From: Corynebacterium sp. NML98-0116 | Lineage (GTDB): Bacteria; Actinomycetota; Actinomycetes; Mycobacteriales; Mycobacteriaceae | NCBI RefSeq assembly: GCF_001767255.1 | Contig: NZ_CP017639.1 | Location: forward strand, 642,875 to 706,874 | DNA: 64,000 bases | Reading direction: 5' to 3' | Part shown: positions 1-64,000 of the stretch, in pieces | Layout: the number at the start of each line of letters is the position of its first letter | How positions within the stretch are numbered: the stretch's first letter is position 1 | Program-made: the position numbers and the translations under genes | Notes under the pieces: model-generated | Told to the model about the DNA's origin: nothing | Databases searched by the model: none | What the model saw: only the letters and a program-made list of their open reading frames with translations

Positions 1-1479
1 GGTGCCCACCATGGCCTCGTGGTCGTAATTCATGTAGGTGCCGAACATCGGGGAGACGTTTCGTGGCATCCAGAACAGGCGGAAGAGACCAAGGATGTGG
101 TCGACGCGGATACCGCCGGAGTGGCGCAGCACGGTGCGCAGCAGCTCACGCCACGGCTCGTAGCCGGCCTCGGCGAGCGCCTGCGGGTGCCATGGCGGCT
201 GCGACCAGTCCTGGCCCTGCTGGGAGTACTGGTCCGGCGGGGCACCGACGGACGCCTCGGGGACGAGCACGTTGGCAAGCGTGTTGGCGTCGGCACCATC
301 GGGGTGGATCCCCACCGCGAGGTCGGTCATGATGCCGACCTTCATGCCCGCTGCCAGCGCCTTGTCCTGGGCGCGGCGGCGCTGCTCGTCGGTGATGAAC
401 TGCAGCCACATGTAGAAGCGTGTGAGTTCCTCGAGTTCCTCGTCGAGCTCGTGGCGCGACGGCGCGGTCTCCATTGCCTCCACTGCGCACCAGCGGGCGA
501 ACTCCTCGAGGCCTTCGCCCTCGTCGAGGCAGAAGAGCTCGAAGTCGTGGGTGCGGCGCTCGTCGGCGCAGGCGATGAAGAACAGCTCGCGAAGTACGGC
601 GAGCTTCGTCTCGAAGATTTCGTTGCGACGCAGCGGCTCCGCACTGCGGTTGAGCGCCTTCAGCGGAGCGACCATGCGCTCAATCTGGGCCTTCGCGTCC
701 TTGTCCAGCTTGTAGTACTCATCAACCGCCTCGACAGAGATGTAGATCGGGTTGACGAAGCGGCGCGACGTCGGCAGGTACGGCGAGTCCTCCACCGGCG
801 GGATTGGCTGTGCCGCGTGCACCGGATTGATCAGCAGGTAATCAGCGCCCTGCTCAGCCAGCAGCACCGCGAGCGTGCCGAGATCCTCGAAGTCGCCGAT
901 GCCCCAGGACTGCTCGGAACGCACCGAGTACAGCTGCGCCATCACACCGAAGACCGGGTTATCGATGTAGCGCTGGTTGCTCTCCAGACGCGCCGGGACC
1001 ACCAGCAGCGGGCAGGAGTCCTTGAAGTTATCGGACTCCAGGTGCAGCGTGTGGTAGCCCGGGGGCAGGTTGCCCGGCACGTGGAAGGTGGCCTCGCCCC
1101 AGACCACGCCGGCGACGTCGGCAGTTGGTGGCGCCCAGTTTTCGTCCTGGTAGGTCTCGCGCGGGGTGCCGTCCTCAAGCTGGATCCAGGTGTGGGCCGG
1201 GTGTCCGTCGTGCACGTGGACGTTGAAGTGGCGCTCCTGCCCGGCCGTGGCCACAACGCAGGGCGGCAGCGGGCGGGTTGCCCAGTACTGGTGCCTGGCG
1301 TGAATCAGGTGGTGCAACTCCTCGTCGGAGGGGGCGTCGCTAATGTTGACGCCCAGGGCCTGCAGCAGGGAGATGAATGATTCCGGCGGCGGGGTGGTCA
1401 TCGCACCGTTGGAAGCGCGGTAGCTCGTGCCGAACCCGTACGCGGAAGCTAATGAATGGAGCAGTTCTACGTTGGTCAC
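1..1479 (-). CDS. malQ: 4-alpha-glucanotransferase MalQ (amylomaltase), 3' part cut by window edge
   Basis: GH77 enzyme that moves alpha-1,4-glucan chains between maltodextrins and frees glucose in cytosolic maltose use. The minus frame is open for 493 codons from a GTG at 1479 to base 1 and runs out of the window, so roughly the last 200 residues of a ~700-residue family are missing. Seen in the frame: an N-terminal extension with a beta-sandwich-like segment (HFNVHVHDG), the core entry motif SEQSWGIGDFEDLG near residue 195, NPVHA shortly after, and GGIRVDHILGLFRLFWMP near residue 460, which holds the catalytic Asp (RVDH). An in-frame TTG at 1497 is an alternative start. It diverges from fadD across 84 bp. 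The plus-strand open frame over the same bases is a shadow. Confidence 0.9.
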   Translation of the reverse strand, partial: MTNVELLHSLASAYGFGTSYRASNGAMTTPPPESFISLLQALGVNISDAPSDEELHHLIHARHQYWATRPLPPCVVATAGQERHFNVHVHDGHPAHTWIQLEDGTPRETYQDENWAPPTADVAGVVWGEATFHVPGNLPPGYHTLHLESDNFKDSCPLLVVPARLESNQRYIDNPVFGVMAQLYSVRSEQSWGIGDFEDLGTLAVLLAEQGADYLLINPVHAAQPIPPVEDSPYLPTSRRFVNPIYISVEAVDEYYKLDKDAKAQIERMVAPLKALNRSAEPLRRNEIFETKLAVLRELFFIACADERRTHDFELFCLDEGEGLEEFARWCAVEAMETAPSRHELDEELEELTRFYMWLQFITDEQRRRAQDKALAAGMKVGIMTDLAVGIHPDGADANTLANVLVPEASVGAPPDQYSQQGQDWSQPPWHPQALAEAGYEPWRELLRTVLRHSGGIRVDHILGLFRLFWMPRNVSPMFGTYMNYDHEAMVGT

Positions 1480-1563
1480 ATCAACCCATTGTGCCAAAGA
1501 ACTGATGTTTTGCAGAGTGGAGCTCACGCAAAAGGTAGTTTCTGTCAGGTAACCTTGCCAACC

Positions 1564-3402
1564 ATGGCTTCAGAAACGTACACAACTCCGCTCGGATTCA
1601 AGCTGAGTCCCACTGACACTTGCCTGTCGGCGCTCGTGGATATCTGCACGAAAAAGCCTCACATCGTGCTGTTTTCCCGCCCACGTAATTACGACTGGGT
1701 CAATGTGACCGCGGGGGAGTTCCTCGAAGAGGTCTACGAAACGGCCAAGGGGCTCATCGCAAACGGCGTCGAGCCGGGCGACCGCATCGCGGTGCTTTCC
1801 TCCACCCGTTATGAGTGGTCCCTCGTTGACTTCGCCATCTGGGCAGCCGGGGCGGTCAGCGTCCCGATCTACCCGTCGAGCTCCATGCACCAGATCCAGT
1901 GGATCCTCGAGGACTCCGGCGCCGAGATCGCCTTCACCGAGTCGCGCGACCACACCCAGCTGATGAGCGCCTTCCTCCTCCAGGAAGACGGCAAGCCGCG
2001 CCTGAAGGACTCGAGCTCGAAGCTGCGCAAGATCTACGAATTCAACGCCGCCGGGGTCGAAACCGTCAAGTTCGAGGGCAGGGATGTCGAGCAGTCGCTT
2101 GTCGACGCCCGCTCCGCCTCCCTCACCCACGACGACCTCGGGTCCATCGTGTACACCTCCGGCACCACCGGCCGCCCGAAGGGCGTGGCCTTAACCCACG
2201 GCAACTGGGCACACCAGACCTGGGCGCTGATCAAGAACGACATCGGTGAGGTGGCCCGCCCCGGCAAGCGCGTCGTTACTTTCTTGCCGCTGGCGCACGT
2301 GCTGCAGCGCGCAGTCAGCCTCGCACTGACGATGGCGGGCGCCACCCAGTCCCACTGGGCCGATACCCACACCCTGACCGTGGAGCTGCAGCGCGCCCAG
2401 CCGAACATGGTGCTCGGCGTGCCGCGCGTCTTCGAGAAGGTCCGCAATGCGGCCTATAACAAGGCCGCGGACGGCTCCGCCATCGGCAAGGCTGCGTTCC
2501 TTGAGGCGGAGAAGACCGCCATCGAGTACTCCAAGGCCATGGACACCCCCGAGGGGCCGAGCCGGATACTCAAGGCGAAGCGCCGCGTCTTCGAGCGCGT
2601 CGTCTACTCCAAGATTAAGGAGGCCATCGGCGGCTCCGTGAAGTACGGCATCACCGGCGGCTCCGCCATGAGCGCCGACTTGCTGCACTTCTTCCGCGGC
2701 ATCGGCATCCCAATCTACGAGGGCTACGGGCTCACCGAAACCTGCGCCGCATCCTGCGTCAATAACAAGAACGCCAACAAGATTGGCACCGTCGGGCGCC
2801 CGGTCAACGGCTACCAAGTCCGCACCAACGACGACGGCGAAATCGAGTTCAAGGGCCCCGGCGTCTTCGACCGCTACTGGAACAACAAAGCCGCCACCGA
2901 AGAAGCCTTCACCGAAGGCTGGTTCAACACCGGTGACCTCGGCGAGGTTGACGACGAAGGCTACGTGCGCATCACCGGCCGCAAGAAAGACCTCATCGTC
3001 ACCGCCGGCGGCAAGAACATCTCACCGGGGCCGATGGAGGACATCATCCGCCAGGACCCGCTGATCTCCAACGCGCTCGTCGTCGGCGACGGCAAGCCGT
3101 TCGTCGGCGTACTGGTGACCCTCGACGAGGAAGAGCTGCAGCGCTGGAAGTCCACCCACAACATCCCGGAGAACCGCAAACTCAGCGAGCTCGCCGGCGA
3201 CCCCGTCCTGCGCGCCGAGGTGCAAGACGCCATCAACGTTGCCAACGGGACCGTCTCGCACGCCGAGGCGATCAAGAAGTTCCGCATCCTCGACCGCGAC
3301 CTGAGCGAGCAGGCAAACGAGATGACGCCAACCCTCAAGGTGAAGCGCAATGTGGTGTTCGAGCGTTTCCGCGAGGACATCGACAAGCTCTACGAGCGCT
3401 AG
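1564..3402 (+). CDS. fadD: Long-chain fatty-acid--CoA ligase (FadD type)
   Basis: Adenylate-forming enzyme that activates long-chain fatty acids to acyl-CoA with ATP, at the inner face of the membrane. The 612-residue product has the order expected of the family: AMP-binding P-loop YTSGTTGRPKG near residue 196, the acyl-adenylate motif YEGYGLTETCA near residue 385, TGDLGEVDDEGYVRITGRKKD near residue 460, and the C-terminal lysine domain that follows GGKNISP. The frame is open upstream to 1456, but the ATG at 1564 fits family N-termini and leaves room for the malQ divergent promoter; earlier codons give unfamiliar sequence. Which of the several corynebacterial FadD paralogues this is cannot be told from sequence alone. 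Confidence 0.9.
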   Translation: MASETYTTPLGFKLSPTDTCLSALVDICTKKPHIVLFSRPRNYDWVNVTAGEFLEEVYETAKGLIANGVEPGDRIAVLSSTRYEWSLVDFAIWAAGAVSVPIYPSSSMHQIQWILEDSGAEIAFTESRDHTQLMSAFLLQEDGKPRLKDSSSKLRKIYEFNAAGVETVKFEGRDVEQSLVDARSASLTHDDLGSIVYTSGTTGRPKGVALTHGNWAHQTWALIKNDIGEVARPGKRVVTFLPLAHVLQRAVSLALTMAGATQSHWADTHTLTVELQRAQPNMVLGVPRVFEKVRNAAYNKAADGSAIGKAAFLEAEKTAIEYSKAMDTPEGPSRILKAKRRVFERVVYSKIKEAIGGSVKYGITGGSAMSADLLHFFRGIGIPIYEGYGLTETCAASCVNNKNANKIGTVGRPVNGYQVRTNDDGEIEFKGPGVFDRYWNNKAATEEAFTEGWFNTGDLGEVDDEGYVRITGRKKDLIVTAGGKNISPGPMEDIIRQDPLISNALVVGDGKPFVGVLVTLDEEELQRWKSTHNIPENRKLSELAGDPVLRAEVQDAINVANGTVSHAEAIKKFRILDRDLSEQANEMTPTLKVKRNVVFERFREDIDKLYER

Positions 3403-3408
3403 GCCCCC

Positions 3409-3435
3409 GGCGCGCCTCAACCCGTGGGGCGCGCC
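3409..3435. terminator. Inverted repeat after fadD, possible terminator
   Basis: GGCGCGCC at 3409-3416 pairs with GGCGCGCC at 3428-3435 over an 11-nt loop, 7 bp past the fadD stop. No T-run follows, so termination is only a guess. Confidence 0.3.
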
Positions 3436-3498
3436 CATGGCTTAACATTTCCATCGACTTTTGATCCGTACTTCCTGTGAGCCAGAAGGGGGCTATTC

Positions 3499-4167
3499 GT
3501 GCATAAAACTGCAGCGATGCTACGCCACCGTGAGCTGACACAGGAGATTTACAACATCGGCGACGAAGTTGCTGAATACACGGAGCACCTCGCCGAAGCA
3601 GTCGCAGACTACGACGGCGAACTTACCGACGACTGCCTCGCTGAATTCGTCGAAATCGTCGACGATGCCCGCAACGACGCCCGCCGCATCGTCGGCGAAC
3701 TCATCGGGCTTCGCCAGGCGCTGACCACCGGGATGCGCGCCGGGGTGCTCTCCGCCTCCTACCGGCCGGAGGAAAAGATCCCCGAGCCCGAACTTCTTGA
3801 CGCCGCCGGCCTCGAAGACCTCTTCCCACTCCAAGCGCCGTTCTCCGTGCAGACCATGCAGGATGCGCTTGCCGGCCGCACCGACCTGACCGTGCAGCAC
3901 CTCGGCGAGATCGTGCAGTACACGCTCGAGCAGACCGAGATGGTCGCAAGGGAACTGGGTGCCGTGAGCCTGCCGCACCTGTATGCGCGGGTCGGCGAGC
4001 TGGTCGAGGCCGCCGTCGACGGCTGGATGGAAACCGTCTGCATCGACCACCCCGCGTTCGTGCGCACGATGCGCGGTGTCGCCCCGCCACAGTTTCTCGA
4101 GGAGCGCGCCCGGGTGGACGCCATAGTGGCGAAGGTGGCCGCGAAGCGCCGCCGCCGCGGGGCGTAG
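3499..4167 (+). CDS. Conserved-looking hypothetical protein, 222 aa
   Basis: I do not recognise a family. The product is soluble, acidic and mostly helical by composition (Glu, Asp, Ala, Leu rich), with heptad-like stretches at about residues 10-70 that could pair as coiled coil, a middle part with LEDLFPLQAPFSVQTMQDALAGR, and a very basic tail (KVAAKRRRRGA). It has no signal peptide or membrane segment. GTG at 3499 has a purine-rich ribosome site (AGAAGGGGG) in front; an in-frame ATG at 3517 is an alternative. It stands alone between fadD and a repeat block. Codon use and GC match its neighbours, so recent transfer is not indicated. Confidence 0.7.
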   Translation: MHKTAAMLRHRELTQEIYNIGDEVAEYTEHLAEAVADYDGELTDDCLAEFVEIVDDARNDARRIVGELIGLRQALTTGMRAGVLSASYRPEEKIPEPELLDAAGLEDLFPLQAPFSVQTMQDALAGRTDLTVQHLGEIVQYTLEQTEMVARELGAVSLPHLYARVGELVEAAVDGWMETVCIDHPAFVRTMRGVAPPQFLEERARVDAIVAKVAAKRRRRGA

Positions 4168-4186
4168 GTCTGTGGCACGAGGGGGT

Positions 4187-4264
4187 GCGCACCAAATTCC
4201 TTCATTTGAGGGCGGGGGTTTGCGTCTGCCCAGTTCGCTGATGGTTTGTGAGGGAATTTGGTGC
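4187..4264. repeat. Repeat family B, copy 1: ~78-bp imperfect palindrome
   Basis: Left arm GCACCAAATTCCTTC (4189-4203) and right arm GAGGGAATTTGGTGC (4250-4264) match at 14 of 15 positions around a ~46-nt centre. The same arm type (GCACCA-A/C-ATTCC) recurs at 31.18 and 31.28 kb. It sits in the gap before hemW. Confidence 0.7.
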
Positions 4265-4279
4265 TTGTCCTCATGTAGC

Positions 4280-4358
4280 AGTGCCAAAGGACGCACTTCT
4301 TGTTGGGGGAGGAGGCAAAAGCCCAGGTCGTGAAAAAGGGGTTGCGTCTTTTGGCACT
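4280..4358. repeat. Repeat family B, copy 2: palindrome with shared core
   Basis: Arms AGTGCCAAAGGACGC (4280-4294) and GCGTCTTTTGGCACT (4344-4358) match at 14 of 15. The centre holds GGCAAAAGCCCAGGTC, whose reverse complement occurs exactly in the copy at 31.2 kb, so the two loci share more than arm symmetry. It lies 16 bp after copy 1. Confidence 0.65.
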
Positions 4359-4426
4359 GGCCGGCCAGGGAGCACGCCTCGAATGCAATTCGCAAACTCG
4401 GCCCCGGTCTGCTGCAATTGCGAGGT

Positions 4427-5578
4427 ATGAACACAGCGCAGCAATCACAGCCCGACTTTGGCGTCTATATCCACGTGCCGTTTTGCGCGACACGGTGTGG
4501 GTACTGTGACTTCAATACCTATACGCCGACGGAGGTGGAGAGCTCCCACGCGGAGTACCTAGAGTCGCTGGAAAAGGAGCTGCAGCTGGCGGCACACCAG
4601 CCGGGCGTGGCTGAGGCGAGCACAGTGTTTATCGGGGGTGGGACCCCCTCGCTGTTGGGGGCGGATGGACTGGGCAGGGTGTTGTCGATGGTGCGGGACA
4701 CCTTCGGCATCCGGGCGGGGGCGGAGGTGACGACGGAGTCGAACCCGGAGTCGACGGATCCGGCGTACTTCGCGGGGCTGCTGGAGCACGGCTTTACGAG
4801 GGTGTCGTTGGGGATGCAGTCGGCGTCGGCGTCGGTGCTCAAGGTGTTGGACCGGAAGCACACGCCGGGCAGGGCGGTCGCGGCGGCCAAGGAGGCCCTC
4901 GACGCCGGCTTCGAGCACGTGAACCTGGACATGATCTACGGCACGCCGACGGAAACGGACGACGACGTACGCCGCACCCTCGACGCCATCCTGTCGACGG
5001 GCGTCGACCATGTGAGTGCTTATTCGCTGATCGTGGAGGATGGCACCGCCATGGCGCGCAAGATCCGCCGCGGTGAGCTGCCCGAGCCGCAGGAGGACGT
5101 GTACGCGGACCGCTACGAGATGATCGCTGAGACCTTGGAGGCGGCCGGGTTCGGCTGGTACGAGGTGTCCAACTGGGCGCGGCCAGGTGGGGAGTGCCAG
5201 CACAACCTGTTGTACTGGCGTGGCGCGCACTGGTGGGGCGCGGGCCCGGGGGCGCACTCGTTTATTGGGGACCGCCGGTTCTGGAACGTGAAGCGGCCGG
5301 AGCGCTACAACCAGTTGCTCGCCGACAGCACGCTGCCGATTGACGGCGGGGAGACGCTCACGCCGCAGGAGCGGCACGAGGAGCAGGTGATGCTGGGGTT
5401 GCGTCTGAAGGAGGGTGTGCCTCGGGGGATGATTGGTTCGGGGGCGGAGGGGGTCGTCGAGAAGTATGTGGCGGCGGGCCTGTTGACTGCGGGTGAGAGC
5501 GTGGCCGTGACTGATGCGGGGCGCTTGCTGGCAGACGGGATTGTGACGGACATTTTGGCTGCCGAGGAGGCAGAGTAG
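4427..5578 (+). CDS. hemW: HemW-type radical SAM protein (heme chaperone)
   Basis: Radical SAM protein of the HemN/HemW branch; bacterial HemW binds heme and passes it to apoproteins rather than acting as coproporphyrinogen oxidase. The 383-residue product shows the iron-sulfur motif Cys-x3-Cys-x2-Cys at residues 20, 24 and 27 (PFCATRCGYC), the SAM-binding FIGGGTPS near 70, and ESNPE near 105. The N-terminus goes straight into YIHVPFC without the extra cysteine context of true HemN, which favours HemW. The chosen ATG at 4427 follows GCGAGGT; a TTG at 4418 in frame is less likely. It is followed after 32 bp by hrcA, a common order in Gram-positives, and the hrcA promoter probably lies in its 3' end. 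Confidence 0.9.
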   Translation: MNTAQQSQPDFGVYIHVPFCATRCGYCDFNTYTPTEVESSHAEYLESLEKELQLAAHQPGVAEASTVFIGGGTPSLLGADGLGRVLSMVRDTFGIRAGAEVTTESNPESTDPAYFAGLLEHGFTRVSLGMQSASASVLKVLDRKHTPGRAVAAAKEALDAGFEHVNLDMIYGTPTETDDDVRRTLDAILSTGVDHVSAYSLIVEDGTAMARKIRRGELPEPQEDVYADRYEMIAETLEAAGFGWYEVSNWARPGGECQHNLLYWRGAHWWGAGPGAHSFIGDRRFWNVKRPERYNQLLADSTLPIDGGETLTPQERHEEQVMLGLRLKEGVPRGMIGSGAEGVVEKYVAAGLLTAGESVAVTDAGRLLADGIVTDILAAEEAE

Positions 5579-5581
5579 TAT
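5554..5581 (+). promoter_or_regulatory. Probable hrcA-dnaJ promoter
   Basis: A -35-like TTTGGC (5554-5559) and -10-like TAGTAT (5576-5581) are 16 bp apart at the end of hemW. Transcription would start near 5588, inside the CIRCE element, as expected for HrcA repression. Inferred by eye only. Confidence 0.4.
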
Positions 5582-5584
5582 GAG

Positions 5585-5611
5585 TTAGCAGTCGACGAAG
5601 GAGAGTGCTAA
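5585..5611 (+). promoter_or_regulatory. CIRCE operator (HrcA binding site) overlapping the hrcA start codon
   Basis: TTAGCAGTC (5585-5593), nine bases, GAGTGCTAA (5603-5611): this is the CIRCE consensus TTAGCACTC-N9-GAGTGCTAA with one mismatch in the left arm. The last A is the first base of the hrcA ATG, and the ribosome site lies in the spacer and right arm, so HrcA bound here would block both promoter clearance and the region of translation start. It implies autoregulation of hrcA-dnaJ. Confidence 0.92.
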
Positions 5612-6627
5612 TGAGTGCAGCGAATGATCGCAGACAGCGGGTGCTGCGCGCAATCGTCGCCGACTATATTGCGCGGCAGGAACCCGTCGGATCGAAGATG
5701 CTGGTGGAGCGCCACGGGCTGAAGGTCAGCTCGGCGACCATCCGCAACGACATGAGCGTGCTGGAGCGCGAGGGCTACATCACGCAGACGCACGCGTCCT
5801 CGGGGCGCATCCCGACGGAGGCCGGGTACCGCGCGTTTGTCGACGCCCTCCACGACGTCAAACCGCTGTCCACAGCGGAGCGCCACGCCATTTTGGACTT
5901 CCTTGAGCACGGCGTGGACATGGAGGACGTGCTGCGCCGCAGCGTGCAGCTGCTGGCCCAGCTGACGAACCAGGCGGCGGTGGTGCAGCTGCCGACGCTG
6001 AACGTGTCTCGCGTGAAGCACTGCGAGGTGGTGGCGCTGGCTCCAACGCGACTGCTGCTGGTGCTGATCACGGACACCGGGCGCGTGGACCAGCGCAACG
6101 TGGAGCTCGCCGCGCCGCTGGGCACCGACGGGGTGTTCCTGCTGCGGGACCTGCTCAATACGGTGCTGGTGGGCAAGACGATGCGCGATGCCTCCGCCGC
6201 GCTGAAGATGCTGCACGCGCAGGCGCCGCCGGTTATCGCGGATGCGGTGGAGCGGGCGACGGCGGTGCTCATCGAGACGCTGGTGGAGACCACAACCGAC
6301 CGGCTGCTCATCGCGGGCGCCGGGAACTTGAGCGTGAACCGGATGGTGGATCTGCACAGCGTGATTGAGGCGCTGGAGCAGCAGGTGATCGTGCTGAAGC
6401 TGTTGGCGAACGCGCAGCAGCTGGAGCACGTCTCGGTCAGTATTGGCAATGAGAATGAGGAAAAGGAATTTTCTCAGGCCTCCATTGTTAGTACTGCATA
6501 TGGAGCTGGCGACGAGGCGCTCGGCGGCCTTGGGGTGGTCGGTCCGACACATATGGACTATCCGGGTACCATGCAAAAGGTTGCCACCGTGGCTCAGTAC
6601 ATCAGTCGCATTTTGCGGGGCGAATAA
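5611..6627 (+). CDS. hrcA: Heat-inducible transcription repressor HrcA
   Basis: Repressor of chaperone genes that binds CIRCE operators and depends on GroE for activity. The 338-residue product has the N-terminal winged helix ([20 protein letters not shown], then [32 protein letters not shown]) and the C-terminal GAF-like dimer domain ending in SRILRG. Start ATG at 5611 follows GAAGGAGAG; an upstream in-frame GTG at 5605 lies inside the operator and is less likely. dnaJ follows after 28 bp, matching the hrcA-dnaJ2 pair of corynebacteria. The CIRCE element just upstream indicates self-repression and induction by heat or unfolded protein. Confidence 0.95.
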
Positions 6628-6655
6628 CTTCGAAGTGTTGAAAGGGAACTAACTA

Positions 6656-7786
6656 GTGGCTCGTGATTATTACGGCATCCTCGGCGTTGACCGAGAGGCG
6701 ACCGAGCAGGAAATTAAGAGGGCGTACCGGAAGCTCGCCCGCAAGTACCACCCGGATGTGAACCCGTCTGATGAGGCGGCTGAGAAGTTCGCCGAGATCT
6801 CGCTGGCGCAGGAGGTGCTGCTGGACCCGGCGAAGCGCAGCATCGTGGACCGCGGCGGCGACCCGATGGAGCAGGGCGGCATGGGCGGCGCCGGTGGCGG
6901 CGGCTTCGGGGGCTTCGGCGACATTTTCGATGCCTTCTTCGGCGGAGGCGGGCGCAGCCACGAGCCTCGCTCGCGCGTTCAGCCGGGCAATGACGCCCTG
7001 CTTCGCACCCAGATCACGCTGGAGGACGCCTACGCGGGCGTGACGAAGGAGGTGACCGTCGATACAGCAGTGCTGTGCCAGAAGTGCCACGGTACCGGCT
7101 CCGAGTCTGAGGCGAAGCCCGTGCAGTGTGACTACTGCGCGGGCCAGGGCGTGGTGCAGGAAGTGCAGCAGTCCTTCCTGGGCAACGTGATGACCACGCA
7201 CGACTGCCCGAAGTGCCACGGCTACGGCGAAGTGATCCAGGATCCGTGCCGCCAGTGCGCCGGCGACGGTCGGGTGCGCGCCACCCGCGACCTGAAGGTG
7301 AAGATCCCGGCGGGTATCGCCAACGGGATGCGCATCCGCATGGCGGGGCAGGGCGAGGTCGGCCACGGTGGCGGTCCCGCCGGTGACCTCTACGTGGAGG
7401 TGCAGACCGCGCCGCACTCGACGTTCGTGCGCGACGGCAACGACTTGCACCTGCGCCTGAACGTGCCGATGTACGACGCCGCGCTGGGCACCAGCATCGA
7501 CGTCGAAAACCTTGCCGGTGACACGACCACCATCGAGATCCCGGCCGGCACCCAGCCCGGCGACGAGGTCCGCCTCGAGGGCGAGGGCATGCCACGCCTG
7601 CGCGCCGAGGGCCACGGCGACATGATCGCCCACATCCAGGTCGTCGTGCCGACGCACCTCAGTGGCGAGGAGCGCCGCAGCCTCGAGCAGCTTCGCGACG
7701 CCCGCGGCGACGCCACCGGCGTCCACCACGACGACGAGCGCGACGAAGGCTTCTTCTCCCGCATGCGCGACAGGTTCCGCCGCTAA
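6656..7786 (+). CDS. dnaJ: Chaperone protein DnaJ (DnaJ2 type)
   Basis: Hsp40 co-chaperone that delivers clients to DnaK and stimulates its ATPase. The 376-residue product has a J domain with HPD (KYHPDVN, residues 32-38), a Gly/Phe-rich linker ([20 protein letters not shown]), four zinc-binding repeats ([32 protein letters not shown]) and two beta-barrel client-binding domains. GTG start at 6656. Unlike the other corynebacterial DnaJ, which sits with dnaK and grpE, this copy is tied to hrcA. The rsmE start codon directly abuts its stop, so the two are surely co-transcribed. Confidence 0.96.
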
Positions 7787-8506
7787 ATGAGCGTTCCGTA
7801 CTTCCTCACCCCGAACCCCGCCAGCGGCACCCTCGACGGCGACGAGGCGAAGCACGCCTTCGTCAAACGCATCGAGCCCGGCGAGCGCATCGCGCTGACC
7901 GACGGCGCCGGCACCGTCGCGGACGTCATTGTCCGTCACAGCGACAAGCAGCAGCTGCGCGGCGACGTCACTGAGGTACGCACCGTGCCCGCGCCCGAGC
8001 AGCGCGTCACCCTGGTGCAGGCAGTGCCGAAGTCGGAACGCGCGGAGCTCGCCGTCGATCTCGCCGTGCAAGGAGGTGTCGACGCCATCGTCCCCTGGAT
8101 CTCGCACCGCACCATCGCGCGCTGGCCCGCCGCCAAGCAGGCCAAGCAGGTGGAGAAGTGGCAGCACCAGGCGATCGCGTCCGCGAAGCAGGCGCGCCGG
8201 GCCTGGGTGCCGCAGGTCGCAGATCCGGTGACCACGAACCAGCTGAAGGACCTGCTTGCCGAGGTGGGCGAAGGGGGCGTCGAAAAGCAGGCGTTGGTGC
8301 TTCACGAAGACGCGGCCGTGCCGCTGACCACCGTCGAGTTCGGACGGGACATCTGGCTCATCGTGGGGCCTGAGGGAGGCATCGGCGAGGATGAGCTCGA
8401 GCTCATCGGCGCCCGCGCTGTCACCCTCGGGCCGGAAGTGTTGCGCACCGCCAGCGCCGGTTTTGCTGCACTATGCGCAATCGGCGCGCTAACGACGCGC
8501 TGGTAG
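7787..8506 (+). CDS. rsmE: 16S rRNA (uracil-1498-N3)-methyltransferase RsmE
   Basis: SPOUT-class methyltransferase that methylates U1498 of 16S rRNA. The 239-residue product has the N-terminal PUA-like part (FVKRIEPGERIALTDGAGT) and the trefoil-knot C-terminus with the SAM-binding IVGPEGGIGEDELELI and LGPEVLRTASAGFAAL. Its ATG starts on the base after the dnaJ stop, so translation is probably coupled. The same order dnaJ-rsmE-phoH-ybeY is frequent in actinobacteria. The next gene, phoH, starts 11 bp after its stop. Confidence 0.94.
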   Translation: MSVPYFLTPNPASGTLDGDEAKHAFVKRIEPGERIALTDGAGTVADVIVRHSDKQQLRGDVTEVRTVPAPEQRVTLVQAVPKSERAELAVDLAVQGGVDAIVPWISHRTIARWPAAKQAKQVEKWQHQAIASAKQARRAWVPQVADPVTTNQLKDLLAEVGEGGVEKQALVLHEDAAVPLTTVEFGRDIWLIVGPEGGIGEDELELIGARAVTLGPEVLRTASAGFAALCAIGALTTRW

Positions 8507-8517
8507 GGTTAGGCGAC

Positions 8518-9522
8518 ATGGAACCTTTGGTCACGCGCAACATTGAGCTTGACTCTGTATACACCCAGGACGTGCTCGGTATTAATGACACGAACCTGCG
8601 GGTGCTCAACCAACACTTCGGCGCCGACGTGCACGCCCGCGGCAACGCGGTGACCGTGCGGGGCCCGGCCGTGGTGGTCGCGCACGCGCTGCGGGTGCTC
8701 GACGAGCTCGAGTCGATGGCGCGGCGCGGCGTTCCCATTACCGCGGATACCGTCACGCACGCGATTTCGCTGATGGAGGTGGAGTCACCGGAGTCGGTGG
8801 CGGAGCTGCTCGGCGCGGAGATCATCTCGCGGCGCGGCAAGGTCATCCGGCCGAAGACGGCAGGCCAGCGGGCCTACGTCGACGCGATCGACGACAACAC
8901 CATCACGTTCGGCATCGGCCCGGCCGGCTCCGGCAAGACGTACCTGGCCGTGGCGAAGGCCGTGCAGGCGCTGCACAATAAAGAGGTCAAGCGCATCATT
9001 TTGACCCGCCCCGCCGTCGAGGCAGGGGAGAAGCTCGGCTTCCTGCCGGGCACGCTCAGCGACAAGATCGACCCTTACCTGCGCCCGCTCTACGACGCGC
9101 TGCGCGACATGATGGACCCGGAAGCCATCCCGAAGCTCATCGAGGCCGGCATCATTGAGGTCGCCCCGCTGGCGTACATGCGCGGGCGCACCCTCTCGGA
9201 TGCGTTCGTCATCCTCGACGAGGCCCAGAACACCTCCGGCTCCCAGATGAAGATGTTCCTCACCCGTCTGGGATTCGGCTCGAAGATGGTGGTCACGGGC
9301 GATATTTCCCAGGTTGACTTGCCGCGCGGTACGGTCTCCGGCCTGCGCGTCGCCCGCCGCATCCTCGGCGACATCGAGGGCATTTCCTTCCAGGACCTGC
9401 GCGCAGAAGACGTCGTGCGCCACCACCTGATCTCCCGGATCGTCGCGGCCTACGACGAGCACGACGCGCGCAACGCCGCACGCTACGAACGAAAACAACG
9501 CGAAGAAGAGGCAAGACAGTGA
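8518..9522 (+). CDS. phoH: PhoH family ATPase
   Basis: Cytosolic P-loop ATPase related to superfamily 1 helicases; proposed RNA-related role next to YbeY. The 334-residue product has an N-terminal KH-like region ([24 protein letters not shown]), Walker A GPAGSGKT near residue 137, Walker [11 protein letters not shown] near residue 232 and the sensor [13 protein letters not shown] at 8518 is preceded by AGGGTTAGG; a longer frame starting at 8473 would overlap rsmE by 34 bp and adds no conserved sequence. The ybeY start overlaps its stop by 4 bp. Confidence 0.93.
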
Positions 9523-10085
9523 GTATTGAAGTCCTCAACGAATCGGGGGAGGCGGACGTCAACGAGGAAATGCTCGTCGATGTCTGCTCCTTCGCCCTGC
9601 AAGCCATGGATGTGCACCCGGACACGGAGGCAACCATCACGCTTGTCGACGAAGCCACCATGGCTGACCTCCACGTTCGGTGGATGGATCTGGAAGGGCC
9701 CACGGACGTCATGAGCTTCCCGATGGACGAGCTCACCCCAGGCGGCGGACGCCCGGACGCGTCCCCGTTCGGCGCGGCGATGCTCGGCGATATCATCCTG
9801 TGCCCATCCTTTGACCGCAAGCAGGCGGAGATGGCAGGCCACAACCTCGGCCACGAGCTCGCCCTGCTCACCGTCCACGGTGTGCTGCACCTGCTCGGCT
9901 ACGACCACGTCATGCCGGACGAGGAACGCGAGATGTTCTCGCTGCAAAACGAGCTGCTCGCGGACTGGTACGACTCGCTGGCGGCACGCGGCATCGAGTA
10001 CCAGCCTAAGCCGACCGGCGCCCATGCATTTCCCTCAGCCGCCGACCGCGAGGAGCTCGACCGCATGATGAAGGGCCGCGACTAA
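9519..10085 (+). CDS. ybeY: Endoribonuclease / rRNA maturation factor YbeY
   Basis: Zinc-dependent single-strand RNase needed for 16S rRNA 3' processing and 70S quality control. The 188-residue product carries the three-histidine zinc motif [11 protein letters not shown] near residues 126-136 and the upstream [11 protein letters not shown] that is typical of the family. It is slightly longer than E. coli YbeY because of a charged C-terminal tail. GTG start at 9519 overlaps the phoH stop (GTGA), and the next gene starts on the base after its stop, so the three are one translation-coupled unit. Confidence 0.94.
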
Positions 10086-11426
10086 ATGGAGTTCACCGTT
10101 GCCTACGGCGTCGTCGCCGTGATTGCGCTGCTACTTTCCGGCCTGTTCGGATCGGTTGAATCGGCGCTGACCCCGATTTCGCGCGCCCGCGTAGAAACCA
10201 TGGTCAAGGACGAAGTCTCCGGGGCCAAGGCGCTCGCCCGAGTTGTCGACGCCCGCGCCAACCAAATCAACATGCTGGTTATGCTGCGCACCGTCCTCGA
10301 CGCCGTTGCAGCCGTCTTCGCCGCCATGCTGGCGATGGACCTGCTCTCCTCCGACGCGTGGGCGATCATCGCCGCAGTCGCGTCGGTGACGCTGCTGCAG
10401 TTCAGCATCATCGGCGTATTTGCGCGCACCGCGGGGCGCCGCAACCCCTACACGATCTCGTTGAAGGCGGCGCCGTGGCTGGTCATTGTCAACCGGGTCC
10501 TCGGTCCAGTTTCACGCCTGCTCATCTGGGTGGGCAACCTGTTCCACCCCGGCGAGGACTTCCGCGACGGCCCGTACTCCACCGAAGTGGAGCTGCGCGA
10601 GATGGTCGACATCGCCCAGGAGAAAGGCGTGGTGGAAACCGCCGAGGGCCGCATGATCCAAAACATCTTCGACCTCGCCTCCACCCACGCCCGCCAAATC
10701 ATGGTGCCGCGCCCCGAAATGATCTGGATTGAAGGGGAGAAGTCCGCCCGCCAGGCAACCACGCTGATGGTGCGCTCCGGGCACTCCCGCGTGCCCGTCA
10801 TCGGGGAGAACGTCGATGAGATTGTGGGCGTCGCATATTTGAAGGACATGTTCGGCCCCACCGGCACCCCAGTGGCGCCGGACACCGTGCTGTCCACCCT
10901 GATGCGCGACCCGCTGTTCATCCCGGACTCCAAGCCACTCGACGTGCTGCTGCAAGAGATGCAGCGGGTGAACACGCACATCGCCATCGTGATCGACGAG
11001 TTCGGCAACGTCGCCGGCTTGCTCACGATGGAGGACCTCCTGGAGGAAATCGTCGGCGAAATCACCGACGAATACGACGACGACGAAGACGCCCCAATCG
11101 AGTTCGTCGCCGCGCGCACCCTGCGCGCCCAGGCACGCCTGCCTCTCGACGACCTCGTCGACTTCCTCGCCGACAACCTCGACTACGAGCTCGCCTTCGA
11201 GGAGGACGTCACCGACTCCGTCGATACTGTGGCAGGCCTGCTGTCCTACGAGCTGGGCCGCGTGCCGCTGCCGGGGTCCGCCATCGTCCACGACGGCCTA
11301 CGCTATACCGCGGAAGGCGGCCGCGACCGGCGCGGACGCATTAAGACCCGTAGCGTGCTCATCGAGGTCCCCGAACCCGCCGAAGCACCCATGGAAGATT
11401 CAGACGGGGGTTCTGAAGACAAGTAG
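10086..11426 (+). CDS. CNNM/CBS-domain membrane protein (hemolysin family, CorC-like)
   Basis: Integral membrane protein of the CNNM/CorB-CorC group, linked to magnesium or cobalt transport. The 446-residue product has a DUF21/CNNM membrane domain over about residues 1-130 (helices at 3-25, 60-75, 82-110), then two CBS domains that include RQIMVPRPEMIWI, SGHSRVPVIGENVDEIVGVAYLKD and IAIVIDEFGNVAGLLTMEDLLEEIVGEI, and a CorC_HlyC C-terminal domain. ATG directly abuts the ybeY stop. The usual actinobacterial place for this gene is just before era; here era comes after pdxY and the repeat block, so that linkage has been interrupted. Confidence 0.88.
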   Translation: MEFTVAYGVVAVIALLLSGLFGSVESALTPISRARVETMVKDEVSGAKALARVVDARANQINMLVMLRTVLDAVAAVFAAMLAMDLLSSDAWAIIAAVASVTLLQFSIIGVFARTAGRRNPYTISLKAAPWLVIVNRVLGPVSRLLIWVGNLFHPGEDFRDGPYSTEVELREMVDIAQEKGVVETAEGRMIQNIFDLASTHARQIMVPRPEMIWIEGEKSARQATTLMVRSGHSRVPVIGENVDEIVGVAYLKDMFGPTGTPVAPDTVLSTLMRDPLFIPDSKPLDVLLQEMQRVNTHIAIVIDEFGNVAGLLTMEDLLEEIVGEITDEYDDDEDAPIEFVAARTLRAQARLPLDDLVDFLADNLDYELAFEEDVTDSVDTVAGLLSYELGRVPLPGSAIVHDGLRYTAEGGRDRRGRIKTRSVLIEVPEPAEAPMEDSDGGSEDK

Positions 11427-11451
11427 CCGTCAGGTTTGTACGCTTATCCCC

Positions 11452-12303
11452 ATGAGCAATATCTTGTCGATCCAGTCCGCCGTCTCCTACGGCCACGTAG
11501 GCAACTCCGCCGCCGTCTTCCCACTGCAGCGCATCGGCCACGAAGTGTGGCCCGTCTACACCGTCAACTACTCCAACCACACCGGGTACGGCTCCTGGAA
11601 AGGCCCAATGATCCCAGCCACGGAGGTTGCGGCCATCATCGACGGCATCGAGGAGCGCGGGGCCCTCCCGCGTGTCGACGCCATCCTCTCCGGCTACCAA
11701 GGCGGCGACGACATCGCCGACGTCATCATCGACACCGTCGCCCGCGTCAAAGCCGTCAACCCCGACGCCATCTACGCCTGCGACCCAGTCATGGGCAGCG
11801 CCAAATCCGGCTGCTTCGTCTCCGACAACATCCCGCCCCTCCTACGCGACCGCGTCGTCCCCGTCGCCGACCTCATCACCCCCAACCAGTTCGAACTCGG
11901 CTACCTCGTAGAACAAGACGTCACCGACCTGGACTCCACCCTCTGCGCCGTCGATGCCGCCCGCGAGATGGGCCCCTCCACCGTCCTCGTCACCTCCGTC
12001 GAACGCGCCGACGCCCCCGCCGACACCATCGAAATGATCGCCGTCGACGACCACGGCAAGTGGATCGTGCGCACCCCACGCCTGCCATTCAAGCGCAACG
12101 GCTCCGGCGACGTCACCGCAGCCCTCTTCACCGGCCACTACCTGCGCGGCGGCAACGCCGCCGACGCCTTGGCCAAGACTGCCAGCTCCGTCTACGACCT
12201 GCTCAAGCGCACCTACGACGCCGACTCCGCCGAGCTCCTACTCGTCGAGTCCCAGGACGCCTACGCCAACCCTCAGCTGCAGTTCGAGGTCGAGGCGCTG
12301 TAG
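11452..12303 (+). CDS. pdxY: Pyridoxal kinase PdxY
   Basis: Ribokinase-fold kinase that phosphorylates pyridoxal to pyridoxal 5'-phosphate in cofactor salvage. The 283-residue product begins NILSIQSAVSYGHVGNSAAVFPLQRIG, typical of PdxY, and has the substrate-loop NYSNHTGYGSWKG, YACDPVMGS, LITPNQFELGYL and the anion-hole and catalytic-Asp segment FKRNGSGDVTAALFTGHYLRG near residue 215 (GSGD). It starts 25 bp after the CNNM gene, so it may be in the same transcript, although a TACGCT -10-like box just before the ATG could also give a leaderless message. The tandem array and repeat A block begin 27 bp after its stop. Confidence 0.94.
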   Translation: MSNILSIQSAVSYGHVGNSAAVFPLQRIGHEVWPVYTVNYSNHTGYGSWKGPMIPATEVAAIIDGIEERGALPRVDAILSGYQGGDDIADVIIDTVARVKAVNPDAIYACDPVMGSAKSGCFVSDNIPPLLRDRVVPVADLITPNQFELGYLVEQDVTDLDSTLCAVDAAREMGPSTVLVTSVERADAPADTIEMIAVDDHGKWIVRTPRLPFKRNGSGDVTAALFTGHYLRGGNAADALAKTASSVYDLLKRTYDADSAELLLVESQDAYANPQLQFEVEAL

Positions 12304-12329
12304 CCTTTGGCGCCGGCTGTTCCGCCTGC

Positions 12330-12394
12330 GTTTTCGCGCTCTTTTCGCGCCGTTTTCGTGCCTTTTTTGCGCCTTTTTTGCGCCCGTTTTGCTC
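12330..12394. repeat. Degenerate ~11-bp tandem array (TTTTCGCGCC-like), array 1
   Basis: About six units of the form GTTTTCGCGCC / TTTTTTGCGCC follow each other without spacers after pdxY. The array runs directly into repeat A copy 1. No protein reading or terminator hairpin is evident. Confidence 0.7.
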
Positions 12395-12495
12395 AAAGCG
12401 TGCGCTTAGAAGCGTGCGATGCAGGTCGCGTGTTTTCACCCTGCCGGGCCGATTCTCGGCGACCAGCGTCGCACTCCTTTAACACCTCCACCGGA
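12395..12495 (+). repeat. Repeat family A, copy 1 (101 bp)
   Basis: Near-identical to the copies at 13680-13780 and 13891-13993. Holds inverted arms GTGCGATGCAGGTCGC and GCGACCAGCGTCGCAC about 30 nt apart, so it can fold as a long hairpin. Between here and the next gene (12496-12622) I see only a short palindrome TGCACACCATGGTGTGCA at 12561-12578. Confidence 0.85.
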
Positions 12496-12622
12496 ACGTT
12501 TTCGAGGTGGTATTTGAGGCGTTTTCGAGGCAGCGCTCGCGGCCAGGTCGGGTGCCCCCGGATGCACACCATGGTGTGCAAAGCCGAAAAACCCTGGCGC
12601 CGGTGACCACATACCTGCCACA

Positions 12623-13546
12623 ATGAGGCGCATGGATACGGGGGACTGGAAAACACGGTTGCGCTCAGAGTTCGTTGACGTTCGGAGCTGCGTGAATGTG
12701 AGTAGAGAGGTGCGGGAGCGCTTGGACTCTGGCGAGTTAGTGAGGTTGTCGTCGGGGGTGGCGGTGCCGGCGTCGATAATTGAGGAGGTCCCGCAGTACC
12801 AGCGTGACTGGGCGCGGAGCTTCGCTGTCGGTGCGGTTGCGCAGACTGCGGTGGTGACGGGGCGGGCGGCGGCGCACCTGCTGGGGATGTGGACGGTCAA
12901 TCAGCCGATGCCGCAGGTCTCGATGTTGACGCACAACCCGCCGCCGAAGCCGACTCGGCAGCCGGATGTACGCTACGTGCGGTCGCGATTTCGGCCGGAT
13001 GAGGTGGTGCAAGGCCAGCATCTGAGCACAACAACTCCGTACCGGACCTTTTTGGAGATTGCCCGCGAGGCAGGGTTCAAGCACGCACTCGTAGCCGCGG
13101 ACTGGCTGCTCTTTTCGCGCACGCTCATCGCGCCACAGCTGCAGTATTTAATGCGCACGACTCCCCGGTTTCATGGGATTGGGGCAGCTCGGAAGGCTGT
13201 TCAGTATGCGGTGCTCGGTCCGGAGTCTGCGCCGGAGTCCTATACTACGGCAGTGCTACTGGACGCGGGCTTCAGGAATGTGTTGTCCAACGTATGGATA
13301 GACTCGACGCGCTACCGTGTAGACCTTCTCGTGGAAAACGCACTGATCATCGAAATCGATGGGAACATGAAGTACATTGGCCCCGACGTGGATACGGCAG
13401 ATGTGCTGCTGAAGGAGAAGCGCCGCGCCGATACTCTGCGCAATCTCGGCTATGAGCTGATCCGTTTTTCTCCCCACGATGTGGAAAGCAACCCTGCCTC
13501 CTTCTTATCGACGGTCCACTCCGCCCTGAACCGCGCCCGCCGGTAG
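12623..13546 (+). CDS. Hypothetical protein with AbiEi-like N-part and restriction-endonuclease-like C-terminus
   Basis: 307 residues, a type common in actinobacteria and of unproven function. The N-terminal half (SGELVRLSSGVAVPA, then VVTGRAAAHLLGMW) resembles the antitoxin-like winged-helix region of AbiEi proteins. The C-terminal part, RYRVDLLVENALIIEIDGNM followed by KEKRRADTLRNLGYELIRFS, has the Asp...Glu-x-Asp-x-x-x-Lys layout of DUF559/Vsr-like endonucleases, with possible metal ligands D229 and E238/D240 by position. ATG 12623 or 12632 could start it. No toxin partner is adjacent. Both sides carry the 11-bp array or repeat A, which suggests the gene came or moves with them. An unrelated-looking gene at 25984-26985 shares the GRTAARLH-type N-terminal motif. 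Confidence 0.7.
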   Translation: MRRMDTGDWKTRLRSEFVDVRSCVNVSREVRERLDSGELVRLSSGVAVPASIIEEVPQYQRDWARSFAVGAVAQTAVVTGRAAAHLLGMWTVNQPMPQVSMLTHNPPPKPTRQPDVRYVRSRFRPDEVVQGQHLSTTTPYRTFLEIAREAGFKHALVAADWLLFSRTLIAPQLQYLMRTTPRFHGIGAARKAVQYAVLGPESAPESYTTAVLLDAGFRNVLSNVWIDSTRYRVDLLVENALIIEIDGNMKYIGPDVDTADVLLKEKRRADTLRNLGYELIRFSPHDVESNPASFLSTVHSALNRARR

Positions 13547-13549
13547 CTC

Positions 13550-13678
13550 GCGTCCGTTTCGTTCCACGTTTCGCTCTGGTTTTCGCCACGTGTTTCGCGC
13601 CCGTTTTGCGCCGCTTTCGCAACCTGTTTCGCGCCGCTTTCGCGCTCAAATTGCGCCCGTTTTCGCGCTCATTTTGCT
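13550..13678. repeat. Degenerate ~11-bp tandem array, array 2
   Basis: About eleven units such as CGTTTCGCTC, TGTTTCGCGCC, CGCTTTCGCGC and CGTTTTCGCGC run from the stop of the endonuclease-like gene into repeat A copy 2. The arrangement copies that after pdxY (array 1 then repeat A copy 1). Confidence 0.7.
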
Positions 13679-13679
13679 A

Positions 13680-13780
13680 AAAGCGTGCGCTTAGAAGCGT
13701 GCGATGCAGGTCGCGTGTTTTCACCCTGCCGGGCCGATTTTCAGCGACCAGCGTCGCACTCCTTTAACACCTCCACCGGA
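13680..13780 (+). repeat. Repeat family A, copy 2 (101 bp)
   Basis: Differs from copy 1 at only a few positions. Arms at 13699-13714 and 13744-13759. The 110 bp between this and copy 3 shows no gene or other pattern that I can name. Confidence 0.85.
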
Positions 13781-13890
13781 GTGAAAGCGGCACGAGAGTC
13801 ACGCGAATTCAGATGGCAGCACGCCATTTCCGCACCGTCGTAGACACCCAGCAGCGCTACAACTTGCCTCCAGCGCACCCCAAATTGCTA

Positions 13891-13993
13891 AAAGCGTGCG
13901 CTTAGAAGCGTGCGATGCAGGTCGCGTGTTTTCACCCTGCCGGGCTGATTTTCAGCGACCAGCGTCGCTCACTCCTTTAACACCTCCACCGGA
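13891..13993 (+). repeat. Repeat family A, copy 3 (103 bp)
   Basis: Same orientation as copies 1 and 2, with a 2-bp expansion (GCTCACTCC) near the right arm. It ends 80 bp before the era start, so the era promoter lies in or just after it. Confidence 0.85.
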
Positions 13994-14073
13994 GCTAAAA
14001 CGAAACGAAAACGGCCCGAGCTAAAACAGCGACAACACCGTACTGCCAACCGCGCAGGGTAGACTTCTGCACC

Positions 14074-15066
14074 ATGAGCGAAAACTTCCCGGAGTTCCCA
14101 GATCTGTCCAACGCACCAGCAGACGCAAACGCGAGCACTCCCGACTACGCCGGCTTCACGCAGACCCCGGAGGGGTTTCGGTCGGGCTTTGTCAGCTTTG
14201 TGGGCAGGCCGAATACGGGCAAGTCGACGCTGATGAATGCGTTGGTAGGGGAGAAGATTGCGATTATGGCGGATCAGCCGGAGACGACGCGTCGGCCGAT
14301 TCGTGGGGTGGTGAATCGGGAGGATGCGCAGGTGATTGTGGTGGATACGCCGGGGGTGCACCGGCCGCGGACGTTGTTGGGGCAGCGGCTGAATGAGATC
14401 GTGAAGGATACGTACCAGGATGTGGACGTGATTGGGTTTACGGTGCCTGCGGATGAGAAGTTGGGGCCGGGGGATCGCTACATTTTGGAGGAGATTCGGG
14501 CGGCGAAGCCGAAGACGCCGATTGTGGGCATCGTGACGAAGTTGGACAAGGTGCCGAAGGACGTGGTGGGGGAGCGTCTGTTGGAGATGCACGAGTACTT
14601 GGGTAAGGACGTGGAGTTGGTGCCGGTGTCTGCGAAGGACCGGGTGCAGCTGGACGTGCTGATGGATGTGTTGGTGAGCAAGCTTCCGGAGGGCCCGCGG
14701 TTTTATCCGGTTGATCAGGTGACGGATGAGGGCGTTGAGGCGCGGATTGAGGAGTTGATCCGTGAGGAGGCGCTGAGTGGGCTGCGTGAGGAGTTGCCGC
14801 ACTCGGTGGCGGTGCAGATTGATGAGATGCATCCGGATCCGGAGCGTCCGGATCGGATGATGATTTACGCGGTGATGTTTTTGGAGCGCCCGGGCCAGAA
14901 GCGGATTATTGAGGGGCCTGGTGGGCGTCGTTTGAGCGGGATTGTGCACCGTTCGCGGAAGCAGATTATGGAGCTTGTGGGTCAGAATGTGTACCTGGAT
15001 GTGCGTTTGAAGGTGTTGAAGAATTGGCAGGAGGACCCGAAGGCGTTGGGGCGTCTTGGCTTCTAG
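14074..15066 (+). CDS. era: GTPase Era
   Basis: Essential GTPase that binds the 3' end of 16S rRNA during 30S assembly. The 330-residue product has an extra N-terminal ~36 residues, then the G domain: G1 GRPNTGKST (44-52), G3 DTPGVH, G4 TKLD, G5 SAK, and a C-terminal KH RNA-binding domain (RMMIYAVMFLERPGQKRIIEGPGG...). Codon style changes after the first 35 codons from C-ending to G/T-ending, as in the following recO. ATG at 14074. recO overlaps its end by 11 bp, so both are co-transcribed, as is usual in corynebacteria. Confidence 0.95.
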   Translation: MSENFPEFPDLSNAPADANASTPDYAGFTQTPEGFRSGFVSFVGRPNTGKSTLMNALVGEKIAIMADQPETTRRPIRGVVNREDAQVIVVDTPGVHRPRTLLGQRLNEIVKDTYQDVDVIGFTVPADEKLGPGDRYILEEIRAAKPKTPIVGIVTKLDKVPKDVVGERLLEMHEYLGKDVELVPVSAKDRVQLDVLMDVLVSKLPEGPRFYPVDQVTDEGVEARIEELIREEALSGLREELPHSVAVQIDEMHPDPERPDRMMIYAVMFLERPGQKRIIEGPGGRRLSGIVHRSRKQIMELVGQNVYLDVRLKVLKNWQEDPKALGRLGF

Positions 15067-15793
15067 GAGAGGTCGCGGCACGGGGAGGCCGTCGTGGCGT
15101 GATCGTGCGTTTGTGGTGCGCACGTACGATTTCGGGGAGGCGGATCGCGTTGTTGTGTTGTTGACGCGCGATCATGGCTTGGTGCGGGGTGTGGCGAAGG
15201 GGGTGCGCAAGGCGCGGTCGCGGTTCGGGTCGCGCTTGCAGCCGTTCGTCGAGGTGGATGTGCAGGTTTATCCGGGCAGAGGCTTATCGACGATCACTAG
15301 CGCCGATACCGTCGCGTTTTATGGTCACGCGATCATTGATGACTTCGATAGGTACGCGGCGGGTTGCGCGATGTTGGAGGCTGCCGAGAAGCTGTCCTTT
15401 GATCAGGGGGATCCGGAGTTATTTGCGCTGCTGCAGGAGGGCTTCGAGCGTCTGCAGTCGCCGACGCACCCGACCTTGGTGCTGGACGCGTTTTTGTTGA
15501 AGGCGGCGGCGCACGCGGGCTGGAGGATGAGCCTGTTTAACTGCGCGAACTGTCAGGCGCCGGGGCCGCATAAGGCGTTTCACGCGGCGGCGGGTGGAGC
15601 GGTGTGCACGCTGTGCAGGCCGCCGGGGGCGATGGATGTGGACCCGGAGGTGCTGCATTTGATGTGGCTGTTGGAGCATGACCATGTGTGTTCGGAGGAG
15701 TTCGCGGAGCAGGTGCACCGGGCGACGTCTGCTCACCTGCAGTTTTATTTGGGGGCGGGGTTAACAAGTTTGCGAGTGATGAAGCAGGCATAA
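15056..15793 (+). CDS. recO: DNA repair protein RecO
   Basis: Recombination mediator that helps load RecA on SSB-coated single-stranded DNA. The 245-residue product has the OB-fold start ([38 protein letters not shown]), a helical middle, and a four-cysteine zinc site CANCQ...CTLC near residues 163-185. No ATG or GTG lies in a suitable place; a TTG at 15056 inside the end of era gives a plausible N-terminus. The stop TAA shares a base with the uppS ATG (TAATG), so translation is probably coupled. Confidence 0.92.
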
Positions 15794-16542
15794 TGTTTCC
15801 CATGAGCAGACCGCAGATTTCCCCGGAGTTTATTCCTCGTCATATCGCGTTGGTGATGGACGGTAACGGCAGGTGGGCGCAGGAGCGTGGCATGAAGCGC
15901 ACCGAGGGCCACAAGCGTGGTGAGGCGGTGCTGCTGGACTGCGTGGATGCCTGCATTGAGATGGGGTCGGTGGAGTGGCTGTCGGCGTATGCGTTCTCGA
16001 CGGAGAACTGGCGCCGCGCGGCCTCGGAGGTGCGGTTCATCATGGGCTTTTCGCGCGATGTGTTGCACCGCCAGCGCGAGGAACTGCACGAGAAGAACGT
16101 GCGCATCGTGTGGGCGGGGCGCCGCCCGCGGCTGTGGCGCTCGGTGCTTCGCGAGCTCGAGGCCGCCGAGGAGCTCACCCAGGACAACACGGGGCTCACA
16201 CTTGCGATGTGCATCAATTACGGTGGTCGCGCCGAGATTATCGACGGCGCCCGCCAGCTGGCCAAGGACGCTCGGGACGGCAAGATTGCGCCTGGGGATA
16301 TTACGGAGAAGACGTTCGCGAAGTACATGTACCGCCCGGATATGCCGGACGTGGACCTGTTTTTGCGGCCGAGTGGGGAGAAGCGGACGTCGAACTTTTT
16401 GCTGTGGCAGTCAGCGTACGCGGAGATGGTCTACCAGGACAAGCTCTTCCCGGACTTCACCAAGGACGACATGTTCGACGCCGTCTACGAGTATGCGAAG
16501 CGGGACAGGAGGTTCGGAGGGGCCGTCGATAAGTTTGATTAG
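15793..16542 (+). CDS. uppS: Isoprenyl transferase (undecaprenyl/decaprenyl diphosphate synthase, UppS type)
   Basis: Cis-prenyltransferase that makes the long-chain polyprenyl diphosphate lipid carrier for wall polymers. The 249-residue product has the catalytic P-loop [11 protein letters not shown] (Asp near residue 22), [31 protein letters not shown] and the terminal RDRRFGG motif. ATG at 15793 overlaps the recO stop; an ATG three codons later (15802) is equally possible. Its product would be the carrier for the surface polymer encoded at 40-58 kb (inference). It converges with zur, overlapping 4 bp at the stops. Confidence 0.95.
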
Positions 16543-16955
16543 GCCTGGCAGTTGCTGCAGACGCCGTAGATTTCGGCCTCGTGGGCGACGAGTGTGAAGC
16601 CGTGCTCTTTGGCCGTGGCTTCGGCCCAGGACTCGACGGGGCCGCCTTCGATCTCCTCGCTGGTGCCGCACTTGACGCACACGAGGTGATGGTGGTGGTG
16701 CTCGGTGAGGCAGTGCCGGTAGAGGGTTTCGCCCTCTGGGCTTTGGATGACGTCGACGGCGCCGATTTCCGCGAGCCCCTGCAACGTGCGGTAGACGGTG
16801 GTGAGACCGACTTGCTCGTCGCGGTCGATCAGCGCTGCGTGGATGTCTTTGGCGGGGCTGAACTTGTCAATGTCTTTCAGCGCGTCCACGACGGCCTGGC
16901 GCTGGCGGGTCATGCGTGGGCCGAGTTTCCTGACGGGGTTATTCGAGCTTGGCAT
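16539..16955 (-). CDS. zur: Zinc uptake regulator Zur (Fur family)
   Basis: Zn(II)-dependent repressor of zinc-uptake genes. The 138-residue product has the Fur winged helix ([15 protein letters not shown]...[20 protein letters not shown]), the metal motif [12 protein letters not shown] near residues 82-93 and a second Cys pair CSNC at the C-terminus for the structural zinc. ATG at 16955 chosen; a TTG at 16985 would add ten residues with no family match. In several corynebacteria an ArsR-type regulator gene precedes zur; here none does, and zur is divergent from glyS across 114 bp. Confidence 0.9.
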
Positions 16956-17069
16956 AGTGCGTCCCAGAGTAGCGGACGGCGCCAATGTGGTGGGGTAGAT
17001 GCTAAGTGTCTGGGGGATTGGCTACACTAAGCGGGTAGTTTTTGCATCACCCATATATGAGGAGTGTTC

Positions 17070-18452
17070 ATGTCAGCCAGCAAGATCGATACCGTTGTTA
17101 ACCTTTGCAAGCGCCGTGGCCTTGTGTACCCGGCCGGTGAAATTTACGGCGGTACGCGTTCTGCATGGGACTACGGTCCGCTCGGTGTCGAGCTGAAGGA
17201 AAACATCAAGCGCCAGTGGTGGAAGCACATGGTGCAGTCCCGGAAGGATACGGTCGGCGTGGATACGTCGATTATCCTGCCGCGTCAGGTGTGGGAGGCA
17301 TCGGGCCACGTGGAGGTGTTCACGGACCCGCTGGTGGAGTCGCTGTACACCAACAAGCGCTACCGCGCTGACCACCTGCTGGAGGCCTACGAGGAGAAGC
17401 ACGGCCACCCGCCAGTAAACGGTTTGGCTGACATCAAGGACCCGGAGACGGGCCAGCCGGGCAACTGGACTGAGCCGCGTGAGTTCTCGGGCCTGATGAA
17501 GACGTACCTCGGCCCGGTCGACGACAAGGAGGGCCTGCACTACATGCGCCCGGAGACGGCGCAGGGCATCTTTGTGAACTTCAAGAACGTGATGACGTCG
17601 GCGCGTCTGAAGCCGCCGTTCGGTATCGCGAACATCGGCAAGTCCTTCCGCAACGAGATCACGCCGGGCAACTTCATTTTCCGTACCCGTGAGTTTGAGC
17701 AGATGGAGATGGAGTTCTTCGTCAAGCCGGGTGAGGACGAAGAGTGGCACCAGTACTGGATTGACAACCGTCTGCAGTGGTACATTGACCTGGGGGTTAA
17801 CCCGGATAACCTGCGCCTGTACGAGCACCCGAAGGAGAAGCTGTCGCACTACTCGAAGCGCACCGTCGACATCGAGTACGCCTACAACTTCACCGGCTCC
17901 AAGTGGGGCGAGCTCGAGGGCATCGCGAACCGCACGGACTACGACCTGCGCACGCACTCCGAGAAGTCCGGCGAGGACCTGTCCTACTTCGACCAGGCAG
18001 CAAACGAGCGCTGGACGCCGTACTGCATCGAGCCTGCAGCAGGCCTTGGCCGCGCACTGATGGCCTTCCTTGTCGACGCCTACCACGAGGAAGAGGCCCC
18101 GAACGCCAAGGGCGGCACGGATACCCGCGTGGTGCTGAAGCTGGATCGACGCCTGGCGCCGGTGAAGGTTGCTGTGCTGCCGCTGTCCAAGAAGTCCGAG
18201 CTTGCCGAGCCCGCTGAGGAGCTCGCCGCGAAGCTGCGCCAGCACTGGAACGTCGACTTCGACACCTCCGGCGCGATCGGCCGTCGCTACCGCCGCCAGG
18301 ACGAGACCGGTACGCCGTTCTGCGTGACCTTCGACTTCGACTCGCTTGAGGATGGCGCCGTGACCGTCCGCGAGCGTGACACGATGGAGCAGGAGCGCGT
18401 CAAGATCGACGAGCTCGAGGCATACCTGGCTACCCGCCTAATCGGCTGCTAG
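17070..18452 (+). CDS. glyS: Glycine--tRNA ligase, single-chain class II type
   Basis: Charges tRNA-Gly with glycine in the cytosol; the alpha2 dimer form found in actinobacteria and archaea. The 460-residue product begins [23 protein letters not shown], with class II motif 2 [25 protein letters not shown] and motif 3 [10 protein letters not shown], then the anticodon-binding domain from about residue 360 ([10 protein letters not shown]). ATG at 17070 follows AGGAG by six bases; an in-frame GTG at 17064 lies inside that ribosome site. A TACACT -10-like box at 17023-17028 may drive it. Confidence 0.96.
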
Positions 18453-18464
18453 GAGGCACTCGCC

Positions 18465-18971
18465 ATGCATTACGTAAGCTGGGACCGCACGCAGCGCGAC
18501 GCCCCGAAGCTGTTGGCTGAGGCCGGCCCGGAGGTACTCGGCGAATTCACGCACGAGTCCGCAACGGTGGGCGGGCAGCAGTGGGACCTGCTGGTCGCCC
18601 CTGAGTCCGGCGCGGTGGCGAAGTGTAACGGTGAGACAGTGGTGGAAGCCACCGCTTCCTTGGCACGCGCGAAGGAGATCCCTGTGCACATCGGGGAGCG
18701 CTCCTACGTGCTGGTCAACGAGTGGGGCAAGAACTGGGTGGTCAACGACGCCGCCGGCGAGAAGGTCGCGCAGTTCACCCAGGACCACAACGGGGTGCGC
18801 AAGGCAATCCTCGAGTTCGAGGGCGAGACCACCCTGCCTGCCACCGACGTGGCCGGCCTGGCGTGGGTAAGCCGCGAGGTCCTGGAGGCGAAGAAGCTCG
18901 GGATTTCGAATGCGTTGATCGGCACGCTGTTGCTGTTCTCGGGAATCATCGTGCTGGTGATGTTCCTCTAA
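18465..18971 (+). CDS. Hypothetical membrane-anchored protein, 168 aa
   Basis: No family recognised. About 145 residues of mixed beta-type sequence with repeated Glu/Val/Gly patterns, ending in one C-terminal hydrophobic helix (NALIGTLLLFSGIIVLVMFL), so it is probably tail-anchored with the bulk in the cytosol. ATG at 18465 follows CTAGGAGGC, a strong ribosome site just after the glyS stop. The next gene overlaps its stop by one base. The tubby/scramblase-like fold seen in some such proteins is possible but not provable here. Confidence 0.75.
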   Translation: MHYVSWDRTQRDAPKLLAEAGPEVLGEFTHESATVGGQQWDLLVAPESGAVAKCNGETVVEATASLARAKEIPVHIGERSYVLVNEWGKNWVVNDAAGEKVAQFTQDHNGVRKAILEFEGETTLPATDVAGLAWVSREVLEAKKLGISNALIGTLLLFSGIIVLVMFL

Positions 18972-19396
18972 TGACCACGGTGTGGTGGCGCGGTGCGGCG
19001 CTCGAAGGAACCGATGCGGCGGTGGCAACCGTGGAGGGCGCCACGATCACCGCGGACGGCCACCGCATCACGATGGTGTCGACGTCCCCTGCGTCGCTGC
19101 GCGGGGTCGACGAGCGCGGCCAGCGCTATCTGCTACGCAAGACGAGCCTGACGGTGGCGCGCTACGCCGCCGAGTGCGGCGGCAGGCCGTACACGGTGCG
19201 CAGAACCCGGGGGCGCTGCCGCGACATTATCGACGCCCGCGGTATCACCGTCGCAACAACAAACGGCCACCTCAACGGTGAGTTGGAGGTGACCGTTCAG
19301 GGGGACTGCGCCTCCGAGGCGCTCGTGGGGGACCTGCTGTTTATAACGTGGGCGCTCACGTACGTGGATACGCCCACGCGCAGGCTGCGCTACTAG
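18971..19396 (+). CDS. Hypothetical protein, 141 aa, coupled to the preceding gene
   Basis: No family recognised. ATG at 18971 uses the last base of the preceding stop (TAATG), so translation is likely coupled. The product is Arg-, Thr- and Val-rich with beta-like alternation (GATITADGHRITMVS, GITVATTNGHLNGELEVTVQ) and a short hydrophobic end (LVGDLLFITWALTYV). Its general layout resembles that of the preceding protein (beta-rich, hydrophobic near the C-terminus), so the two could be a diverged pair. It ends 4 bp before the stop of the opposite-strand TPM gene. Confidence 0.65.
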   Translation: MTTVWWRGAALEGTDAAVATVEGATITADGHRITMVSTSPASLRGVDERGQRYLLRKTSLTVARYAAECGGRPYTVRRTRGRCRDIIDARGITVATTNGHLNGELEVTVQGDCASEALVGDLLFITWALTYVDTPTRRLRY

Positions 19397-19400
19397 CCGG

Positions 19401-21422
19401 TTAGAAAGTGCCGCCGCGGGTGTTCATCCCGCCACCGCCGCCACCGGAGAAGCCGCCGCCTCCACCGAATCCTCCGCCCCCGAAGCCGCCCCCGCGGTTG
19501 CCGCCGCCGGACAGGATCGAGCCCCACAGCACGGCCTGCGCCATGGAGTTCGCGGTATCGCGGGCTTGGGCGCGGCGGTACTGATCCAGATCGTCCTTGG
19601 CGGCCTGGATCGCGCGACGCGCGGTGGTGGTTGCCTGGCGGGCGTACTCGATGGCCTCGCGGGTGTTGCTGGTGCGGCGCTGCTGGGCCTCCGCGTACTC
19701 GCGCTGTGCCTGGGCCAGCAGCGTGCGCGGCTGCGAGCTGATGATGCGGCCGCGGGAACGAATCATGTCCTCGGCGGACTGGATCTGGGTGGTGGCTACC
19801 TGCATCTGCTGGTCGAACATGGTCAGCGCCCGTGACTGGTCGTGGGCGGCGCCCTCGGCGCGTTCGATCTCGGCGTCGAGCTGGGCGTCGACGTCGCTCA
19901 AGTCGGCGTACAGGCTCAGCGGGTCGGTGGTGTCGCGGTCGCCGATGTTGGCGATGGCCTCGCGGGCGGTCGCGGTGACGCGGTCGAGGGCGGCCACGTC
20001 GATGTCAGCGCCCTGCGCGCGTGCACCCTCGAGCTGCCCGATCTGCTCGATCTCGTCGCGGATTTCCTGAATGAGCGACGAGAGGTTCTCCTTCGCCGTC
20101 CGGATATTTGCGTCCGCATGCTCGATGGCGGACAGGTTGTGGTCGGAAAGTTCGACGGCGCGGGTGGCGGCGGAGAGGACGTCGAGAAGCGGGCCTTGCT
20201 CACCTGCCGGGCGTGCGGCAAGTCCGCGAGCCTTGTCCAGCTGTGCCTCGGCCTCGTCGAGGGACTCGGCGGCGAGCTCGACGTTGCCGTCGATGGAGTG
20301 CAGCATCTGGGCAGGGTACTGCTCCCGCAGCGCGGCGAGCTGCTGCTTCGCCGGCTCCAGGCGGGAGCGCAGATCCACGGTGCGCTGCATGACCTTCTCG
20401 ATCTCCTCCGGCGCGCGCATCAGCACATCGCGCATCGAGTTGAACTCCTCCGTCTTCGCGCGCAGCGACGCCTCGGCGGTGCGGGCAGACGTAATGATGT
20501 CGATGAGCATGGCACGGCGTTCCGGCTCGGTCTCCGGGATGGCGTCGTGCAGCGCCTGCTGGGTGCAAAACGCGCGCTGCAAGGCGGTGGTCGCCGAGTT
20601 CATCGCGGCAGTAAACGGCCGCACGCGGTCCGCGCCGAACTCGGAGGTAGCCAGGCGCAGCTCCTCCTGACCCTGCTGTACGGATTCGTCAGCGGTGACG
20701 AGCGTCTCCTGCGCCACCGCGTCCAGGGTGGCGGTAGGCAGGCGGTTCAACGAATCCGCATCGCCGGGTGCCAGCTCGCGTGCCGACGCCACCTGTGCCT
20801 CCCGGTGCTGCTTGTTCTTACGACGCGACACAGCCCAGTACCCGCCACCAGCAACCGCGGCGAGCCCGGCACCGCCAGCAATCAGGCCGGTTGCCTCGCC
20901 ACTACCTGAACCCGAACCAGTGCCACTCGAGCCCGCGCCTGAGCTGCCTGCCGCCTCAACCGCGGCCAACGCCGCACCGGCCCAGTCGGATTGCACCAAC
21001 TTCGCGTACGCCGCCTGGTCAATCGCGTCCGCCTCCGCAGACGACCACTGCTCCCCAGTAGTCACGCTGTAGGCGCGCTCATCCGGCGAAATCGCGATGA
21101 CTGCCGTGTTCGGCCCGTTGGCCCGCACCGCATCCTCCGTCCACTGCGACGGCGGTGTGCCCGCAAAAGAATCGAGGAACACCACCCGCACCGAACGGCC
21201 CTTCTGCGCGCTGACCTGCGCGATAGCGTCCTCAACCTGGGAAATTTCCCCAGGAGTCAGGACGCTAGCTTCGTCGGTGACTGGCGTCGTCAACAAGCTG
21301 GGCTGAAGTGCCTGCACAGACACGGACGGCGCTGCAGCCTGCGCCACCGGAGCGACAGCCAGCAACGCGCCCCCAACGAACAGCGGGGCAGCGGCCAAGA
21401 GACGGTAATTGCGCTTAGTCAT
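19401..21422 (-). CDS. TPM-domain (Psb32/YgcG-like) exported membrane protein
   Basis: 673 residues. Signal peptide at 1-29 (LLAAAPLFVGGALLAVAPVAQA), a TPM domain at about 45-155 (VTDEASVLTPGEISQVEDAI, VRVVFLDSFAG, NTAVIAISPDERAYSVTTGEQW), a Gly/Ser linker, one membrane helix near 183-200 (LIAGGAGLAAVAGGGYWAV), then ~400 residues of charged helical sequence with coiled-coil character on the cytosolic side and a Gly-rich tail (GGGNRGGGFGGGGFGGGG). This layout is known for conserved actinobacterial proteins of unclear role near glyS and dgt. It is divergent from dgt with 58 bp between the starts. Confidence 0.85.
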   Translation of the reverse strand: MTKRNYRLLAAAPLFVGGALLAVAPVAQAAAPSVSVQALQPSLLTTPVTDEASVLTPGEISQVEDAIAQVSAQKGRSVRVVFLDSFAGTPPSQWTEDAVRANGPNTAVIAISPDERAYSVTTGEQWSSAEADAIDQAAYAKLVQSDWAGAALAAVEAAGSSGAGSSGTGSGSGSGEATGLIAGGAGLAAVAGGGYWAVSRRKNKQHREAQVASARELAPGDADSLNRLPTATLDAVAQETLVTADESVQQGQEELRLATSEFGADRVRPFTAAMNSATTALQRAFCTQQALHDAIPETEPERRAMLIDIITSARTAEASLRAKTEEFNSMRDVLMRAPEEIEKVMQRTVDLRSRLEPAKQQLAALREQYPAQMLHSIDGNVELAAESLDEAEAQLDKARGLAARPAGEQGPLLDVLSAATRAVELSDHNLSAIEHADANIRTAKENLSSLIQEIRDEIEQIGQLEGARAQGADIDVAALDRVTATAREAIANIGDRDTTDPLSLYADLSDVDAQLDAEIERAEGAAHDQSRALTMFDQQMQVATTQIQSAEDMIRSRGRIISSQPRTLLAQAQREYAEAQQRRTSNTREAIEYARQATTTARRAIQAAKDDLDQYRRAQARDTANSMAQAVLWGSILSGGGNRGGGFGGGGFGGGGGFSGGGGGGMNTRGGTF

Positions 21423-21480
21423 GCCAATGAGGGTAGTCGCTCACACAGAAACGTGCCGGAACCGTTTACGCTCAGAAGGC

Positions 21481-22740
21481 GTGTACACCTATAACGCCGC
21501 AGACGTCGAACGCCGCGCCCCCGAAGCCGCCAAAGGGGCCCAAACCGCGCCCCAGGCCGACACCCGCGACGCCTTCGCCCGCGACCGTGCCCGCGTTCTC
21601 CACTCCGCCGCGCTACGACGCCTCGCCGACAAAACCCAAGTCGTCGGACCCCGCGACGGCGACACACCACGCACACGCCTGACCCACTCGCTGGAAGTCG
21701 CGCAGATCGCACGCGGTATCGGCACCGGACTCGGCCTCCACCCCGACTTGTGCGAAATGGCCGGCCTCACCCACGACATCGGCCACCCGCCCTACGGCCA
21801 CAACGGCGAAAACGCCCTCAACGAAGTCGCCCCCTGCGGCTTCGAAGGCAACGCACAAACACTGCGCATCCTCGCGCGCCTCGAACCAAAAATAATTATC
21901 GACGCCACCACCTACGGCCTCAACCTCACCCGGGCCAGCCTCGACGCCGCCACCAAATACCCGTGGACCCGCACCAACCCCGACGGCACAGTCAACCGCA
22001 AATACTCCGCCTACGACGAAGACGCCGACATCCTCGCCTGGGCACGCGCCGGACACACCGATTCGCGCCCACCCATGGAAGCCCAAGTCATGGACTTTTC
22101 CGACGACATCGCCTACTCCGTCCACGACGTCGAGGACGGCATCGTCTCCTCGCGCGTGTCACTGCAGGTCCTTTGGGACTTCGTTGAGCTCGCAGCCCTC
22201 GCCGAGAAAGGTGCCGCCGCGTTCGGCGGCACCGCCGACTCCCTCATCGACGCCGCCGACCGCCTCCGGGCCCTGCCCGCCATCGCCGCAGCCGCCGACT
22301 TCGACTTCACTCTCCAGTCCTGGACCCAACTCAAAGCGCTGACCTCCCAGCTGGTCGGGCGCTACGTCGGTGGGGTCACGCAGGCCACGCTCACCGACGA
22401 AGCAAACAACGTGCTGGGCAGACAGCACGGCAACCTCGTGGTCCCGCCTGACGTGGAGGCAGAGGTCCGTCTTCTCAAGACCGTCGCCGTGCTCTATGTG
22501 ATGGACGAGCCCGCGCACCTCGCGCGCCAGGACCGGCAGCGCGACCGCATCTTCCACGTCCACGAGTACCTGCGCGCCGGCGCGCCGGGCACCCTGGACA
22601 CGATGTTCCAGCAGTGGTTCGAGGCCGCCGAGACAGATCTGGAGCGCGAGCGCGTCATCGTGGACCAGATCGCTTCGATGACGGAGTCGCGCCTCGAGCG
22701 CACCGCGAAGAAGGCCGCCGCATTCGACGGCTTCTACTAG
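21481..22740 (+). CDS. dgt: Deoxyguanosinetriphosphate triphosphohydrolase-like protein
   Basis: HD-domain dNTPase that splits dGTP or other dNTPs into nucleoside and triphosphate. The 419-residue product has the family start (VYTYNAADVERRAPE...DTRDAFARDRARVLHSAALRRLADKTQV), the metal ligands in RLTHSLEVAQIARG and THDIGHPPYGHNGE near residue 98, and DFSDDIAYSVHDVEDG. GTG at 21481 follows AGAAGGC and gives the family N-terminus; the frame is open to 21409 but that part overlaps the divergent TPM gene. In actinobacteria the gene often sits just before dnaG; here 4.7 kb of other genes come between. Confidence 0.92.
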   Translation: MYTYNAADVERRAPEAAKGAQTAPQADTRDAFARDRARVLHSAALRRLADKTQVVGPRDGDTPRTRLTHSLEVAQIARGIGTGLGLHPDLCEMAGLTHDIGHPPYGHNGENALNEVAPCGFEGNAQTLRILARLEPKIIIDATTYGLNLTRASLDAATKYPWTRTNPDGTVNRKYSAYDEDADILAWARAGHTDSRPPMEAQVMDFSDDIAYSVHDVEDGIVSSRVSLQVLWDFVELAALAEKGAAAFGGTADSLIDAADRLRALPAIAAAADFDFTLQSWTQLKALTSQLVGRYVGGVTQATLTDEANNVLGRQHGNLVVPPDVEAEVRLLKTVAVLYVMDEPAHLARQDRQRDRIFHVHEYLRAGAPGTLDTMFQQWFEAAETDLERERVIVDQIASMTESRLERTAKKAAAFDGFY

Positions 22741-22742
22741 AG

Positions 22743-22850
22743 GTATGCCTCGCGAGATTATTCGGGAAATCGTGAACAAAAGTGCAGTTTTTGTGACTCA
22801 GAACACAAGCAAATCTGTTCACAAAATTCCGACTCCGCTCGAGACGACAC
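22743..22850. repeat. Repeat family C, copy 1 (~108 bp palindromic element)
   Basis: Starts ATGCCTCGCGAGATT, contains CGTGAAC and, after ~35 nt, GTTCACAAA, and ends CTCCGCTCGAGAC. The two halves are imperfect inverted copies. It fills the gap between the convergent dgt and ArsA-like genes, so a terminator role is possible. Shares most of its bases with copy 2 at 25.86 kb. Confidence 0.75.
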
Positions 22851-22859
22851 CTTCTACCT

Positions 22860-23801
22860 CTACGTGGAGAGGAATCCAGCGATTTGCTCGAGCGCATCCC
22901 GCGTGCCAATTTCGCCCGGAAGCCACGGAAGCTCAAGGATCGGCACCGGCAGGTCCAGCAGCTCCAGCGCTCGCGTTTCTACCGCGCGGCGTCCCGCCAA
23001 AAAAGAGCCGGCCTCATCTGGCGTGCGGCGATTCACCACAGCCCCGCCGACGTGCACGCCGTGGGACGTGAGCTCCTCGTAGAACTCCATCGACTCCATG
23101 ACCGGCAGGCGCTCCGCGGTCAGCACGATGTGGAAGACGCACTGGGCGGGATCGGTGAGCACGGCGCGGAGGCGCTCGAACTTGCGGCGGCGCTTCAGTA
23201 GCGTGGAGCGGATCTGCTGATTGCGGCGGTCGACGGGGGAGCCGCTGTTCCCGGAAGTGCCGCCCATCCCGCGGACGAGCTCGCTGAACTTGTCTGACTT
23301 GTCGCGCCGGGCCAAGAGGCCGTCGGTGTAGGCGGCCATGACCTCGGGGAGTGCCATGAGGCGGGAGGTGTGGCCGGAGGGGGCGGTGTCGAAGATGATG
23401 TGGTCGTAGTCGCCGCGGTCGGCGACAAGGTCGGCGATGCGCTCCAGGAGCGCGGCTTCGTGCATGCCGGGGGAGTGCCGTGACATCTCCAGGTGGCGGT
23501 CCACTTCGCGGTGGAGGCGTTCGGGCATCATGGCGCGCATCGATTCGCCGACGGCACGCAGGTGCTGGTCGGTGATGGTTGCTGGGTCGAGCTCGATGGC
23601 GTGGAGGTTCGGTTCGAGGGCGGTGGGGGCGTCGTGAAGCGAGGTGTTCCAAATGTGCCCGAGGTTGTGTGCGGGGTCCGTCGAAACTAAGAGGACGCGG
23701 CCGCCGCGCGCGGCGAGGCGCACGGCTGTGGCGGCGGAGATCGTCGTCTTGCCGACGCCACCTTTCCCGCCGAAGAACATGACTGGGGCGTCTAGCAACA
23801 T
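22860..23801 (-). CDS. ArsA/Get3-family ATPase
   Basis: 313-residue cytosolic P-loop ATPase of the ArsA/GET3 class. Deviant Walker A GGKGGVGKTT at 11-20, A-loop motif STDPAHNLG near 40-48, switch II DTAPSGHTSRL near 140, and the adenine-binding VVNRR near 258. No arsenic-resistance genes are near, so arsenite pumping is unlikely. It follows cstA and the Cory-CC-star gene in one operon and overlaps the latter by 10 bp. In corynebacteria this trio recurs, which suggests a chaperone or targeting role for a membrane protein, CstA being the obvious candidate (inference). Confidence 0.85.
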   Translation of the reverse strand: MLLDAPVMFFGGKGGVGKTTISAATAVRLAARGGRVLLVSTDPAHNLGHIWNTSLHDAPTALEPNLHAIELDPATITDQHLRAVGESMRAMMPERLHREVDRHLEMSRHSPGMHEAALLERIADLVADRGDYDHIIFDTAPSGHTSRLMALPEVMAAYTDGLLARRDKSDKFSELVRGMGGTSGNSGSPVDRRNQQIRSTLLKRRRKFERLRAVLTDPAQCVFHIVLTAERLPVMESMEFYEELTSHGVHVGGAVVNRRTPDEAGSFLAGRRAVETRALELLDLPVPILELPWLPGEIGTRDALEQIAGFLST

Positions 23802-24055
23802 GAGATTCCGTCGAGTGGTGAGTATTCCATGCCCATGCGGGTGTGCCAGGCGTGGAAGTCGTCGTAAAGCAGGGGGAGGAGTTCGAGTGTGTAGTAGCTG
23901 GCGGGGTTCGGGATGCCGAGCATTTCGGAGGCAACCAGCAGGGTGAACAGGTCGTCCTCCTCGCGTGCGGCGCGGGCGAATTCGCGGCGGTAGGGCGCCT
24001 GGTAGAACTCGCTGAGGCCCGCGCCGAGCGCGGCCAGCTTACTGCGCAGGCTCAT
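23792..24055 (-). CDS. Cory-CC-star protein
   Basis: 87-residue small protein ending in Cys-Cys at the stop codon (LDGISCC), the hallmark of this corynebacterial family. The rest is helical with conserved-looking EFYQAPYRREFARAAREEDDLFTLLVASEMLGIPNPASYYTLELLPLLY. ATG at 24055 lies inside the end of cstA (17-bp overlap), and its 3' end overlaps the ArsA-type gene by 10 bp, so the three are co-transcribed. Function unknown; the CC end could be a metal ligand, a lipidation site or a disulfide pair. Confidence 0.88.
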   Translation of the reverse strand: MSLRSKLAALGAGLSEFYQAPYRREFARAAREEDDLFTLLVASEMLGIPNPASYYTLELLPLLYDDFHAWHTRMGMEYSPLDGISCC

Positions 24056-25733
24056 GGACCGGCGTGTCCTCCCACTCGACGGCTGGCTCGCGGCGCGCCT
24101 TGCTGATCGCGGTGATCGCCTCAACGATGACCCAGATCGCGCAGATAATAATGACGACGTCGATAGCGAGCAGCAGCCAGTTGCCCGCCTCGAAGAGGGT
24201 GCGCAGCTGCAGCACCGCCGCCCACAGTGACATGAGCGTCACGAACGCCAGCGGGATCAGCAGTGGCAGCGTCGGGCGACGAAGCCTGGTCAGGATGACC
24301 ACCAGGACTGCCAGGGTCAGCCCGGCCATCAGCTGGTTCGTGGTGCCGAACAGCGGCCAGATGATCATGCCGCCGGACCCGTCGAGGCCCGTCGAGAACG
24401 TCAATCCCAGTGCCGCACCCACCGCGATGATCGTGGCTGCCAGGCCGGAGAGCTTCACGCCCATAATCTGGCCAATTTCGCCGACCACCATGCGCTGCAG
24501 ACGCACACCAGAGTCCATCGTGGTCGCAGCGAAGAGGACAGCCATGGTGGCCAGAATCGTGGCCGACAGGGACGTCGGGATGCCCAGGCCCTGGTTCATC
24601 AACGCACCGCCGCCTTCGACGAAGGCGTTGACGCCACCGGCGTTCCACTCGTTGTACACGTTTTCCCAATCCGCGATCGTCTTGTAGCCGCCCGTCGTCG
24701 CCACAATCGTGCCGAGCGCCAGCAGGCCCTCACCAACCGCACCGAAGTACCCGACGAAGCGCGCGTCCGTCTCCTTATCCAACTGCTTCGCCGACGTACC
24801 CGAAGCAACAATGCCGTGGAAGCCAGACACCGCACCACACGCAATCGTCACGAAGAGCAGCGGGAAGATACTCGGCGTGCCCTCCGGCACCGCCTCATTA
24901 ATCGACGGCGCCACAATCTCCGGACGCACAATAAAGAACGAAGCGTACAGAATAATCAGACCAACAAACAGCTGCAGACCATTGATGTAATCACGCGGCT
25001 GCAACAGCACCCACACCGGCAGCATCGACGCAATGAACGCGTACACGAACAGCAAAATGATCCAGATACCGCGATCCGGAATACCCATCACCGTCTCCGG
25101 CAGCGCGAGCGGCACGCGGTCACCAATCACCATCAGCGCGTACAGCGCCACAACACCAACCACCGACACCAGCGGCAGATTCCACTTCAGTCGGTAAATC
25201 GCCTGCCCAATCAGCACCGCGACCAGGATCGCGCCCCACGTCGGAATCACCGCCGACGGCGTCGCGATCAGCAGGTTCGAAATCACCACCGCGAACGCAG
25301 TATTCACCATCAGCAGCAGCAGGAAAATCACCACGAGGAAGAGATTGCGCCCACGCGCGCCGATGTAGCGCCCCGACAACGTACCAATCGACTGCCCCTT
25401 ATGCCTTTGCGACGCCCACAACGCCCCCAAGTCGTGCATCCCCGCAAAGAACACCGTTCCCAAGGTCACCCACAGGAATGCGGGCAGCCAACCCCAAATC
25501 ACAGCGACTGCCGGGCCGATAATCGGCGCGGCGCCCGCCACGGAAGTGAAGTGGTGGCCCCACAGCACGTACTTGTTGGTGGGCACGTAGTCCACACCGT
25601 CTTCCATAGTGTGCGCCGGGGTCTCATAGCTCTCAGAGAGCTTATAGACCCGCTGGCCCAGGAACTTTGAATAGAGCAGGTACCCGGTGAGCAGCATCGC
25701 CAGCCCGATGAGTACGAGGAAGAGCGAGTTCAT
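24039..25733 (-). CDS. cstA: CstA-family transporter (carbon starvation protein A, short form)
   Basis: 564-residue polytopic membrane protein; family members import pyruvate or peptides under carbon limitation. The diagnostic stretch near residues 45-90 is present (DYVPTNKYVLWGHHFTSVAGAAPIIGPAVAVIWGW), followed by about 14-16 hydrophobic helices, including HDLGALWASQRHKGQS and FGTTNQLMAGLTL. It is shorter than the ~700-residue CstA of E. coli, lacking the extra C-terminal helices. A YbdD-type partner gene, usual after cstA elsewhere, is absent and the Cory-CC-star gene takes that place. ATG at 25733. Confidence 0.92.
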   Translation of the reverse strand: MNSLFLVLIGLAMLLTGYLLYSKFLGQRVYKLSESYETPAHTMEDGVDYVPTNKYVLWGHHFTSVAGAAPIIGPAVAVIWGWLPAFLWVTLGTVFFAGMHDLGALWASQRHKGQSIGTLSGRYIGARGRNLFLVVIFLLLLMVNTAFAVVISNLLIATPSAVIPTWGAILVAVLIGQAIYRLKWNLPLVSVVGVVALYALMVIGDRVPLALPETVMGIPDRGIWIILLFVYAFIASMLPVWVLLQPRDYINGLQLFVGLIILYASFFIVRPEIVAPSINEAVPEGTPSIFPLLFVTIACGAVSGFHGIVASGTSAKQLDKETDARFVGYFGAVGEGLLALGTIVATTGGYKTIADWENVYNEWNAGGVNAFVEGGGALMNQGLGIPTSLSATILATMAVLFAATTMDSGVRLQRMVVGEIGQIMGVKLSGLAATIIAVGAALGLTFSTGLDGSGGMIIWPLFGTTNQLMAGLTLAVLVVILTRLRRPTLPLLIPLAFVTLMSLWAAVLQLRTLFEAGNWLLLAIDVVIIICAIWVIVEAITAISKARREPAVEWEDTPVHEPAQ

Positions 25734-25861
25734 GCGGTCGCCTTTCTGTCAGTGTCTTGAGTCACAACTGCGGAAAGTATGCCACACCTCACAGCTCATT
25801 TCCGGCGTTTTCTGAACCCTCCCGGAGGTTCTCCTCGGCGACGGCTCGTGTGGGGTGGGGA

Positions 25862-25966
25862 TATGCCTCGCGAGATTGTTCGGAAAATCGTGAATAGAAT
25901 TGCGTATTTTGTGACTCCAGCCACAAGCAATTTTGTTCACAAATTCCCGACTCCGCTCGAGAGCAC
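25862..25966. repeat. Repeat family C, copy 2 (~105 bp palindromic element)
   Basis: ATGCCTCGCGAGATT, then CGTGAA, TTTTGTGACTC, CACAAGCAA and GTTCACAAATTCCCGACT match copy 1 in order and spacing. It lies between the cstA promoter side and the stop of the gene at 25984-26985. Confidence 0.75.
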
Positions 25967-25983
25967 ACATGCCACCCCCAAAA

Positions 25984-26985
25984 TCACCACGCGGGAAGGA
26001 GGCCTTCGGGCCGCTCCTCGTCGGGGAATCGGGTCAATTTTGCGATGAAAGCTTCAATGCTCGTGTCGCAAAGGAGGTCGTCGGGGTATTGGAGTGGTTC
26101 GCGCGGCCCACGGCAGATGTCGCAATGCGGGCGGCCGCGGTAGGTGGCGCGCACGGTGTCGGCGATGAGGTTGATCGTGCCGCGGAGGTCTCGGTGGAGT
26201 GCTTCCACGGGGACGTGCAATGTGCGGACCCAGCTGGTTTCGGTGGGGGCGCAGTGGTCGTCGAAAAGTGGGGCGTCGGTGAGTGCGAGGGCGAAGTGGG
26301 TGCCGTACATGACGCGGTGCGGTTGGGTGTGCCAGTAGTGCGCGGGGAGTGCGTGGTGGGAGAGGAGGGCGGTGGCGAGGTAGCTGAGCTCGAGCGCGAT
26401 TGGGTGGTGGGAGGCGCGCTCCCAGCAGAGTTGGAGGGTGTTGCGGTCGCGTTGGTGGGGCAGGGCCCAGATGGCTGCGGTGATGGTGTCCTCGTGGCCG
26501 CCGATGTGTTTGAGGTGGTTGAGGACGGGGTAGAGCTGCGCGCGTGGCTCCCATTTGAAGATGCCCGCGATGGTTTCGGGCAGGGGTGCGACGCGGATTC
26601 CGGCGATGGTGTCGGTGGTGTGGAGGATTTGGCGTCGATAGTGGAGGCCGGGGCGCCATTTGCTGCGGGTGATGGAGGTGCCGTTGGGCAGCGCGACTTC
26701 GGTGAGTTCGGGCTGTCGGCCGAGGTGCGGCACGGGGAGGCGGTGGAGGCGCGCGGCGGTGCGCCCAACGATGGCGGCTTTGCGGTTTTCGCGGCCGTGG
26801 ATGAGGGCTCGTGCGATGCGGCGGGTGTCGGGGTCTAGCGTGCCCCACCACTGCTTTTCGACGGCCCCATACCTCCCAATCTGCACCATAGTCCCGCTCG
26901 CGACGGCTCGTTTGAGCCGCTGAGCTTGTACTGTGCGTCCCCGAAGGCTGTGAATGTGTGCGCGCAGCGCTGCAAATTCCCCCAT
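25984..26985 (-). CDS. Hypothetical protein, 333 aa, bracketed by family C repeats
   Basis: No firm family. The N-terminal half (LKRAVASGTMVQIGRYGAV, then AAIVGRTAARLHRLPVPHL) looks like the antitoxin-type winged-helix region also seen in the gene at 12623-13546, but the C-terminal half lacks that gene's endonuclease motif. Near residues 292-300 it has HCDICRGPREPL, a possible partial metal site or remnant. ATG at 26985. Copy 2 of repeat C lies 18 bp past its stop and the half copy 3 lies 16 bp before its start, both in the same orientation. Composition is high-GC like the region. It could be a decayed or nuclease-less relative. Confidence 0.65.
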   Translation of the reverse strand: MGEFAALRAHIHSLRGRTVQAQRLKRAVASGTMVQIGRYGAVEKQWWGTLDPDTRRIARALIHGRENRKAAIVGRTAARLHRLPVPHLGRQPELTEVALPNGTSITRSKWRPGLHYRRQILHTTDTIAGIRVAPLPETIAGIFKWEPRAQLYPVLNHLKHIGGHEDTITAAIWALPHQRDRNTLQLCWERASHHPIALELSYLATALLSHHALPAHYWHTQPHRVMYGTHFALALTDAPLFDDHCAPTETSWVRTLHVPVEALHRDLRGTINLIADTVRATYRGRPHCDICRGPREPLQYPDDLLCDTSIEAFIAKLTRFPDEERPEGLLPAW

Positions 26986-27000
26986 GCGTTGGCAGTGTAG

Positions 27001-27040
27001 TAATTTTGTTCACAAATTCCCGAGTGCGCTCGAGACGCCA
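27001..27040. repeat. Repeat family C, copy 3 (right half only)
   Basis: AATTTTGTTCACAAATTCCCGA (first 20 bases are AATTTTGTTCACAAATTCCC) through GCGCTCGAGAC matches the right half of copies 1 and 2. The left half is missing, so this is a truncated copy. Confidence 0.65.
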
Positions 27041-27056
27041 CCTTCCCCCCAGTTGG

Positions 27057-27452
27057 TTACCTCGGCTGCACCTCGCAGAAGGTGTCGTAGTGGTTGTCGG
27101 TGTAGTACCACTCGTCGACGACGCCGTCGGCTCCGCCGCCGGTGACGATGCGCCGCAGCCCGCGGTGGTGCACGCCCGGAGTGTCCACGGTGTACTCGCG
27201 GTAGTAGCCGAGTGGCTCCTCGGGGAGGGTGCGCTCGTAGTTACCGAAGCGCGAGTCGTCCTCCGGGTGCGGGTAGGGTCCGCCGGATTCGATGAGGTTG
27301 ATGGTGTCCCAGGCCTCTGCGGGGAGGTTCGGGCAGGAGGTGGGGTCTCCCGACGCGGCGCCCTCGTCCTTGTTGGGCAGGAACGTGTTGATCAGGAGCG
27401 CAGCGGCGACAACGACGGCGCCGACGGCGGTGTTCTTCGATTTTCGGCTCAC
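27057..27452 (-). CDS. Secreted or anchored guanyl-specific ribonuclease (RNase Sa / barnase type)
   Basis: 131 residues: a short basic start, a hydrophobic signal or anchor helix at 9-24, then an ~85-residue RNase domain. Alignment by eye to Streptomyces RNase Sa is strong: LPAEAWDTINLIESGGPYP, RTLPEEPLGYYREYTVDTPG, RGLRRIVTG, YYTDNHYDTF. All four catalytic positions are kept: E86 (base), R97, R101 and H121, the equivalents of Sa E54, R65, R69 and H85. Two cysteines, C40 and C126, match the Sa disulfide. It probably acts outside the membrane. No barstar-like gene is adjacent. It diverges from dnaG across 36 bp. Confidence 0.88.
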   Translation of the reverse strand: MSRKSKNTAVGAVVVAAALLINTFLPNKDEGAASGDPTSCPNLPAEAWDTINLIESGGPYPHPEDDSRFGNYERTLPEEPLGYYREYTVDTPGVHHRGLRRIVTGGGADGVVDEWYYTDNHYDTFCEVQPR

Positions 27453-27488
27453 GCTGAGTCATTGTGGCACAGGCGCTACGATGTGCGT

Positions 27489-29402
27489 ATGGATAGGGGC
27501 AGAATTCCGGATAGTGACATTGAGGCTATTCGTGAGCGGGCGGCGATCGAGGACATCGTTGGCGAGTACGTGCAGCTCAAACCGGCTGGGTATGACTCGC
27601 TGAAGGGCTTGAGCCCGTTTAAGGATGAGAAGACGCCGTCTTTCCACGTCCGGCCGGCGCGCGGGTACTACCACTGCTTTTCCACGGGCAAGGGCGGGGA
27701 CGTCTTTTCCTTCCTGATGGAGATGGAGCAGATGTCCTTCCCGGAGGCGGTGGAGGCGGTTGCTCAGGAGATTGGCTACCACATTAACTACCAGGGCGGG
27801 ACGACTGGTGGGCGTGATGTGAAGCCGGGGACTCGGGCGCGCTTGTTGGCGGCGAATAAGGCGGCCCACGAGTTTTACCGTGAGCAGTTGGAGACTCCGG
27901 AGGCGGAGGTCGGTAGGAATTTTTTGCTGGAGCGTGGGTTTTCGAAGGAGCTGATTTATCACTTCGAGTGCGGGTACGCCCCGGATGGTTGGGATACGTT
28001 GACGAAGCACTTGCTTCGCAAGGGTTTCGACGCCCAGGAGCTCCAGGACGCCGGGATTTCGAGTATGGGGCGTCGTGGGCCGATTGATAAGTTTCGGCGC
28101 CGTTTGATTTGGCCGATTAAGGACGTGGCCGGCAACGTGATCGGGTTTGGGGCCCGCAAGCTCTTTGATGATGACCCGATGGGTAAGTACATGAACACTG
28201 CGGACACGATGTTGTACCACAAGTCGAAGGTGCTCTTCGGGCTGGATTTGGCCAAGAAGCACATTGCTACGGATCACCAGACGGTGGTGGTGGAGGGCTA
28301 CACGGACGTGATGGCGATGCACGCTGCGGGGGTGAAGACGGCGGTGGCGTCGTGTGGTACGGCGTTCGGTAAGGATCACATGGCGGTGATCCGCCGCCTC
28401 ATGTTGGATGACAACTATTTCCGCGGCGAGCTGATTTACACGTTCGACGGCGACGAGGCCGGCCAGAAGGCGGCGATGCGCGCGTTCCAGGGGGATCAGC
28501 AGTTTTCGGGGCAGTCGTTTGTGGCGGTCGCCCCCGACGGCCTGGACCCTTGTGACCTGCGCCTTGAGCGTGGGGATTCCGCGTTGCGGGACTTGGTGGC
28601 GTCGAGAATCCCGATTTTTGAGTTCGTGATCGAGTCCCTGCTGAAGGACTATTCGCTAGACACGGCGGAGGGGCGCCTGCAGGCGTTGCGACGCACCGTT
28701 CCCGTCGTTGCCGGTATCAGCGACAAGGTGCTGCAGACGGAGTACGCACGCAGGCTCGCCGGCTGGGTGGGCTGGCCGAACCCGGACGAGGTGCTCCAGC
28801 AGGTCCGCGAGGAGGCGCGTCGGCCGAAGAAGCAGCAGCGCACCTGGCAGAAACCACAGCGCAACCAGCAGCAGGCCGCGCCGGGCCAGCCGCCCGCGTT
28901 GGTGCCGCCGAACCCGCAGGATCCGCTGCTGTGGCCGCAGCGCGAGGCGCTCAAGATTGCGTTGCAGTACCCGGAGAAGGCCGGTAGCTACTTTGAGGGT
29001 ATTTCGCCGGAGGCGTTTACCAACCCGGCGTATCGCCAGGTGCGTGACGCGATCGAGAAGGCTGGTGGTGTGACCGGCGCGCATGTGGGACCGCAGTTTT
29101 TGGCGAAGGTGGCGCAGGAGATGCTGGACCTGGTGGGCCGCAACTTCGTGTCCGAGTTGGCTGTTGAGCCGATGCACCCGGACGATATTGACCGTTACGT
29201 GGACTCGGTGCTCTCACGCCTGCAGGAGACACGCGTGGGGGATCAGATTGCGCTGCTGAAAGCGCAGTTGCAGCGCATGCGCCCCTCCGACGACGAGGCC
29301 GCCTACAACGCGCTGTTTTCCGACTTGGTGGCGTTGGAGCAGGCGCGCCGCGAGCTCAACGACCGCGCCCTGCGCGGCGGGGCCTACGGGCCGCAAGGCT
29401 AG
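27489..29402 (+). CDS. dnaG: DNA primase DnaG (zinc-finger ligands mostly lost)
   Basis: Replicative primase that makes RNA primers at the fork. The 637-residue product begins GRIPDSDIEAIRERAAIEDIVGEYVQLKPAG; the TOPRIM core has VVEGYTDVMAMHAAGV near residue 266 and TFDGDEAGQKAA near 318, and a DnaB-binding C-terminal domain follows a Gln/Pro-rich linker near 455-475. The CHC2 zinc motif is degenerate: where Cys, His, Cys and Cys are expected, residues 42, 45, 63 and 66 are Ser, Lys, Cys and Thr (GLSPFKDEKTPSF ... HCFSTG). The surrounding fold residues remain. ATG at 27489. It converges with mazG, overlapping 4 bp. Confidence 0.95.
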   Translation: MDRGRIPDSDIEAIRERAAIEDIVGEYVQLKPAGYDSLKGLSPFKDEKTPSFHVRPARGYYHCFSTGKGGDVFSFLMEMEQMSFPEAVEAVAQEIGYHINYQGGTTGGRDVKPGTRARLLAANKAAHEFYREQLETPEAEVGRNFLLERGFSKELIYHFECGYAPDGWDTLTKHLLRKGFDAQELQDAGISSMGRRGPIDKFRRRLIWPIKDVAGNVIGFGARKLFDDDPMGKYMNTADTMLYHKSKVLFGLDLAKKHIATDHQTVVVEGYTDVMAMHAAGVKTAVASCGTAFGKDHMAVIRRLMLDDNYFRGELIYTFDGDEAGQKAAMRAFQGDQQFSGQSFVAVAPDGLDPCDLRLERGDSALRDLVASRIPIFEFVIESLLKDYSLDTAEGRLQALRRTVPVVAGISDKVLQTEYARRLAGWVGWPNPDEVLQQVREEARRPKKQQRTWQKPQRNQQQAAPGQPPALVPPNPQDPLLWPQREALKIALQYPEKAGSYFEGISPEAFTNPAYRQVRDAIEKAGGVTGAHVGPQFLAKVAQEMLDLVGRNFVSELAVEPMHPDDIDRYVDSVLSRLQETRVGDQIALLKAQLQRMRPSDDEAAYNALFSDLVALEQARRELNDRALRGGAYGPQG

Positions 29403-29998
29403 TTGCCTTTGGCTTTGGCCTCCTGCCACAGGCGGTCTTGGGTTTCGGCGTCGATGGTGCCGGTGCTGCCGTCGAAAAGGTAGGGGGAGCGCGCCTTCAT
29501 CTTATCGACGAACCCCTGCGCCACCTCCGCGAACCCGAACGCGCCGCGCTCTGCCGCGATTTCGGCGTGGAAAAGGACTTGCAACAGGACGTCGGAAAGT
29601 TCGTTGCGCAGGGCTTCGTCGCCCTCGTTGTCGGTGATGGCGGCGGCGAGCTCCTCGGTTTCCTCGTGGAGGTAGGGCAGCAACGTTTCGTGTGTCATGG
29701 AGCGCTCCCACTGCCCGCGGGTGCGCGCCGCGTGCATGACGGATACTGCCTGGTGGACGGGGTCCTCGAGCGAAGGCACCCGCTCGACGTGCTCGCCCTT
29801 CGCGATGCGGTCGCGCACGAGCTCGTCCTCCTCGTTCGTGGTGAGCAGCCAGGGGGAGGGGCCGTCGGGGGCGTCGGCAAGGTCCCAACGCACGGAGACG
29901 GGCACTTCCATGGTGAACTCCACTGGTCCGCGGATGCGCTGCGCAACTGAAACGGGCAGCATGTCGGGCCAACGAGGGTCAAGCACGAGGATGGTCAT
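29399..29998 (-). CDS. mazG: MazG-family nucleoside triphosphate pyrophosphohydrolase
   Basis: House-cleaning NTP pyrophosphatase that turns (d)NTPs into NMPs. The 199-residue product has a single MazG domain with the metal motif E-E-x-x-E at LHEETEELAAAI and E-x-x-D at RNELSDVLLQVLFHAEIA, followed by FVDKMKARSPYLFDG. The N-terminal ~90 residues (VLDPRWPDMLPVSVAQRIRGPVEF) are an actinobacterial extension without a known fold. ATG at 29998; the longer frame to 30025 adds a cysteine-leucine start with no support. It diverges from the next gene with 20 bp between. Confidence 0.9.
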   Translation of the reverse strand: MTILVLDPRWPDMLPVSVAQRIRGPVEFTMEVPVSVRWDLADAPDGPSPWLLTTNEEDELVRDRIAKGEHVERVPSLEDPVHQAVSVMHAARTRGQWERSMTHETLLPYLHEETEELAAAITDNEGDEALRNELSDVLLQVLFHAEIAAERGAFGFAEVAQGFVDKMKARSPYLFDGSTGTIDAETQDRLWQEAKAKGN

Positions 29999-30018
29999 AG
30001 TGTGTAACAATAGTCCGC

Positions 30019-30672
30019 ATGACAAACCAGATTGCAGAAGCCATCAAGGCCGTTTCCCCAACCGCGGAGGCCGTCGCGCAAGAAACCGTCAGCTTTTCCC
30101 CGATCCGCTGGAAGACCGGCTGGCCGCATAACCTGCGCCGCGTCCCACCCTTCCGCGACGACGCCACCGCGACCCTGACCCGCCGCGAAGTCTTCGCCTT
30201 CGCGCAGGACGTCGTGGATTCCGAGTTCGCCCGCGACCAGATCATCGACTTTCTGGGTGCGTCCTTCGCATTCCAGGGCGGCAAGAACGCGCAGGCGCAG
30301 CTGAAGCTGCAGCAGTTCCTGCGCAACAAGGGCAAGGCGAACGCGCTGCTGCAGGCGCTGCGCAAGGTCGGCTCCGGTGAGCTCACGCCGGTCCAGCAGT
30401 ACGAGGCCGTCGTTGCCACGGGCCTGCCTGCGAAGTTCGCCTCCGGCCTGATCTATTTCCTGGCCGGCCCGCAGGAGGCCGCCGACGAGAAGCCGCTCAT
30501 CATCTGCTCCAACCGCGCGAAGGGCGCCGGCCTGGACGTAACCAGCGACTGGTCCGCCGACGAATACGGCACCTACCTGGCAGCCATCAAGGCCGGGCGC
30601 GACGAGCACGCCCCCGACCTCCCACTCGACGCGGTAGAATTCGCACTACGCGAGCACGCCCGCCAAGGATAG
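30019..30672 (+). CDS. Hypothetical protein, 217 aa (possible OGG-fold glycosylase-like)
   Basis: Helical soluble protein. The features LLQALRKVGSGELTPVQQYEAVVATGLPAKFASGLIYFLAG and PLIICSNRAKGAGLDVTSDWSADEYGTYLAAI recall proteins annotated as 8-oxoguanine-glycosylase-fold in actinobacteria, where a helix-hairpin-helix-like fold without clear catalytic Lys/Asp is kept; this is a tentative resemblance. It has no signal peptide or membrane helix. ATG at 30019 lies only 20 bp from the divergent mazG start, so both promoters must overlap the genes or the messages are leaderless. The lipoprotein gene follows after 9 bp. Confidence 0.65.
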   Translation: MTNQIAEAIKAVSPTAEAVAQETVSFSPIRWKTGWPHNLRRVPPFRDDATATLTRREVFAFAQDVVDSEFARDQIIDFLGASFAFQGGKNAQAQLKLQQFLRNKGKANALLQALRKVGSGELTPVQQYEAVVATGLPAKFASGLIYFLAGPQEAADEKPLIICSNRAKGAGLDVTSDWSADEYGTYLAAIKAGRDEHAPDLPLDAVEFALREHARQG

Positions 30673-30681
30673 GAGACCATC

Positions 30682-31146
30682 ATGAAGGCGCGTACAACGG
30701 TTCTTGCTGGACTTGCCCTCGGCTGTGTGGCGCTAGCCGGGTGTTCGACAGAGAAGTCGACGGACCTGGGATTCGCAGCCGCAGCGCAGGAGGGCACACC
30801 GTTTACGGTGTCGCAGGTTGCCGGCGAGCACGCCGAGCGCGCCTATCTCTTCTGCCCATACACAGACAAGGCGCAGGCTGAGGCCCTGGGCTTCGACCCC
30901 GACGATGTCTACAGCATCAACGACGACTCACAACGCTGGGAGACCTGGAGCGGCATCGGCGTCATCTTCAGCGATGATCGAAAGCCCGCCATCGAGTGGT
31001 TCGACCCCTCAATTATCGACGCCTGCCCCGGCGTCACCACCGGCGATCCCGTCGATGTGAACGCCCCGATTACCCCCACCGTCCAGCCCGTCGAGTTCGC
31101 GGGCGACGAAGGCCCCACCGACGTGATCAAGTTGGTGGTGGAGTAG
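30682..31146 (+). CDS. Putative lipoprotein, 154 aa
   Basis: Type II signal peptide with lipobox LAGC (Cys near residue 21, in GLALGCVALAGCSTEKS), so it should be lipid-anchored outside the plasma membrane. The mature part is acidic, with DPDDVYSINDDSQRWETWSGIGVIFSDDRKPAIEWFDPS and two cysteines (FCPYT and ACPGV) that could form a disulfide. No family recognised. ATG follows AGGAG by 8 bases. It starts 9 bp after the preceding gene and is probably co-transcribed with it. Confidence 0.75.
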   Translation: MKARTTVLAGLALGCVALAGCSTEKSTDLGFAAAAQEGTPFTVSQVAGEHAERAYLFCPYTDKAQAEALGFDPDDVYSINDDSQRWETWSGIGVIFSDDRKPAIEWFDPSIIDACPGVTTGDPVDVNAPITPTVQPVEFAGDEGPTDVIKLVVE

Positions 31147-31179
31147 GGGGGGCTTCTTGGGATTGTGCGCTAGCGGGGG

Positions 31180-31262
31180 TGCGCACCACATTCCCTCACA
31201 GGTTTTGTCCGACCTGGGCTTTTGCCGCGCTCGCCGATCGGAATCGTGGAATGTGGTGCGCG
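31180..31262. repeat. Repeat family B, copy 3 (~83-bp palindrome)
   Basis: GCGCACCACATTCC (from 31181) faces GGAATGTGGTGCGC (to 31261): a 14-bp perfect inverted repeat. The centre contains GACCTGGGCTTTTGCC, the exact reverse complement of a 16-mer in the copy at 4280-4358. Confidence 0.8.
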
Positions 31263-31275
31263 TGCTGCTTGGACT

Positions 31276-31353
31276 GACACCACATTCCCTCCCGTGCTTT
31301 ACGTGACCTGGGGAAACGCAAAAGTCGGCGAAGAAAAACGGGAATGTGGTGCG
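31276..31353. repeat. Repeat family B, copy 4 (~78-bp palindrome)
   Basis: CACCACATTCCC (31278-31289) faces GGGAATGTGGTG (31340-31351). The centre has GTGACCTGGGGAAACGCAAAAGTCGGCG, a diverged version of the family core (GACCTGG then GCAAAAG). It lies 13 bp after copy 3. Confidence 0.75.
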
Positions 31354-31379
31354 CAAGCAACGGGGCGAGCGCCTAATAC

Positions 31380-31808
31380 CTAGCGTGCCAGGAGCTGGCC
31401 CAGGTCCAGGTTGGAGGACAGCTGCTGCAGCTGCGGCGGGATGTTGGTCTGGGAGCTGCCAAGGAGCTTCGCCCAGTCCTGTACTGGGTCCGGCTTCACG
31501 ATGCCGCACTCCAGCGCACGGTCCGCAACTGCCTGGACGGTGCCGCCGGACATGACGCGAAGGGCAATGGAGTCGCCGATCTTGCCATTGAGGTTGTTGA
31601 CCAGCTGCTGGCGGGTGGTGTCCTTGCCGGCGACGCCGGTGCCGTTGAGGGTGACGCGCAGGGTGTTGCAGTTCATGGTCTTGACGTTGCCGTTGACCAG
31701 CTGCAGGAGCGAGGTGGCGTCCTGTGCCTGTGCTGCTGGTGCTGCGAGGCCTGCCAGGCCGGTCAGGGCTGCGACGCCGATGGCTGCGATACGGGTGGAA
31801 ATGCGCAT
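31380..31808 (-). CDS. Small secreted protein of unknown function, 142 aa
   Basis: Clear Sec signal peptide (RISTRIAAIGVAALTGLAGLAAPAAQAQ, cleavage near AQA-Q at residues 28-29) and a ~113-residue mature domain with two cysteines (MNCNTL and LECGIV) likely disulfide-bonded. The middle (LVNNLNGKIGDSIALRVMSGGTVQAVADRALECGIV) looks like a compact helical fold. No family recognised; similar exported small proteins are common in corynebacteria. ATG at 31808 is divergent from the transglycosylase with 122 bp between. Confidence 0.75.
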   Translation of the reverse strand: MRISTRIAAIGVAALTGLAGLAAPAAQAQDATSLLQLVNGNVKTMNCNTLRVTLNGTGVAGKDTTRQQLVNNLNGKIGDSIALRVMSGGTVQAVADRALECGIVKPDPVQDWAKLLGSSQTNIPPQLQQLSSNLDLGQLLAR

Positions 31809-31930
31809 AGGGTGCTCACTTTCAGGTTGTAAATAGGTGCTTGAAAAACAGAACGGGATACACCATACCTGTTACTGGTGTGACGCAAGTGAAAATTGGG
31901 GATTACGGGGGTAGTGTAGGATCTTCTGCC

Positions 31931-32743
31931 ATGACGTTTTCTGGCCGTCCCGGCAGGCGTGCGCGCGGGTGTGGGTGTGTGGCGCTGCTTGTCGTTGTCG
32001 GCGCGGTGGTGATGGTTGTTGCGTTGGTGGCCTTCCTGCTCAGCGCGCTTGGCGGCCCCGAGCAGTTCGTGCAGCGCCAACCCGTCCCGGAAGACGTACC
32101 CCCGGCCGCTGCCACGCCACCACCTGCTATTGACGTCCACGCGCCCGGCCGAACCGCCAACGAACTCCACGCGTGGGCTGCCCCTATTGCGGAGGAAATC
32201 GGGGTGGACCCGCAGGCAGTGCGTGCTTACGGCAACGCCGCCTTGATCGCGGCGGAGGCCTGGCCTGCCTGCAATCTGCAGTGGAATACGCTCGCCGGCA
32301 TCGGTTGGGTGGAGACCCGCCACGGCACCTACACGGGCAAGAAGTTCGACGCTCGCCGCCTCGGCGAAAACGGGGTGGCCCAGCCGCCGATTATCGGCCC
32401 GGCGCTCGACGGCACGGGCAACTTCGCGCTCATTACGGACACGGACGGCGGCGCCCTCGACAGCGATACCGAGTTCGACCGTGCGGTGGGGCCGATGCAG
32501 TTTATCCCCGGCTCGTGGGCGATCTATGGCCGCGACGCCGACGGCGATGGGGTAGCAAACCCGCAGCAAATTGACGACGCCGCCCTGAGCGCCGCGAACC
32601 TCCTCTGTGCGAACGGACGTGACCTGTCCACGGCGGAGGGGTGGTCGGACGCGGTGCTGACATATAACCGCTCGCGCGAGTATCTTGACAACGTTCGCGA
32701 TGCCGCCGCGAACTACGCGCTCACCCAGAGGGCCTCCCGGTAA
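31931..32743 (+). CDS. Membrane-anchored lytic murein transglycosylase (MltB/SLT-like)
   Basis: Predicted peptidoglycan-cleaving enzyme outside the membrane. 270 residues: basic start, one membrane anchor at ~14-40 (GCVALLVVVGAVVMVVALVAFLLSAL), Pro-rich linker, then a transglycosylase domain with NTLAGIGWVETRHGTY (catalytic Glu in GWVETRHG near residue 126), FDRAVGPMQFIPGSWAIYGRDADGDGVANPQQIDDAALSAANLLCANG and VLTYNRSREYLDNV. Mycobacteria have an equivalent gene (LpqU type) just before eno, so the order is conserved. ATG at 31931; the frame is open from 31841, but that part has no ribosome site. It is followed by 239 bp without a gene, up to eno. Confidence 0.88.
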   Translation: MTFSGRPGRRARGCGCVALLVVVGAVVMVVALVAFLLSALGGPEQFVQRQPVPEDVPPAAATPPPAIDVHAPGRTANELHAWAAPIAEEIGVDPQAVRAYGNAALIAAEAWPACNLQWNTLAGIGWVETRHGTYTGKKFDARRLGENGVAQPPIIGPALDGTGNFALITDTDGGALDSDTEFDRAVGPMQFIPGSWAIYGRDADGDGVANPQQIDDAALSAANLLCANGRDLSTAEGWSDAVLTYNRSREYLDNVRDAAANYALTQRASR

Positions 32744-32900
32744 CTCGACGCGAAACGTCGACAAAAGCCACAAAAGTGGGCAAAACCGGGCATGGGCAAA
32801 AAGTTTGACCAAGATCACATTTCAAATGGTGTGACCTTAAATGGCGTGGTTGGGGGCCTATCGTTACACGGAAATGCAGGCAAAGCGCGAGTGTGACGAA

Positions 32901-32922
32901 CGCCAACAAGCATTTTTTGGCG
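32901..32922 (+). promoter_or_regulatory. Small hairpin in the eno 5' region
   Basis: CGCCAA (32901-32906) pairs with TTGGCG (32917-32922) across a T-rich 10-nt loop, 60 bp before the eno start. It may lie in the eno leader. The rest of 32744-32982 is AT-rich compared with its flanks, and no -35/-10 pair stands out. Confidence 0.3.
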
Positions 32923-32976
32923 CGATCTGGAACAATCGGTAAAGGAAATTTGGTTTGGCCAATCTCAAGGAGATGA

Positions 32977-34257
<1,281 letters not shown>

Positions 34258-34272
34258 TCGCTTGATTCGTAC

Positions 34273-34323
34273 ACACCCCCTGCCCATCGCGCGCTCGCGC
34301 GTGGCAGGGGGTGTCGTGTTTTT
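34273..34323 (+). terminator. Rho-independent terminator of eno
   Basis: ACACCCCCTGCC (34273-34284) pairs perfectly with GGCAGGGGGTGT (34303-34314), with a GC-rich inner stem (GCGCGC/GCGCGC-like), followed by a T-run at 34318-34323. Very stable; the cleanest terminator in the window. Confidence 0.92.
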
Positions 34324-34338
34324 CCCTGCTGTACACTA

Positions 34339-34947
34339 ATGAGCACTATGAGCACTGGCACGCCCCAAGACAAGCACACAGCGAAGCGCCGCAGGAAGCG
34401 GCTGGCTCGCACTGTGCCCGTGGCGTCCCGCGAGCAGCGCAAGCAGCAGCTCGCCGAGCAGAAGGCAAACAGGGAGTCGCGCTTCGCCGCCCCCAACTTA
34501 GCGACGCTCGCCCTGCTCATCATCGTGCTCATCGCCGTACTCGTGGCAGTAGCAGCCCCACTTCGTAATTTCTACGAGGGCCGCAACGAGATCGCGCGCG
34601 CCCAGGCAAATATCGAGCACTTGGAGCGCCGCCAGGCGGACCTTGAACGCGAAATCGCGAAGTACGAGGACCCCGAGTATCTCAACCAGGTCGCCCGCCG
34701 CCGCCTCGGCGTGATGGAGCCCGGCGAGTCCGCCTGGCGAGTCATCGACCCCCGCATGACCCACGGCACCACCATCACCTCCGACGAGACCCCGGACGAC
34801 CGCGGCTGGGCCGTATTCCTCTGGGATTCCCTACGCGAGGTCCCCGAGGACGTCCCCGCTGACGCTCCTGAAGAATCGCCCGCCCCGGCAGAATCGCCTG
34901 CTCCCGAAGCGCCCGCGGAAGCACCTGCGGCGCCTGAAGCGCAGTAG
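34339..34947 (+). CDS. ftsB: Septum formation initiator FtsB/DivIC family protein
   Basis: Bitopic division protein that joins FtsL and FtsQ in the divisome. 202 residues: a basic cytosolic tail (1-50, KRRRKRLARTVP), one membrane helix at about 54-73 (LATLALLIIVLIAVLVAVAA), then an extracellular coiled coil at 77-110 (NEIARAQANIEHLERRQADLEREIAKYEDPEYLNQVARRRLGVMEPGE), which is the family signature, and a Pro/Ala/Glu-rich C-tail (about 155-202). It follows eno as in mycobacteria. In related genomes DUF501 comes next; here a 3-kb insertion starts right after its stop. Confidence 0.9.
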   Translation: MSTMSTGTPQDKHTAKRRRKRLARTVPVASREQRKQQLAEQKANRESRFAAPNLATLALLIIVLIAVLVAVAAPLRNFYEGRNEIARAQANIEHLERRQADLEREIAKYEDPEYLNQVARRRLGVMEPGESAWRVIDPRMTHGTTITSDETPDDRGWAVFLWDSLREVPEDVPADAPEESPAPAESPAPEAPAEAPAAPEAQ

Positions 34948-34970
34948 CCCGAAGCTAAAAGGTAGCAACA

Positions 34971-35025
34971 GGATTACTGCAATCCACTTTTTGCGCGCTC
35001 CCACCTGGATTATTCCAATCCTTTT
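34971..35025 (+). terminator. Two tandem GGATT/AATCC hairpins with T-runs
   Basis: GGATT (34971-34975) pairs with AATCC (34981-34985), followed by TTTTT at 34988-34992. A second GGATT (35007-35011) pairs with AATCC (35017-35021), followed by TTTT. Two short stems of identical sequence in a row after ftsB look like weak tandem terminators. Confidence 0.45.
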
Positions 35026-35111
35026 ACTCCCATTTGGAGAATCACCAGGCTTCCACCGACGCCACCCCGAGCGCTCCCGTCGACCGATTAGCAGCGTGCT
35101 ATTAGCAGCGT

Positions 35112-35205
35112 GTGATTAATGGAGTGCGACGCTGGTCGCCGAAAATCACCAAGCCCGGGGCAAACAGCGCGACCTGCATCGCACGACATCTAGCACACGC
35201 TTTTT
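35112..35205 (-). repeat. Repeat family A, copy 4 (diverged, inverted orientation)
   Basis: On the minus strand it reads AAAGCGTGTGCTAG...GTGCGATGCAGGTCGC...GATTTTCGGCGACCAGCGTCGCACTCC, matching copies 1-3 with both hairpin arms intact but a changed loop. Next to it, ATTAGCAGCGTG occurs twice (35090-35122). It marks the left edge of the insertion between ftsB and DUF501. Confidence 0.7.
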
Positions 35206-35275
35206 ACGCCCACGCTGGGGTCCAACAAGCGCAATCAAGAACCAGAACTGTGTAGCCTGAAACCAACCCAACGGC

Positions 35276-35380
35276 TTGCGACAACGAGAGGAGCAGTGGC
35301 TGGTTGATTACCTCACGCTTCCGAAGAGAAAGAAGCGCTCGAAGCTCACTGAGTTCTTCGGCTGGGTCCTTGGGTTTTAA
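35276..35380 (+). CDS. Possible small basic peptide ORF (34 aa)
   Basis: A TTG-started frame encodes a short peptide with WLVDYLTLPKRKKRSKL and an aromatic end (EFFGWVLGF). The charge pattern looks protein-like, but the start is weak and no ribosome site is in place; it could be the tail of a lost gene. Otherwise the 35206-35456 stretch holds only the ribosome site of the next gene. Confidence 0.2.
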   Translation: MRQREEQWLVDYLTLPKRKKRSKLTEFFGWVLGF

Positions 35381-35456
35381 CGTTTAACCAGGCAAGTTAA
35401 AGTATTCTCAATTCTGTTGTGCCGTTTGCATTACCAAGGTTGAAAGGAGGGAAGCG

Positions 35457-36641
35457 ATGGGGGTTCTGCGTATTGATATTGAGCCGTCCGTATTGGACTG
35501 GGCACTGCGACGTACGGGACTCAGTGACGAAAAGCTCCGTGCCACGTTTCCCAAGGTAAACGATTGGCGCTCAGGGGAGGAGCGTCCGACGCTCAACCAA
35601 GCGGAAGAGCTAGCGAAGAAAGCTCGTATCCCATTTGGACGGCTCCTTCTACAGGCGCCTTCTGGCGAAGAGACTGATTTACCTGATTTTCGTACTGTCA
35701 GAAATGAGCGTCTCGATGGGTTGAGTCCTGACCTGCAGGAAGTTATTCACTCCGCCGAGGCGCGCTTGGGGTGGTACGCGGATTACGCAGAGGAAGTTGG
35801 AATTCCCGGTCCTGAAATTCTGCGCTCTGCCCAAGATTCCACCAGTCCCGTCCTGGCCGCTCGCCAGGCTCGCATCGCTCTGGATCTTGATGAGACTTCT
35901 CCTATTGCTGGGCCAGAAAAAGTTACGACACTAACGCACCACATGGAAGATACAGGGATTCTAGTATCCCGGAATGCCATTGTTGGAAACTCTACTCAAC
36001 GTCATCTGAGTATTGATGAGTTCCGTGGATTCACCCTGATTGATGGGGAATACTGCCTGGTGTTTGTGAATACAAGTGACGCTAAAACTGCGCAGCTCTT
36101 CAGTCTCGCCCACGAGTTGGGTCATGTTGCTTTGGCGAAGGCTGGTATTTCTGACCACAGCGACCACCTGCGGGTAGAGCGCTGGTGTAACGAGTTTGCA
36201 GCGGCATTCATCGCCCCAGAGACTGCAGTGAAGGAACGGTACAACAAGAAGTGTTCTTTGCTCGACAACGTCACGTCTCTGGCAAGCGTGTTTGGCATCA
36301 GTAGGGAAGCGATGCTGTTGCGCTTGAAAGATATTTTCCTGATCGAGCAACAAGAGTTCGACGAAGTTATGCGATTGGTCCGTGTCAGGAAAGAAAAGAA
36401 AGCCACACAAGAGGGCGGCGGCGGTCCTTCGTTCCATGTTCTCGTTCGGTCTCGAGTCGGCGGACGATTCTTTGAGACGATCACCTTTGCCGCAAAGTCC
36501 GGACAAATTCCTGAGAGAGATGCTGCGCGGCTTCTTGGTGCTGCCTCGTATAAGTCCTTTGAGAACTTGGTGAAGAAAAGCGATTGGGCTAGCAGGGAGG
36601 CAGAGTACTTAGGAAGCAAATTTCAGCTGATCGGGGATTAG
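35457..36641 (+). CDS. ImmA/IrrE-family metallopeptidase with N-terminal helix-turn-helix-like region
   Basis: 394 residues. The N-terminal ~70 (VLDWALRRTGLSDEKLRATFPKVNDWRSGEERPTLNQAEELAKKARIPFGRLLL) resembles the Xre-like DNA-binding start of COG2856 proteins. The peptidase part holds HELGH at 219-223 (FSLAHELGHVAL) and a downstream NEFAAAFIAPE with E246 as likely third zinc ligand. The C-terminal ~90 residues (FHVLVRSRVGGRFFETITFAAKSGQIPERDAARLLG) are typical of the group that pairs with a toxin or effector. The group is known to cleave repressors or act as antitoxin. ATG follows AAAGGAGGG. The DUF3644 gene follows on the same strand after 96 bp. Less GC-rich than the flanks. Confidence 0.85.
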   Translation: MGVLRIDIEPSVLDWALRRTGLSDEKLRATFPKVNDWRSGEERPTLNQAEELAKKARIPFGRLLLQAPSGEETDLPDFRTVRNERLDGLSPDLQEVIHSAEARLGWYADYAEEVGIPGPEILRSAQDSTSPVLAARQARIALDLDETSPIAGPEKVTTLTHHMEDTGILVSRNAIVGNSTQRHLSIDEFRGFTLIDGEYCLVFVNTSDAKTAQLFSLAHELGHVALAKAGISDHSDHLRVERWCNEFAAAFIAPETAVKERYNKKCSLLDNVTSLASVFGISREAMLLRLKDIFLIEQQEFDEVMRLVRVRKEKKATQEGGGGPSFHVLVRSRVGGRFFETITFAAKSGQIPERDAARLLGAASYKSFENLVKKSDWASREAEYLGSKFQLIGD

Positions 36642-36737
36642 GTTTTAGAAAGCGCAGGCAGGACAGGGTGCGCAGCGAAACCAAAGGGATCGATATTAGA
36701 ACGTCTTTGCGCATCGATTCGAGTAAACTTTGGTGAT

Positions 36738-37754
36738 ATGTGTATCGATGAAGGAAACGAGCAGACAATTACCCGCTTGCTGGATAAGAGTGAGGAGGCG
36801 TTTGTTCTTGCTGTCGAACTGTACAATCGACCGAGCTTAAAATACGGTGCGGAAAGTTGTTCGATTTTGTTGTGCAATGCTTGGGAGCTGATGCTGAAAG
36901 CTCACATGATCAGAAAGTGGGGCATTGATTCAATTTACTTCAAAGATGATCCTAGTAGGACTCTTGCTCTTTCCGATTGTTTGAAGAGGGTTTTTACGAA
37001 TGAGAAGGATCCTCTTCGGGTAAACATGAAGAATGTGATGGAGTTTCGTAATACGAACACGCACTTCATTACAGACGAGTACGACTTGTTTTATGGGCCC
37101 TTCTTGCAGTCGTGCGTGGAAAACTATGCGGACAAGCTTTGGGAATTGCATAACCGTTCGGTAAGCGAGCTCATCCCAGACAATCGGTTGGCCTTGGCAA
37201 TGAGAAGAGGTGCAATCGTTCCTGACGTTATTCGGACAAAGTATGACGCTGCAGTTGCGCAGGAACTACTTGCCCGGCGGAAAGATGTTGCGGATGCTAT
37301 CGGGGCTGAAGGAAATCAGAGGATCGCGGCGACTTACGAGACCTCGTTGAGGCTGGTTAAAAAGAAGAATGATGCAGATTTGAATGTTTACATTCAAAAC
37401 GGATCGGAGCATGGCATCGCCATCGTCAAGGATGTGAAAGATGCCGTTAGCTTTTATCCTTATACTGCTGGTAACGCGACTAAAAAGATCGATTCTTTGT
37501 TAAAGAAAAGAGGCATTACTTTTTGCTTCAATGGTTCAGTGAAAGAGAAGTTTACTACGTATGCTTTCCAGCTCTTTACCAAAGCGTACGAGATGAAAGG
37601 CGATGAGCGCTTCTCCTACGACCGTAAGACTGCGGGAGAGAAAACGAGCAATTGGATATATTCCGAGGCAGCAGTCGAATTTATCGCGCATCAAGTTGAA
37701 AAAGACCCTGGTCACTGTCTTGATCAGTTAAGAAGGAAAATTAATACAAAATAA
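36738..37754 (+). CDS. DUF3644-like protein with HEPN-type Arg-x4-His motif
   Basis: 338 residues. The first ~150 match the DUF3644 layout: EEAFVLAVELYNRP, CSILLCNAWELMLKAHMIRK, SLSDCL-type helix (LALSDCLKRVF), then VMEFRNTNTHFI. R104 and H109 form the R-x4-H motif of HEPN ribonucleases, in the right place at the end of a helix bundle. The rest (about 190-338) is unassigned, lysine-rich and low in GC. A -10-like TAAACT (36724-36729) lies so close to the ATG that the message is probably leaderless; no good ribosome site is present. ATCGAT occurs three times around this promoter. Expected role: RNA-cutting effector of a toxin-antitoxin or anti-phage pair with the preceding gene (inference). Confidence 0.75.
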   Translation: MCIDEGNEQTITRLLDKSEEAFVLAVELYNRPSLKYGAESCSILLCNAWELMLKAHMIRKWGIDSIYFKDDPSRTLALSDCLKRVFTNEKDPLRVNMKNVMEFRNTNTHFITDEYDLFYGPFLQSCVENYADKLWELHNRSVSELIPDNRLALAMRRGAIVPDVIRTKYDAAVAQELLARRKDVADAIGAEGNQRIAATYETSLRLVKKKNDADLNVYIQNGSEHGIAIVKDVKDAVSFYPYTAGNATKKIDSLLKKRGITFCFNGSVKEKFTTYAFQLFTKAYEMKGDERFSYDRKTAGEKTSNWIYSEAAVEFIAHQVEKDPGHCLDQLRRKINTK

Positions 37755-37997
37755 CTGAGCCGCAAATCGCCTTCGAAAAGTAAAACACCAACCCTTGGAG
37801 CAAAGGAATTCTCAGGTCGTTTGACCCTACTCCCATTCGGGAACCCAGCTGTATCCTTCTCGGGTTGGTGCTGTGATACACATTCTACGCAACCTTAGCC
37901 AGTTAGGCAATGCTCCATGACTGATTGTGCAAGAAGCAGCTGAAGCCTTAACCCATCCCACCGCACCGTTCCACCACCGCCCACCTCGTGTGGAACA

Positions 37998-38552
37998 ATG
38001 TTGCTCATGCAACCGACTCAAGAGGATCTCAATATCATTCAGGAGCAGCTCGGCCGCGCGCCTCGCGGTGTGCTGGAAATTTCCTACCGCACGCCGGATG
38101 GCCAGCCTGCGGTGGTCAAGACTGCACCCAAGCTTGACGACGGCACTCCGTTCCCCACGCTCTACTATCTGACGGACCGCCGTCTCACGGCCGAGGCTTC
38201 GCGTTTGGAGGGCGCTCAGGTGATGAAGTGGATGGAGGCCCGCCTGGCCGAGGACGAGGACTTGCAGAAGGATTACCGCCGTGCCCACGAGTACTTTTTG
38301 GCGAAGCGCAACGAGATTGAGGATTTGGGTACGGACTTCTCTGGCGGCGGCATGCCGGATCGCGTGAAGTGCCTGCACGTGCTGATTGCGTACGCGTTGG
38401 CGGAGGGCCCGGAGCACTTCCGTTTCGGTACGGAGGCTGTGGCGCTCGCTGCTGAGCACGGCAACCTGCGCGGCACCGCGATCCCTGCCGACTGGCCGAC
38501 GCTCGAAGACCTCGGCATCACGCTCGCGGAGGCGGGGGAGCGCCTCGCATGA
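37998..38552 (+). CDS. DUF501 family protein
   Basis: 184 residues, conserved in actinobacteria between ftsB and ppx, function unknown. Recognisable stretches: IIQEQLGRAPRGVLEISYRTPDGQPAVVKTAPKLDDGTPFPTLYYLTDRRL, KDYRRAHEYFLAKRNEI, and MPDRVKCLHVLIAYALAEG with a conserved Cys-x-His. ATG at 37998 or 38007. Its last four bases overlap the ppx start (ATGA). The preceding gap, 37755-37997, holds no gene that I can support. Confidence 0.9.
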   Translation: MLLMQPTQEDLNIIQEQLGRAPRGVLEISYRTPDGQPAVVKTAPKLDDGTPFPTLYYLTDRRLTAEASRLEGAQVMKWMEARLAEDEDLQKDYRRAHEYFLAKRNEIEDLGTDFSGGGMPDRVKCLHVLIAYALAEGPEHFRFGTEAVALAAEHGNLRGTAIPADWPTLEDLGITLAEAGERLA

Positions 38553-39514
38553 GCCAGCCGGTAACACTCGCCGCGGTCGACTGCGGCACGAACTCCATTC
38601 GCCTCCTGATCACCCGTTTCGGCCCCGAGACGAACACGTTCGAGGAGGTCTGCCGCGACAACATCATCGTGCGCTTGGGGCAGGGCGTGGACGAGACGGG
38701 CGCGTTTAACCCGGAGGCGATTGAGCGCACCCGCAAGGCGCTCGCCACCTACACTGAGCGCATGCTCGCCGAGGGTGCGCAGCGTGTGCGCATGGTCGCC
38801 ACCTCCGCGACTCGCGACGCTTCCAACCGTGACGTCTTCTTCGACATGACCCGCGAGCTGCTCAGCCAGATCCAGCCCGGCGCACAGGCGGAGGTGATCA
38901 CGGGGGAGGAGGAAGCCCAGCTTTCCTTCATCGGTGCCACGATGGACCTTCCTGCCGACGACGGCCCCTTCTGCGTCATCGACTTAGGCGGCGGCTCTAC
39001 CGAGTTCGTTGTGGGCAACGGCGACACCATCGAGGGCCGCATCTCCACCCAGATGGGATGTGTGCGCCTCACGGAGCGTTTCTTGTGCTCGGATCCGCCA
39101 GCACCCGAGGAGCTGCGCGCGGCCCGCGATTACGCGCGCGAGCAGGTCCAGCACGCGGCAGCGGTGGTCAACATGGCGAAGGCACGCACGATCGTCGGCT
39201 GCGCCGGCACCTTTACGACGCTCTCCGCCCTCACCCAGCGCCTTCCCGAGTACGACCCAACGCGCATCCACCTCTCACGGCTCACCTTCCAAGACTTGCG
39301 CGCCACCATCGCGGAGATCCAGGCGTTGAGCGTGCAGGAACGCAAGGACCACCCGGTGATCCACCCCGGGCGTGCCGACGTCATCCCCGCTGGCACCGCC
39401 GTCGTCGAGGAAATATTAAAAGCCGCCGAGGATCTCACTGGTCTTGACTCGATTGTGATCAGTGAGAAAGACATCCTCGACGGCATCGTGGCCTCGTTGG
39501 TAAGCCACAAATAG
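38549..39514 (+). CDS. ppx: Exopolyphosphatase (Ppx/GppA family)
   Basis: Hydrolyses terminal phosphate from inorganic polyphosphate, or pppGpp in some relatives. The 321-residue product is the short actinobacterial form with only the two ASKHA domains: LAAVDCGTNSIRLLI at the N-terminus (phosphate 1 loop), FIGATMD, CVIDLGGGSTEFVVG (phosphate 2) near residue 143, and CAGTFTTLSAL. It lacks the C-terminal HD-like domain of E. coli Ppx. ATG overlaps the DUF501 stop by 4 bp. It may matter for phosphate balance with the glycerol-phosphate cluster downstream, but no direct link is visible. Confidence 0.92.
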   Translation: MSQPVTLAAVDCGTNSIRLLITRFGPETNTFEEVCRDNIIVRLGQGVDETGAFNPEAIERTRKALATYTERMLAEGAQRVRMVATSATRDASNRDVFFDMTRELLSQIQPGAQAEVITGEEEAQLSFIGATMDLPADDGPFCVIDLGGGSTEFVVGNGDTIEGRISTQMGCVRLTERFLCSDPPAPEELRAARDYAREQVQHAAAVVNMAKARTIVGCAGTFTTLSALTQRLPEYDPTRIHLSRLTFQDLRATIAEIQALSVQERKDHPVIHPGRADVIPAGTAVVEEILKAAEDLTGLDSIVISEKDILDGIVASLVSHK

Positions 39515-39535
39515 TAACTTTAACGCAAGTAAACG

Positions 39536-39793
39536 CTAGTCCTCGTCCGGTTCCAGGATTTGGTCTTGGTGCCCCCGCTTACCGCGTAAGTCTTTGATCT
39601 CGCGCATGCGGGGTTCCGGATCAATCTTGTTCGCAATGGCCTTACGGGTGGAGGTCACCACCTGTTTGGCCACCGGCGAGTTCACCGCTTTCTGCGTGGC
39701 GTTGACAATCTGGTGATAGCGCTTGCGCCCGGCTTTCGTGCCGAACACGTACCCGGCGGCTGCTCCGACAACGAATTGAATCATGGGTGCCAT
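39536..39793 (-). CDS. YtxH-like small membrane-associated protein, 85 aa
   Basis: Short protein with one N-terminal hydrophobic helix (MIQFVVGAAAGYVFG) followed by GTKAGRKRYHQI, the motif of YtxH-type proteins, then a lysine-rich helix and an acidic tail (DQILEPDED). Probably a membrane-anchored cytosolic protein. ATG at 39793 or, three codons in, 39784. It converges with ppx with 21 bp between the stops. Role unknown. Confidence 0.75.
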   Translation of the reverse strand: MAPMIQFVVGAAAGYVFGTKAGRKRYHQIVNATQKAVNSPVAKQVVTSTRKAIANKIDPEPRMREIKDLRGKRGHQDQILEPDED

Positions 39794-39921
39794 AGTACAG
39801 AGGATTACGATCTTGCTTCAGTACTGCCACAATTAAGGTTTTAAGAAAGCTAACCGTTATCCTGGATGCCAAGGCACACGCCGATATTGCGATGACTGTT
39901 GGTGCACTCTGTGAGAAGGGA

Positions 39922-41262
39922 ATGAAGTTGGCTCGTATTTTGGTGCTATCGCATTATTGGGCGCCAGAAAATGGGGTCCCACAGCGGAGGTGGACGTGGC
40001 TCACTGAGATGCTGCACGAGCAGGGGCATTCCGTCAGTGTCATCGCGCCACCGCCGCATTACAATCGCGTGAATGATTGGGCGGAACGCGCCAAGGATGC
40101 AAGAGTGCGCACTCGGCGCCGCATTCGGGGGGTGAACAAAGTCGAGTGGGGTCCATCGGGGGAGCGGATCTTTCGGACACAGTATCTAACTGGTGGCTCC
40201 GGGCTGACAGCGAAGGCTTTGAACCAAGGATTTGTTGCGCTCTCGACGCTGCTGAAAGTCGCCAAACAGCGCTATAAGGCGGAGGAGGCGACGCCTGATC
40301 TCGTCATCGGCACGGTTCCGGCGCTGCCTACTGCTTTTATTACTCCGCTTGCTGCGAAGTTGCTTGGGGTGCTGTACGTGATTGATTTGCGGGATGCCTG
40401 GCCGGACTTGTTGAAGTACTCGAATGACTGGAACTCTGGACTGGGTGAATCTTCGTGGCGGGAACGAATCTTTGGTAAGGGGCCAAAGCAGGTTGTGATC
40501 GCGCTCGTTTCGCACCTGCTGAAAAAGTCGCTGCGCAACGCCGCCGGTGTGATTGTTACCGCCGATGATTTGGGGGAACAGCTCCAGACAAAGCTAGCTC
40601 GCAGAGGCGCAGGCGTTCCGGTGAACGTTTGTACCGTGCGAAATGTGTTTCCAGTCAAAAGCGCATATTCAAGGGAACATGCAACCCATGTGCATCATGT
40701 GCAGAGCGACCGCCCGTATCTCAATGTGTTGTACGCCGGCACGTTAGGTCGAGCCCAGAAACTTGGCAATGCGATCGAGGCAGCAGAATTAGCCCACCGA
40801 CAAGGCGTTGATGTGCACTTGAAGCTTATCGGTGCTGGGGTGACCAAAGAAGCTCTACAAAACCAAGCACGGGAACTCGACGCCGATATCGAAATTTTGC
40901 CTAGAACCTCAGCAGATGCGCTCGAGCAGTACTACGCCTGGGCTGATACTGCCCTGGTGCATCTTGCTGATTGGGCGCCACTACAGCGTGCAGTGCCTTC
41001 GAAAACATACGAGCTTATGGAAGCTGGGATTCATATCAGTGGGGCAGTGGAGGGTGAACCTGCGCGCTTGATTGAACAGTTGCACGCAGGGCATACAGTG
41101 CCCGCGGAAGACCCACAGGCGCTGGCACAACTCTGGGTACGGCTGGCTCATAATCGGGAGCAATTGGAAGTCCCGAGTACTGCGGCTCAGTGGGTGGTTC
41201 ACGAACGAGACGTTGCGAGTCCAGCTGCGCTACAGAAGTTTCTCGACGCCCTCTCGAACTAA
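39922..41262 (+). CDS. GT4-type glycosyltransferase (WbuB-like)
   Basis: 446-residue GT-B fold enzyme, first gene of the surface-polymer cluster. N-terminal domain: ILVLSHYWAPENGVPQRRWTWLTEMLHEQGHSVSVIAPPPHYNR, then YVIDLRDAWPDLL. C-terminal domain: LNVLYAGTLGRAQKLGNAIEAA, YYAWADTALVHLADW and AVPSKTYELMEAGIHISGAV, where the Glu of a loose E-x7-E motif sits. It likely transfers a sugar from a nucleotide donor to a lipid-linked acceptor at the inner membrane face. ATG at 39922 follows GAGAAGGGA. The next gene starts 9 bp after its stop. Confidence 0.85.
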   Translation: MKLARILVLSHYWAPENGVPQRRWTWLTEMLHEQGHSVSVIAPPPHYNRVNDWAERAKDARVRTRRRIRGVNKVEWGPSGERIFRTQYLTGGSGLTAKALNQGFVALSTLLKVAKQRYKAEEATPDLVIGTVPALPTAFITPLAAKLLGVLYVIDLRDAWPDLLKYSNDWNSGLGESSWRERIFGKGPKQVVIALVSHLLKKSLRNAAGVIVTADDLGEQLQTKLARRGAGVPVNVCTVRNVFPVKSAYSREHATHVHHVQSDRPYLNVLYAGTLGRAQKLGNAIEAAELAHRQGVDVHLKLIGAGVTKEALQNQARELDADIEILPRTSADALEQYYAWADTALVHLADWAPLQRAVPSKTYELMEAGIHISGAVEGEPARLIEQLHAGHTVPAEDPQALAQLWVRLAHNREQLEVPSTAAQWVVHERDVASPAALQKFLDALSN

Positions 41263-41271
41263 GGCAGTACC

Positions 41272-42795
41272 GTGAAATCATTGTTCAAAGGTGTGTATCT
41301 GCGCCAGGTCGTATTTACTGCGGGATTTATCGCGCAGCAGTGCAGAACTGACGCTGATGCGTTTGCGCGCAACGTGGCGCAGCGACTCAAACATGTTCAG
41401 TTCGTGGGTCCTGCGCTGCAGCGTCGTGTGCTTTCGAACCAGGACGATGATCTACAAGACACCGCGAAGGCTGCTCGGCGTGCCTTCGAATCTGGTAATT
41501 TTTCGGAAGCCATTGACGTGCTCGCAGGCAGTCGGCGTCACCGGCTGACACGCCAACGTTATGAGTTTGAGCGGGCGAAGCTGTACCAGGACATTGAACG
41601 ATCTTTGCCGCTGCACGGAGCGAAACGTGTTTTTCACTACCTCACAAACTCGTTGCCGCACACGAGCGCGGGATATTCGCTGCGAAGCCACGCTGTGCTG
41701 GAATGTATGCAGTCCGCGGGCATTCAGGTAGCAGCTGCGACGCGGTATGGCTATCCAAATGTTGTCGGCAAGCTTGCTACGGATGAATGTGAGTGTGTCG
41801 ATGGCATTGATTATTTTCGGATGCTGCCCTTGTGGCCATCGAACTCCTTTTTTACACAGCAAGACCGAGCTGTAAGACAGCTAGTACGGTATGCAGGGAA
41901 GTTCGGTGCTGAAGCACTGCACACTACGACGGGATTTGAAAATGCCTTGATCGTCAGTCGCGCAGCAAAACGGCTCGGCATCCCGTGGGTGTACGAGATG
42001 CGGGGCGCACCGGAACAAACATGGCTTTCAAAGCAACCAACGGACAAACGCGAGACTGCGAAGCAATCTGAGTACTATCAAGCGGCACACCGCCAGGAAC
42101 TCGAGGCGGCTCGTCAGGCAGCTGCAGTGGTGGTACTGAGCGAGATTACAAAACGGTCTCTGATTGAGCGCGGAATTAGTGCTGAAAAGATTGTGGTTGC
42201 GCCGAACGGTGTGCCCGATGACGCGTTCCAGCGCCGCGATTCGAAGCTTGAACTACGCCGGGAGCTACGCCTTCCCGAGGGCAAGACGCTTGTGGGAGCC
42301 ATCACCGCAGTTGTCGACTACGAAGGCCTGGAGTACTTCCTCGAGGCACTCACAAAGCTCGATGAGTCTTTCTTTGGTGTCGTAGTGGGAGATGGGGTAG
42401 CGCTGGAGCGGCTGAAGGAACAGGCTCAAGCGCTAGGCATTGAACAGCGAGTGCGTTTCGTCGGCCGACAGCCTGCGAGCAGCATTCACAAATGGTACGG
42501 GGCGCTCGACGTATTCGTAGTGCCGCGCAAGGACACTGTCGTGTGTAGGAACGTGACTCCTATTAAATCGGTGATGGCACAAGCACTCGACATTCCTGTT
42601 GTTGCTTCTGATCTACCCGCGCTCCGCGAAGTAACAGGTGGCATAGAAACGTACGTGGAACCGGAGAATACGATGTCGTTGGCGGAGGGAATCCGCGTCG
42701 CGGCAAGCCTCGAACATGACGAAAGGCGTACATTATGGGCGCGAACGAGGGCGTGGTCCGCTGTAGCGCAGGAATACGCCGCGCTATACAGGTAG
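41272..42795 (+). CDS. GT4-type glycosyltransferase with helical N-terminal extension
   Basis: 507 residues. The first ~120 are helical with one TPR-like unit (AARRAFESGNFSEAIDVLAGS). The GT-B part has VFHYLTNSLPHTSAGYSLRSHAVLECMQSAGIQV, WVYEMRGAPEQTWLS, VVLSEITKRSLIERGISAEKIVVAPNGVPDDAF, then LVGAITAVVDYEGLEYFLEAL and the donor-site VVPRKDTVVCRNVTPIKSVMAQALDIPVVASD. GTG at 41272. Close spacing to the previous gene suggests one transcript. Substrates cannot be told. Confidence 0.85.
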   Translation: MKSLFKGVYLRQVVFTAGFIAQQCRTDADAFARNVAQRLKHVQFVGPALQRRVLSNQDDDLQDTAKAARRAFESGNFSEAIDVLAGSRRHRLTRQRYEFERAKLYQDIERSLPLHGAKRVFHYLTNSLPHTSAGYSLRSHAVLECMQSAGIQVAAATRYGYPNVVGKLATDECECVDGIDYFRMLPLWPSNSFFTQQDRAVRQLVRYAGKFGAEALHTTTGFENALIVSRAAKRLGIPWVYEMRGAPEQTWLSKQPTDKRETAKQSEYYQAAHRQELEAARQAAAVVVLSEITKRSLIERGISAEKIVVAPNGVPDDAFQRRDSKLELRRELRLPEGKTLVGAITAVVDYEGLEYFLEALTKLDESFFGVVVGDGVALERLKEQAQALGIEQRVRFVGRQPASSIHKWYGALDVFVVPRKDTVVCRNVTPIKSVMAQALDIPVVASDLPALREVTGGIETYVEPENTMSLAEGIRVAASLEHDERRTLWARTRAWSAVAQEYAALYR

Positions 42796-42891
42796 TGAAC
42801 AAAATAGCGTTGCTACTGCGTGCTTACTAAGCTGTAACAGTTAGGCTTTGAATGACGGAGAGTTGTTGCACCGCCAGTGGAAGGATTGTTG

Positions 42892-43785
42892 ATGAGTCTT
42901 GATACGAACAGTGACGAAGAGAATCACCAGCCTTCCAACACTGTCGTTGTAGATACGTCGTCGTTGAAAAAGCTCTCAGCGCGGCCGCCTATCGGGCAGT
43001 ACATTGCTGAGATCTGGCAGCGACGCTACTTCCTGCACGCAGATGCCACCGCGAAGGCGTTTCGCACGCCGCGTGACGTCTGGATGGGCAAAGTCTGGCT
43101 TATCATTTCGCCGTTGATTGATGCGATGATGTACGCCGTAATTTTCGGTTTAATCATTCGCACGAGTAACGGTATTCAGAATTTCCCTGGGTATGTGGTG
43201 CTTGGGGTCACGGTTTTCCAGATTTTCCAGAAATACATCACTGACGGTAATGATTTGGTGAAGAAGCAGCAGAATCTGATCAAGTCGTTCATGTTTCCAC
43301 GTGCGGCGCTGGTGTTTTCGCAGAGCTTGCGGCTTTTCTATTCGACGATGCTACCTGTGGGAGTTGCGACGGTCTTTACCTTGCTAACGCAGATCCATGA
43401 GCCGCTGCACTGGACGATCATCTTTCTCATTCCGCTTTTCTTCCTGGCGCACATTTTCGGTACGGGCATCATGTTCATCGTTGCACGTGTCACCGCCTTT
43501 TATCCGGACGCAGAAATTATCTTCCGCCTGGGTCAGCGTTTCTGGTTCTACAGTTCCGGTGTGTTCTTCTCCGTTGAACGTTTTGTCCACCAACCGGTGC
43601 TGAAAGAAGTCATGGAAAATAATCCTGGGTACCAGTTCCTGATGGCCGCTCGCAATTGCGTCATGTATGGTCAAGTGCCGTCGATGGATCTCTGGGGGCC
43701 GATCATTATATGGTCGTTTGCTACCTTCGCGGTTGGATTCCTTTTCTTCTGGAGGGCGGAAGAGCGCTATGTCACAGTCAAATAG
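42892..43785 (+). CDS. ABC-2 type polysaccharide/teichoic acid exporter permease (Wzm/TagG-like)
   Basis: 297-residue inner-membrane permease. After a polar N-tail it shows about six membrane helices: around residues 60-80 (KVWLIISPLIDAMMYAVIFGLII), 90-110, 140-160 (LRLFYSTMLPVGVATVFTLL), 165-190 (TIIFLIPLFFLAHIFGTGIMFI), 205-225 and 270-290 (IIIWSFATFAVGFLFFW). This is the layout of undecaprenyl-linked polymer exporters. ATG at 42892 follows GGAAGGA; a GTG at 42877 lies before that site. The ATPase gene overlaps its 3' end by 17 bp. Confidence 0.88.
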   Translation: MSLDTNSDEENHQPSNTVVVDTSSLKKLSARPPIGQYIAEIWQRRYFLHADATAKAFRTPRDVWMGKVWLIISPLIDAMMYAVIFGLIIRTSNGIQNFPGYVVLGVTVFQIFQKYITDGNDLVKKQQNLIKSFMFPRAALVFSQSLRLFYSTMLPVGVATVFTLLTQIHEPLHWTIIFLIPLFFLAHIFGTGIMFIVARVTAFYPDAEIIFRLGQRFWFYSSGVFFSVERFVHQPVLKEVMENNPGYQFLMAARNCVMYGQVPSMDLWGPIIIWSFATFAVGFLFFWRAEERYVTVK

Positions 43786-44578
43786 CAATGACAGCGCGAT
43801 GGTTCCGTCGATCGTGCTTCAGAACATCACCATGGACTACCCAGTGAAGTCTGAGGAAAAGCGTTTCGGTTGGGACACAGTTCGCGCACTCGATGGCATC
43901 AACCTCGTGATGTATGAAGGTCAGTCGGTTGGGTTCTTCGGCCAAAACGGCTCTGGGAAGTCGACCATGATGCGGATCATCGCTGGGGCTGAGCGGCCGT
44001 CGAGCGGTGAAGTACGTGTGAAATCTCAACCGACGCTCATGGGCGTGCGTGCTGCGCTGCAGCCTCGCCTGTCGGGTGCAAAGAACATTCGGATCGGCTG
44101 CCTTGCAATGGGGATGACGCCTGAAGAAACCGAGGCTGCATTCCCTGGGATCATCGAGCTTGCTGATATCGGAGATGCGATCGACCGTCCGATGAACACG
44201 TATTCCTCTGGACAGGGAGCACGCCTTGGATTCTCGATTGGACTTGCAACGAACCCCGAAATTCTCATCGTTGATGAGACACTTTCTACTGGCGATGCGG
44301 CGTTCGCACAACGCGCAGAAGCCAAAATGCAGTCACTGATCGATAGTGCCGGCACCGTCTTGCTTGTTTCGCATTCACCGAAACAGCTGGAGACAATGTG
44401 TGATCGGGGAGTGTGGATTCACGAAGGAAAGATCATTGCTGATGGTGACGTGGAGGGGGTTTCGGCGAAGTACCAAGAGTGGGTCACACTGAAAGGGGCG
44501 AATGATTTCGCTGCCGCGGACGAAGTTATCGAACAGGTTCGGTTGGGATATTCTAGCCCCAACATTGTTTTTAAGTAG
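43769..44578 (+). CDS. ABC transporter ATPase for polymer export (Wzt/TagH-like)
   Basis: 269-residue ATPase partner of the permease. Walker A FFGQNGSGKST (56-66), signature NTYSSGQGARLGFSIGLA, Walker B PEILIVDETLSTGD and the switch His in LLVSHSPKQLE. The degenerate signature (SSGQG rather than LSGGQ) is normal for the Wzt/TagH/KpsT group, and the absence of a long C-terminal domain argues against chain-length recognition by this subunit. ATG at 43769 lies within the permease end. It powers flipping of a lipid-linked polymer across the plasma membrane. Confidence 0.9.
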   Translation: MSQSNSNDSAMVPSIVLQNITMDYPVKSEEKRFGWDTVRALDGINLVMYEGQSVGFFGQNGSGKSTMMRIIAGAERPSSGEVRVKSQPTLMGVRAALQPRLSGAKNIRIGCLAMGMTPEETEAAFPGIIELADIGDAIDRPMNTYSSGQGARLGFSIGLATNPEILIVDETLSTGDAAFAQRAEAKMQSLIDSAGTVLLVSHSPKQLETMCDRGVWIHEGKIIADGDVEGVSAKYQEWVTLKGANDFAAADEVIEQVRLGYSSPNIVFK

Positions 44579-44590
44579 CGGAGAACACGA

Positions 44591-47500
44591 GTGGGATTGG
44601 GAAACATCCGGACAGCGCTTTCGTATGCGCATGATGCGCGCGCGTGGCTGAAGCAAGCTCGCCACGCGGGTACTTGGGTGCATACGAAGGCGGCAAAGGC
44701 TCCGATCCTCAGCGTGGTTATCCCTTGTCACAATGCTGCTCGCTGGATTGCAACCTTGGTGCACTCAATTCAGTCCCAGGGCATCGATGAACTAGAAATC
44801 TTGGTAGTCGATGATGCATCGACCGATGCTTCCAGAGCTATCTTGAATTCGCTTGCGCTGCTCGACAAGCGGATCAAGATCATCGATGGTGAAGGGCGGG
44901 GCCCCGGTGCGGCTCGCAATCTCGCGATACAGCAAGCACAGGGAGAGTTTCTCACTTTCGCCGATGCTGATGACGTCGTGCTTCCAGGTGCGTACTCTTC
45001 AATGCTTGATTCGTTGAAAACAACAGGAAGTGACTTTGTCTTTGGTGGGTACGTCCGCCATAAGGGCAGCTCGGTTTCGCGCCCCCAGATTGTTGAGGCG
45101 ACGCACCGAGAAGACCTACCAAGGGTGACTGCGAAAACATTTCCTCAGGTGTTTGAGGAACCAGTGCTGTGGAACAAGATTTTCCGCACCGACTTCTGGA
45201 ATACACGCGTCGGACCAATTCCCGAGGATGTGAATTATGAGGACCAACCTCCAGTGCTGCGAGCGATCTGTGCAGCAACTTCATTTGATGTGCTGAAGCG
45301 GGATGTGTATTCGTGGAGGATGTCTGAAGTAGGTACATCACGCTCTAACGCCAAGGCTTCTCTCCAAGATATTGAGGATAGAGCGATTGTTACTCGGCAA
45401 ATGTGGGTTGAGGCTTTTCAGCTAGGAGCGCCTGGTGAGCTCCTAGAGTTCATGTTGGAGCGGTTTATCGCACGGGACATGTATTTGTTCGCTGTTCATC
45501 TGCCACACAAAGCTCCTGGGGATCCGTACAGAGAAGTCATGCGAAACTTAACCAGCGAGATGGATGGGTGGTCTCGGGACTTTCCCGGAGTGTTTAGTCG
45601 AATCCCCATACAGCGGCGCACACTGTTCTGGGCTTTGGCTCACGGAACGGATGCGGATGTCATTGAAGAGTTAGGTTTGCGTCTGGATCTCAAACACAGG
45701 TATGCATTCGGTCCAGATGGGGCATTACTTTCATCTTGTACTCCAGACATTGAGGGTCTTCCTAAGGAATTGCTCCAGGCAGAACCGATAGATGTACCGG
45801 TACATGCTGTAGTCCAAGAATTGCGCTGGACAGGGCCATACGACGTGTCTGTTCAGATCAGAGCTTTCATGGCGGGTGTTGACAGCGCGGAAACAGAGAT
45901 TGCCATTTATGCGCTTGAAAACAAAGGAGAGTTACCTCCCGTTCCGCGGATTGAGGATTTGGACGGAGCGATACGGCTGGATACTCGGCGAACTGCCGAT
46001 ACCCGTAACAATGCTGAAACCCAAGACCCTTGGTTTGATCGGGAACGCGATTCGTTTGAGTTTTCTCTAGATCTTCGGCAGCACCAACATCTTGGAATCG
46101 TAGTGGTTGCCCGATGGAATGGAATTGTTTCGATTGATTATGTAAAGCAGAGTAGAGAACCAGCTACAAGGGGCGCTGGACCAGTTGGAAACCAAGAACG
46201 GTGGTATGTCCAGTCTGAGCGTGCACCCGGAGGACCACGATTTGAACTGTGTCGTCGCCAAGTACAACCTGATGCACTGCTGCTTAAGAAGTGGCGTGCA
46301 AGTCTTTTAGCGCTTCATGGGGCGACCACAGGCTTCGGGACTGCTAGTTCGGAAGTGACTGATTTTGTACGTTATTTGAGACCAACCGGTTGTCGTGCCC
46401 TGTTGGGGTGGTCGAGAAGGACGCCATTACAGATCGGAAGGCGAACTACTGAGTATGTATCTATATCCGAAGACAATGCAGATGACTTTGCCGGCACTGT
46501 TATTCGCTCGACGCCGGATGGGCATGCATACATCGATCAGAAATTAATCCGAGTCGTTGCTGATTCTGCAAGTCTGCATGATGGAGTATTGATAGTTGAA
46601 GGCCGGTGTACTTCATCTTCAATAAAACCCACTATTTGGCTTCGCTCGTCTCGCGATGTACTTCTAGGGACGACAACTTGGAATCGTCAAAAGTTCAGGA
46701 CTCATTTCAAGGTACAAGATGCCCAGGATCGAGCATATTTTCTCAGGTTTTCACTCGTACCGAAAAATCGATCGTCACGTTTCGCTATCGAAGCAGGCGA
46801 ATTGAGAAGCAACACATTCCTGAATGGTTCTGTGCGCTCAATACGTATCGAACCACGCGAGAATGGTACTACAGCGGTCTACTTTCTCCCTCCGACTACG
46901 CTTGCGCATTCAACATCATGGGAAACGTATCAAGGCATTCCAGAACAAACTAAGCCATTGTTGGCCGGAGTATTCTTCGAATCATTCAGCGGGAAAAACA
47001 CTGCCGATAATCCGGGCGCTATATGCGAATACCTGCTTTCCATGAATTCTGACTTTCCGATTTGGGTGTCCGTACGCGATGACAGGGTTGTGGTCCCCGA
47101 CGGCGCTATTCCTGTGATCACTGGCAGTGATGCGTGGTACGACAAACTTACTCGAGCCAAAGTTATTGTCGGAAACGACAACTTCCCACTGTGGTTTCGG
47201 AAGCGACCGGGTCAGTATTGGTTGCAAACGTGGCATGGTTGGCCTATCAAGCGGCTGCTCTTTGACGCACACCCTAATTTTGTTGGTCTTTCATATAGGC
47301 GGTTGATGAAGCGCCAGGCAAGTGACTGGGACTTGTTGCTTGCACAGTCCGATGAAGCAGCTCAACGAATTGCAGGTTCTGCGTACTACACAGGCCCGGT
47401 ACTGAAAGGAGAGTACCCGAGGAACCTTGCTCTAGCTCGGGCGATGCAAAAAACAGCAAGCATCAAGGCGAAGCTGGGGATTCCTCCGGGCAAGCGAGTG

Positions 47501-47998
47501 ATTTTATGGGCTCCTACATGGCGTTATTTAAGTGAGGATCTAGCTTTTCCAGCGGATAGGATTGCGAAAGATAATGATGCGGTAGTGCTTGTTCGCGGCC
47601 ATCATATGAAGGCAGTGCACAAAAAGGGCGAGAACGTGAAAAATGTCAGCTCCTACCCGTGTGTGGAGGAGCTTCTTGCCATTGCAGATCTACTAGTTTC
47701 GGACTACTCTTCGATCTTCTTTGACTACGCGCTCACTGGTAAGCCATCGATTGTGTATGCACCGGATTTAGAGGCGTACAAGACTCAAGAGCGCGGGTTC
47801 TATAGCGATTGGCCTTATGACTCTGGGCGACCAGTTGCACTCACCACCAAGGAGCTTGAATCAGAAATTACGATGGTGCTGAGGCAAACCACGCGGTTCA
47901 AATCTGATGAATCAGCTCAGCAAGCTGCGATTCAAAAATCTGTGCTTGAGAATCTTGAGCAGATAGAAACCTGGATAATTCAAATGTTGAAGTCCTAG
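44591..47998 (+). CDS. GT2 glycosyltransferase fused to CDP-glycerol glycerophosphotransferase (TagF/TagB type)
   Basis: 1135 residues in two enzymes plus a linker. Residues ~37-330: GT2 domain with LSVVIPCHNAARWIATLV, ILVVDDASTD, GPGAARNLAIQQAQGEFLTFADADD (DxD-like). The middle (~380-750) is beta-rich and unassigned. Residues ~790-1130: glycerophosphotransferase with AKVIVGNDNFPLWF, QTWHGWPIKRLLFD near 878 (catalytic His by family), RVILWAPTWR and DLLVSDYSSIFFDYALTGKPSIVYAPD near 1033. It should add sugars and poly-glycerol-phosphate to a lipid-linked primer. GTG at 44591, 12 bp after the ATPase gene. Converges with the next gene by a 4-bp overlap. Lower GC than the chromosome average. Confidence 0.88.
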   Translation: MGLGNIRTALSYAHDARAWLKQARHAGTWVHTKAAKAPILSVVIPCHNAARWIATLVHSIQSQGIDELEILVVDDASTDASRAILNSLALLDKRIKIIDGEGRGPGAARNLAIQQAQGEFLTFADADDVVLPGAYSSMLDSLKTTGSDFVFGGYVRHKGSSVSRPQIVEATHREDLPRVTAKTFPQVFEEPVLWNKIFRTDFWNTRVGPIPEDVNYEDQPPVLRAICAATSFDVLKRDVYSWRMSEVGTSRSNAKASLQDIEDRAIVTRQMWVEAFQLGAPGELLEFMLERFIARDMYLFAVHLPHKAPGDPYREVMRNLTSEMDGWSRDFPGVFSRIPIQRRTLFWALAHGTDADVIEELGLRLDLKHRYAFGPDGALLSSCTPDIEGLPKELLQAEPIDVPVHAVVQELRWTGPYDVSVQIRAFMAGVDSAETEIAIYALENKGELPPVPRIEDLDGAIRLDTRRTADTRNNAETQDPWFDRERDSFEFSLDLRQHQHLGIVVVARWNGIVSIDYVKQSREPATRGAGPVGNQERWYVQSERAPGGPRFELCRRQVQPDALLLKKWRASLLALHGATTGFGTASSEVTDFVRYLRPTGCRALLGWSRRTPLQIGRRTTEYVSISEDNADDFAGTVIRSTPDGHAYIDQKLIRVVADSASLHDGVLIVEGRCTSSSIKPTIWLRSSRDVLLGTTTWNRQKFRTHFKVQDAQDRAYFLRFSLVPKNRSSRFAIEAGELRSNTFLNGSVRSIRIEPRENGTTAVYFLPPTTLAHSTSWETYQGIPEQTKPLLAGVFFESFSGKNTADNPGAICEYLLSMNSDFPIWVSVRDDRVVVPDGAIPVITGSDAWYDKLTRAKVIVGNDNFPLWFRKRPGQYWLQTWHGWPIKRLLFDAHPNFVGLSYRRLMKRQASDWDLLLAQSDEAAQRIAGSAYYTGPVLKGEYPRNLALARAMQKTASIKAKLGIPPGKRVILWAPTWRYLSEDLAFPADRIAKDNDAVVLVRGHHMKAVHKKGENVKNVSSYPCVEELLAIADLLVSDYSSIFFDYALTGKPSIVYAPDLEAYKTQERGFYSDWPYDSGRPVALTTKELESEITMVLRQTTRFKSDESAQQAAIQKSVLENLEQIETWIIQMLKS

Positions 47999-50049
47999 GC
48001 TTCTACATGCGCTTCATTCAAACCAAATGATCGAACTTCACCTTGGGCGATGAACTCTGCATCGGAGAGTTTCCAAGTGTGGTTGTTGCCACGCACCTGG
48101 ATGAAGTTAAACCGGTCTGCGGAGTAGATGTGTCCATTGGCTGCGAGTATCGATTTGAGAAAGGCGGTATCCTCCCCGGTGGTTCTATCTTCAAATGGGT
48201 GTTGCTCAAAAGTTTCGCGCGGTCCGAACAACGTTGGGCCTGCAACGAAATTTGTCCACAGATGCTCTTGGTTAGGTCGACGTAGAACAAGGGCATTTGA
48301 TCCTTCTACATAGGCATATGCTGCTTGTTTCCCAACGAGATCAGCCCCGCTGTACATCACTGCATTGTGCATGTCCTCGAGGTAGTGCGGCAGATAATAG
48401 TCGTCGTCGTCGAACTTAGCTATGAAGTCTCCGCTCGACTGAGAAACTGCCGCATTCAAGCAGTTACCGAGCGACCAAGTTTGAGGCGCTTCCAACTTTG
48501 TCACTTTGGAAGGGTCGATGCCCAGGTCGAGGCATAGTTTGTTTAGCTGCGCCTGCTTCAGTTCATAGCCATGTGTTATGAGGATGAGTTCTCGCTCTTC
48601 TATTGACTGCCTTGCAAACTGGCCCAATAAATGTGGCATATTGTCTGGCCGGTTGGATGAACAAATGACTGATACGAGGCCGGACGAGCGAGAAGGGGTT
48701 TGAAGCCCAATAGCAGTGAAAAGCTGCTTTGTTCGGTGACTGTAGCAGTGTTCGTTCCAAATGGTTCGTTGGGCACGGTGTACCATTTTTTCGCGGTACT
48801 CGGGAGAATTAATCAGTGTAGTGATTGTTGCAGTAGCTTCTTCCACAGACTGCACCTCTGCCAAAGCATCGGGAGAGAAAAAATTCGTTGTTGCTGGGCT
48901 CGGGGTAGTGACGACTGCGGCACCACTAGCTGGAAGCTCAAACAACCGCCGGGCACACATCGAAGGGCTAGTGACCACTGAGTTCACGTTCAAGAACACT
49001 TTGTGTTCCTTGTTCGCGGAGAGCATTCGCTCCGGTGGCAAGCTCCCTACGATGTATCGGCGCATCTGCTTCGGGAAACGGTATCGTTTGTCCACGTTTC
49101 CAAGCCGAGAGAAGATGCAGAAGTTGAACCCGTTCTTTGACGCCGCGGTGGCAGCTGCCTCAAGGAGGAGATCGAGCTGTTGGCGGCGCTCCGGATATTT
49201 GTGATTGAAGTAAGTGCCCGCAAAAGCAATATCACCACGTTGCCAACGCTTATCCCGGATACCTGGCATATTTGGCTGGTTACGAGCAGGGTTATGAATT
49301 GCAGGTTGAGCCGCAAACGGCATGACTCCTACGACAGCATCCGGCGCGATCTCACGGTACCGTTCAACCATGTCCGAATCGGTGGTGAAGATGTAATCGA
49401 ACAGCGACGCGGTGGTAATGAAGTCATCAAAATGTGCAGGGTCTTCTTTGTTCCAGAAGACGGTGGGAATCTTTCTAGCATTGCACCAATGAACCAATCT
49501 TGCGATTGCGTGATCAGCTTCAGATGCCGTATTCAAACGACTTCGCCAGCTGCCGTGATTTCCCGAATGTGCTGATTCTACAAGCAGAAAGTCCACGTTC
49601 TGATTTTCTAGCTCGATCTCCCAATTATCGGGAGTAGGTACTATCACTTTAAATTCTTCAGACCAGCAGGCTAGTGAAAAATCATCAAGTATCACGGCGC
49701 CGGTATATTTCGAAGAATGCTGTTTAAAGGACCTTGAGATGAACTTTGGGCTGGATTCAGGAGAAAAGGCCGCTGACCCTAATTGGGATTGACCAAGGAA
49801 AAAGCTTCGTCGGAGGCGGTAAGGAAAGTTGAGCTTCGAAGCACTTTTCTCCAGTTCACTCGATGCTCTATTTGCCAGATACTCAAAATCACCATGCAGG
49901 GCTAGTTTAAAAACAGTCCGGACTTTTTTACGGTAGGGTTCAAATTCATCTCGTGTTTTGCCACTGAAGCGTATCCTTAACAAAATTTGACGGTGTTGAT
50001 CGTACTCGTAGACGTGGGCAACAATAACGGGTTTTATCCTAATTCGCAT
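47995..50049 (-). CDS. CgeB-like glycosyltransferase with C-terminal GT2 domain
   Basis: 684 residues on the opposite strand to the rest of the cluster. Residues ~120-440: CgeB/GT1_2-like part with TVFWNKEDPAHFDDFITTASLFDYIFTTDSDMVERY, GDIAFAGTYFNHKYPERRQQL and FLNVNSVVTSPSMCARRLFELPASGAAVVTTPSP. Residues ~455-670: GT2 domain with SVICSSNRPDNMPHLLGQFARQ, LEAPQTWSLGNCLNAAVSQSSGDFIAKFDDDDYYLP (DDDD metal site) and RTTGEDTAFLKSI. It is probably a two-step sugar transferase for the same polymer. ATG at 50049; a 151-bp divergent gap to tagD contains both promoters. Confidence 0.82.
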   Translation of the reverse strand: MRIRIKPVIVAHVYEYDQHRQILLRIRFSGKTRDEFEPYRKKVRTVFKLALHGDFEYLANRASSELEKSASKLNFPYRLRRSFFLGQSQLGSAAFSPESSPKFISRSFKQHSSKYTGAVILDDFSLACWSEEFKVIVPTPDNWEIELENQNVDFLLVESAHSGNHGSWRSRLNTASEADHAIARLVHWCNARKIPTVFWNKEDPAHFDDFITTASLFDYIFTTDSDMVERYREIAPDAVVGVMPFAAQPAIHNPARNQPNMPGIRDKRWQRGDIAFAGTYFNHKYPERRQQLDLLLEAAATAASKNGFNFCIFSRLGNVDKRYRFPKQMRRYIVGSLPPERMLSANKEHKVFLNVNSVVTSPSMCARRLFELPASGAAVVTTPSPATTNFFSPDALAEVQSVEEATATITTLINSPEYREKMVHRAQRTIWNEHCYSHRTKQLFTAIGLQTPSRSSGLVSVICSSNRPDNMPHLLGQFARQSIEERELILITHGYELKQAQLNKLCLDLGIDPSKVTKLEAPQTWSLGNCLNAAVSQSSGDFIAKFDDDDYYLPHYLEDMHNAVMYSGADLVGKQAAYAYVEGSNALVLRRPNQEHLWTNFVAGPTLFGPRETFEQHPFEDRTTGEDTAFLKSILAANGHIYSADRFNFIQVRGNNHTWKLSDAEFIAQGEVRSFGLNEAHVEA

Positions 50050-50200
50050 CGGTAGCTTGCAGATTTAGTGGACCTTTGCCAAGTTAAGCAAGTTTGAATC
50101 TTGAGGGTCATTTAGACAATTTTCTAGGGAGATCGGCTGGTCGGAAAAGGCGTTTACGCGCAAATCGAGCTAGAGCAAGATTTTTAGTAAAGTAATCTGC

Positions 50201-50593
50201 ATGCGCAGAGTAATAACTTATGGGACTTTTGATTTGCTCCACTATGGACATATTCGACTTCTAAAAAGAGCTAAGGAGTTAGGCGATTACCTAATCGTTG
50301 CTATTTCGACAGACGAGTTTAATGAAGGTAAAGGTAAGTCGGCGTACTTCTCCTTCGAAGAGAGAAAAGGCATGCTCGAAGCTCTCCGATTCGTTGATCT
50401 TGTTATACCTGAGAATGATTGGCGACAAAAACCGGACGATATCAAAAATTACCACGTAGACGTTTTTACGATGGGAGACGATTGGGCTGGAAAATTTGAC
50501 GAGCAACTCGAAGGTCTTTGTGAAATAGTCTACTTACCGCGAACACCTAGCATTTCTACCACGCAAATTAAAAATGAACTTTCTAAAAAGTAG
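50201..50593 (+). CDS. tagD: Glycerol-3-phosphate cytidylyltransferase (TagD)
   Basis: Makes CDP-glycerol from CTP and glycerol-3-phosphate, the donor for the two CDP-glycerol transferases in this cluster. The 130-residue product is full length: VITYGTFDLLHYGHIRLLKRAKELGDYLIV with the nucleotidyl HxGH motif at 14-17, EERKGMLEALRFVD, and RTPSISTT at 114-121 (family RTxGISTT). ATG at 50201 sits just after an AT-rich promoter-like stretch and may be leaderless. A 143-bp gap without visible features follows. This gene is the best evidence for a glycerol-phosphate polymer. Confidence 0.95.
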   Translation: MRRVITYGTFDLLHYGHIRLLKRAKELGDYLIVAISTDEFNEGKGKSAYFSFEERKGMLEALRFVDLVIPENDWRQKPDDIKNYHVDVFTMGDDWAGKFDEQLEGLCEIVYLPRTPSISTTQIKNELSKK

Positions 50594-50736
50594 CCACGGT
50601 CCGGCAGATCGGCGGCATTTCATCTCATGAACACCGCTTTTGTAATCAGAGTACCTGGCGAGTTTTGGAAGCAAAACTGCATTACTCAATAGATTCTAGG
50701 CAGCAGCGAGCGCATGAAACTAGGGTAGAAACTTAA

Positions 50737-53700
50737 ATGGTAAAAATGAAGAACATCATCTCAGAAATGAAGAACATCCGTCTCAAATCTAAAAGTATTG
50801 AAGATAAAGCCAAGGATGCCCTGTCTAGTGACACTGCAGTGAATGCTGCCAAGTATTTGACACCATTTGCACCATCAGCAGCACGCGAAGTTACTGTCAA
50901 GTACTTCGATAAAGTTCATGAAGAAGAAATAGCCATCGCCGAGGCAGCTAGGTGGACAAGGGAGCAAAAGACGAATCCTGAAGCGTGGAGACGCTTTGGC
51001 TTCCTACTCCAAAAAGCAAAACGATTCGAAGAGGCCATTGAAGCTTACGAAAAAGTTTTGTTGTATTCTCCAAAGTCTGACCTGACTTCTCGAGACTTTG
51101 CTTTCTATAATCAAGGGCTTTCGGACGAAGCGCTGGGACGTTACACGTCAGCAATCTCGAAATTTTGGGAGATAAGTGAAGACTCGCCGTTAAGAAACAA
51201 AGCGCTATTGAGAATTACTGCGTGTCTAGATAATAGTGGCGCATCACTGGCAGATAAGCGAGTGGCTCTTACTCAAATAGCTTCTGAAATACAGGTTTTA
51301 AAGATACATGAAGATCTCGCCAAAATTGAAAATCTACTAGGTAATGATGATAGAGCGTTACGAGTTCTTGAAGAGGCTGATAGTTTCCAGCCACTAACCT
51401 CTGGCGCGCTCTACCTGAAAGCTCAACTTTTAGAAGCGGCTGGAGAGATTAGCAAAGCTAAACGCGAATATGATCGCGCACTTGCACGCCTGCCCAAGAA
51501 CAAGAAAAATTATGGATTGGGTGCCCTGCACTCTCACCATAGGAACTGGGGCGCTGCACTTGATGCGTTTGATAGCGAAGCAGCAATACGAGATATCAGT
51601 CCAGATGACTTTCTATATGAGAAGGGAGTTGCTGCAGAAAGTGCGGATCAGTGGGAAGCCGCGGTCGGAAGCTATAGCGCAGCACTAGTTTTTAACAGTA
51701 ATAGACGATATACCGCATTCAGACTCGCGGTTTCCCTTGAACGATCTGGCGAAATCAATCAAGCAGTTGAGGCGTACCAGTATTCGGCGAGCATCAATGG
51801 ACAGGATAAGTATGGGGCGTTTTATCATGCAGGTAGACTGTTGAATTCGCTGAAGGAGCATCAACAAGCCTGTTTGTGTTTCTTCAATGATCCGCTAGGC
51901 GATGATTGGCGTATTTTCTTCCAGGATCACGAGATAGTCCGCGCTAGGAACTTTCCTGGGATTTCTGGAATCATTCGTGACCAATCGAAACTCAATCTTT
52001 TTGAGTTGGAAGCCAAATTGCGGTATTTGCTCCAGCTTGGAGAGTACGAGCCTGCACTGAAACTCGCAAAAGAATTGGTGTTCAGAAACGCTAATCATTC
52101 CCCTTCAGGCTGCTGGCTGGTTGGCTCACTACTCTATCGCTTGGGAAAGTACGAAGACGCATGTCGCTACTATCTGCGTATGCGCGTTCCGCGCTGCCCG
52201 TATATTGAGCGCACCCCTAAGCCAAAGAATGGCTTGCCTAGTAGGCTTGATGATTACATCGCCTACCGAGAAGGACTACCGATTCAGCCTCATACAGTTC
52301 TTTACGAAGTTGGCCATGGATCGAGTATTTCGTGTAATCCCCTGGCAATTTACCGGCGTATGCAGGAAAGGTTTCCCGAGGGTGATTGGCGCCACGTTTG
52401 GGTCGTTGATGGCGAGATCTCTGCCCCCAGCGATGTCGCAAATGCAAGGAATGTAGTATTTGTTCAACGGGAAACAGATCGGTATTTTAGGGAACTCGCA
52501 ACCGCCAAGTACTTAATCAACAACACCTCTTTTGGAAGCTATTTTGTGAGGAGGTCCGGTCAGCGATATGTGAATACGTGGCATGGAACGCCTATTAAAA
52601 CGCTTGGTGACCAGGTGAAGGGTGAGTTCCTCACATACGGCAACATTTCAAGAAATCTTTTGCAATGTACTGACCTAGCAGTGGGAAATAAGTGGACTGC
52701 TGAGGTCATGCTCAAAGATTTTGGGGTCAAGAATCTATTTTCTGGCCAATTGCTAACCGAGGGCGTTGCACGAATTGATGAGCTCGTTACATTGTCAGAG
52801 GTTGACAAGGAGCAGCTCCGAATTCGACTGGTTGGGGAGGCGGAAGTACGTCCAATTTTGTTGTACGCGCCCACATGGAGAGGGGAAGTCAACACAGACA
52901 TAGCTGACTCATTCAATCTTGAAGCAGAGCTCCAGGTTATAAAGCTAATGGAAGCTTCAGGCTATCGAGTCTTCTACTCTGCTCATCGCTTCGTTAAGGA
53001 ACTCGCAGTTGATTCGGAACTTAGTGGATACTTGTTGCCACCAGGTATGAATTCGTATGACGTTATGCCTCTTATCGATGTACTCGTCACTGACTATTCG
53101 TCAATCTTTTTTGATTACCTGGCTCTCCGCAAACCTGTAGTCTTCTACACGTATGATCTAGACGAATATTCAAGCACACGTGGACTATACGACATTAGTT
53201 TTCCTGGACCTGTGTGCAGAGATTTGTCTGAGTTTCAGGTAGCGCTTGAGACACTGCGAGAAGGTGTAGATGAGTTTCAGGCTGAAAGAGAAAAGTTCAT
53301 AGAAACATATTTGCCGGATGAGGACGGCGGAGCGTGTGACCGAATCATTGATAAAATGATAGCTCCACTGCCGAGACCGAATGCTAATGAGCCTGCGTTC
53401 GTCTTTCGTCTTTCTTTTCTTCCGAATGGAATCGCTTCATCATTCAGAGCACTAGCCAAGGAGTTGGCTGAGGAGCACGGGAATGGAGCCGTAATAGCGT
53501 TTACTGATCGATCTGCCTTGCTTCGCGACGAAACGCGGTTGGAGCAGTTTTCCCTTTTAGACGAGAATATCAAGGTTCTTCCTCGCGCTGGCGGGATTCT
53601 TTTGAACGCAGAGGAGAAGTATCTCGATGGTATGCGAAATTCTGGAGATTGGGCCCTGACCACTCGGCAACTTGAGGTGCTTGACGCTGGGTATAGGCGT

Positions 53701-54576
53701 GAATGGCAACGTAGTTTTGGTGAGTCACGCCCAGAAGCTTCAGTCGAGTTCGATGGGTACACAGGTTTTTGGGCACATATTATGGGTTCAGCACCCGAAA
53801 GCACGTCGAAAATCATCTATTTGCATAATGAAATGGAAGCCGAAAGAAAAACTAAGCACCCGCAGCTGGATGTTGTTTTTGAAGACTACCGTCTTTTCGA
53901 CCGAGCGATTTCTGTCTCAGAGTCGGTGGCATCTGCAAATGAAGAGTATTTGGCTGGTAAAAAACAGCCATCTGAACATCAACCTCGATTTACGTGGGCA
54001 AACAACCTGCTAGATTCAGCTAAAATTGACGCAGCGCTAGGAGCTCCTCTGCCCCGAAAAGTACAGGAGCTAGTCGAAGAGGGTGAGGAATTCATTGTCA
54101 TCGTCACCCGACTCTCAATTGAGAAGGCTCATTTGAGGACTCTTGAAGCGTATTCCGAAATACCTAGGGAGAAACGTAAGAAATTAGTTCTCGTTGGAGA
54201 AGGGCCGCAGCGACCAGTTCTTGAACAACGGATTAGGGATTTAGGGCTCGAAGATGATGTGTTTTTGGTGGGTTTCTTAAAGAATCCATTGGGGGTAGTG
54301 CTTCATGCGCGGGCGTTAGGTTTATTGTCGAAATGGGAGGGACAAGGGCTGACGCTACTTGAAGCGATGGCCATTGGCGTACCAGTTGTCGCTACTGATA
54401 TTCCAGGGCCGAGGAGCATTATTTCAGAGTTTGGTGGTTTGATCGTCGAAAATAGTCTGGAAGGCGTAAAGAAAGGTCTACAGTTGATGAGTTCGAGCAA
54501 CATTACTGCCGTAGACTTTGACTGGAAAGAATATAATCGACAGGCCCTTGCTAAATTCGAGAGTATTTGCGAGTAA
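50737..54576 (+). CDS. TPR - CDP-glycerol glycerophosphotransferase - GT4 fusion protein
   Basis: 1279 residues, three parts. Residues ~60-510: TPR-type helical repeats (EAWRRFGFLLQKAKRFEEAIEAYEKVLLYSPKS, ALYLKAQLLEAAGEISKAKREYDRALARLPKN, QWEAAVGSYSAALVFNSNRRYTAFRLAVSLERSGEINQAVEAYQ). Residues ~530-880: glycerophosphotransferase with AKYLINNTSF, YVNTWHGTPIKTLG near 611, PILLYAPTWRG and VLVTDYSSIFFDYLALRKPVVFYTYD near 785. Residues ~890-1279: GT4 with FVFRLSFLPNGIASSFRALAKEL, IVTRLSIEKAHLRTLEAYSEIP, LVLVGEGPQRPVLEQRI and LLSKWEGQGLTLLEAMAIGVPVVATDIPG. The TPR part may tether a complex. ATG at 50737. Clearly AT-richer than the core genome. Confidence 0.88.
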   Translation: MVKMKNIISEMKNIRLKSKSIEDKAKDALSSDTAVNAAKYLTPFAPSAAREVTVKYFDKVHEEEIAIAEAARWTREQKTNPEAWRRFGFLLQKAKRFEEAIEAYEKVLLYSPKSDLTSRDFAFYNQGLSDEALGRYTSAISKFWEISEDSPLRNKALLRITACLDNSGASLADKRVALTQIASEIQVLKIHEDLAKIENLLGNDDRALRVLEEADSFQPLTSGALYLKAQLLEAAGEISKAKREYDRALARLPKNKKNYGLGALHSHHRNWGAALDAFDSEAAIRDISPDDFLYEKGVAAESADQWEAAVGSYSAALVFNSNRRYTAFRLAVSLERSGEINQAVEAYQYSASINGQDKYGAFYHAGRLLNSLKEHQQACLCFFNDPLGDDWRIFFQDHEIVRARNFPGISGIIRDQSKLNLFELEAKLRYLLQLGEYEPALKLAKELVFRNANHSPSGCWLVGSLLYRLGKYEDACRYYLRMRVPRCPYIERTPKPKNGLPSRLDDYIAYREGLPIQPHTVLYEVGHGSSISCNPLAIYRRMQERFPEGDWRHVWVVDGEISAPSDVANARNVVFVQRETDRYFRELATAKYLINNTSFGSYFVRRSGQRYVNTWHGTPIKTLGDQVKGEFLTYGNISRNLLQCTDLAVGNKWTAEVMLKDFGVKNLFSGQLLTEGVARIDELVTLSEVDKEQLRIRLVGEAEVRPILLYAPTWRGEVNTDIADSFNLEAELQVIKLMEASGYRVFYSAHRFVKELAVDSELSGYLLPPGMNSYDVMPLIDVLVTDYSSIFFDYLALRKPVVFYTYDLDEYSSTRGLYDISFPGPVCRDLSEFQVALETLREGVDEFQAEREKFIETYLPDEDGGACDRIIDKMIAPLPRPNANEPAFVFRLSFLPNGIASSFRALAKELAEEHGNGAVIAFTDRSALLRDETRLEQFSLLDENIKVLPRAGGILLNAEEKYLDGMRNSGDWALTTRQLEVLDAGYRREWQRSFGESRPEASVEFDGYTGFWAHIMGSAPESTSKIIYLHNEMEAERKTKHPQLDVVFEDYRLFDRAISVSESVASANEEYLAGKKQPSEHQPRFTWANNLLDSAKIDAALGAPLPRKVQELVEEGEEFIVIVTRLSIEKAHLRTLEAYSEIPREKRKKLVLVGEGPQRPVLEQRIRDLGLEDDVFLVGFLKNPLGVVLHARALGLLSKWEGQGLTLLEAMAIGVPVVATDIPGPRSIISEFGGLIVENSLEGVKKGLQLMSSSNITAVDFDWKEYNRQALAKFESICE

Positions 54577-54611
54577 ACGGTCTTTTTCAAAATGAAGGTG
54601 AGCTTTCTGAC

Positions 54612-55595
54612 GTGAGAGTAACTCTTGGTATAACGACTTATGAGGCAAGTGACTATGTCGAACGGTGCATCAAAAGCATTGCTGATCAGCAAAATTTTCC
54701 ACTAGAAGAGATGGAAGTGCTTATTGTAGATGATGGTAGTTCTGATGACACTGTAGAGAAAGCGAGAAAGGCCATCCAAGAACTTGGCCTTAACGGCAGA
54801 GTCCTAGAGCAACAAAATACCGGTAGCCCGAGCACGGGACGCAATCGCATTTTAGACAGTGCAAACGGTGAGTTTCTTTTCTACATCGATGTCGACGACT
54901 ATTTGGGTGAACATGCTATAAGCTCAATGGTTGAGTTGGCTGACGTTGATAAAGCGGATGTGGTTCTTGGTAAGTTCAAAGGAATCAATCGTGGTGTTCC
55001 AAGAGTTCTGTTTAGGAAAACCTTGTCACGGACTGATATTGAATCTTCGCCTCTTGTTGATTCATTGAACGTACTCAAAATGTTCCGGACTGAGTATGCA
55101 AGAGGACTTGGATACCGATTTAACCCAACAATCAGCATGGCCGAAGATCATCCGTTCGCACTATCTGCGTATACGCAAACTGACCGTGTTGCCATCCAAT
55201 CAGACGTAGACTGCTATTATTGCGTCCGACATTTAAGCGAGAAGAGCAAGGCACAACATCTCACTGGACATATTTTACCGGTTGACAAATTTTACAGGTA
55301 TTTTGATGAAACTTTTGAAATGCTAAACCGGCTTGACCCTGCTTCAACTCCTTTGTTGGAGACCGCAAGGGGTAAATACTGGCACAGGCTACTCTATCTT
55401 GACATTCCGAATGAGTTTCGCCGTGCACGCACCCCCGACGACTTTCACTATTCATTGTTAGTTGCAAGTAAGAAGGCGGAAAAATACAGCGCTGCAAAGT
55501 ACACGGAGTATTACAGCCATGGGACAAGAGCAATGCTTCGAGCGCTAGAGCTAAAAGACGACGTTATGGCTAAAAACCTTGCTAAAATCCTTTAG
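54612..55595 (+). CDS. GT2-type glycosyltransferase
   Basis: 327-residue GT-A fold enzyme: VTLGITTYEASDYVERCIKSIADQ, EVLIVDDGSSDDTVEKA, NTGSPSTGRNRILDSANGEFLFYIDVDDYLGE (DVDD metal site near residue 93), and SMAEDHPFALSAYTQ in the place of the catalytic ED motif. A short helical C-terminus follows. GTG at 54612 has GAAGGTGAG ten bases in front; a TTG at 54567 would overlap the previous gene. It is 35 bp from the fusion gene and likely co-transcribed. Last plus-strand gene of the cluster. Confidence 0.87.
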   Translation: MRVTLGITTYEASDYVERCIKSIADQQNFPLEEMEVLIVDDGSSDDTVEKARKAIQELGLNGRVLEQQNTGSPSTGRNRILDSANGEFLFYIDVDDYLGEHAISSMVELADVDKADVVLGKFKGINRGVPRVLFRKTLSRTDIESSPLVDSLNVLKMFRTEYARGLGYRFNPTISMAEDHPFALSAYTQTDRVAIQSDVDCYYCVRHLSEKSKAQHLTGHILPVDKFYRYFDETFEMLNRLDPASTPLLETARGKYWHRLLYLDIPNEFRRARTPDDFHYSLLVASKKAEKYSAAKYTEYYSHGTRAMLRALELKDDVMAKNLAKIL

Positions 55596-55630
55596 CAGAA
55601 ATCGCTGCTGGATGAGTGAATCTTCCAGAT

Positions 55631-55653
55631 ACCTGGTGAGGCCATCGCCAGGT
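55631..55653. terminator. Short hairpin between convergent genes
   Basis: ACCTGG (55631-55636) pairs with CCAGGT (55648-55653) in the 129-bp gap between the GT2 and wecC stops. No T-run, so its role as a terminator is uncertain. Confidence 0.3.
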
Positions 55654-55724
55654 GACATGACGCGAGAGTTGTTGGAATTTGCAAGCGATGGGTTTAATTC
55701 TGCTCAACGCTCAGATGTATCGCA

Positions 55725-56996
55725 CTAGCTTCTTGTTAGACCCCGGGTATCGATAACGTGAGGGTGTTGAGAGATTTCTTTTGCACTTAGGCGGAATTGA
55801 TAGTGGTCAACCAAGACCACAAGAACGTCTGCCTGTTCTACGGTTTTTGCAAGGCCCGTGTGACGAATGTTCGCTAAACTCCTTAATTGCTGTGGCAATT
55901 GACCCAAGTTTGGTTCAACAACATCCACGTGTGTTTCTGGATGCTTCGATGCAATCTGCTGAGCAATCTGTAGAGCGGGGGATTCCCGGACGTCATCGAT
56001 ATCGGGTTTGAATGTAATTCCGAGTATGCCGATACGCGGATACTCAGATTTAGGTTCGATTTCTGCTAACGCAGTGTCAATCTTGGAAAGTACATAATCA
56101 GGTTTGGAATCGTTGACTAGCCTGCTTGTTTTGATCAGCTTGGCTTGATCTGGTGCGGAATGGACGATAAACCATGGGTCAACTGCGATGCAGTGGCCTC
56201 CGACGCCTGGACCCGGTTGGAGTACATTTACACGCGGGTGCCGATTTGCGAGGGAGATCAGCTCCCAAACATCGATATCCAGTTCATCGCAGATCAATGA
56301 AAGCTCATTTGCGAAAGCAATGTTGACATCGCGGAAAGCATTCTCGGTAAGTTTCGCCATTTCTGCGGTTCGTGCATCCGTAGTAAGAACGTCATTTTGG
56401 CAGAATCGCTCGTAAAGCTTCTTCGCTCGCTCTGAAGACGTCGGGTTGATACCGCCTACGATTCGCGCGTTAGTTGTCATTTCTTCCATAATCTTGCCCG
56501 GGAGCACGCGCTCGGGGGCATGTGCAGCATAAATGCTGTTTCCGTGATCAGGGGACAAAGTCATATCTGCGCGCTCAGAAACTAGAAGGTCTGCCACTTT
56601 TTCGGTCAACCCGGGAGGGCTTGTCGATTCAAGAATGACAAGTTCATCACCCTGGAGTAGCGGAGCAATTGATTTTGCTGCATCGAAAACGTAGGAGGGA
56701 TCAACCGATTTGTCTGACGAGAGAGGAGTCGGGACAGAAATGATGTAGACATCTGCAGGCTTGAGCACTGTCCCCACGGACAAAGATTGAGACTCGACTA
56801 CATTCTTGAGCAATTCGTCGAAACCGGGCTCAACAAAAGGGACCTCGCCTTTCGCGATTGTCGCTACTCGATCCGCGTTGATGTCGTACCCGAAGACCTG
56901 CAGGCCTGTGGATGCGAAAAACGCGGCAGTCGGGAGCCCGATATATCCGAGACCGATTACGGCAATGTCGAAGTGGTCGCGTCGATCAACGGTCAT
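55725..56996 (-). CDS. wecC: UDP-N-acetyl-D-mannosamine dehydrogenase
   Basis: NAD-dependent four-electron oxidation of UDP-ManNAc to UDP-ManNAcA. The 423-residue product has a Rossmann start IAVIGLGYIGLPTAAFFASTG, SVPTPLSSDK, HAPERVLPGKIMEEM, the catalytic Lys segment KLTENAFRDVNIAFANEL and the catalytic Cys in GPGVGGHCIAVDPWFIV near residue 258; that last motif separates WecC from UDP-glucose dehydrogenase. ATG at 56996. With the next gene upstream (wecB) it gives ManNAcA from UDP-GlcNAc. Transcribed toward the GT cluster. Confidence 0.94.
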   Translation of the reverse strand: MTVDRRDHFDIAVIGLGYIGLPTAAFFASTGLQVFGYDINADRVATIAKGEVPFVEPGFDELLKNVVESQSLSVGTVLKPADVYIISVPTPLSSDKSVDPSYVFDAAKSIAPLLQGDELVILESTSPPGLTEKVADLLVSERADMTLSPDHGNSIYAAHAPERVLPGKIMEEMTTNARIVGGINPTSSERAKKLYERFCQNDVLTTDARTAEMAKLTENAFRDVNIAFANELSLICDELDIDVWELISLANRHPRVNVLQPGPGVGGHCIAVDPWFIVHSAPDQAKLIKTSRLVNDSKPDYVLSKIDTALAEIEPKSEYPRIGILGITFKPDIDDVRESPALQIAQQIASKHPETHVDVVEPNLGQLPQQLRSLANIRHTGLAKTVEQADVLVVLVDHYQFRLSAKEISQHPHVIDTRGLTRS

Positions 56997-57069
56997 GGTG
57001 CTCCTCAGCTGGATTGTGGGGTGATGCCGTTGATAGTTTAGCGTGTTTGCCTGCCGAACCTACAAGAGG

Positions 57070-58227
57070 CTAGAACGATGAGTGAAGCTCTGGTGCCTGA
57101 GAATCGATTGTGAGGCTGAATAGGTCACCGAGAGCCTTCACGGTGCGCTCAGCTGCGTGGCCGTCACCGTAAGGATTCACTGCGTTTCTCATAGCGGCAT
57201 GGGCATCCGGGTTGTCGAGGAGTTCCGTGGCTTCCGAAATGATGGTGTCAGGGTCAGGGCCAATCATCTTCACAACGCCGGCTTCAATGGCCTCTGGGCG
57301 CTCCGTTGTGTCTCGGATTAGTAGTGCTGGTAGTCCGAGCGCTGGTGCCTCTTCCTGCACTCCGCCAGAATCGGTGATAATGAGGTCAGACTGCTTCATC
57401 AGGTGAATGAATTCGTCGTAGGGGAGTGGGCCGGTGGCTACTACGTTTGGGAGATGTTCAACGCCAGGGAGGAGACGCTCCCGAATCCGAGGATTCAAAT
57501 GCATGGGTACGAAGAAAGCTGTGTCGCTGTAGCGCTCTGCCAGGGTGCCGAGGGCAACTCCAATTTTTGCGAGGGAATCAAGATTCTCGCGCCTGTGAGA
57601 AGTGAAGATGACTCGTCGATCGAAGCTCCGAAGTGCATTTTCAACAGAAGTGTTAGAAAAGTGGCTTTCTTTCGCTGCAGTCTCAAGTAAAGCGTCAATT
57701 ACGGTGTTCCCGGTGACAACAATCGAGTCTTCCGAAATGCCCTCGGCGATGAGGTTGTTTTTCGCACGGTTCGTCGGAGTGAGGTGCAGCGATGCGATCG
57801 CGGAAATGATCTTGCGATTCGCCTCCTCCGGGAATGGAGAGTTCAAGTCGAACGAGCGGAGTCCTGCCTCAACGTGAACGATCTTGGCTTCGCGGTTAAA
57901 TCCTGCGATAGCAGCGGATGCCGCGGTTGAGGTATCTCCCTGGACGATGAGTGCATCAGGTTTGAACTCTTTCAAAACCTTATCGAGGCGCTTGAGTGCT
58001 CGCGACATAATCCGGTTCAGCGGTTGCTTTCTGTGCATCAGGCCGAGATCTATATCCGGCTGAAAACCGAAAAGCTCTGTCACTTGAGCGAGCATTTCAC
58101 GATGCTGCCCAGTGGAGACGACCAGCGTTTCAAACTCATCACGGGCGCGCAATTCCTTAATGACCGGTGCAAGCTTGATGGCCTCCGGGCGTGTACCGTA
58201 GACAACCATGATCTTGGCAGGGGTCAT
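57070..58227 (-). CDS. wecB: UDP-N-acetylglucosamine 2-epimerase (non-hydrolysing)
   Basis: Interconverts UDP-GlcNAc and UDP-ManNAc. The 385-residue product has the GT-B-like epimerase hallmarks KIMVVYGTRPEAIKLAPVIKELRA, VSTGQHREML, VQGDTSTAASAAIAGF, VHVEAGLRSFD and ITDSGGVQEEAPALGLPALLIRDTTERPEA. ATG at 58227. It precedes wecC on the same strand by 73 bp. UDP-ManNAc is also the donor for the linkage unit of wall teichoic acid in Firmicutes, so it may serve that instead of, or besides, ManNAcA. Confidence 0.94.
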   Translation of the reverse strand: MTPAKIMVVYGTRPEAIKLAPVIKELRARDEFETLVVSTGQHREMLAQVTELFGFQPDIDLGLMHRKQPLNRIMSRALKRLDKVLKEFKPDALIVQGDTSTAASAAIAGFNREAKIVHVEAGLRSFDLNSPFPEEANRKIISAIASLHLTPTNRAKNNLIAEGISEDSIVVTGNTVIDALLETAAKESHFSNTSVENALRSFDRRVIFTSHRRENLDSLAKIGVALGTLAERYSDTAFFVPMHLNPRIRERLLPGVEHLPNVVATGPLPYDEFIHLMKQSDLIITDSGGVQEEAPALGLPALLIRDTTERPEAIEAGVVKMIGPDPDTIISEATELLDNPDAHAAMRNAVNPYGDGHAAERTVKALGDLFSLTIDSQAPELHSSF

Positions 58228-58374
58228 CTGGATTCCTTATCTGGCTCTAGAAACTGCTGAATTTGCTGATACCTTAACTGTTTGATGGTAGCAACTGTAG
58301 AGGCCGTTTCAAATTGCTTTGGGCATGTTGTAATGTGTTTTCGGAACTGGTGCAATTCAGCCCTGTTCAACGAA

Positions 58375-58448
58375 GGGGCTATAGCTCAGTCGGTTAGAGC
58401 CGCGGACTCATAATCCGCTGGTCGCGGGTTCGAGCCCCGCTGGCCCCA
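58375..58448 (+). tRNA. tRNA with CAT anticodon (elongator Met, or Ile2 after lysidine change)
   Basis: 74 nt with a full cloverleaf: acceptor GGGGCTA/TGGCCCC (one G-T pair), D stem GCTC/GAGC, anticodon stem GCGGA/TCCGC with loop CTCATAA (CAT at 58109+300, that is 58409-58411), T stem GCGGG/CCCGC with TTCGAGC. CCA is not encoded in full (discriminator A then CA). It lacks the initiator-type C1-A72 mismatch and three G-C pairs. Met versus Ile2 cannot be decided by eye. It is the left border of the accessory region. Confidence 0.95.
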
Positions 58449-58493
58449 CAAGAATTTAGAAAAGGGAACGCGCCGAGAAGTGGGCGCACCCGA

Positions 58494-60797
58494 TTACACA
58501 AATCCTTGCTTGCGAATGACCGAGCTGCGTTTGCGGAACGCAGCGGTGAGCGCAGGGACATGATGATCGTGAAAGTCGAAGACTGTCGCGGCGCTTTTCG
58601 AGTCGCGGGTAACGCGGCCGATCTGCTGGATGACGTTGCCTTTGAACGCGACTGGGGCTGCGAGGACGAGGGCGTCGAGAGCTGGGAGGTCCACCCCTTC
58701 GCCTGCGATCTGAGACATGGCGATAAGGATGAACTGGGGCGTGCTGTCGAGGGCCTTTCGGGTGGCTTTGCGGTCCTTGGAAGACTGTGCACCGTGGAGC
58801 GTAAACACCGGCACGGGGAGGTCGGGGTGATCGCGCGTAAGCAGGATTTCGAGGGCGCTGATGTGCTCGCGGCGCTTGACCAACACAAGGACGTTGCTTC
58901 CATCGGCGGTGGCGCGGGCGATGGTCTCGGCGATGAGCGCGTTGCGGGCGCTATCGGCGGCGAGGGCATTGTCGAGGTCGGGCCAGTAGAGGTGGGGTTC
59001 GTCGTAGGTGAACTCCGTGGTCTGTACAACGTAATGCTTGGGGCCGGCATGCTCGAGTTCCATCGTGTGGCGGATGGGGCCGCAGATCAGGGGTAAGAGG
59101 GCGTCGAGTCCGTCGGAGCGGTACGGGGTCGCTGTAAGGCCGTTGATGAAGCGGACGTTGAGGTCTGCGAGGACGCGGGTGAGGCCGGCGGCGCCGACGC
59201 GGTGGCATTCGTCGATAATGACGTAGCCGTAGTCGGCGAGGAAGTCGGTGCGTGAGTCGGCTCGGCTGATGGACTGGGCGGTTACAATGTCGATGTCTCC
59301 GCTGAGTTTCTTGGAGTTGCCGCCGTATTGGCCGATGGTGGGGCCGTCGAGAAACTTGGTGAGAGCTTCGCGCCACTGCGTGGCGAGCTCTACGTTGGGA
59401 ACGATGATTGCGGTTGGTACTTGGCGGTGTGCGATCAGCGCGCAGGCCATCACAGTTTTGCCAGCACCCGGTGGTGCGACGAGTATACCCGTGGGGTGTT
59501 TTCGCATGGCCGCGACGGCTTTGCGCTGCCTGGGGTGCAGCTCGCCGGTGAATTCTGCCTGCATAGTGCGTGGCTTGGGCGTTTTGCCGCGGCGACTCAC
59601 GGTGTAACCGGCGGTTTTGAGGATAGCGATGGCCTGATCAAGCGTACCGCGATCCAGAGTGAGGGTGTTGTCGTGCTCGTCGAAACGGATGATGAGGCGG
59701 GGCGTTTGGAAAGTGGAGAGGCGTTGGGCCTGGCGGATGTAGAACTGCGGGTTGGGGATCGCTCCGAGGTGGCGAAGCGCGGTGGCCGTGGTGCCGTCGA
59801 CGCTTTCGAGTGAGATGTGCACTCGGGAATCGTGTGTGACGAGTACCTTGCCGGTTCGTTTGAGCGCTTTGAGCTCGGCCTTGGTCGGCGGCAGGGGAAG
59901 CTGGGTCTCCGGATCTGGCTGCAGGCGAGCAGCAATCTTTTTGAGCTGGGACTTGGATGCTTTGGCAGTGGATGCGAGCGTGGCGAATTGGTCGTCGGTG
60001 GGTTCGAAGGAGGCGTCGACAAAAATGGTGCGGTGCTCGGCGCGATGTTGACCCGCGAGCGGGAGCGCGATGAGATTGCCGAAGCCGCGGCGTTTGCCGG
60101 GTAGCGTGTCTTGGGAAGGGAAGAAGCGATCGAAGCTGGTGAAGAACTGTTTCGGACTGGCCTTGGCGAGCAGACCCGTTCCTACGGTACGCGCGAGGGC
60201 AGCCGGGACAGGCTCGCTGAAGAAGATCCACACGTGAGCGCCAGTGCCGGAACGGGAGACTTCGATGAGGGGGTCGAGGCCGTACTCGCGGCAGGCATCG
60301 GCGTACAGGCGGGCGGCGGTGCGGAAGTCGGCGTCGTCGAAATCGCAGGCGAGGAGGAAGCAGGTGTCGCCCTTGCATAGCGGGTAGAGCCCAACGTGGA
60401 GGTTGTTGTCGCGGCGGAGGTGCTGCACGAGAACCTGCGGAGTGAGTGGCTTCAGGTTTGGATTGTTGCGGTCGTAGCGGCCGTAAGATGCTGGCGACCA
60501 GCCCTTCTTCTCACCGTTGTGCCATGCGATGGCGTACACGTCCTCGCGGCCGCGGAAGTAGTTGGCGAACAGGCGCAGCTTTGCGTCGGGGGAGGAGTCG
60601 TTGGTGACTGCGGTGAGGTCTTCGGGTGCTGTTACTTGTGATACTTGCGGTGGTTGCGGTGGCGTTGTGGGTTTGGGTGGAGACTGCTCAGCTCCGGTTT
60701 CGGTGAGGAATGCCTCGAAATCATCGGTGCCAAGGAGCTTCGCGAGCGCGCGCTCCAGGAGCTGCACGCGGGCCTCGAGGTCGTCTGCGTTTGGCAT
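58494..60797 (-). CDS. Primase-helicase: TOTE-type AEP primase domain plus SF2 helicase
   Basis: 767 residues. N-terminal ~30: short coiled coil (DDLEARVQLLERALAKLLG). Residues ~70-300: archaeo-eukaryotic-type primase as in TOTE conflict systems, with KLRLFANYFRGREDVYAIAW, metal site CDFDDADF (DFDD 152-155) and SRSGTGAHVWIFF (183-193). Residues ~410-760: superfamily 2 helicase with LHPRQRKAVAAM, Walker A APPGAGKT near 440, IIDECHRV near 527, NGLTATPYRSDG, and the motif VI stretch IQQIGRVTRD. ATG at 60797. Stops 46 bp from the tRNA 3' end, pointing toward it. Such proteins are linked to mobile elements and defence. Its 5' end is duplicated downstream of the toxin-antitoxin pair. Confidence 0.87.
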   Translation of the reverse strand: MPNADDLEARVQLLERALAKLLGTDDFEAFLTETGAEQSPPKPTTPPQPPQVSQVTAPEDLTAVTNDSSPDAKLRLFANYFRGREDVYAIAWHNGEKKGWSPASYGRYDRNNPNLKPLTPQVLVQHLRRDNNLHVGLYPLCKGDTCFLLACDFDDADFRTAARLYADACREYGLDPLIEVSRSGTGAHVWIFFSEPVPAALARTVGTGLLAKASPKQFFTSFDRFFPSQDTLPGKRRGFGNLIALPLAGQHRAEHRTIFVDASFEPTDDQFATLASTAKASKSQLKKIAARLQPDPETQLPLPPTKAELKALKRTGKVLVTHDSRVHISLESVDGTTATALRHLGAIPNPQFYIRQAQRLSTFQTPRLIIRFDEHDNTLTLDRGTLDQAIAILKTAGYTVSRRGKTPKPRTMQAEFTGELHPRQRKAVAAMRKHPTGILVAPPGAGKTVMACALIAHRQVPTAIIVPNVELATQWREALTKFLDGPTIGQYGGNSKKLSGDIDIVTAQSISRADSRTDFLADYGYVIIDECHRVGAAGLTRVLADLNVRFINGLTATPYRSDGLDALLPLICGPIRHTMELEHAGPKHYVVQTTEFTYDEPHLYWPDLDNALAADSARNALIAETIARATADGSNVLVLVKRREHISALEILLTRDHPDLPVPVFTLHGAQSSKDRKATRKALDSTPQFILIAMSQIAGEGVDLPALDALVLAAPVAFKGNVIQQIGRVTRDSKSAATVFDFHDHHVPALTAAFRKRSSVIRKQGFV

Positions 60798-60862
60798 GGG
60801 CGGACTCCGGTTTTCGGGGTATCGATGGGGTCAGTGTATCTGGGGTGGGGCGAGTTGGGCGC
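60701..60862. repeat. 162-bp direct repeat, copy 1 (5' end of primase-helicase gene and its upstream)
   Basis: From CGGTGAGGAATGCCTCG to beyond GGGGCGAGT it matches 61684-61845 base for base in register (constant offset 983), with scattered substitutions. It covers codons 1-32 of the primase-helicase and ~65 bp upstream. Confidence 0.9.
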
Positions 60863-61000
60863 CATTGACCATGAGCGAGTCGGCCCGAGTACCCGCATCT
60901 TGCGGTTGATGTCGGTGATAGCTCGCTTAAACTCCCGCTCACCCTCCAAACCAACCCTCAAACCGAAAGAGGAGTCAGCCATGAGAGGGGTTTTCTCCCC

Positions 61001-61028
61001 TTGACCGTTGTAGCTTGTAGGCTACACT
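61001..61028 (+). promoter_or_regulatory. Promoter and likely operator of the toxin-antitoxin pair
   Basis: TTGACC (-35, 61001-61006), 16 bp, TACACT (-10, 61023-61028). The spacer holds GTAGC-N6-GCTAC (61010-61025), an inverted repeat touching the -10 box, as expected for an operator bound by the antitoxin. TTGTAG occurs twice. Transcription would begin at about 61034-61035. Confidence 0.65.
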
Positions 61029-61033
61029 TGGGT

Positions 61034-61321
61034 GTGTGCAGATTATTTCCAGTTGAGCTGAAAGACAAACATGCTCAGCGGCGCATTTTGTATGCAATAG
61101 CCCGATGCGAAGCACACGGAACAATGATTGGAGACATCAAACCCGTTGGCGAGAAAGTGAACGAGATGAGATTTCATTTCGGGCCAGGCTACCGGGTGTA
61201 CTACACCCAACTAGGCGCAGTAACGGTTTTCCTACTGGCCGGAGGAGATAAATCCAGCCAGGCTAAAGATATTCGAACCGCTCAACAGCTCGCACAACAG
61301 GTAAGGGAGGAACAGTCGTGA
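61034..61321 (+). CDS. HigB/RelE-type toxin
   Basis: 95 residues of the type II RelE/HigB-like addiction-module killer group, an mRNA-cutting toxin. Family features: ELKDKHAQRRILYAIARCEAHGTMIGDIKPVGEKVNEMRFHFGPGYRVYYTQLGAVTVFLLAGGDKSSQAKDIRTAQQLA. The usual start of about 15 residues before LKD (F-x-x-W-L) is missing; GTG at 61034 lies where transcription should begin, so the message is probably leaderless and the N-terminus short. In another frame a GTG at 61036 reads into a stop after six codons. So the toxin may be N-terminally truncated. The antitoxin gene overlaps by 4 bp. Confidence 0.8.
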   Translation: MCRLFPVELKDKHAQRRILYAIARCEAHGTMIGDIKPVGEKVNEMRFHFGPGYRVYYTQLGAVTVFLLAGGDKSSQAKDIRTAQQLAQQVREEQS

Positions 61322-61611
61322 AGGAAGTAACATTTTCAGCGTTCGATGCAAGCAAATATCTCGATAGCCAAGAAGCAGTGAACGATTACCTGGCTATCGC
61401 CCTCGAAGACGGTGATACGAAAACCGTACAGGTGGTGTTGCGTGACATTGCCAGGGCACACGGCATGAGCCAGCTCGCTAAAGAAACTCAACTCAACCGT
61501 GAATCCCTTTACAAGTCACTGTCAAAAGACGGTAACCCGTCCTTTGCGGCTATCACGAAAATCATGAAAGCCCTAGGGCTCAAAATAACTCTCGCTACAC
61601 AAAATGCCTAG
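61318..61611 (+). CDS. HigA-type DNA-binding antitoxin
   Basis: 97 residues. FDASKYLDSQEAVNDYLAIALEDGDTKTVQVVLRDIARAHGMSQLAKETQLNRESLYKSLSKDGNPSFAAITKIMKALGLKI is the typical addiction-module antidote with a helix-turn-helix (MSQLAKETQLNRESLYKSL). It would neutralise the preceding toxin and repress the pair by binding the inverted repeat in its promoter. GTG at 61318 overlaps the toxin stop. Toxin-first order fits HigBA. AT-richer than the flanks. Confidence 0.88.
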   Translation: MKEVTFSAFDASKYLDSQEAVNDYLAIALEDGDTKTVQVVLRDIARAHGMSQLAKETQLNRESLYKSLSKDGNPSFAAITKIMKALGLKITLATQNA

Positions 61612-61683
61612 AAACCTGCTGGAAGCACATCACCATGGATTGGTGGTTATACATGCACACGCAGGACACTTCAAATCGACATT

Positions 61684-61845
61684 CGGTGGGGAATGCTTCG
61701 AAATCATCGGTGCTAGGGGGCTTCGCGAGCGCACGCTCCAGGAGCTGTACGCGGGCCTTGAGGTTATTTGCGTTTGAAATGGTCGGCTCCGGTTGTTCAG
61801 GTGGATCGATGAGGTCAGCGTAACTGGGGCGGGCGAGTAGGGCGA
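61684..61845 (-). pseudogene. Direct repeat copy 2: orphan 5' fragment of the primase-helicase gene
   Basis: On the minus strand it reads NANNLKARVQLLERALAKPPSTDDFEAFPTE, against ADDLEARVQLLERALAKLLGTDDFEAFLTE at the start of the primase-helicase. The ATG of the intact gene (CAT at 60795-60797) is AAT here, and the frame leaves the similarity right after FEAF. So it is a non-coding remnant 983 bp from the original. The remaining bases between the antitoxin and 61884 hold nothing else I can name. Confidence 0.85.
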
Positions 61846-61883
61846 CGGTATGCTGATTTGCGGCGCGGAGGGAGGCGTTCAAG

Positions 61884-62090
61884 ATGCAACTGGAGCTACG
61901 TCGCACGAATGATGCTGAGCTTCTGGAGCGGAAGCACACCCTGATGACTCGGCTCGGGGAGGAGTTGGGAGAGCACCGGCTCACTCCGGGGTGGCTACGA
62001 TTTCTTGCAGACTCGGGTTCCTTCACGTTACAGGAGCGCGCTATTTACGATGAGTTTTGCCGCGTGAACGCGCTGTTGCAGGAGGGGTAA
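61884..62090 (+). CDS. Small hypothetical protein, 68 aa
   Basis: Charged helical protein (ELRRTNDAELLERKHTLMTRLGEELGEHRLTPGWLRFLADSG). It has a strong ribosome site, GGAGGGAGG, 12 bases before the ATG. No family recognised. It directly follows the duplicated fragment. Its short size and heptad-like Leu spacing would fit a small regulator or antitoxin-like protein, but nothing more can be said. Confidence 0.5.
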   Translation: MQLELRRTNDAELLERKHTLMTRLGEELGEHRLTPGWLRFLADSGSFTLQERAIYDEFCRVNALLQEG

Positions 62091-62142
62091 GGAGGAGCAA
62101 CAGTAGTCGCTGCCATACGCCGTCGGCCGCAATGGTTTTCGG

Positions 62143-62997
62143 TCACGAACTGAGTTGGCGATTGAGACTCTCGGCATGCTCTCCCACTCGGCTGCTACTA
62201 ATGAGCATTACGTTGAGATCGTGGCAAAAGTCCCTGAACAGTGCGTAATTCTTTCGCTGGGCAGTTGTAACCGGGTCCAGGGCGACCGCAGTGACCGAAA
62301 GGTGGTCCTTGCCAATCTCAAGTGAGGAGTCGTTGTACTTAAGCTTGCCTCCTTCCTGGCGCAGCTTATCGATCTTCAGCGTCCACGCATCGATGTGGGA
62401 CCGTGTTTTAGCAGGGTTATCTACTTGGAAATTAAATGCCTGATTCAGTTCCAAGACAGTGTCGTCTCGCACGACGGCGAGGTTGAGGTCGAGCTCGCGC
62501 CTGGCAACGGAGACATCGGCATCCGGTACTGTGGCTTTCCCGAGTTCCGGGAATGAGCGGTACACAGTGCGGATTTCCCTCTTCAACTGGCGTACTCCCG
62601 GCTTGACATCGCTTTGCGCTTGGCCGCCAATCAAAGTGTCAAAAAGCAATTGGGTTGCCTCGGAAATGTTTGCTGCATCCATGCTTTTGACCTGGTCAAC
62701 CCGGATTATGTTCATCCAATGGCTACTGACAAAAGTTAAGTAGCCACGAAGTGAATAGCGATCCCCAAGATAAAGAGGTTCTGTTGGAGCGGAAAGCTGC
62801 TCTAGTTCGTTCTTAAAATTTTGCAGCGCATGTTTGATCGCGTCTCGATTATCAGAATCAGTGAGCGTTCGGTGGGCATCCTTGAACTTGAATTGCGATT
62901 CTCCCGTGCGAGGGTCAAGCACGACTACGCCCACACCGATGGTGGTGATTCCCATCGGCTGGGGGACTGCTCGAACCGTCCAGTAGTCGAATTGCAT
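62143..62997 (-). CDS. Hypothetical protein, 284 aa (faint DUF3037-like start)
   Basis: Begins YWTVRAVPQPMGITTIGVGVVVLDPRTGESQFKFKDAHR, which faintly resembles DUF3037-type proteins from mobile elements; the rest (VRQLKREIRTVYRSFPELGK, ARRELDLNLAVVRDDTVLELNQAFNF, HDLNVMLISSSRVGEHAESLN) is unassigned. Soluble, no membrane segment. ATG at 62997. It lies 68 bp after the stop of the Excalibur-domain gene on the same strand and may be co-transcribed. The gene type is usual for accessory regions. Confidence 0.65.
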   Translation of the reverse strand: MQFDYWTVRAVPQPMGITTIGVGVVVLDPRTGESQFKFKDAHRTLTDSDNRDAIKHALQNFKNELEQLSAPTEPLYLGDRYSLRGYLTFVSSHWMNIIRVDQVKSMDAANISEATQLLFDTLIGGQAQSDVKPGVRQLKREIRTVYRSFPELGKATVPDADVSVARRELDLNLAVVRDDTVLELNQAFNFQVDNPAKTRSHIDAWTLKIDKLRQEGGKLKYNDSSLEIGKDHLSVTAVALDPVTTAQRKNYALFRDFCHDLNVMLISSSRVGEHAESLNRQLSS

Positions 62998-63065
62998 GTC
63001 AAATTCCTTCGTGAGCAGCTGCGGATGATTGTCGGAAGCGGCTGCTGGTCAGCGGGCTTTGCCCA

Positions 63066-63845
63066 CTATTCGCAAGCGATTCCGTCGCCGTCGCGATCGA
63101 GCTTCCTGCTGTAGCCGGGTTGTCCCTCGTAAATAGGTGCTGCTCCGGCTGCTCGTGCTTCGGAGCAGTTGGCGTAGTAAACACGGGCTGGCGCTGGGGC
63201 AGGCGCAGCTGGCACTGGTTGTTCAATTACGGGCTCGGGTGCAGGAGCCTGTGCAGGTTCTTCGGCTGGGATGTCGGCGAATTTGGCGATGCTTGCCGTG
63301 GTCTCCTCGGTTGTAACACTGCTCGGGGAAGAGCCGTTGTGAGTAGAGCTGGTCGTCGACGTGTGTGTTGTAGTGGTTGCTGCTGAGGTGGGTTCACTCG
63401 TGGCAGACGTGGTTGTCGTCGGGTCCATGCTGGCCCGAGTGGGCTCCGTGTTTGTGGTGGATCCAGATTCGGGAATGAGGCTACCACCGGCAATAAACAG
63501 CACCAGTGCTGTCAGCCAAACAATAGGCCACCTGCGGTTTACTGGGGTGAACTGCGGCGCAGCGCCCATGCTGTTGAGGACCAACGAATCGCGCTGGGGA
63601 TCGAGTAGCTTGCGCAACTGCTCGTGATTCGCGGCGGCTTCTTGAGTCTCGTTGTAGTGCTTTTTATCTTGGGCCTCGCACCACATCCACCAGGCACCCG
63701 GCACAATGAATGCTGCCGCGAGCAGGATGCCACCAATTTCGCCTGAAAACAACAGGATGATGCCGACCGCTATCGCGATCCAAGCGAACACTGTTTTGGT
63801 TTTCGAAGAAGACCGTTGCGATTGCGGCTGGGTGGTGTAACTCAT
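63066..63845 (-). CDS. Membrane protein with C-terminal Excalibur calcium-binding domain
   Basis: 259 residues: two N-terminal membrane helices (VFAWIAIAVGIILLFSGEIGGILLAAAFIVPGAWWMW, 19-55), a cytosolic loop, a third helix at ~105-122 (WPIVWLTALVLFIAGGSLI), a long Thr/Ser-rich then Pro/Ala-rich stalk, and the Excalibur domain at the end: YYANCSEARAAGAAPIYEGQPGYSRKLDRDGDGIACE with the DRDGDGIACE calcium loop. The domain therefore faces outward. ATG at 63845. Excalibur domains occur on surface and secreted-nuclease proteins; no nuclease part is present here. Confidence 0.85.
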   Translation of the reverse strand: MSYTTQPQSQRSSSKTKTVFAWIAIAVGIILLFSGEIGGILLAAAFIVPGAWWMWCEAQDKKHYNETQEAAANHEQLRKLLDPQRDSLVLNSMGAAPQFTPVNRRWPIVWLTALVLFIAGGSLIPESGSTTNTEPTRASMDPTTTTSATSEPTSAATTTTHTSTTSSTHNGSSPSSVTTEETTASIAKFADIPAEEPAQAPAPEPVIEQPVPAAPAPAPARVYYANCSEARAAGAAPIYEGQPGYSRKLDRDGDGIACE

Positions 63846-63905
63846 GGTTGACCTCTCGATTTCACGACATGGGGATGCGTAGGTATTTCAGGGGGTGGGC
63901 AGAGG

Positions 63906-64000
63906 CTAGGCCAGGTGATCTATCAGCCAATCTGCAATGGCTTCTGTTCCTAGGGTGTTTTCTGCCACTTCGATCATAAACTCCACGATTTCTTCATCCG
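63906..64000 (-). CDS. C-terminal end of an unidentified protein (cut by window edge)
   Basis: Minus-strand frame open from the window end for 31 codons to a TAG at 63906-63908, reading DEEIVEFMIEVAENTLGTEAIADWLIDHLA. The acidic helical character looks coding. Too short to assign. It lies 60 bp upstream of the Excalibur-domain gene on the same strand, so the two may share a transcript. Confidence 0.5.
   Translation of the reverse strand, partial: DEEIVEFMIEVAENTLGTEAIADWLIDHLA

Follow-up and report, generated by a model that had tools for sequence, protein, structure and literature searches.

A probable stand-alone HEPN gene beside an antitoxin-like M78 peptidase gene in Corynebacterium sp. 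NML98-0116

An insert between ftsB and DUF501

The window analysed here is a stretch of 64,000 nucleotides from Corynebacterium sp. NML98-0116 (contig NZ_CP017639.1, positions 642,875 to 706,874). A preliminary description of this DNA had reported an insertion of about 3 kb in an otherwise contiguous ftsB-DUF501 gene order, and the comparison with other loci agreed with it: the interval from the end of the ftsB stop codon to the start of DUF501 was 3,050 bp, versus only 8 bp after the end of an ftsB-like ORF in loci L037, L038 and L040 (the Pfam DivIC identity of that ORF was checked in L040 alone). The GC content of the insert was 0.44-0.55, and that of the flanking bins (ftsB on the left, DUF501-ppx on the right) was 0.61-0.67. 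Both genes that had been placed in the insert were recovered as forward-strand ORFs at the expected positions, separated by 96 bp (Table 1). The span originally given, 35,100-37,754, started about 350 bp ahead of the first ORF.

Target-site repeats were looked for around the insert, and no convincing one was found. A 13-nt near-repeat at 35,025 and 37,828 was one of four short two-copy families, which often arise by chance. A generic scan yielded one promoter-like element (2.2 expected) and five terminator-like elements (4.0 expected).

Table 1. Coordinates of genes and sequence features at the locus
Feature	Position in window	Strand	Basis
ftsB/DivIC-like septum gene, left flank	34339..34947	+	PF04977, E 1.4e-15
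ImmA/IrrE (M78) peptidase, HTH-like N-terminal part and C-terminal domain, 394 aa	35457..36641	+	PF06114
Phe-Arg pair F78-R79, at the position of the VapB52 'FR' motif	35688..35693	+	Alignments
HELGH zinc motif of the peptidase, residues 219-223	36111..36125	+	Alignment
Approximate recently exchanged segment	36590..37900		98-100% identity to G022 (from ~36,600), 100-bp identity bins
TAAACT, -10-like box with a gap of exactly 8 nt to the ATG; probably a leaderless promoter of the DUF3644 gene	36724..36729	+
DUF3644/EC042_2821 HEPN protein (338 aa), probably an RNase effector that stands alone	36738..37754	+	Pfam, PADLOC, AlphaFold model, fold searches
R104 of the HEPN motif	37047..37049	+	Invariant in two alignments
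H109 of the HEPN motif	37062..37064	+	Invariant in two alignments
C-terminal part of the DUF3644 protein, residues 232-338; winged-helix-like in the model, REase-like by Pfam name	37431..37751	+	PF18740, model, conservation
DUF501 gene, right flank	37998..38552	+	PF04417, E 3.9e-29

Domains and motifs of the two proteins

The second protein matched the Pfam families DUF3644 (PF12358, E = 8.1e-53) and EC042_2821 (PF18740, E = 3.7e-21), which a 2013 paper describes (PMC3710099), and it matched the PADLOC phage-defence candidate PDC-S19 (PDLC04949) over its full length (E = 5e-145). In the open-licence literature we found neither a functional test of the DUF3644 family nor PDC-S19 by name, and no solved structure was matched by sequence. 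Its predicted structure compared favourably with HEPN entries. In the AlphaFold model (mean pLDDT 87.7), residues 2-150 aligned to HEPN, HEPN-MNT, Csm6 or related entries in rows 1-22 of the VIA search (Z = 9.7-7.6, where values below about 13 in helical bundles may reflect a common arrangement), and Foldseek returned no match at E <= 0.001. The R104-x4-H109 motif that had been claimed at the end of a helix bundle (R-N-T-N-T-H) was present, with R104 inside helix 92-107 of the model and H109 directly after it, and both residues were invariant in 16 of 16 sequences in one alignment and in all 90 aligned sequences in another. The helical fold of the HEPN superfamily and an R-x4-6-H motif at a helix end are both found in the modelled DUF3644 protein, which on the combined sequence and model data is probably a stand-alone RNase effector.

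The same protein might instead act on DNA through its C-terminal part as a restriction-modification accessory, with the HEPN part being regulatory. The PF18740 match (EC042_2821, REase-like) and the frequent restriction-modification neighbours of the family (see below) point in this direction, as does the REase fold that the 2013 description assigned to the C-terminal domain of EC042_2821 (PMC3710099). However, the C-terminal part was less conserved, with Y308 as its sole invariant residue, no invariant acidic residue and no apparent PD-(D/E)XK-like set, versus 15 invariant residues including R104 and H109 in the HEPN part. A fold search with the model of the C-terminal part alone gave weak, winged-helix-like matches, with no REase fold among those listed. 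We consider this DNA-directed activity very unlikely. A functional REase as the main activity was set aside as improbable on the missing conserved motif, the absence of the fold from the matches listed not being decisive in itself.

The first protein matched Peptidase_M78 (E = 2.8e-15) and, in PADLOC, capP (E = 1.1e-16) and the RmrA models (E from 3.6e-16 for the best to 6.9e-5). The HELGH motif was located as claimed. Pfam matched no HTH domain in the peptidase; the DNA-binding-like N-terminus ascribed to it was supported by the alignment of residues 8-362 with chain A of PDB 9vzy ('HTH cro/C1-type domain-containing protein', E = 6.7e-20), an entry that combines this HTH-type chain with a DUF4411 chain. 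Because a literature search by the code 9vzy gave only an unrelated match, we took this entry as VapBC52 (Rv2514c-Rv2515c), an HTH-M78 antitoxin with a DUF4411-type PIN toxin, from the partner and the domain plan and not from a stated accession. The peptidase has the plan of an HTH-M78 antitoxin with HExxH and FR motifs, its HTH part resting on the 9vzy alignment. The VapB52 report describes the 'FR' motif as the probable self-cleavage site and ssDNA as the trigger of cleavage (PMC13273310). Where VapB52 has the Cys that is reported to act as its switch, the aligned residue of the peptidase is a Ser.

By sequence, the peptidase resembles the VapB52/RmrA antitoxins, and its usual toxin gene is missing. 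No DUF4411 PIN toxin gene lies directly 3' of it, DUF4411 had no match in genome G000, and a search for a PIN-toxin remnant in 35,401-38,050 gave nothing above noise (best E = 3.1). Because the reading frame was intact in two of three genomes and dN/dS was ~0.12 (window versus G022), the peptidase has been under constraint, part of which may predate the loss of the toxin.

Partners of the two families in other genomes

In the genus sample, the 50 strongest peptidase places had a DUF4411 PIN toxin gene after the peptidase in 41 cases and DUF3644 after it in three, and these three formed a single species cluster. On plasmids, DUF4411 was the partner in all five loci opened among the 96 records with a relative of the peptidase. 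A peptidase relative was absent (E <= 1e-5) from five of the nine genomes with full-length DUF3644, where that gene occurs solitarily.

Neighbourhoods of DUF3644 were sampled as the best 80 of 336 confirmed genome relatives and the best 80 of 142 viral ones. The ORF was present in 159 of the 160 loci, which formed 101 clusters at 90% identity (58 loci were removed by dereplication before clusters were counted, and flanks exceeded 3 kb on both sides in 54 clusters). No fused HTH-peptidase lay directly beside DUF3644 in the 100 other clusters of 101 or the 158 other loci of 159. Of the 100 other clusters, 22 had a short, unfused ImmA-type peptidase gene no more than 3 kb from DUF3644 (one match, L138, was weak at 82 aa and 17.5 bits), and in 10 it was the next ORF; in L239, such a gene gave the order HTH-M78-DUF3644. 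In this sample, the co-occurrence that had been suggested as a check was found for short M78 genes and, outside this species cluster, not for a directly adjoining fused form. Because 18 of the 22 loci also held an integrase, we read the short ImmA genes as shared prophage lysogeny modules. M78 and integrase genes were detected with profiles built from a few seeds and applied to ORFs of 60 aa or more. Of the 42 clusters whose locus held an integrase, 18 had M78 within 3 kb, compared with 5 of the 59 that lacked one (Fisher P = 7e-5). Among the dropped loci, M78 lay within 3 kb in L176, L182, L183, L204, L219 and L251. The fused HTH-M78 form was seen only in L176, a prophage-like contig, 1.6 kb from DUF3644 on the opposite strand and beyond the integrase.

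These counts bear on the dedicated two-gene conflict system of M78 and DUF3644 families that was first proposed. Its two genes do adjoin on one strand at short distance, and the ten clusters with a short ImmA gene as the next ORF, together with the fused gene of L176, are compatible with it. However, the fused peptidase adjoined DUF3644 in one species cluster, its relatives regularly pair with DUF4411 and the short M78 genes track prophage context. We rejected a dedicated pair because, in the loci sampled, the fused form did not recur next to DUF3644 outside this species cluster, and regard such a system as highly improbable. Of the initial interpretation, the HEPN-like fold with its R-x4-H motif, here invariant, and membership in a defence-linked family were supported.

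Among 50,697 phage records, 45 had DUF3644; six annotated regions were opened from these 45, and each held an integrase no more than 2 kb away. Phages 80alpha and PhiNM2 were not named among the 45. Genes directly next to DUF3644 include those for methylases, restriction subunits and integrases. Neighbour families were counted in 64 genome-derived clusters, on ORFs of 110 aa or more that lay no further than 1.5 kb away (61 upstream, 58 downstream); the families overlap and cannot be summed, and the listing covered the top 25 on each side, out of 68 and 60 respectively. The relatives are phage or satellite cargo beside integrases, or lie in restriction-modification operons. Together with the PDC-S19 match, these restriction-modification and mobile neighbours support the placing of the second gene in a defence-associated family.

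Among known systems, PDC-S19 shares the full-length family match and a HEPN domain with R-x4-H, and its restriction-modification and mobile-element context is like that in PMC3710099; the sole difference is the HTH-M78 gene adjoining in this species cluster. Tha of an S. aureus prophage is, by its description (PMC11087260), likewise a single prophage-carried HEPN RNase gene with ArgX4His. Its HEPN domain is C-terminal (residues 184-296 of 301), whereas that of the DUF3644 protein is N-terminal and is combined with another second domain. The peptidase is like VapBC52 in its alignment to 9vzy chain A and in keeping HExxH and the FR pair; it differs in the DUF4411 gene missing from both the locus and G000 and in the Ser at the switch position. 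RosmerTA (RmrA/RmrT) also has an ImmA-domain antitoxin adjoining an effector, and its RmrA models match the peptidase, but no evidence marks DUF3644 as the cognate toxin.

Gene exchange and the history of the locus

In G022, a sister species, DUF3644 was 98-100% identical and unchanged in protein sequence, while the peptidase was 77-96% identical with a broken frame, which may be an error in this draft genome. Between the window and G050, approximately the 3' 70% of the peptidase gene and DUF3644 shared 99.5-100% identity. Identity along the locus is mosaic, with breakpoints. A TANNNT-N8-start arrangement was found in 5 of 10 Corynebacterium homologues of DUF3644, versus a background of 57 in 10,031, and judging by this pattern DUF3644 probably has its own, leaderless promoter.

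The missing PIN toxin raises the question of a toxin swap, in which a VapB52/RmrA-type antitoxin would now control the HEPN effector that replaced its toxin in one Corynebacterium species cluster. Single-stranded DNA from phage replication would trigger the M78 domain to cut its own N-terminal part, and the DUF3644 protein would be released or switched on. DUF3644 does occupy the position of the toxin on the same strand, the peptidase has kept HELGH and the FR pair at a dN/dS of ~0.12, and most of the peptidase gene is near-identical together with DUF3644 in the comparison with G050. ImmA-domain antitoxins are known to have toxin partners of more than one type (RosmerTA, PMC10440598), and VapB52 self-cleavage on ssDNA is reported (PMC13273310). 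Against a swap stand the broken peptidase frame beside an unchanged DUF3644 protein in G022, the -10-like box of DUF3644 itself, the five of nine genomes lacking a peptidase relative, the restriction of the pair to one species cluster and the Ser aligned with the switch Cys. We judge a swap unlikely.

We consider it probable that the locus holds an orphan antitoxin and, next to it, a mobile HEPN gene that serves in defence by itself, the two being neighbours by history and not partners. This stand-alone reading is supported by the five genomes without a peptidase relative, the mosaic identity with G022 and the -10-like box. The DUF3644 protein would be a self-sufficient anti-phage HEPN RNase that stays inactive as long as the cell is not infected. 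An infection signal may be sensed by the C-terminal part, which is less conserved, upon which R104 and H109, at a dimer cleft, would cut RNA and the infected cell would stop growing. The gene would travel alone, with its own leaderless promoter, in phages and satellites and by homologous recombination. The peptidase would be the antitoxin of a module like VapBC52 or RosmerTA, with an HTH part, ssDNA-triggered M78 self-cleavage and a C-terminal toxin-blocking part. Its DUF4411 PIN toxin gene was probably replaced as the DUF3644 segment recombined between the antitoxin 3' end and DUF501, and the shared location most likely arose via gene exchange, not joint work.

Several observations count against this explanation: the peptidase frame intact in two of three genomes with its low dN/dS, the toxin-like position and strand of DUF3644, the joint near-identity with G050, the short ImmA genes in 22 of 100 clusters, the fused HTH-M78 in L176, the draft status of G022, the negative Foldseek result and the caveat on Z scores of helical bundles.

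If the toxin swap were true, the locus would offer a clear example from nature of an antitoxin that has exchanged its partner for a nuclease of an unrelated fold, and the otherwise single-gene DUF3644 effector would gain an ssDNA trigger. As we read it, the locus combines a widespread single-gene HEPN candidate of a known family with a toxin-less antitoxin. This argues for considering DUF3644 alone and against annotating M78 and DUF3644 as a system, and suggests that recombination can produce what temptingly looks like a defence module of two genes.

The insertion between ftsB and DUF501

The preliminary description placed two extra genes between ftsB and DUF501, and this was borne out by the ORFs, by Pfam and by relatives (L037, L038 and L040) in which 8 bp separate an ftsB-like ORF from DUF501. 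The two genes are 96 bp apart, and the insert is low in GC throughout. Insertions at this spot vary: other relatives have unrelated ORFs in the gap, acetamidase/formamidase-like in the sampled genome G020 (locus L035) and without a Pfam match in G021 (L036). A short reading frame with a basic conserved tail at its end lies just 5′ of the peptidase gene; in G050, a genome of the same species (L064), it is part of a longer ORF adjoining an extra insert of ~0.8-0.9 kb.

Features of the insertion in the window
Feature	Position	Remark
ftsB-DUF501 gap	34948-37997	
Short reading frame	~35292-35381	
M78 peptidase, HTH-like N-terminal part, 394 aa	35457-36641	same direction as DUF3644 gene
Segment with the Ser aligned to the VapB52 switch Cys	36111-36170	
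TANNNT with 8-nt spacing	36724-36740	
DUF3644 protein, 338 aa	36738-37754	same direction as peptidase gene
C-terminal part of DUF3644 protein	37431-37751	residues 232-338

The peptidase and VapB52-type antitoxins

A VapB52-like orphan antitoxin is the most probable identity of the peptidase. It matched the PADLOC models capP and RmrA and chain A of PDB 9vzy, an entry that also contains a DUF4411 chain. Across the 50 loci of the genus sample that matched the peptidase most strongly (E ≤ 7.3e-41), a DUF4411-like PIN match, in a few cases short or broken, lay directly downstream in 41 (Pfam confirmed DUF4411 in the two loci tested), DUF3644 lay downstream in three, namely the window, G050 and the sister species G022, and neither was detected downstream in six. 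The peptidase gene overlapped the DUF4411-like gene in all five plasmid loci opened, which came from different genera. No DUF4411 match was found in the window's own genome, G000; G050 and G022 each carry one, with another peptidase copy, elsewhere in the genome. The six loci without a detectable DUF4411 gene were L027, L267, L269, L276, L279 and L283, and the peptidase match had an internal gap in the first three, so that toxin-less forms may arise repeatedly.

In a 2026 paper on VapBC52 and its antitoxin (PMC13273310), the N-terminal part is required for toxin binding, the M78 part cleaves itself upon ssDNA and the C-terminal part occludes the PIN active site. The window peptidase keeps HELGH and the FR pair but has Ser aligned with the switch Cys reported for VapB52. 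Most Corynebacterium relatives likewise have Ser at this position; Thr and Gly are less frequent, and Cys was seen in L267. Because these residues replace Cys, the activation switch may differ in Corynebacterium.

The DUF3644 family and its contexts

The DUF3644 protein is a further member of an already known family. Pfam assigned DUF3644 and EC042_2821, PADLOC assigned PDC-S19 (E = 5e-145) and PHROGs assigned phrog_9605 (function: unknown). EC042_2821, which overlaps DUF3644, is already listed in the 2013 HEPN survey as a HEPN family that has wHTH and REase fusions in R-M operons (PMC3710099). This was the one open-licence paper found on DUF3644 or EC042_2821, and no mention of PDC-S19 was found in that literature. 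Mean pairwise column identity was 0.64 over residues 1-140 and 0.41-0.42 beyond, and 15 of the 17 invariant residues, including R104 and H109 of the R-x4-H motif, fell within residues 1-140. In the AlphaFold model (mean pLDDT 87.7), R104 lies towards the end of the helix spanning residues 92-107, and H109 comes just past that helix. The top VIA-align entries were HEPN, HEPN-MNT and Csm6 (Z from 9.7 down), the first plainly unrelated entry being a designed protein at Z 6.8; the best Foldseek matches were HEPN toxins, but with E > 0.1. The C-terminal part, modelled separately (mean pLDDT 93.5), is restriction-endonuclease-like by Pfam name, yet winged-helix-like in the model: its fold matches were weak and mostly of that type, including an Xrn1 region (Z 6.2) and MerR-type proteins (Z 5.5), which we take to be winged helices. 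No catalytic residue set stood out there by conservation.

DUF3644 occurred in 12 of 201 sampled genus genomes (E ≤ 1e-5; nearly full length in nine), in 12 of 396 genomes of the phylum sample by Pfam profile (the window's genome counted), in 4 of 72,556 plasmid records and in 45 of 50,697 phage records. Streptococcal records, most of them satellites, made up 27 of the phage total, with 10 from staphylococci, 5 from Corynebacterium (Poushou and its relatives, 53% identity), 2 from Listeria and 1 from Flavonifractor, and an integrase lay within 2 kb in all six annotated phage regions opened. Direct upstream neighbours (n = 61) included the methylases Eco57I (8) and N6_Mtase (7), with M78 in two cases, of which one is the cluster containing the window; immediately downstream (n = 58), the neighbours included phage integrases (9), ResIII (4) and Methylase_S (3). 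In two Corynebacterium genomes the gene adjoins a methylase-ResIII pair. Carriage by phages and satellites, integrases and R-M neighbours are together the signature of a putative mobile defence gene.

Relation of the two genes and proposed action of DUF3644

The preliminary description proposed a two-gene conflict system in which the peptidase or its DNA-binding part controls an RNA-cutting DUF3644 effector. Co-occurrence elsewhere held in part. Among 101 DUF3644 clusters (best 80 of 336 genome and best 80 of 142 viral relatives, grouped at 90% identity), an M78 gene lay within 3 kb in 23 and was the next ORF in 11, the window's own counted in both; but in the other 22 the M78 proteins were short (82-235 aa), and 18 of these 22 loci also had an integrase. 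Of the 42 clusters whose locus includes an integrase, 18 had M78, versus 5 of the 59 lacking one (Fisher P = 7e-5). We read this nearness as both genes residing in prophage lysogeny modules, although some neighbours could be functionally linked. In prophage-like runs in L166 (5889-7963) and L239 (6139-7966), an HTH or small gene is followed by M78, then DUF3644 and an integrase. In similar runs in L097 (6400-8501) and L113 (6513-8594), DUF3644 lies between an HTH or unassigned small gene and a short M78 gene. L176 (1-4662), also prophage-like and left out of the clusters by dereplication, has in succession DUF3644, an integrase, a fused HTH-M78 gene and, separately, a short M78 gene; the fused protein (340 aa; 28% identity to the window peptidase over residues 135-301) is encoded on the opposite strand on the far side of the integrase, at a distance of 1.6 kb from DUF3644. 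L177, the near-twin of L176, is without the fused gene.

Among the nine genomes in which DUF3644 is full-length, five (G012, G013, G035, G079 and G192) showed no peptidase relative at E ≤ 1e-5. In G192, DUF3644 lies inside a Poushou-like prophage, with a short metallo-protease gene ~3 kb off; G190 has both families ~373 kb apart. Between the window and G022, positions 36,600-37,900 were 98-100% identical, the peptidase 77-96% and DUF501 mostly 92-97%. Since identity is high at DUF3644 and lower across the peptidase, DUF3644 and its upstream region were, judging from this profile, exchanged without most of the peptidase. The G022 peptidase frame is broken early, possibly in error since this is a draft genome. 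Two results count the other way: the block at 99.5-100% between the window and G050 (35,800-37,800) takes in the ~3′ 70% of the peptidase, and peptidase dN/dS between the window and G022 is ~0.12 (0.069/0.579), low, but with neighbours lower at 0.02-0.09. A toxin swap that joined the peptidase and DUF3644 is, in our estimate, improbable.

A promoter of its own seems to serve DUF3644: in 5 of 10 Corynebacterium homologues (the window, L006, L007, L175 and L177), TANNNT stood at precisely 8 nt 5′ of the start, versus 57 of 10,031 background ATG/GTG triplets; the box was absent from L008 and L009, both in R-M operons, and from L004, L005 and L097. Its retention in otherwise dissimilar upstream DNA suggests a conserved leaderless promoter travelling with the gene.

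The protein most likely works, by analogy, like the prophage HEPN RNase Tha (PMC11087260), our model for its action. Its domain order differs from that of Tha, and we do not class it as Tha. On sensing an infection signal, the hitherto silent DUF3644 protein would cut RNA, leading to abortive infection.
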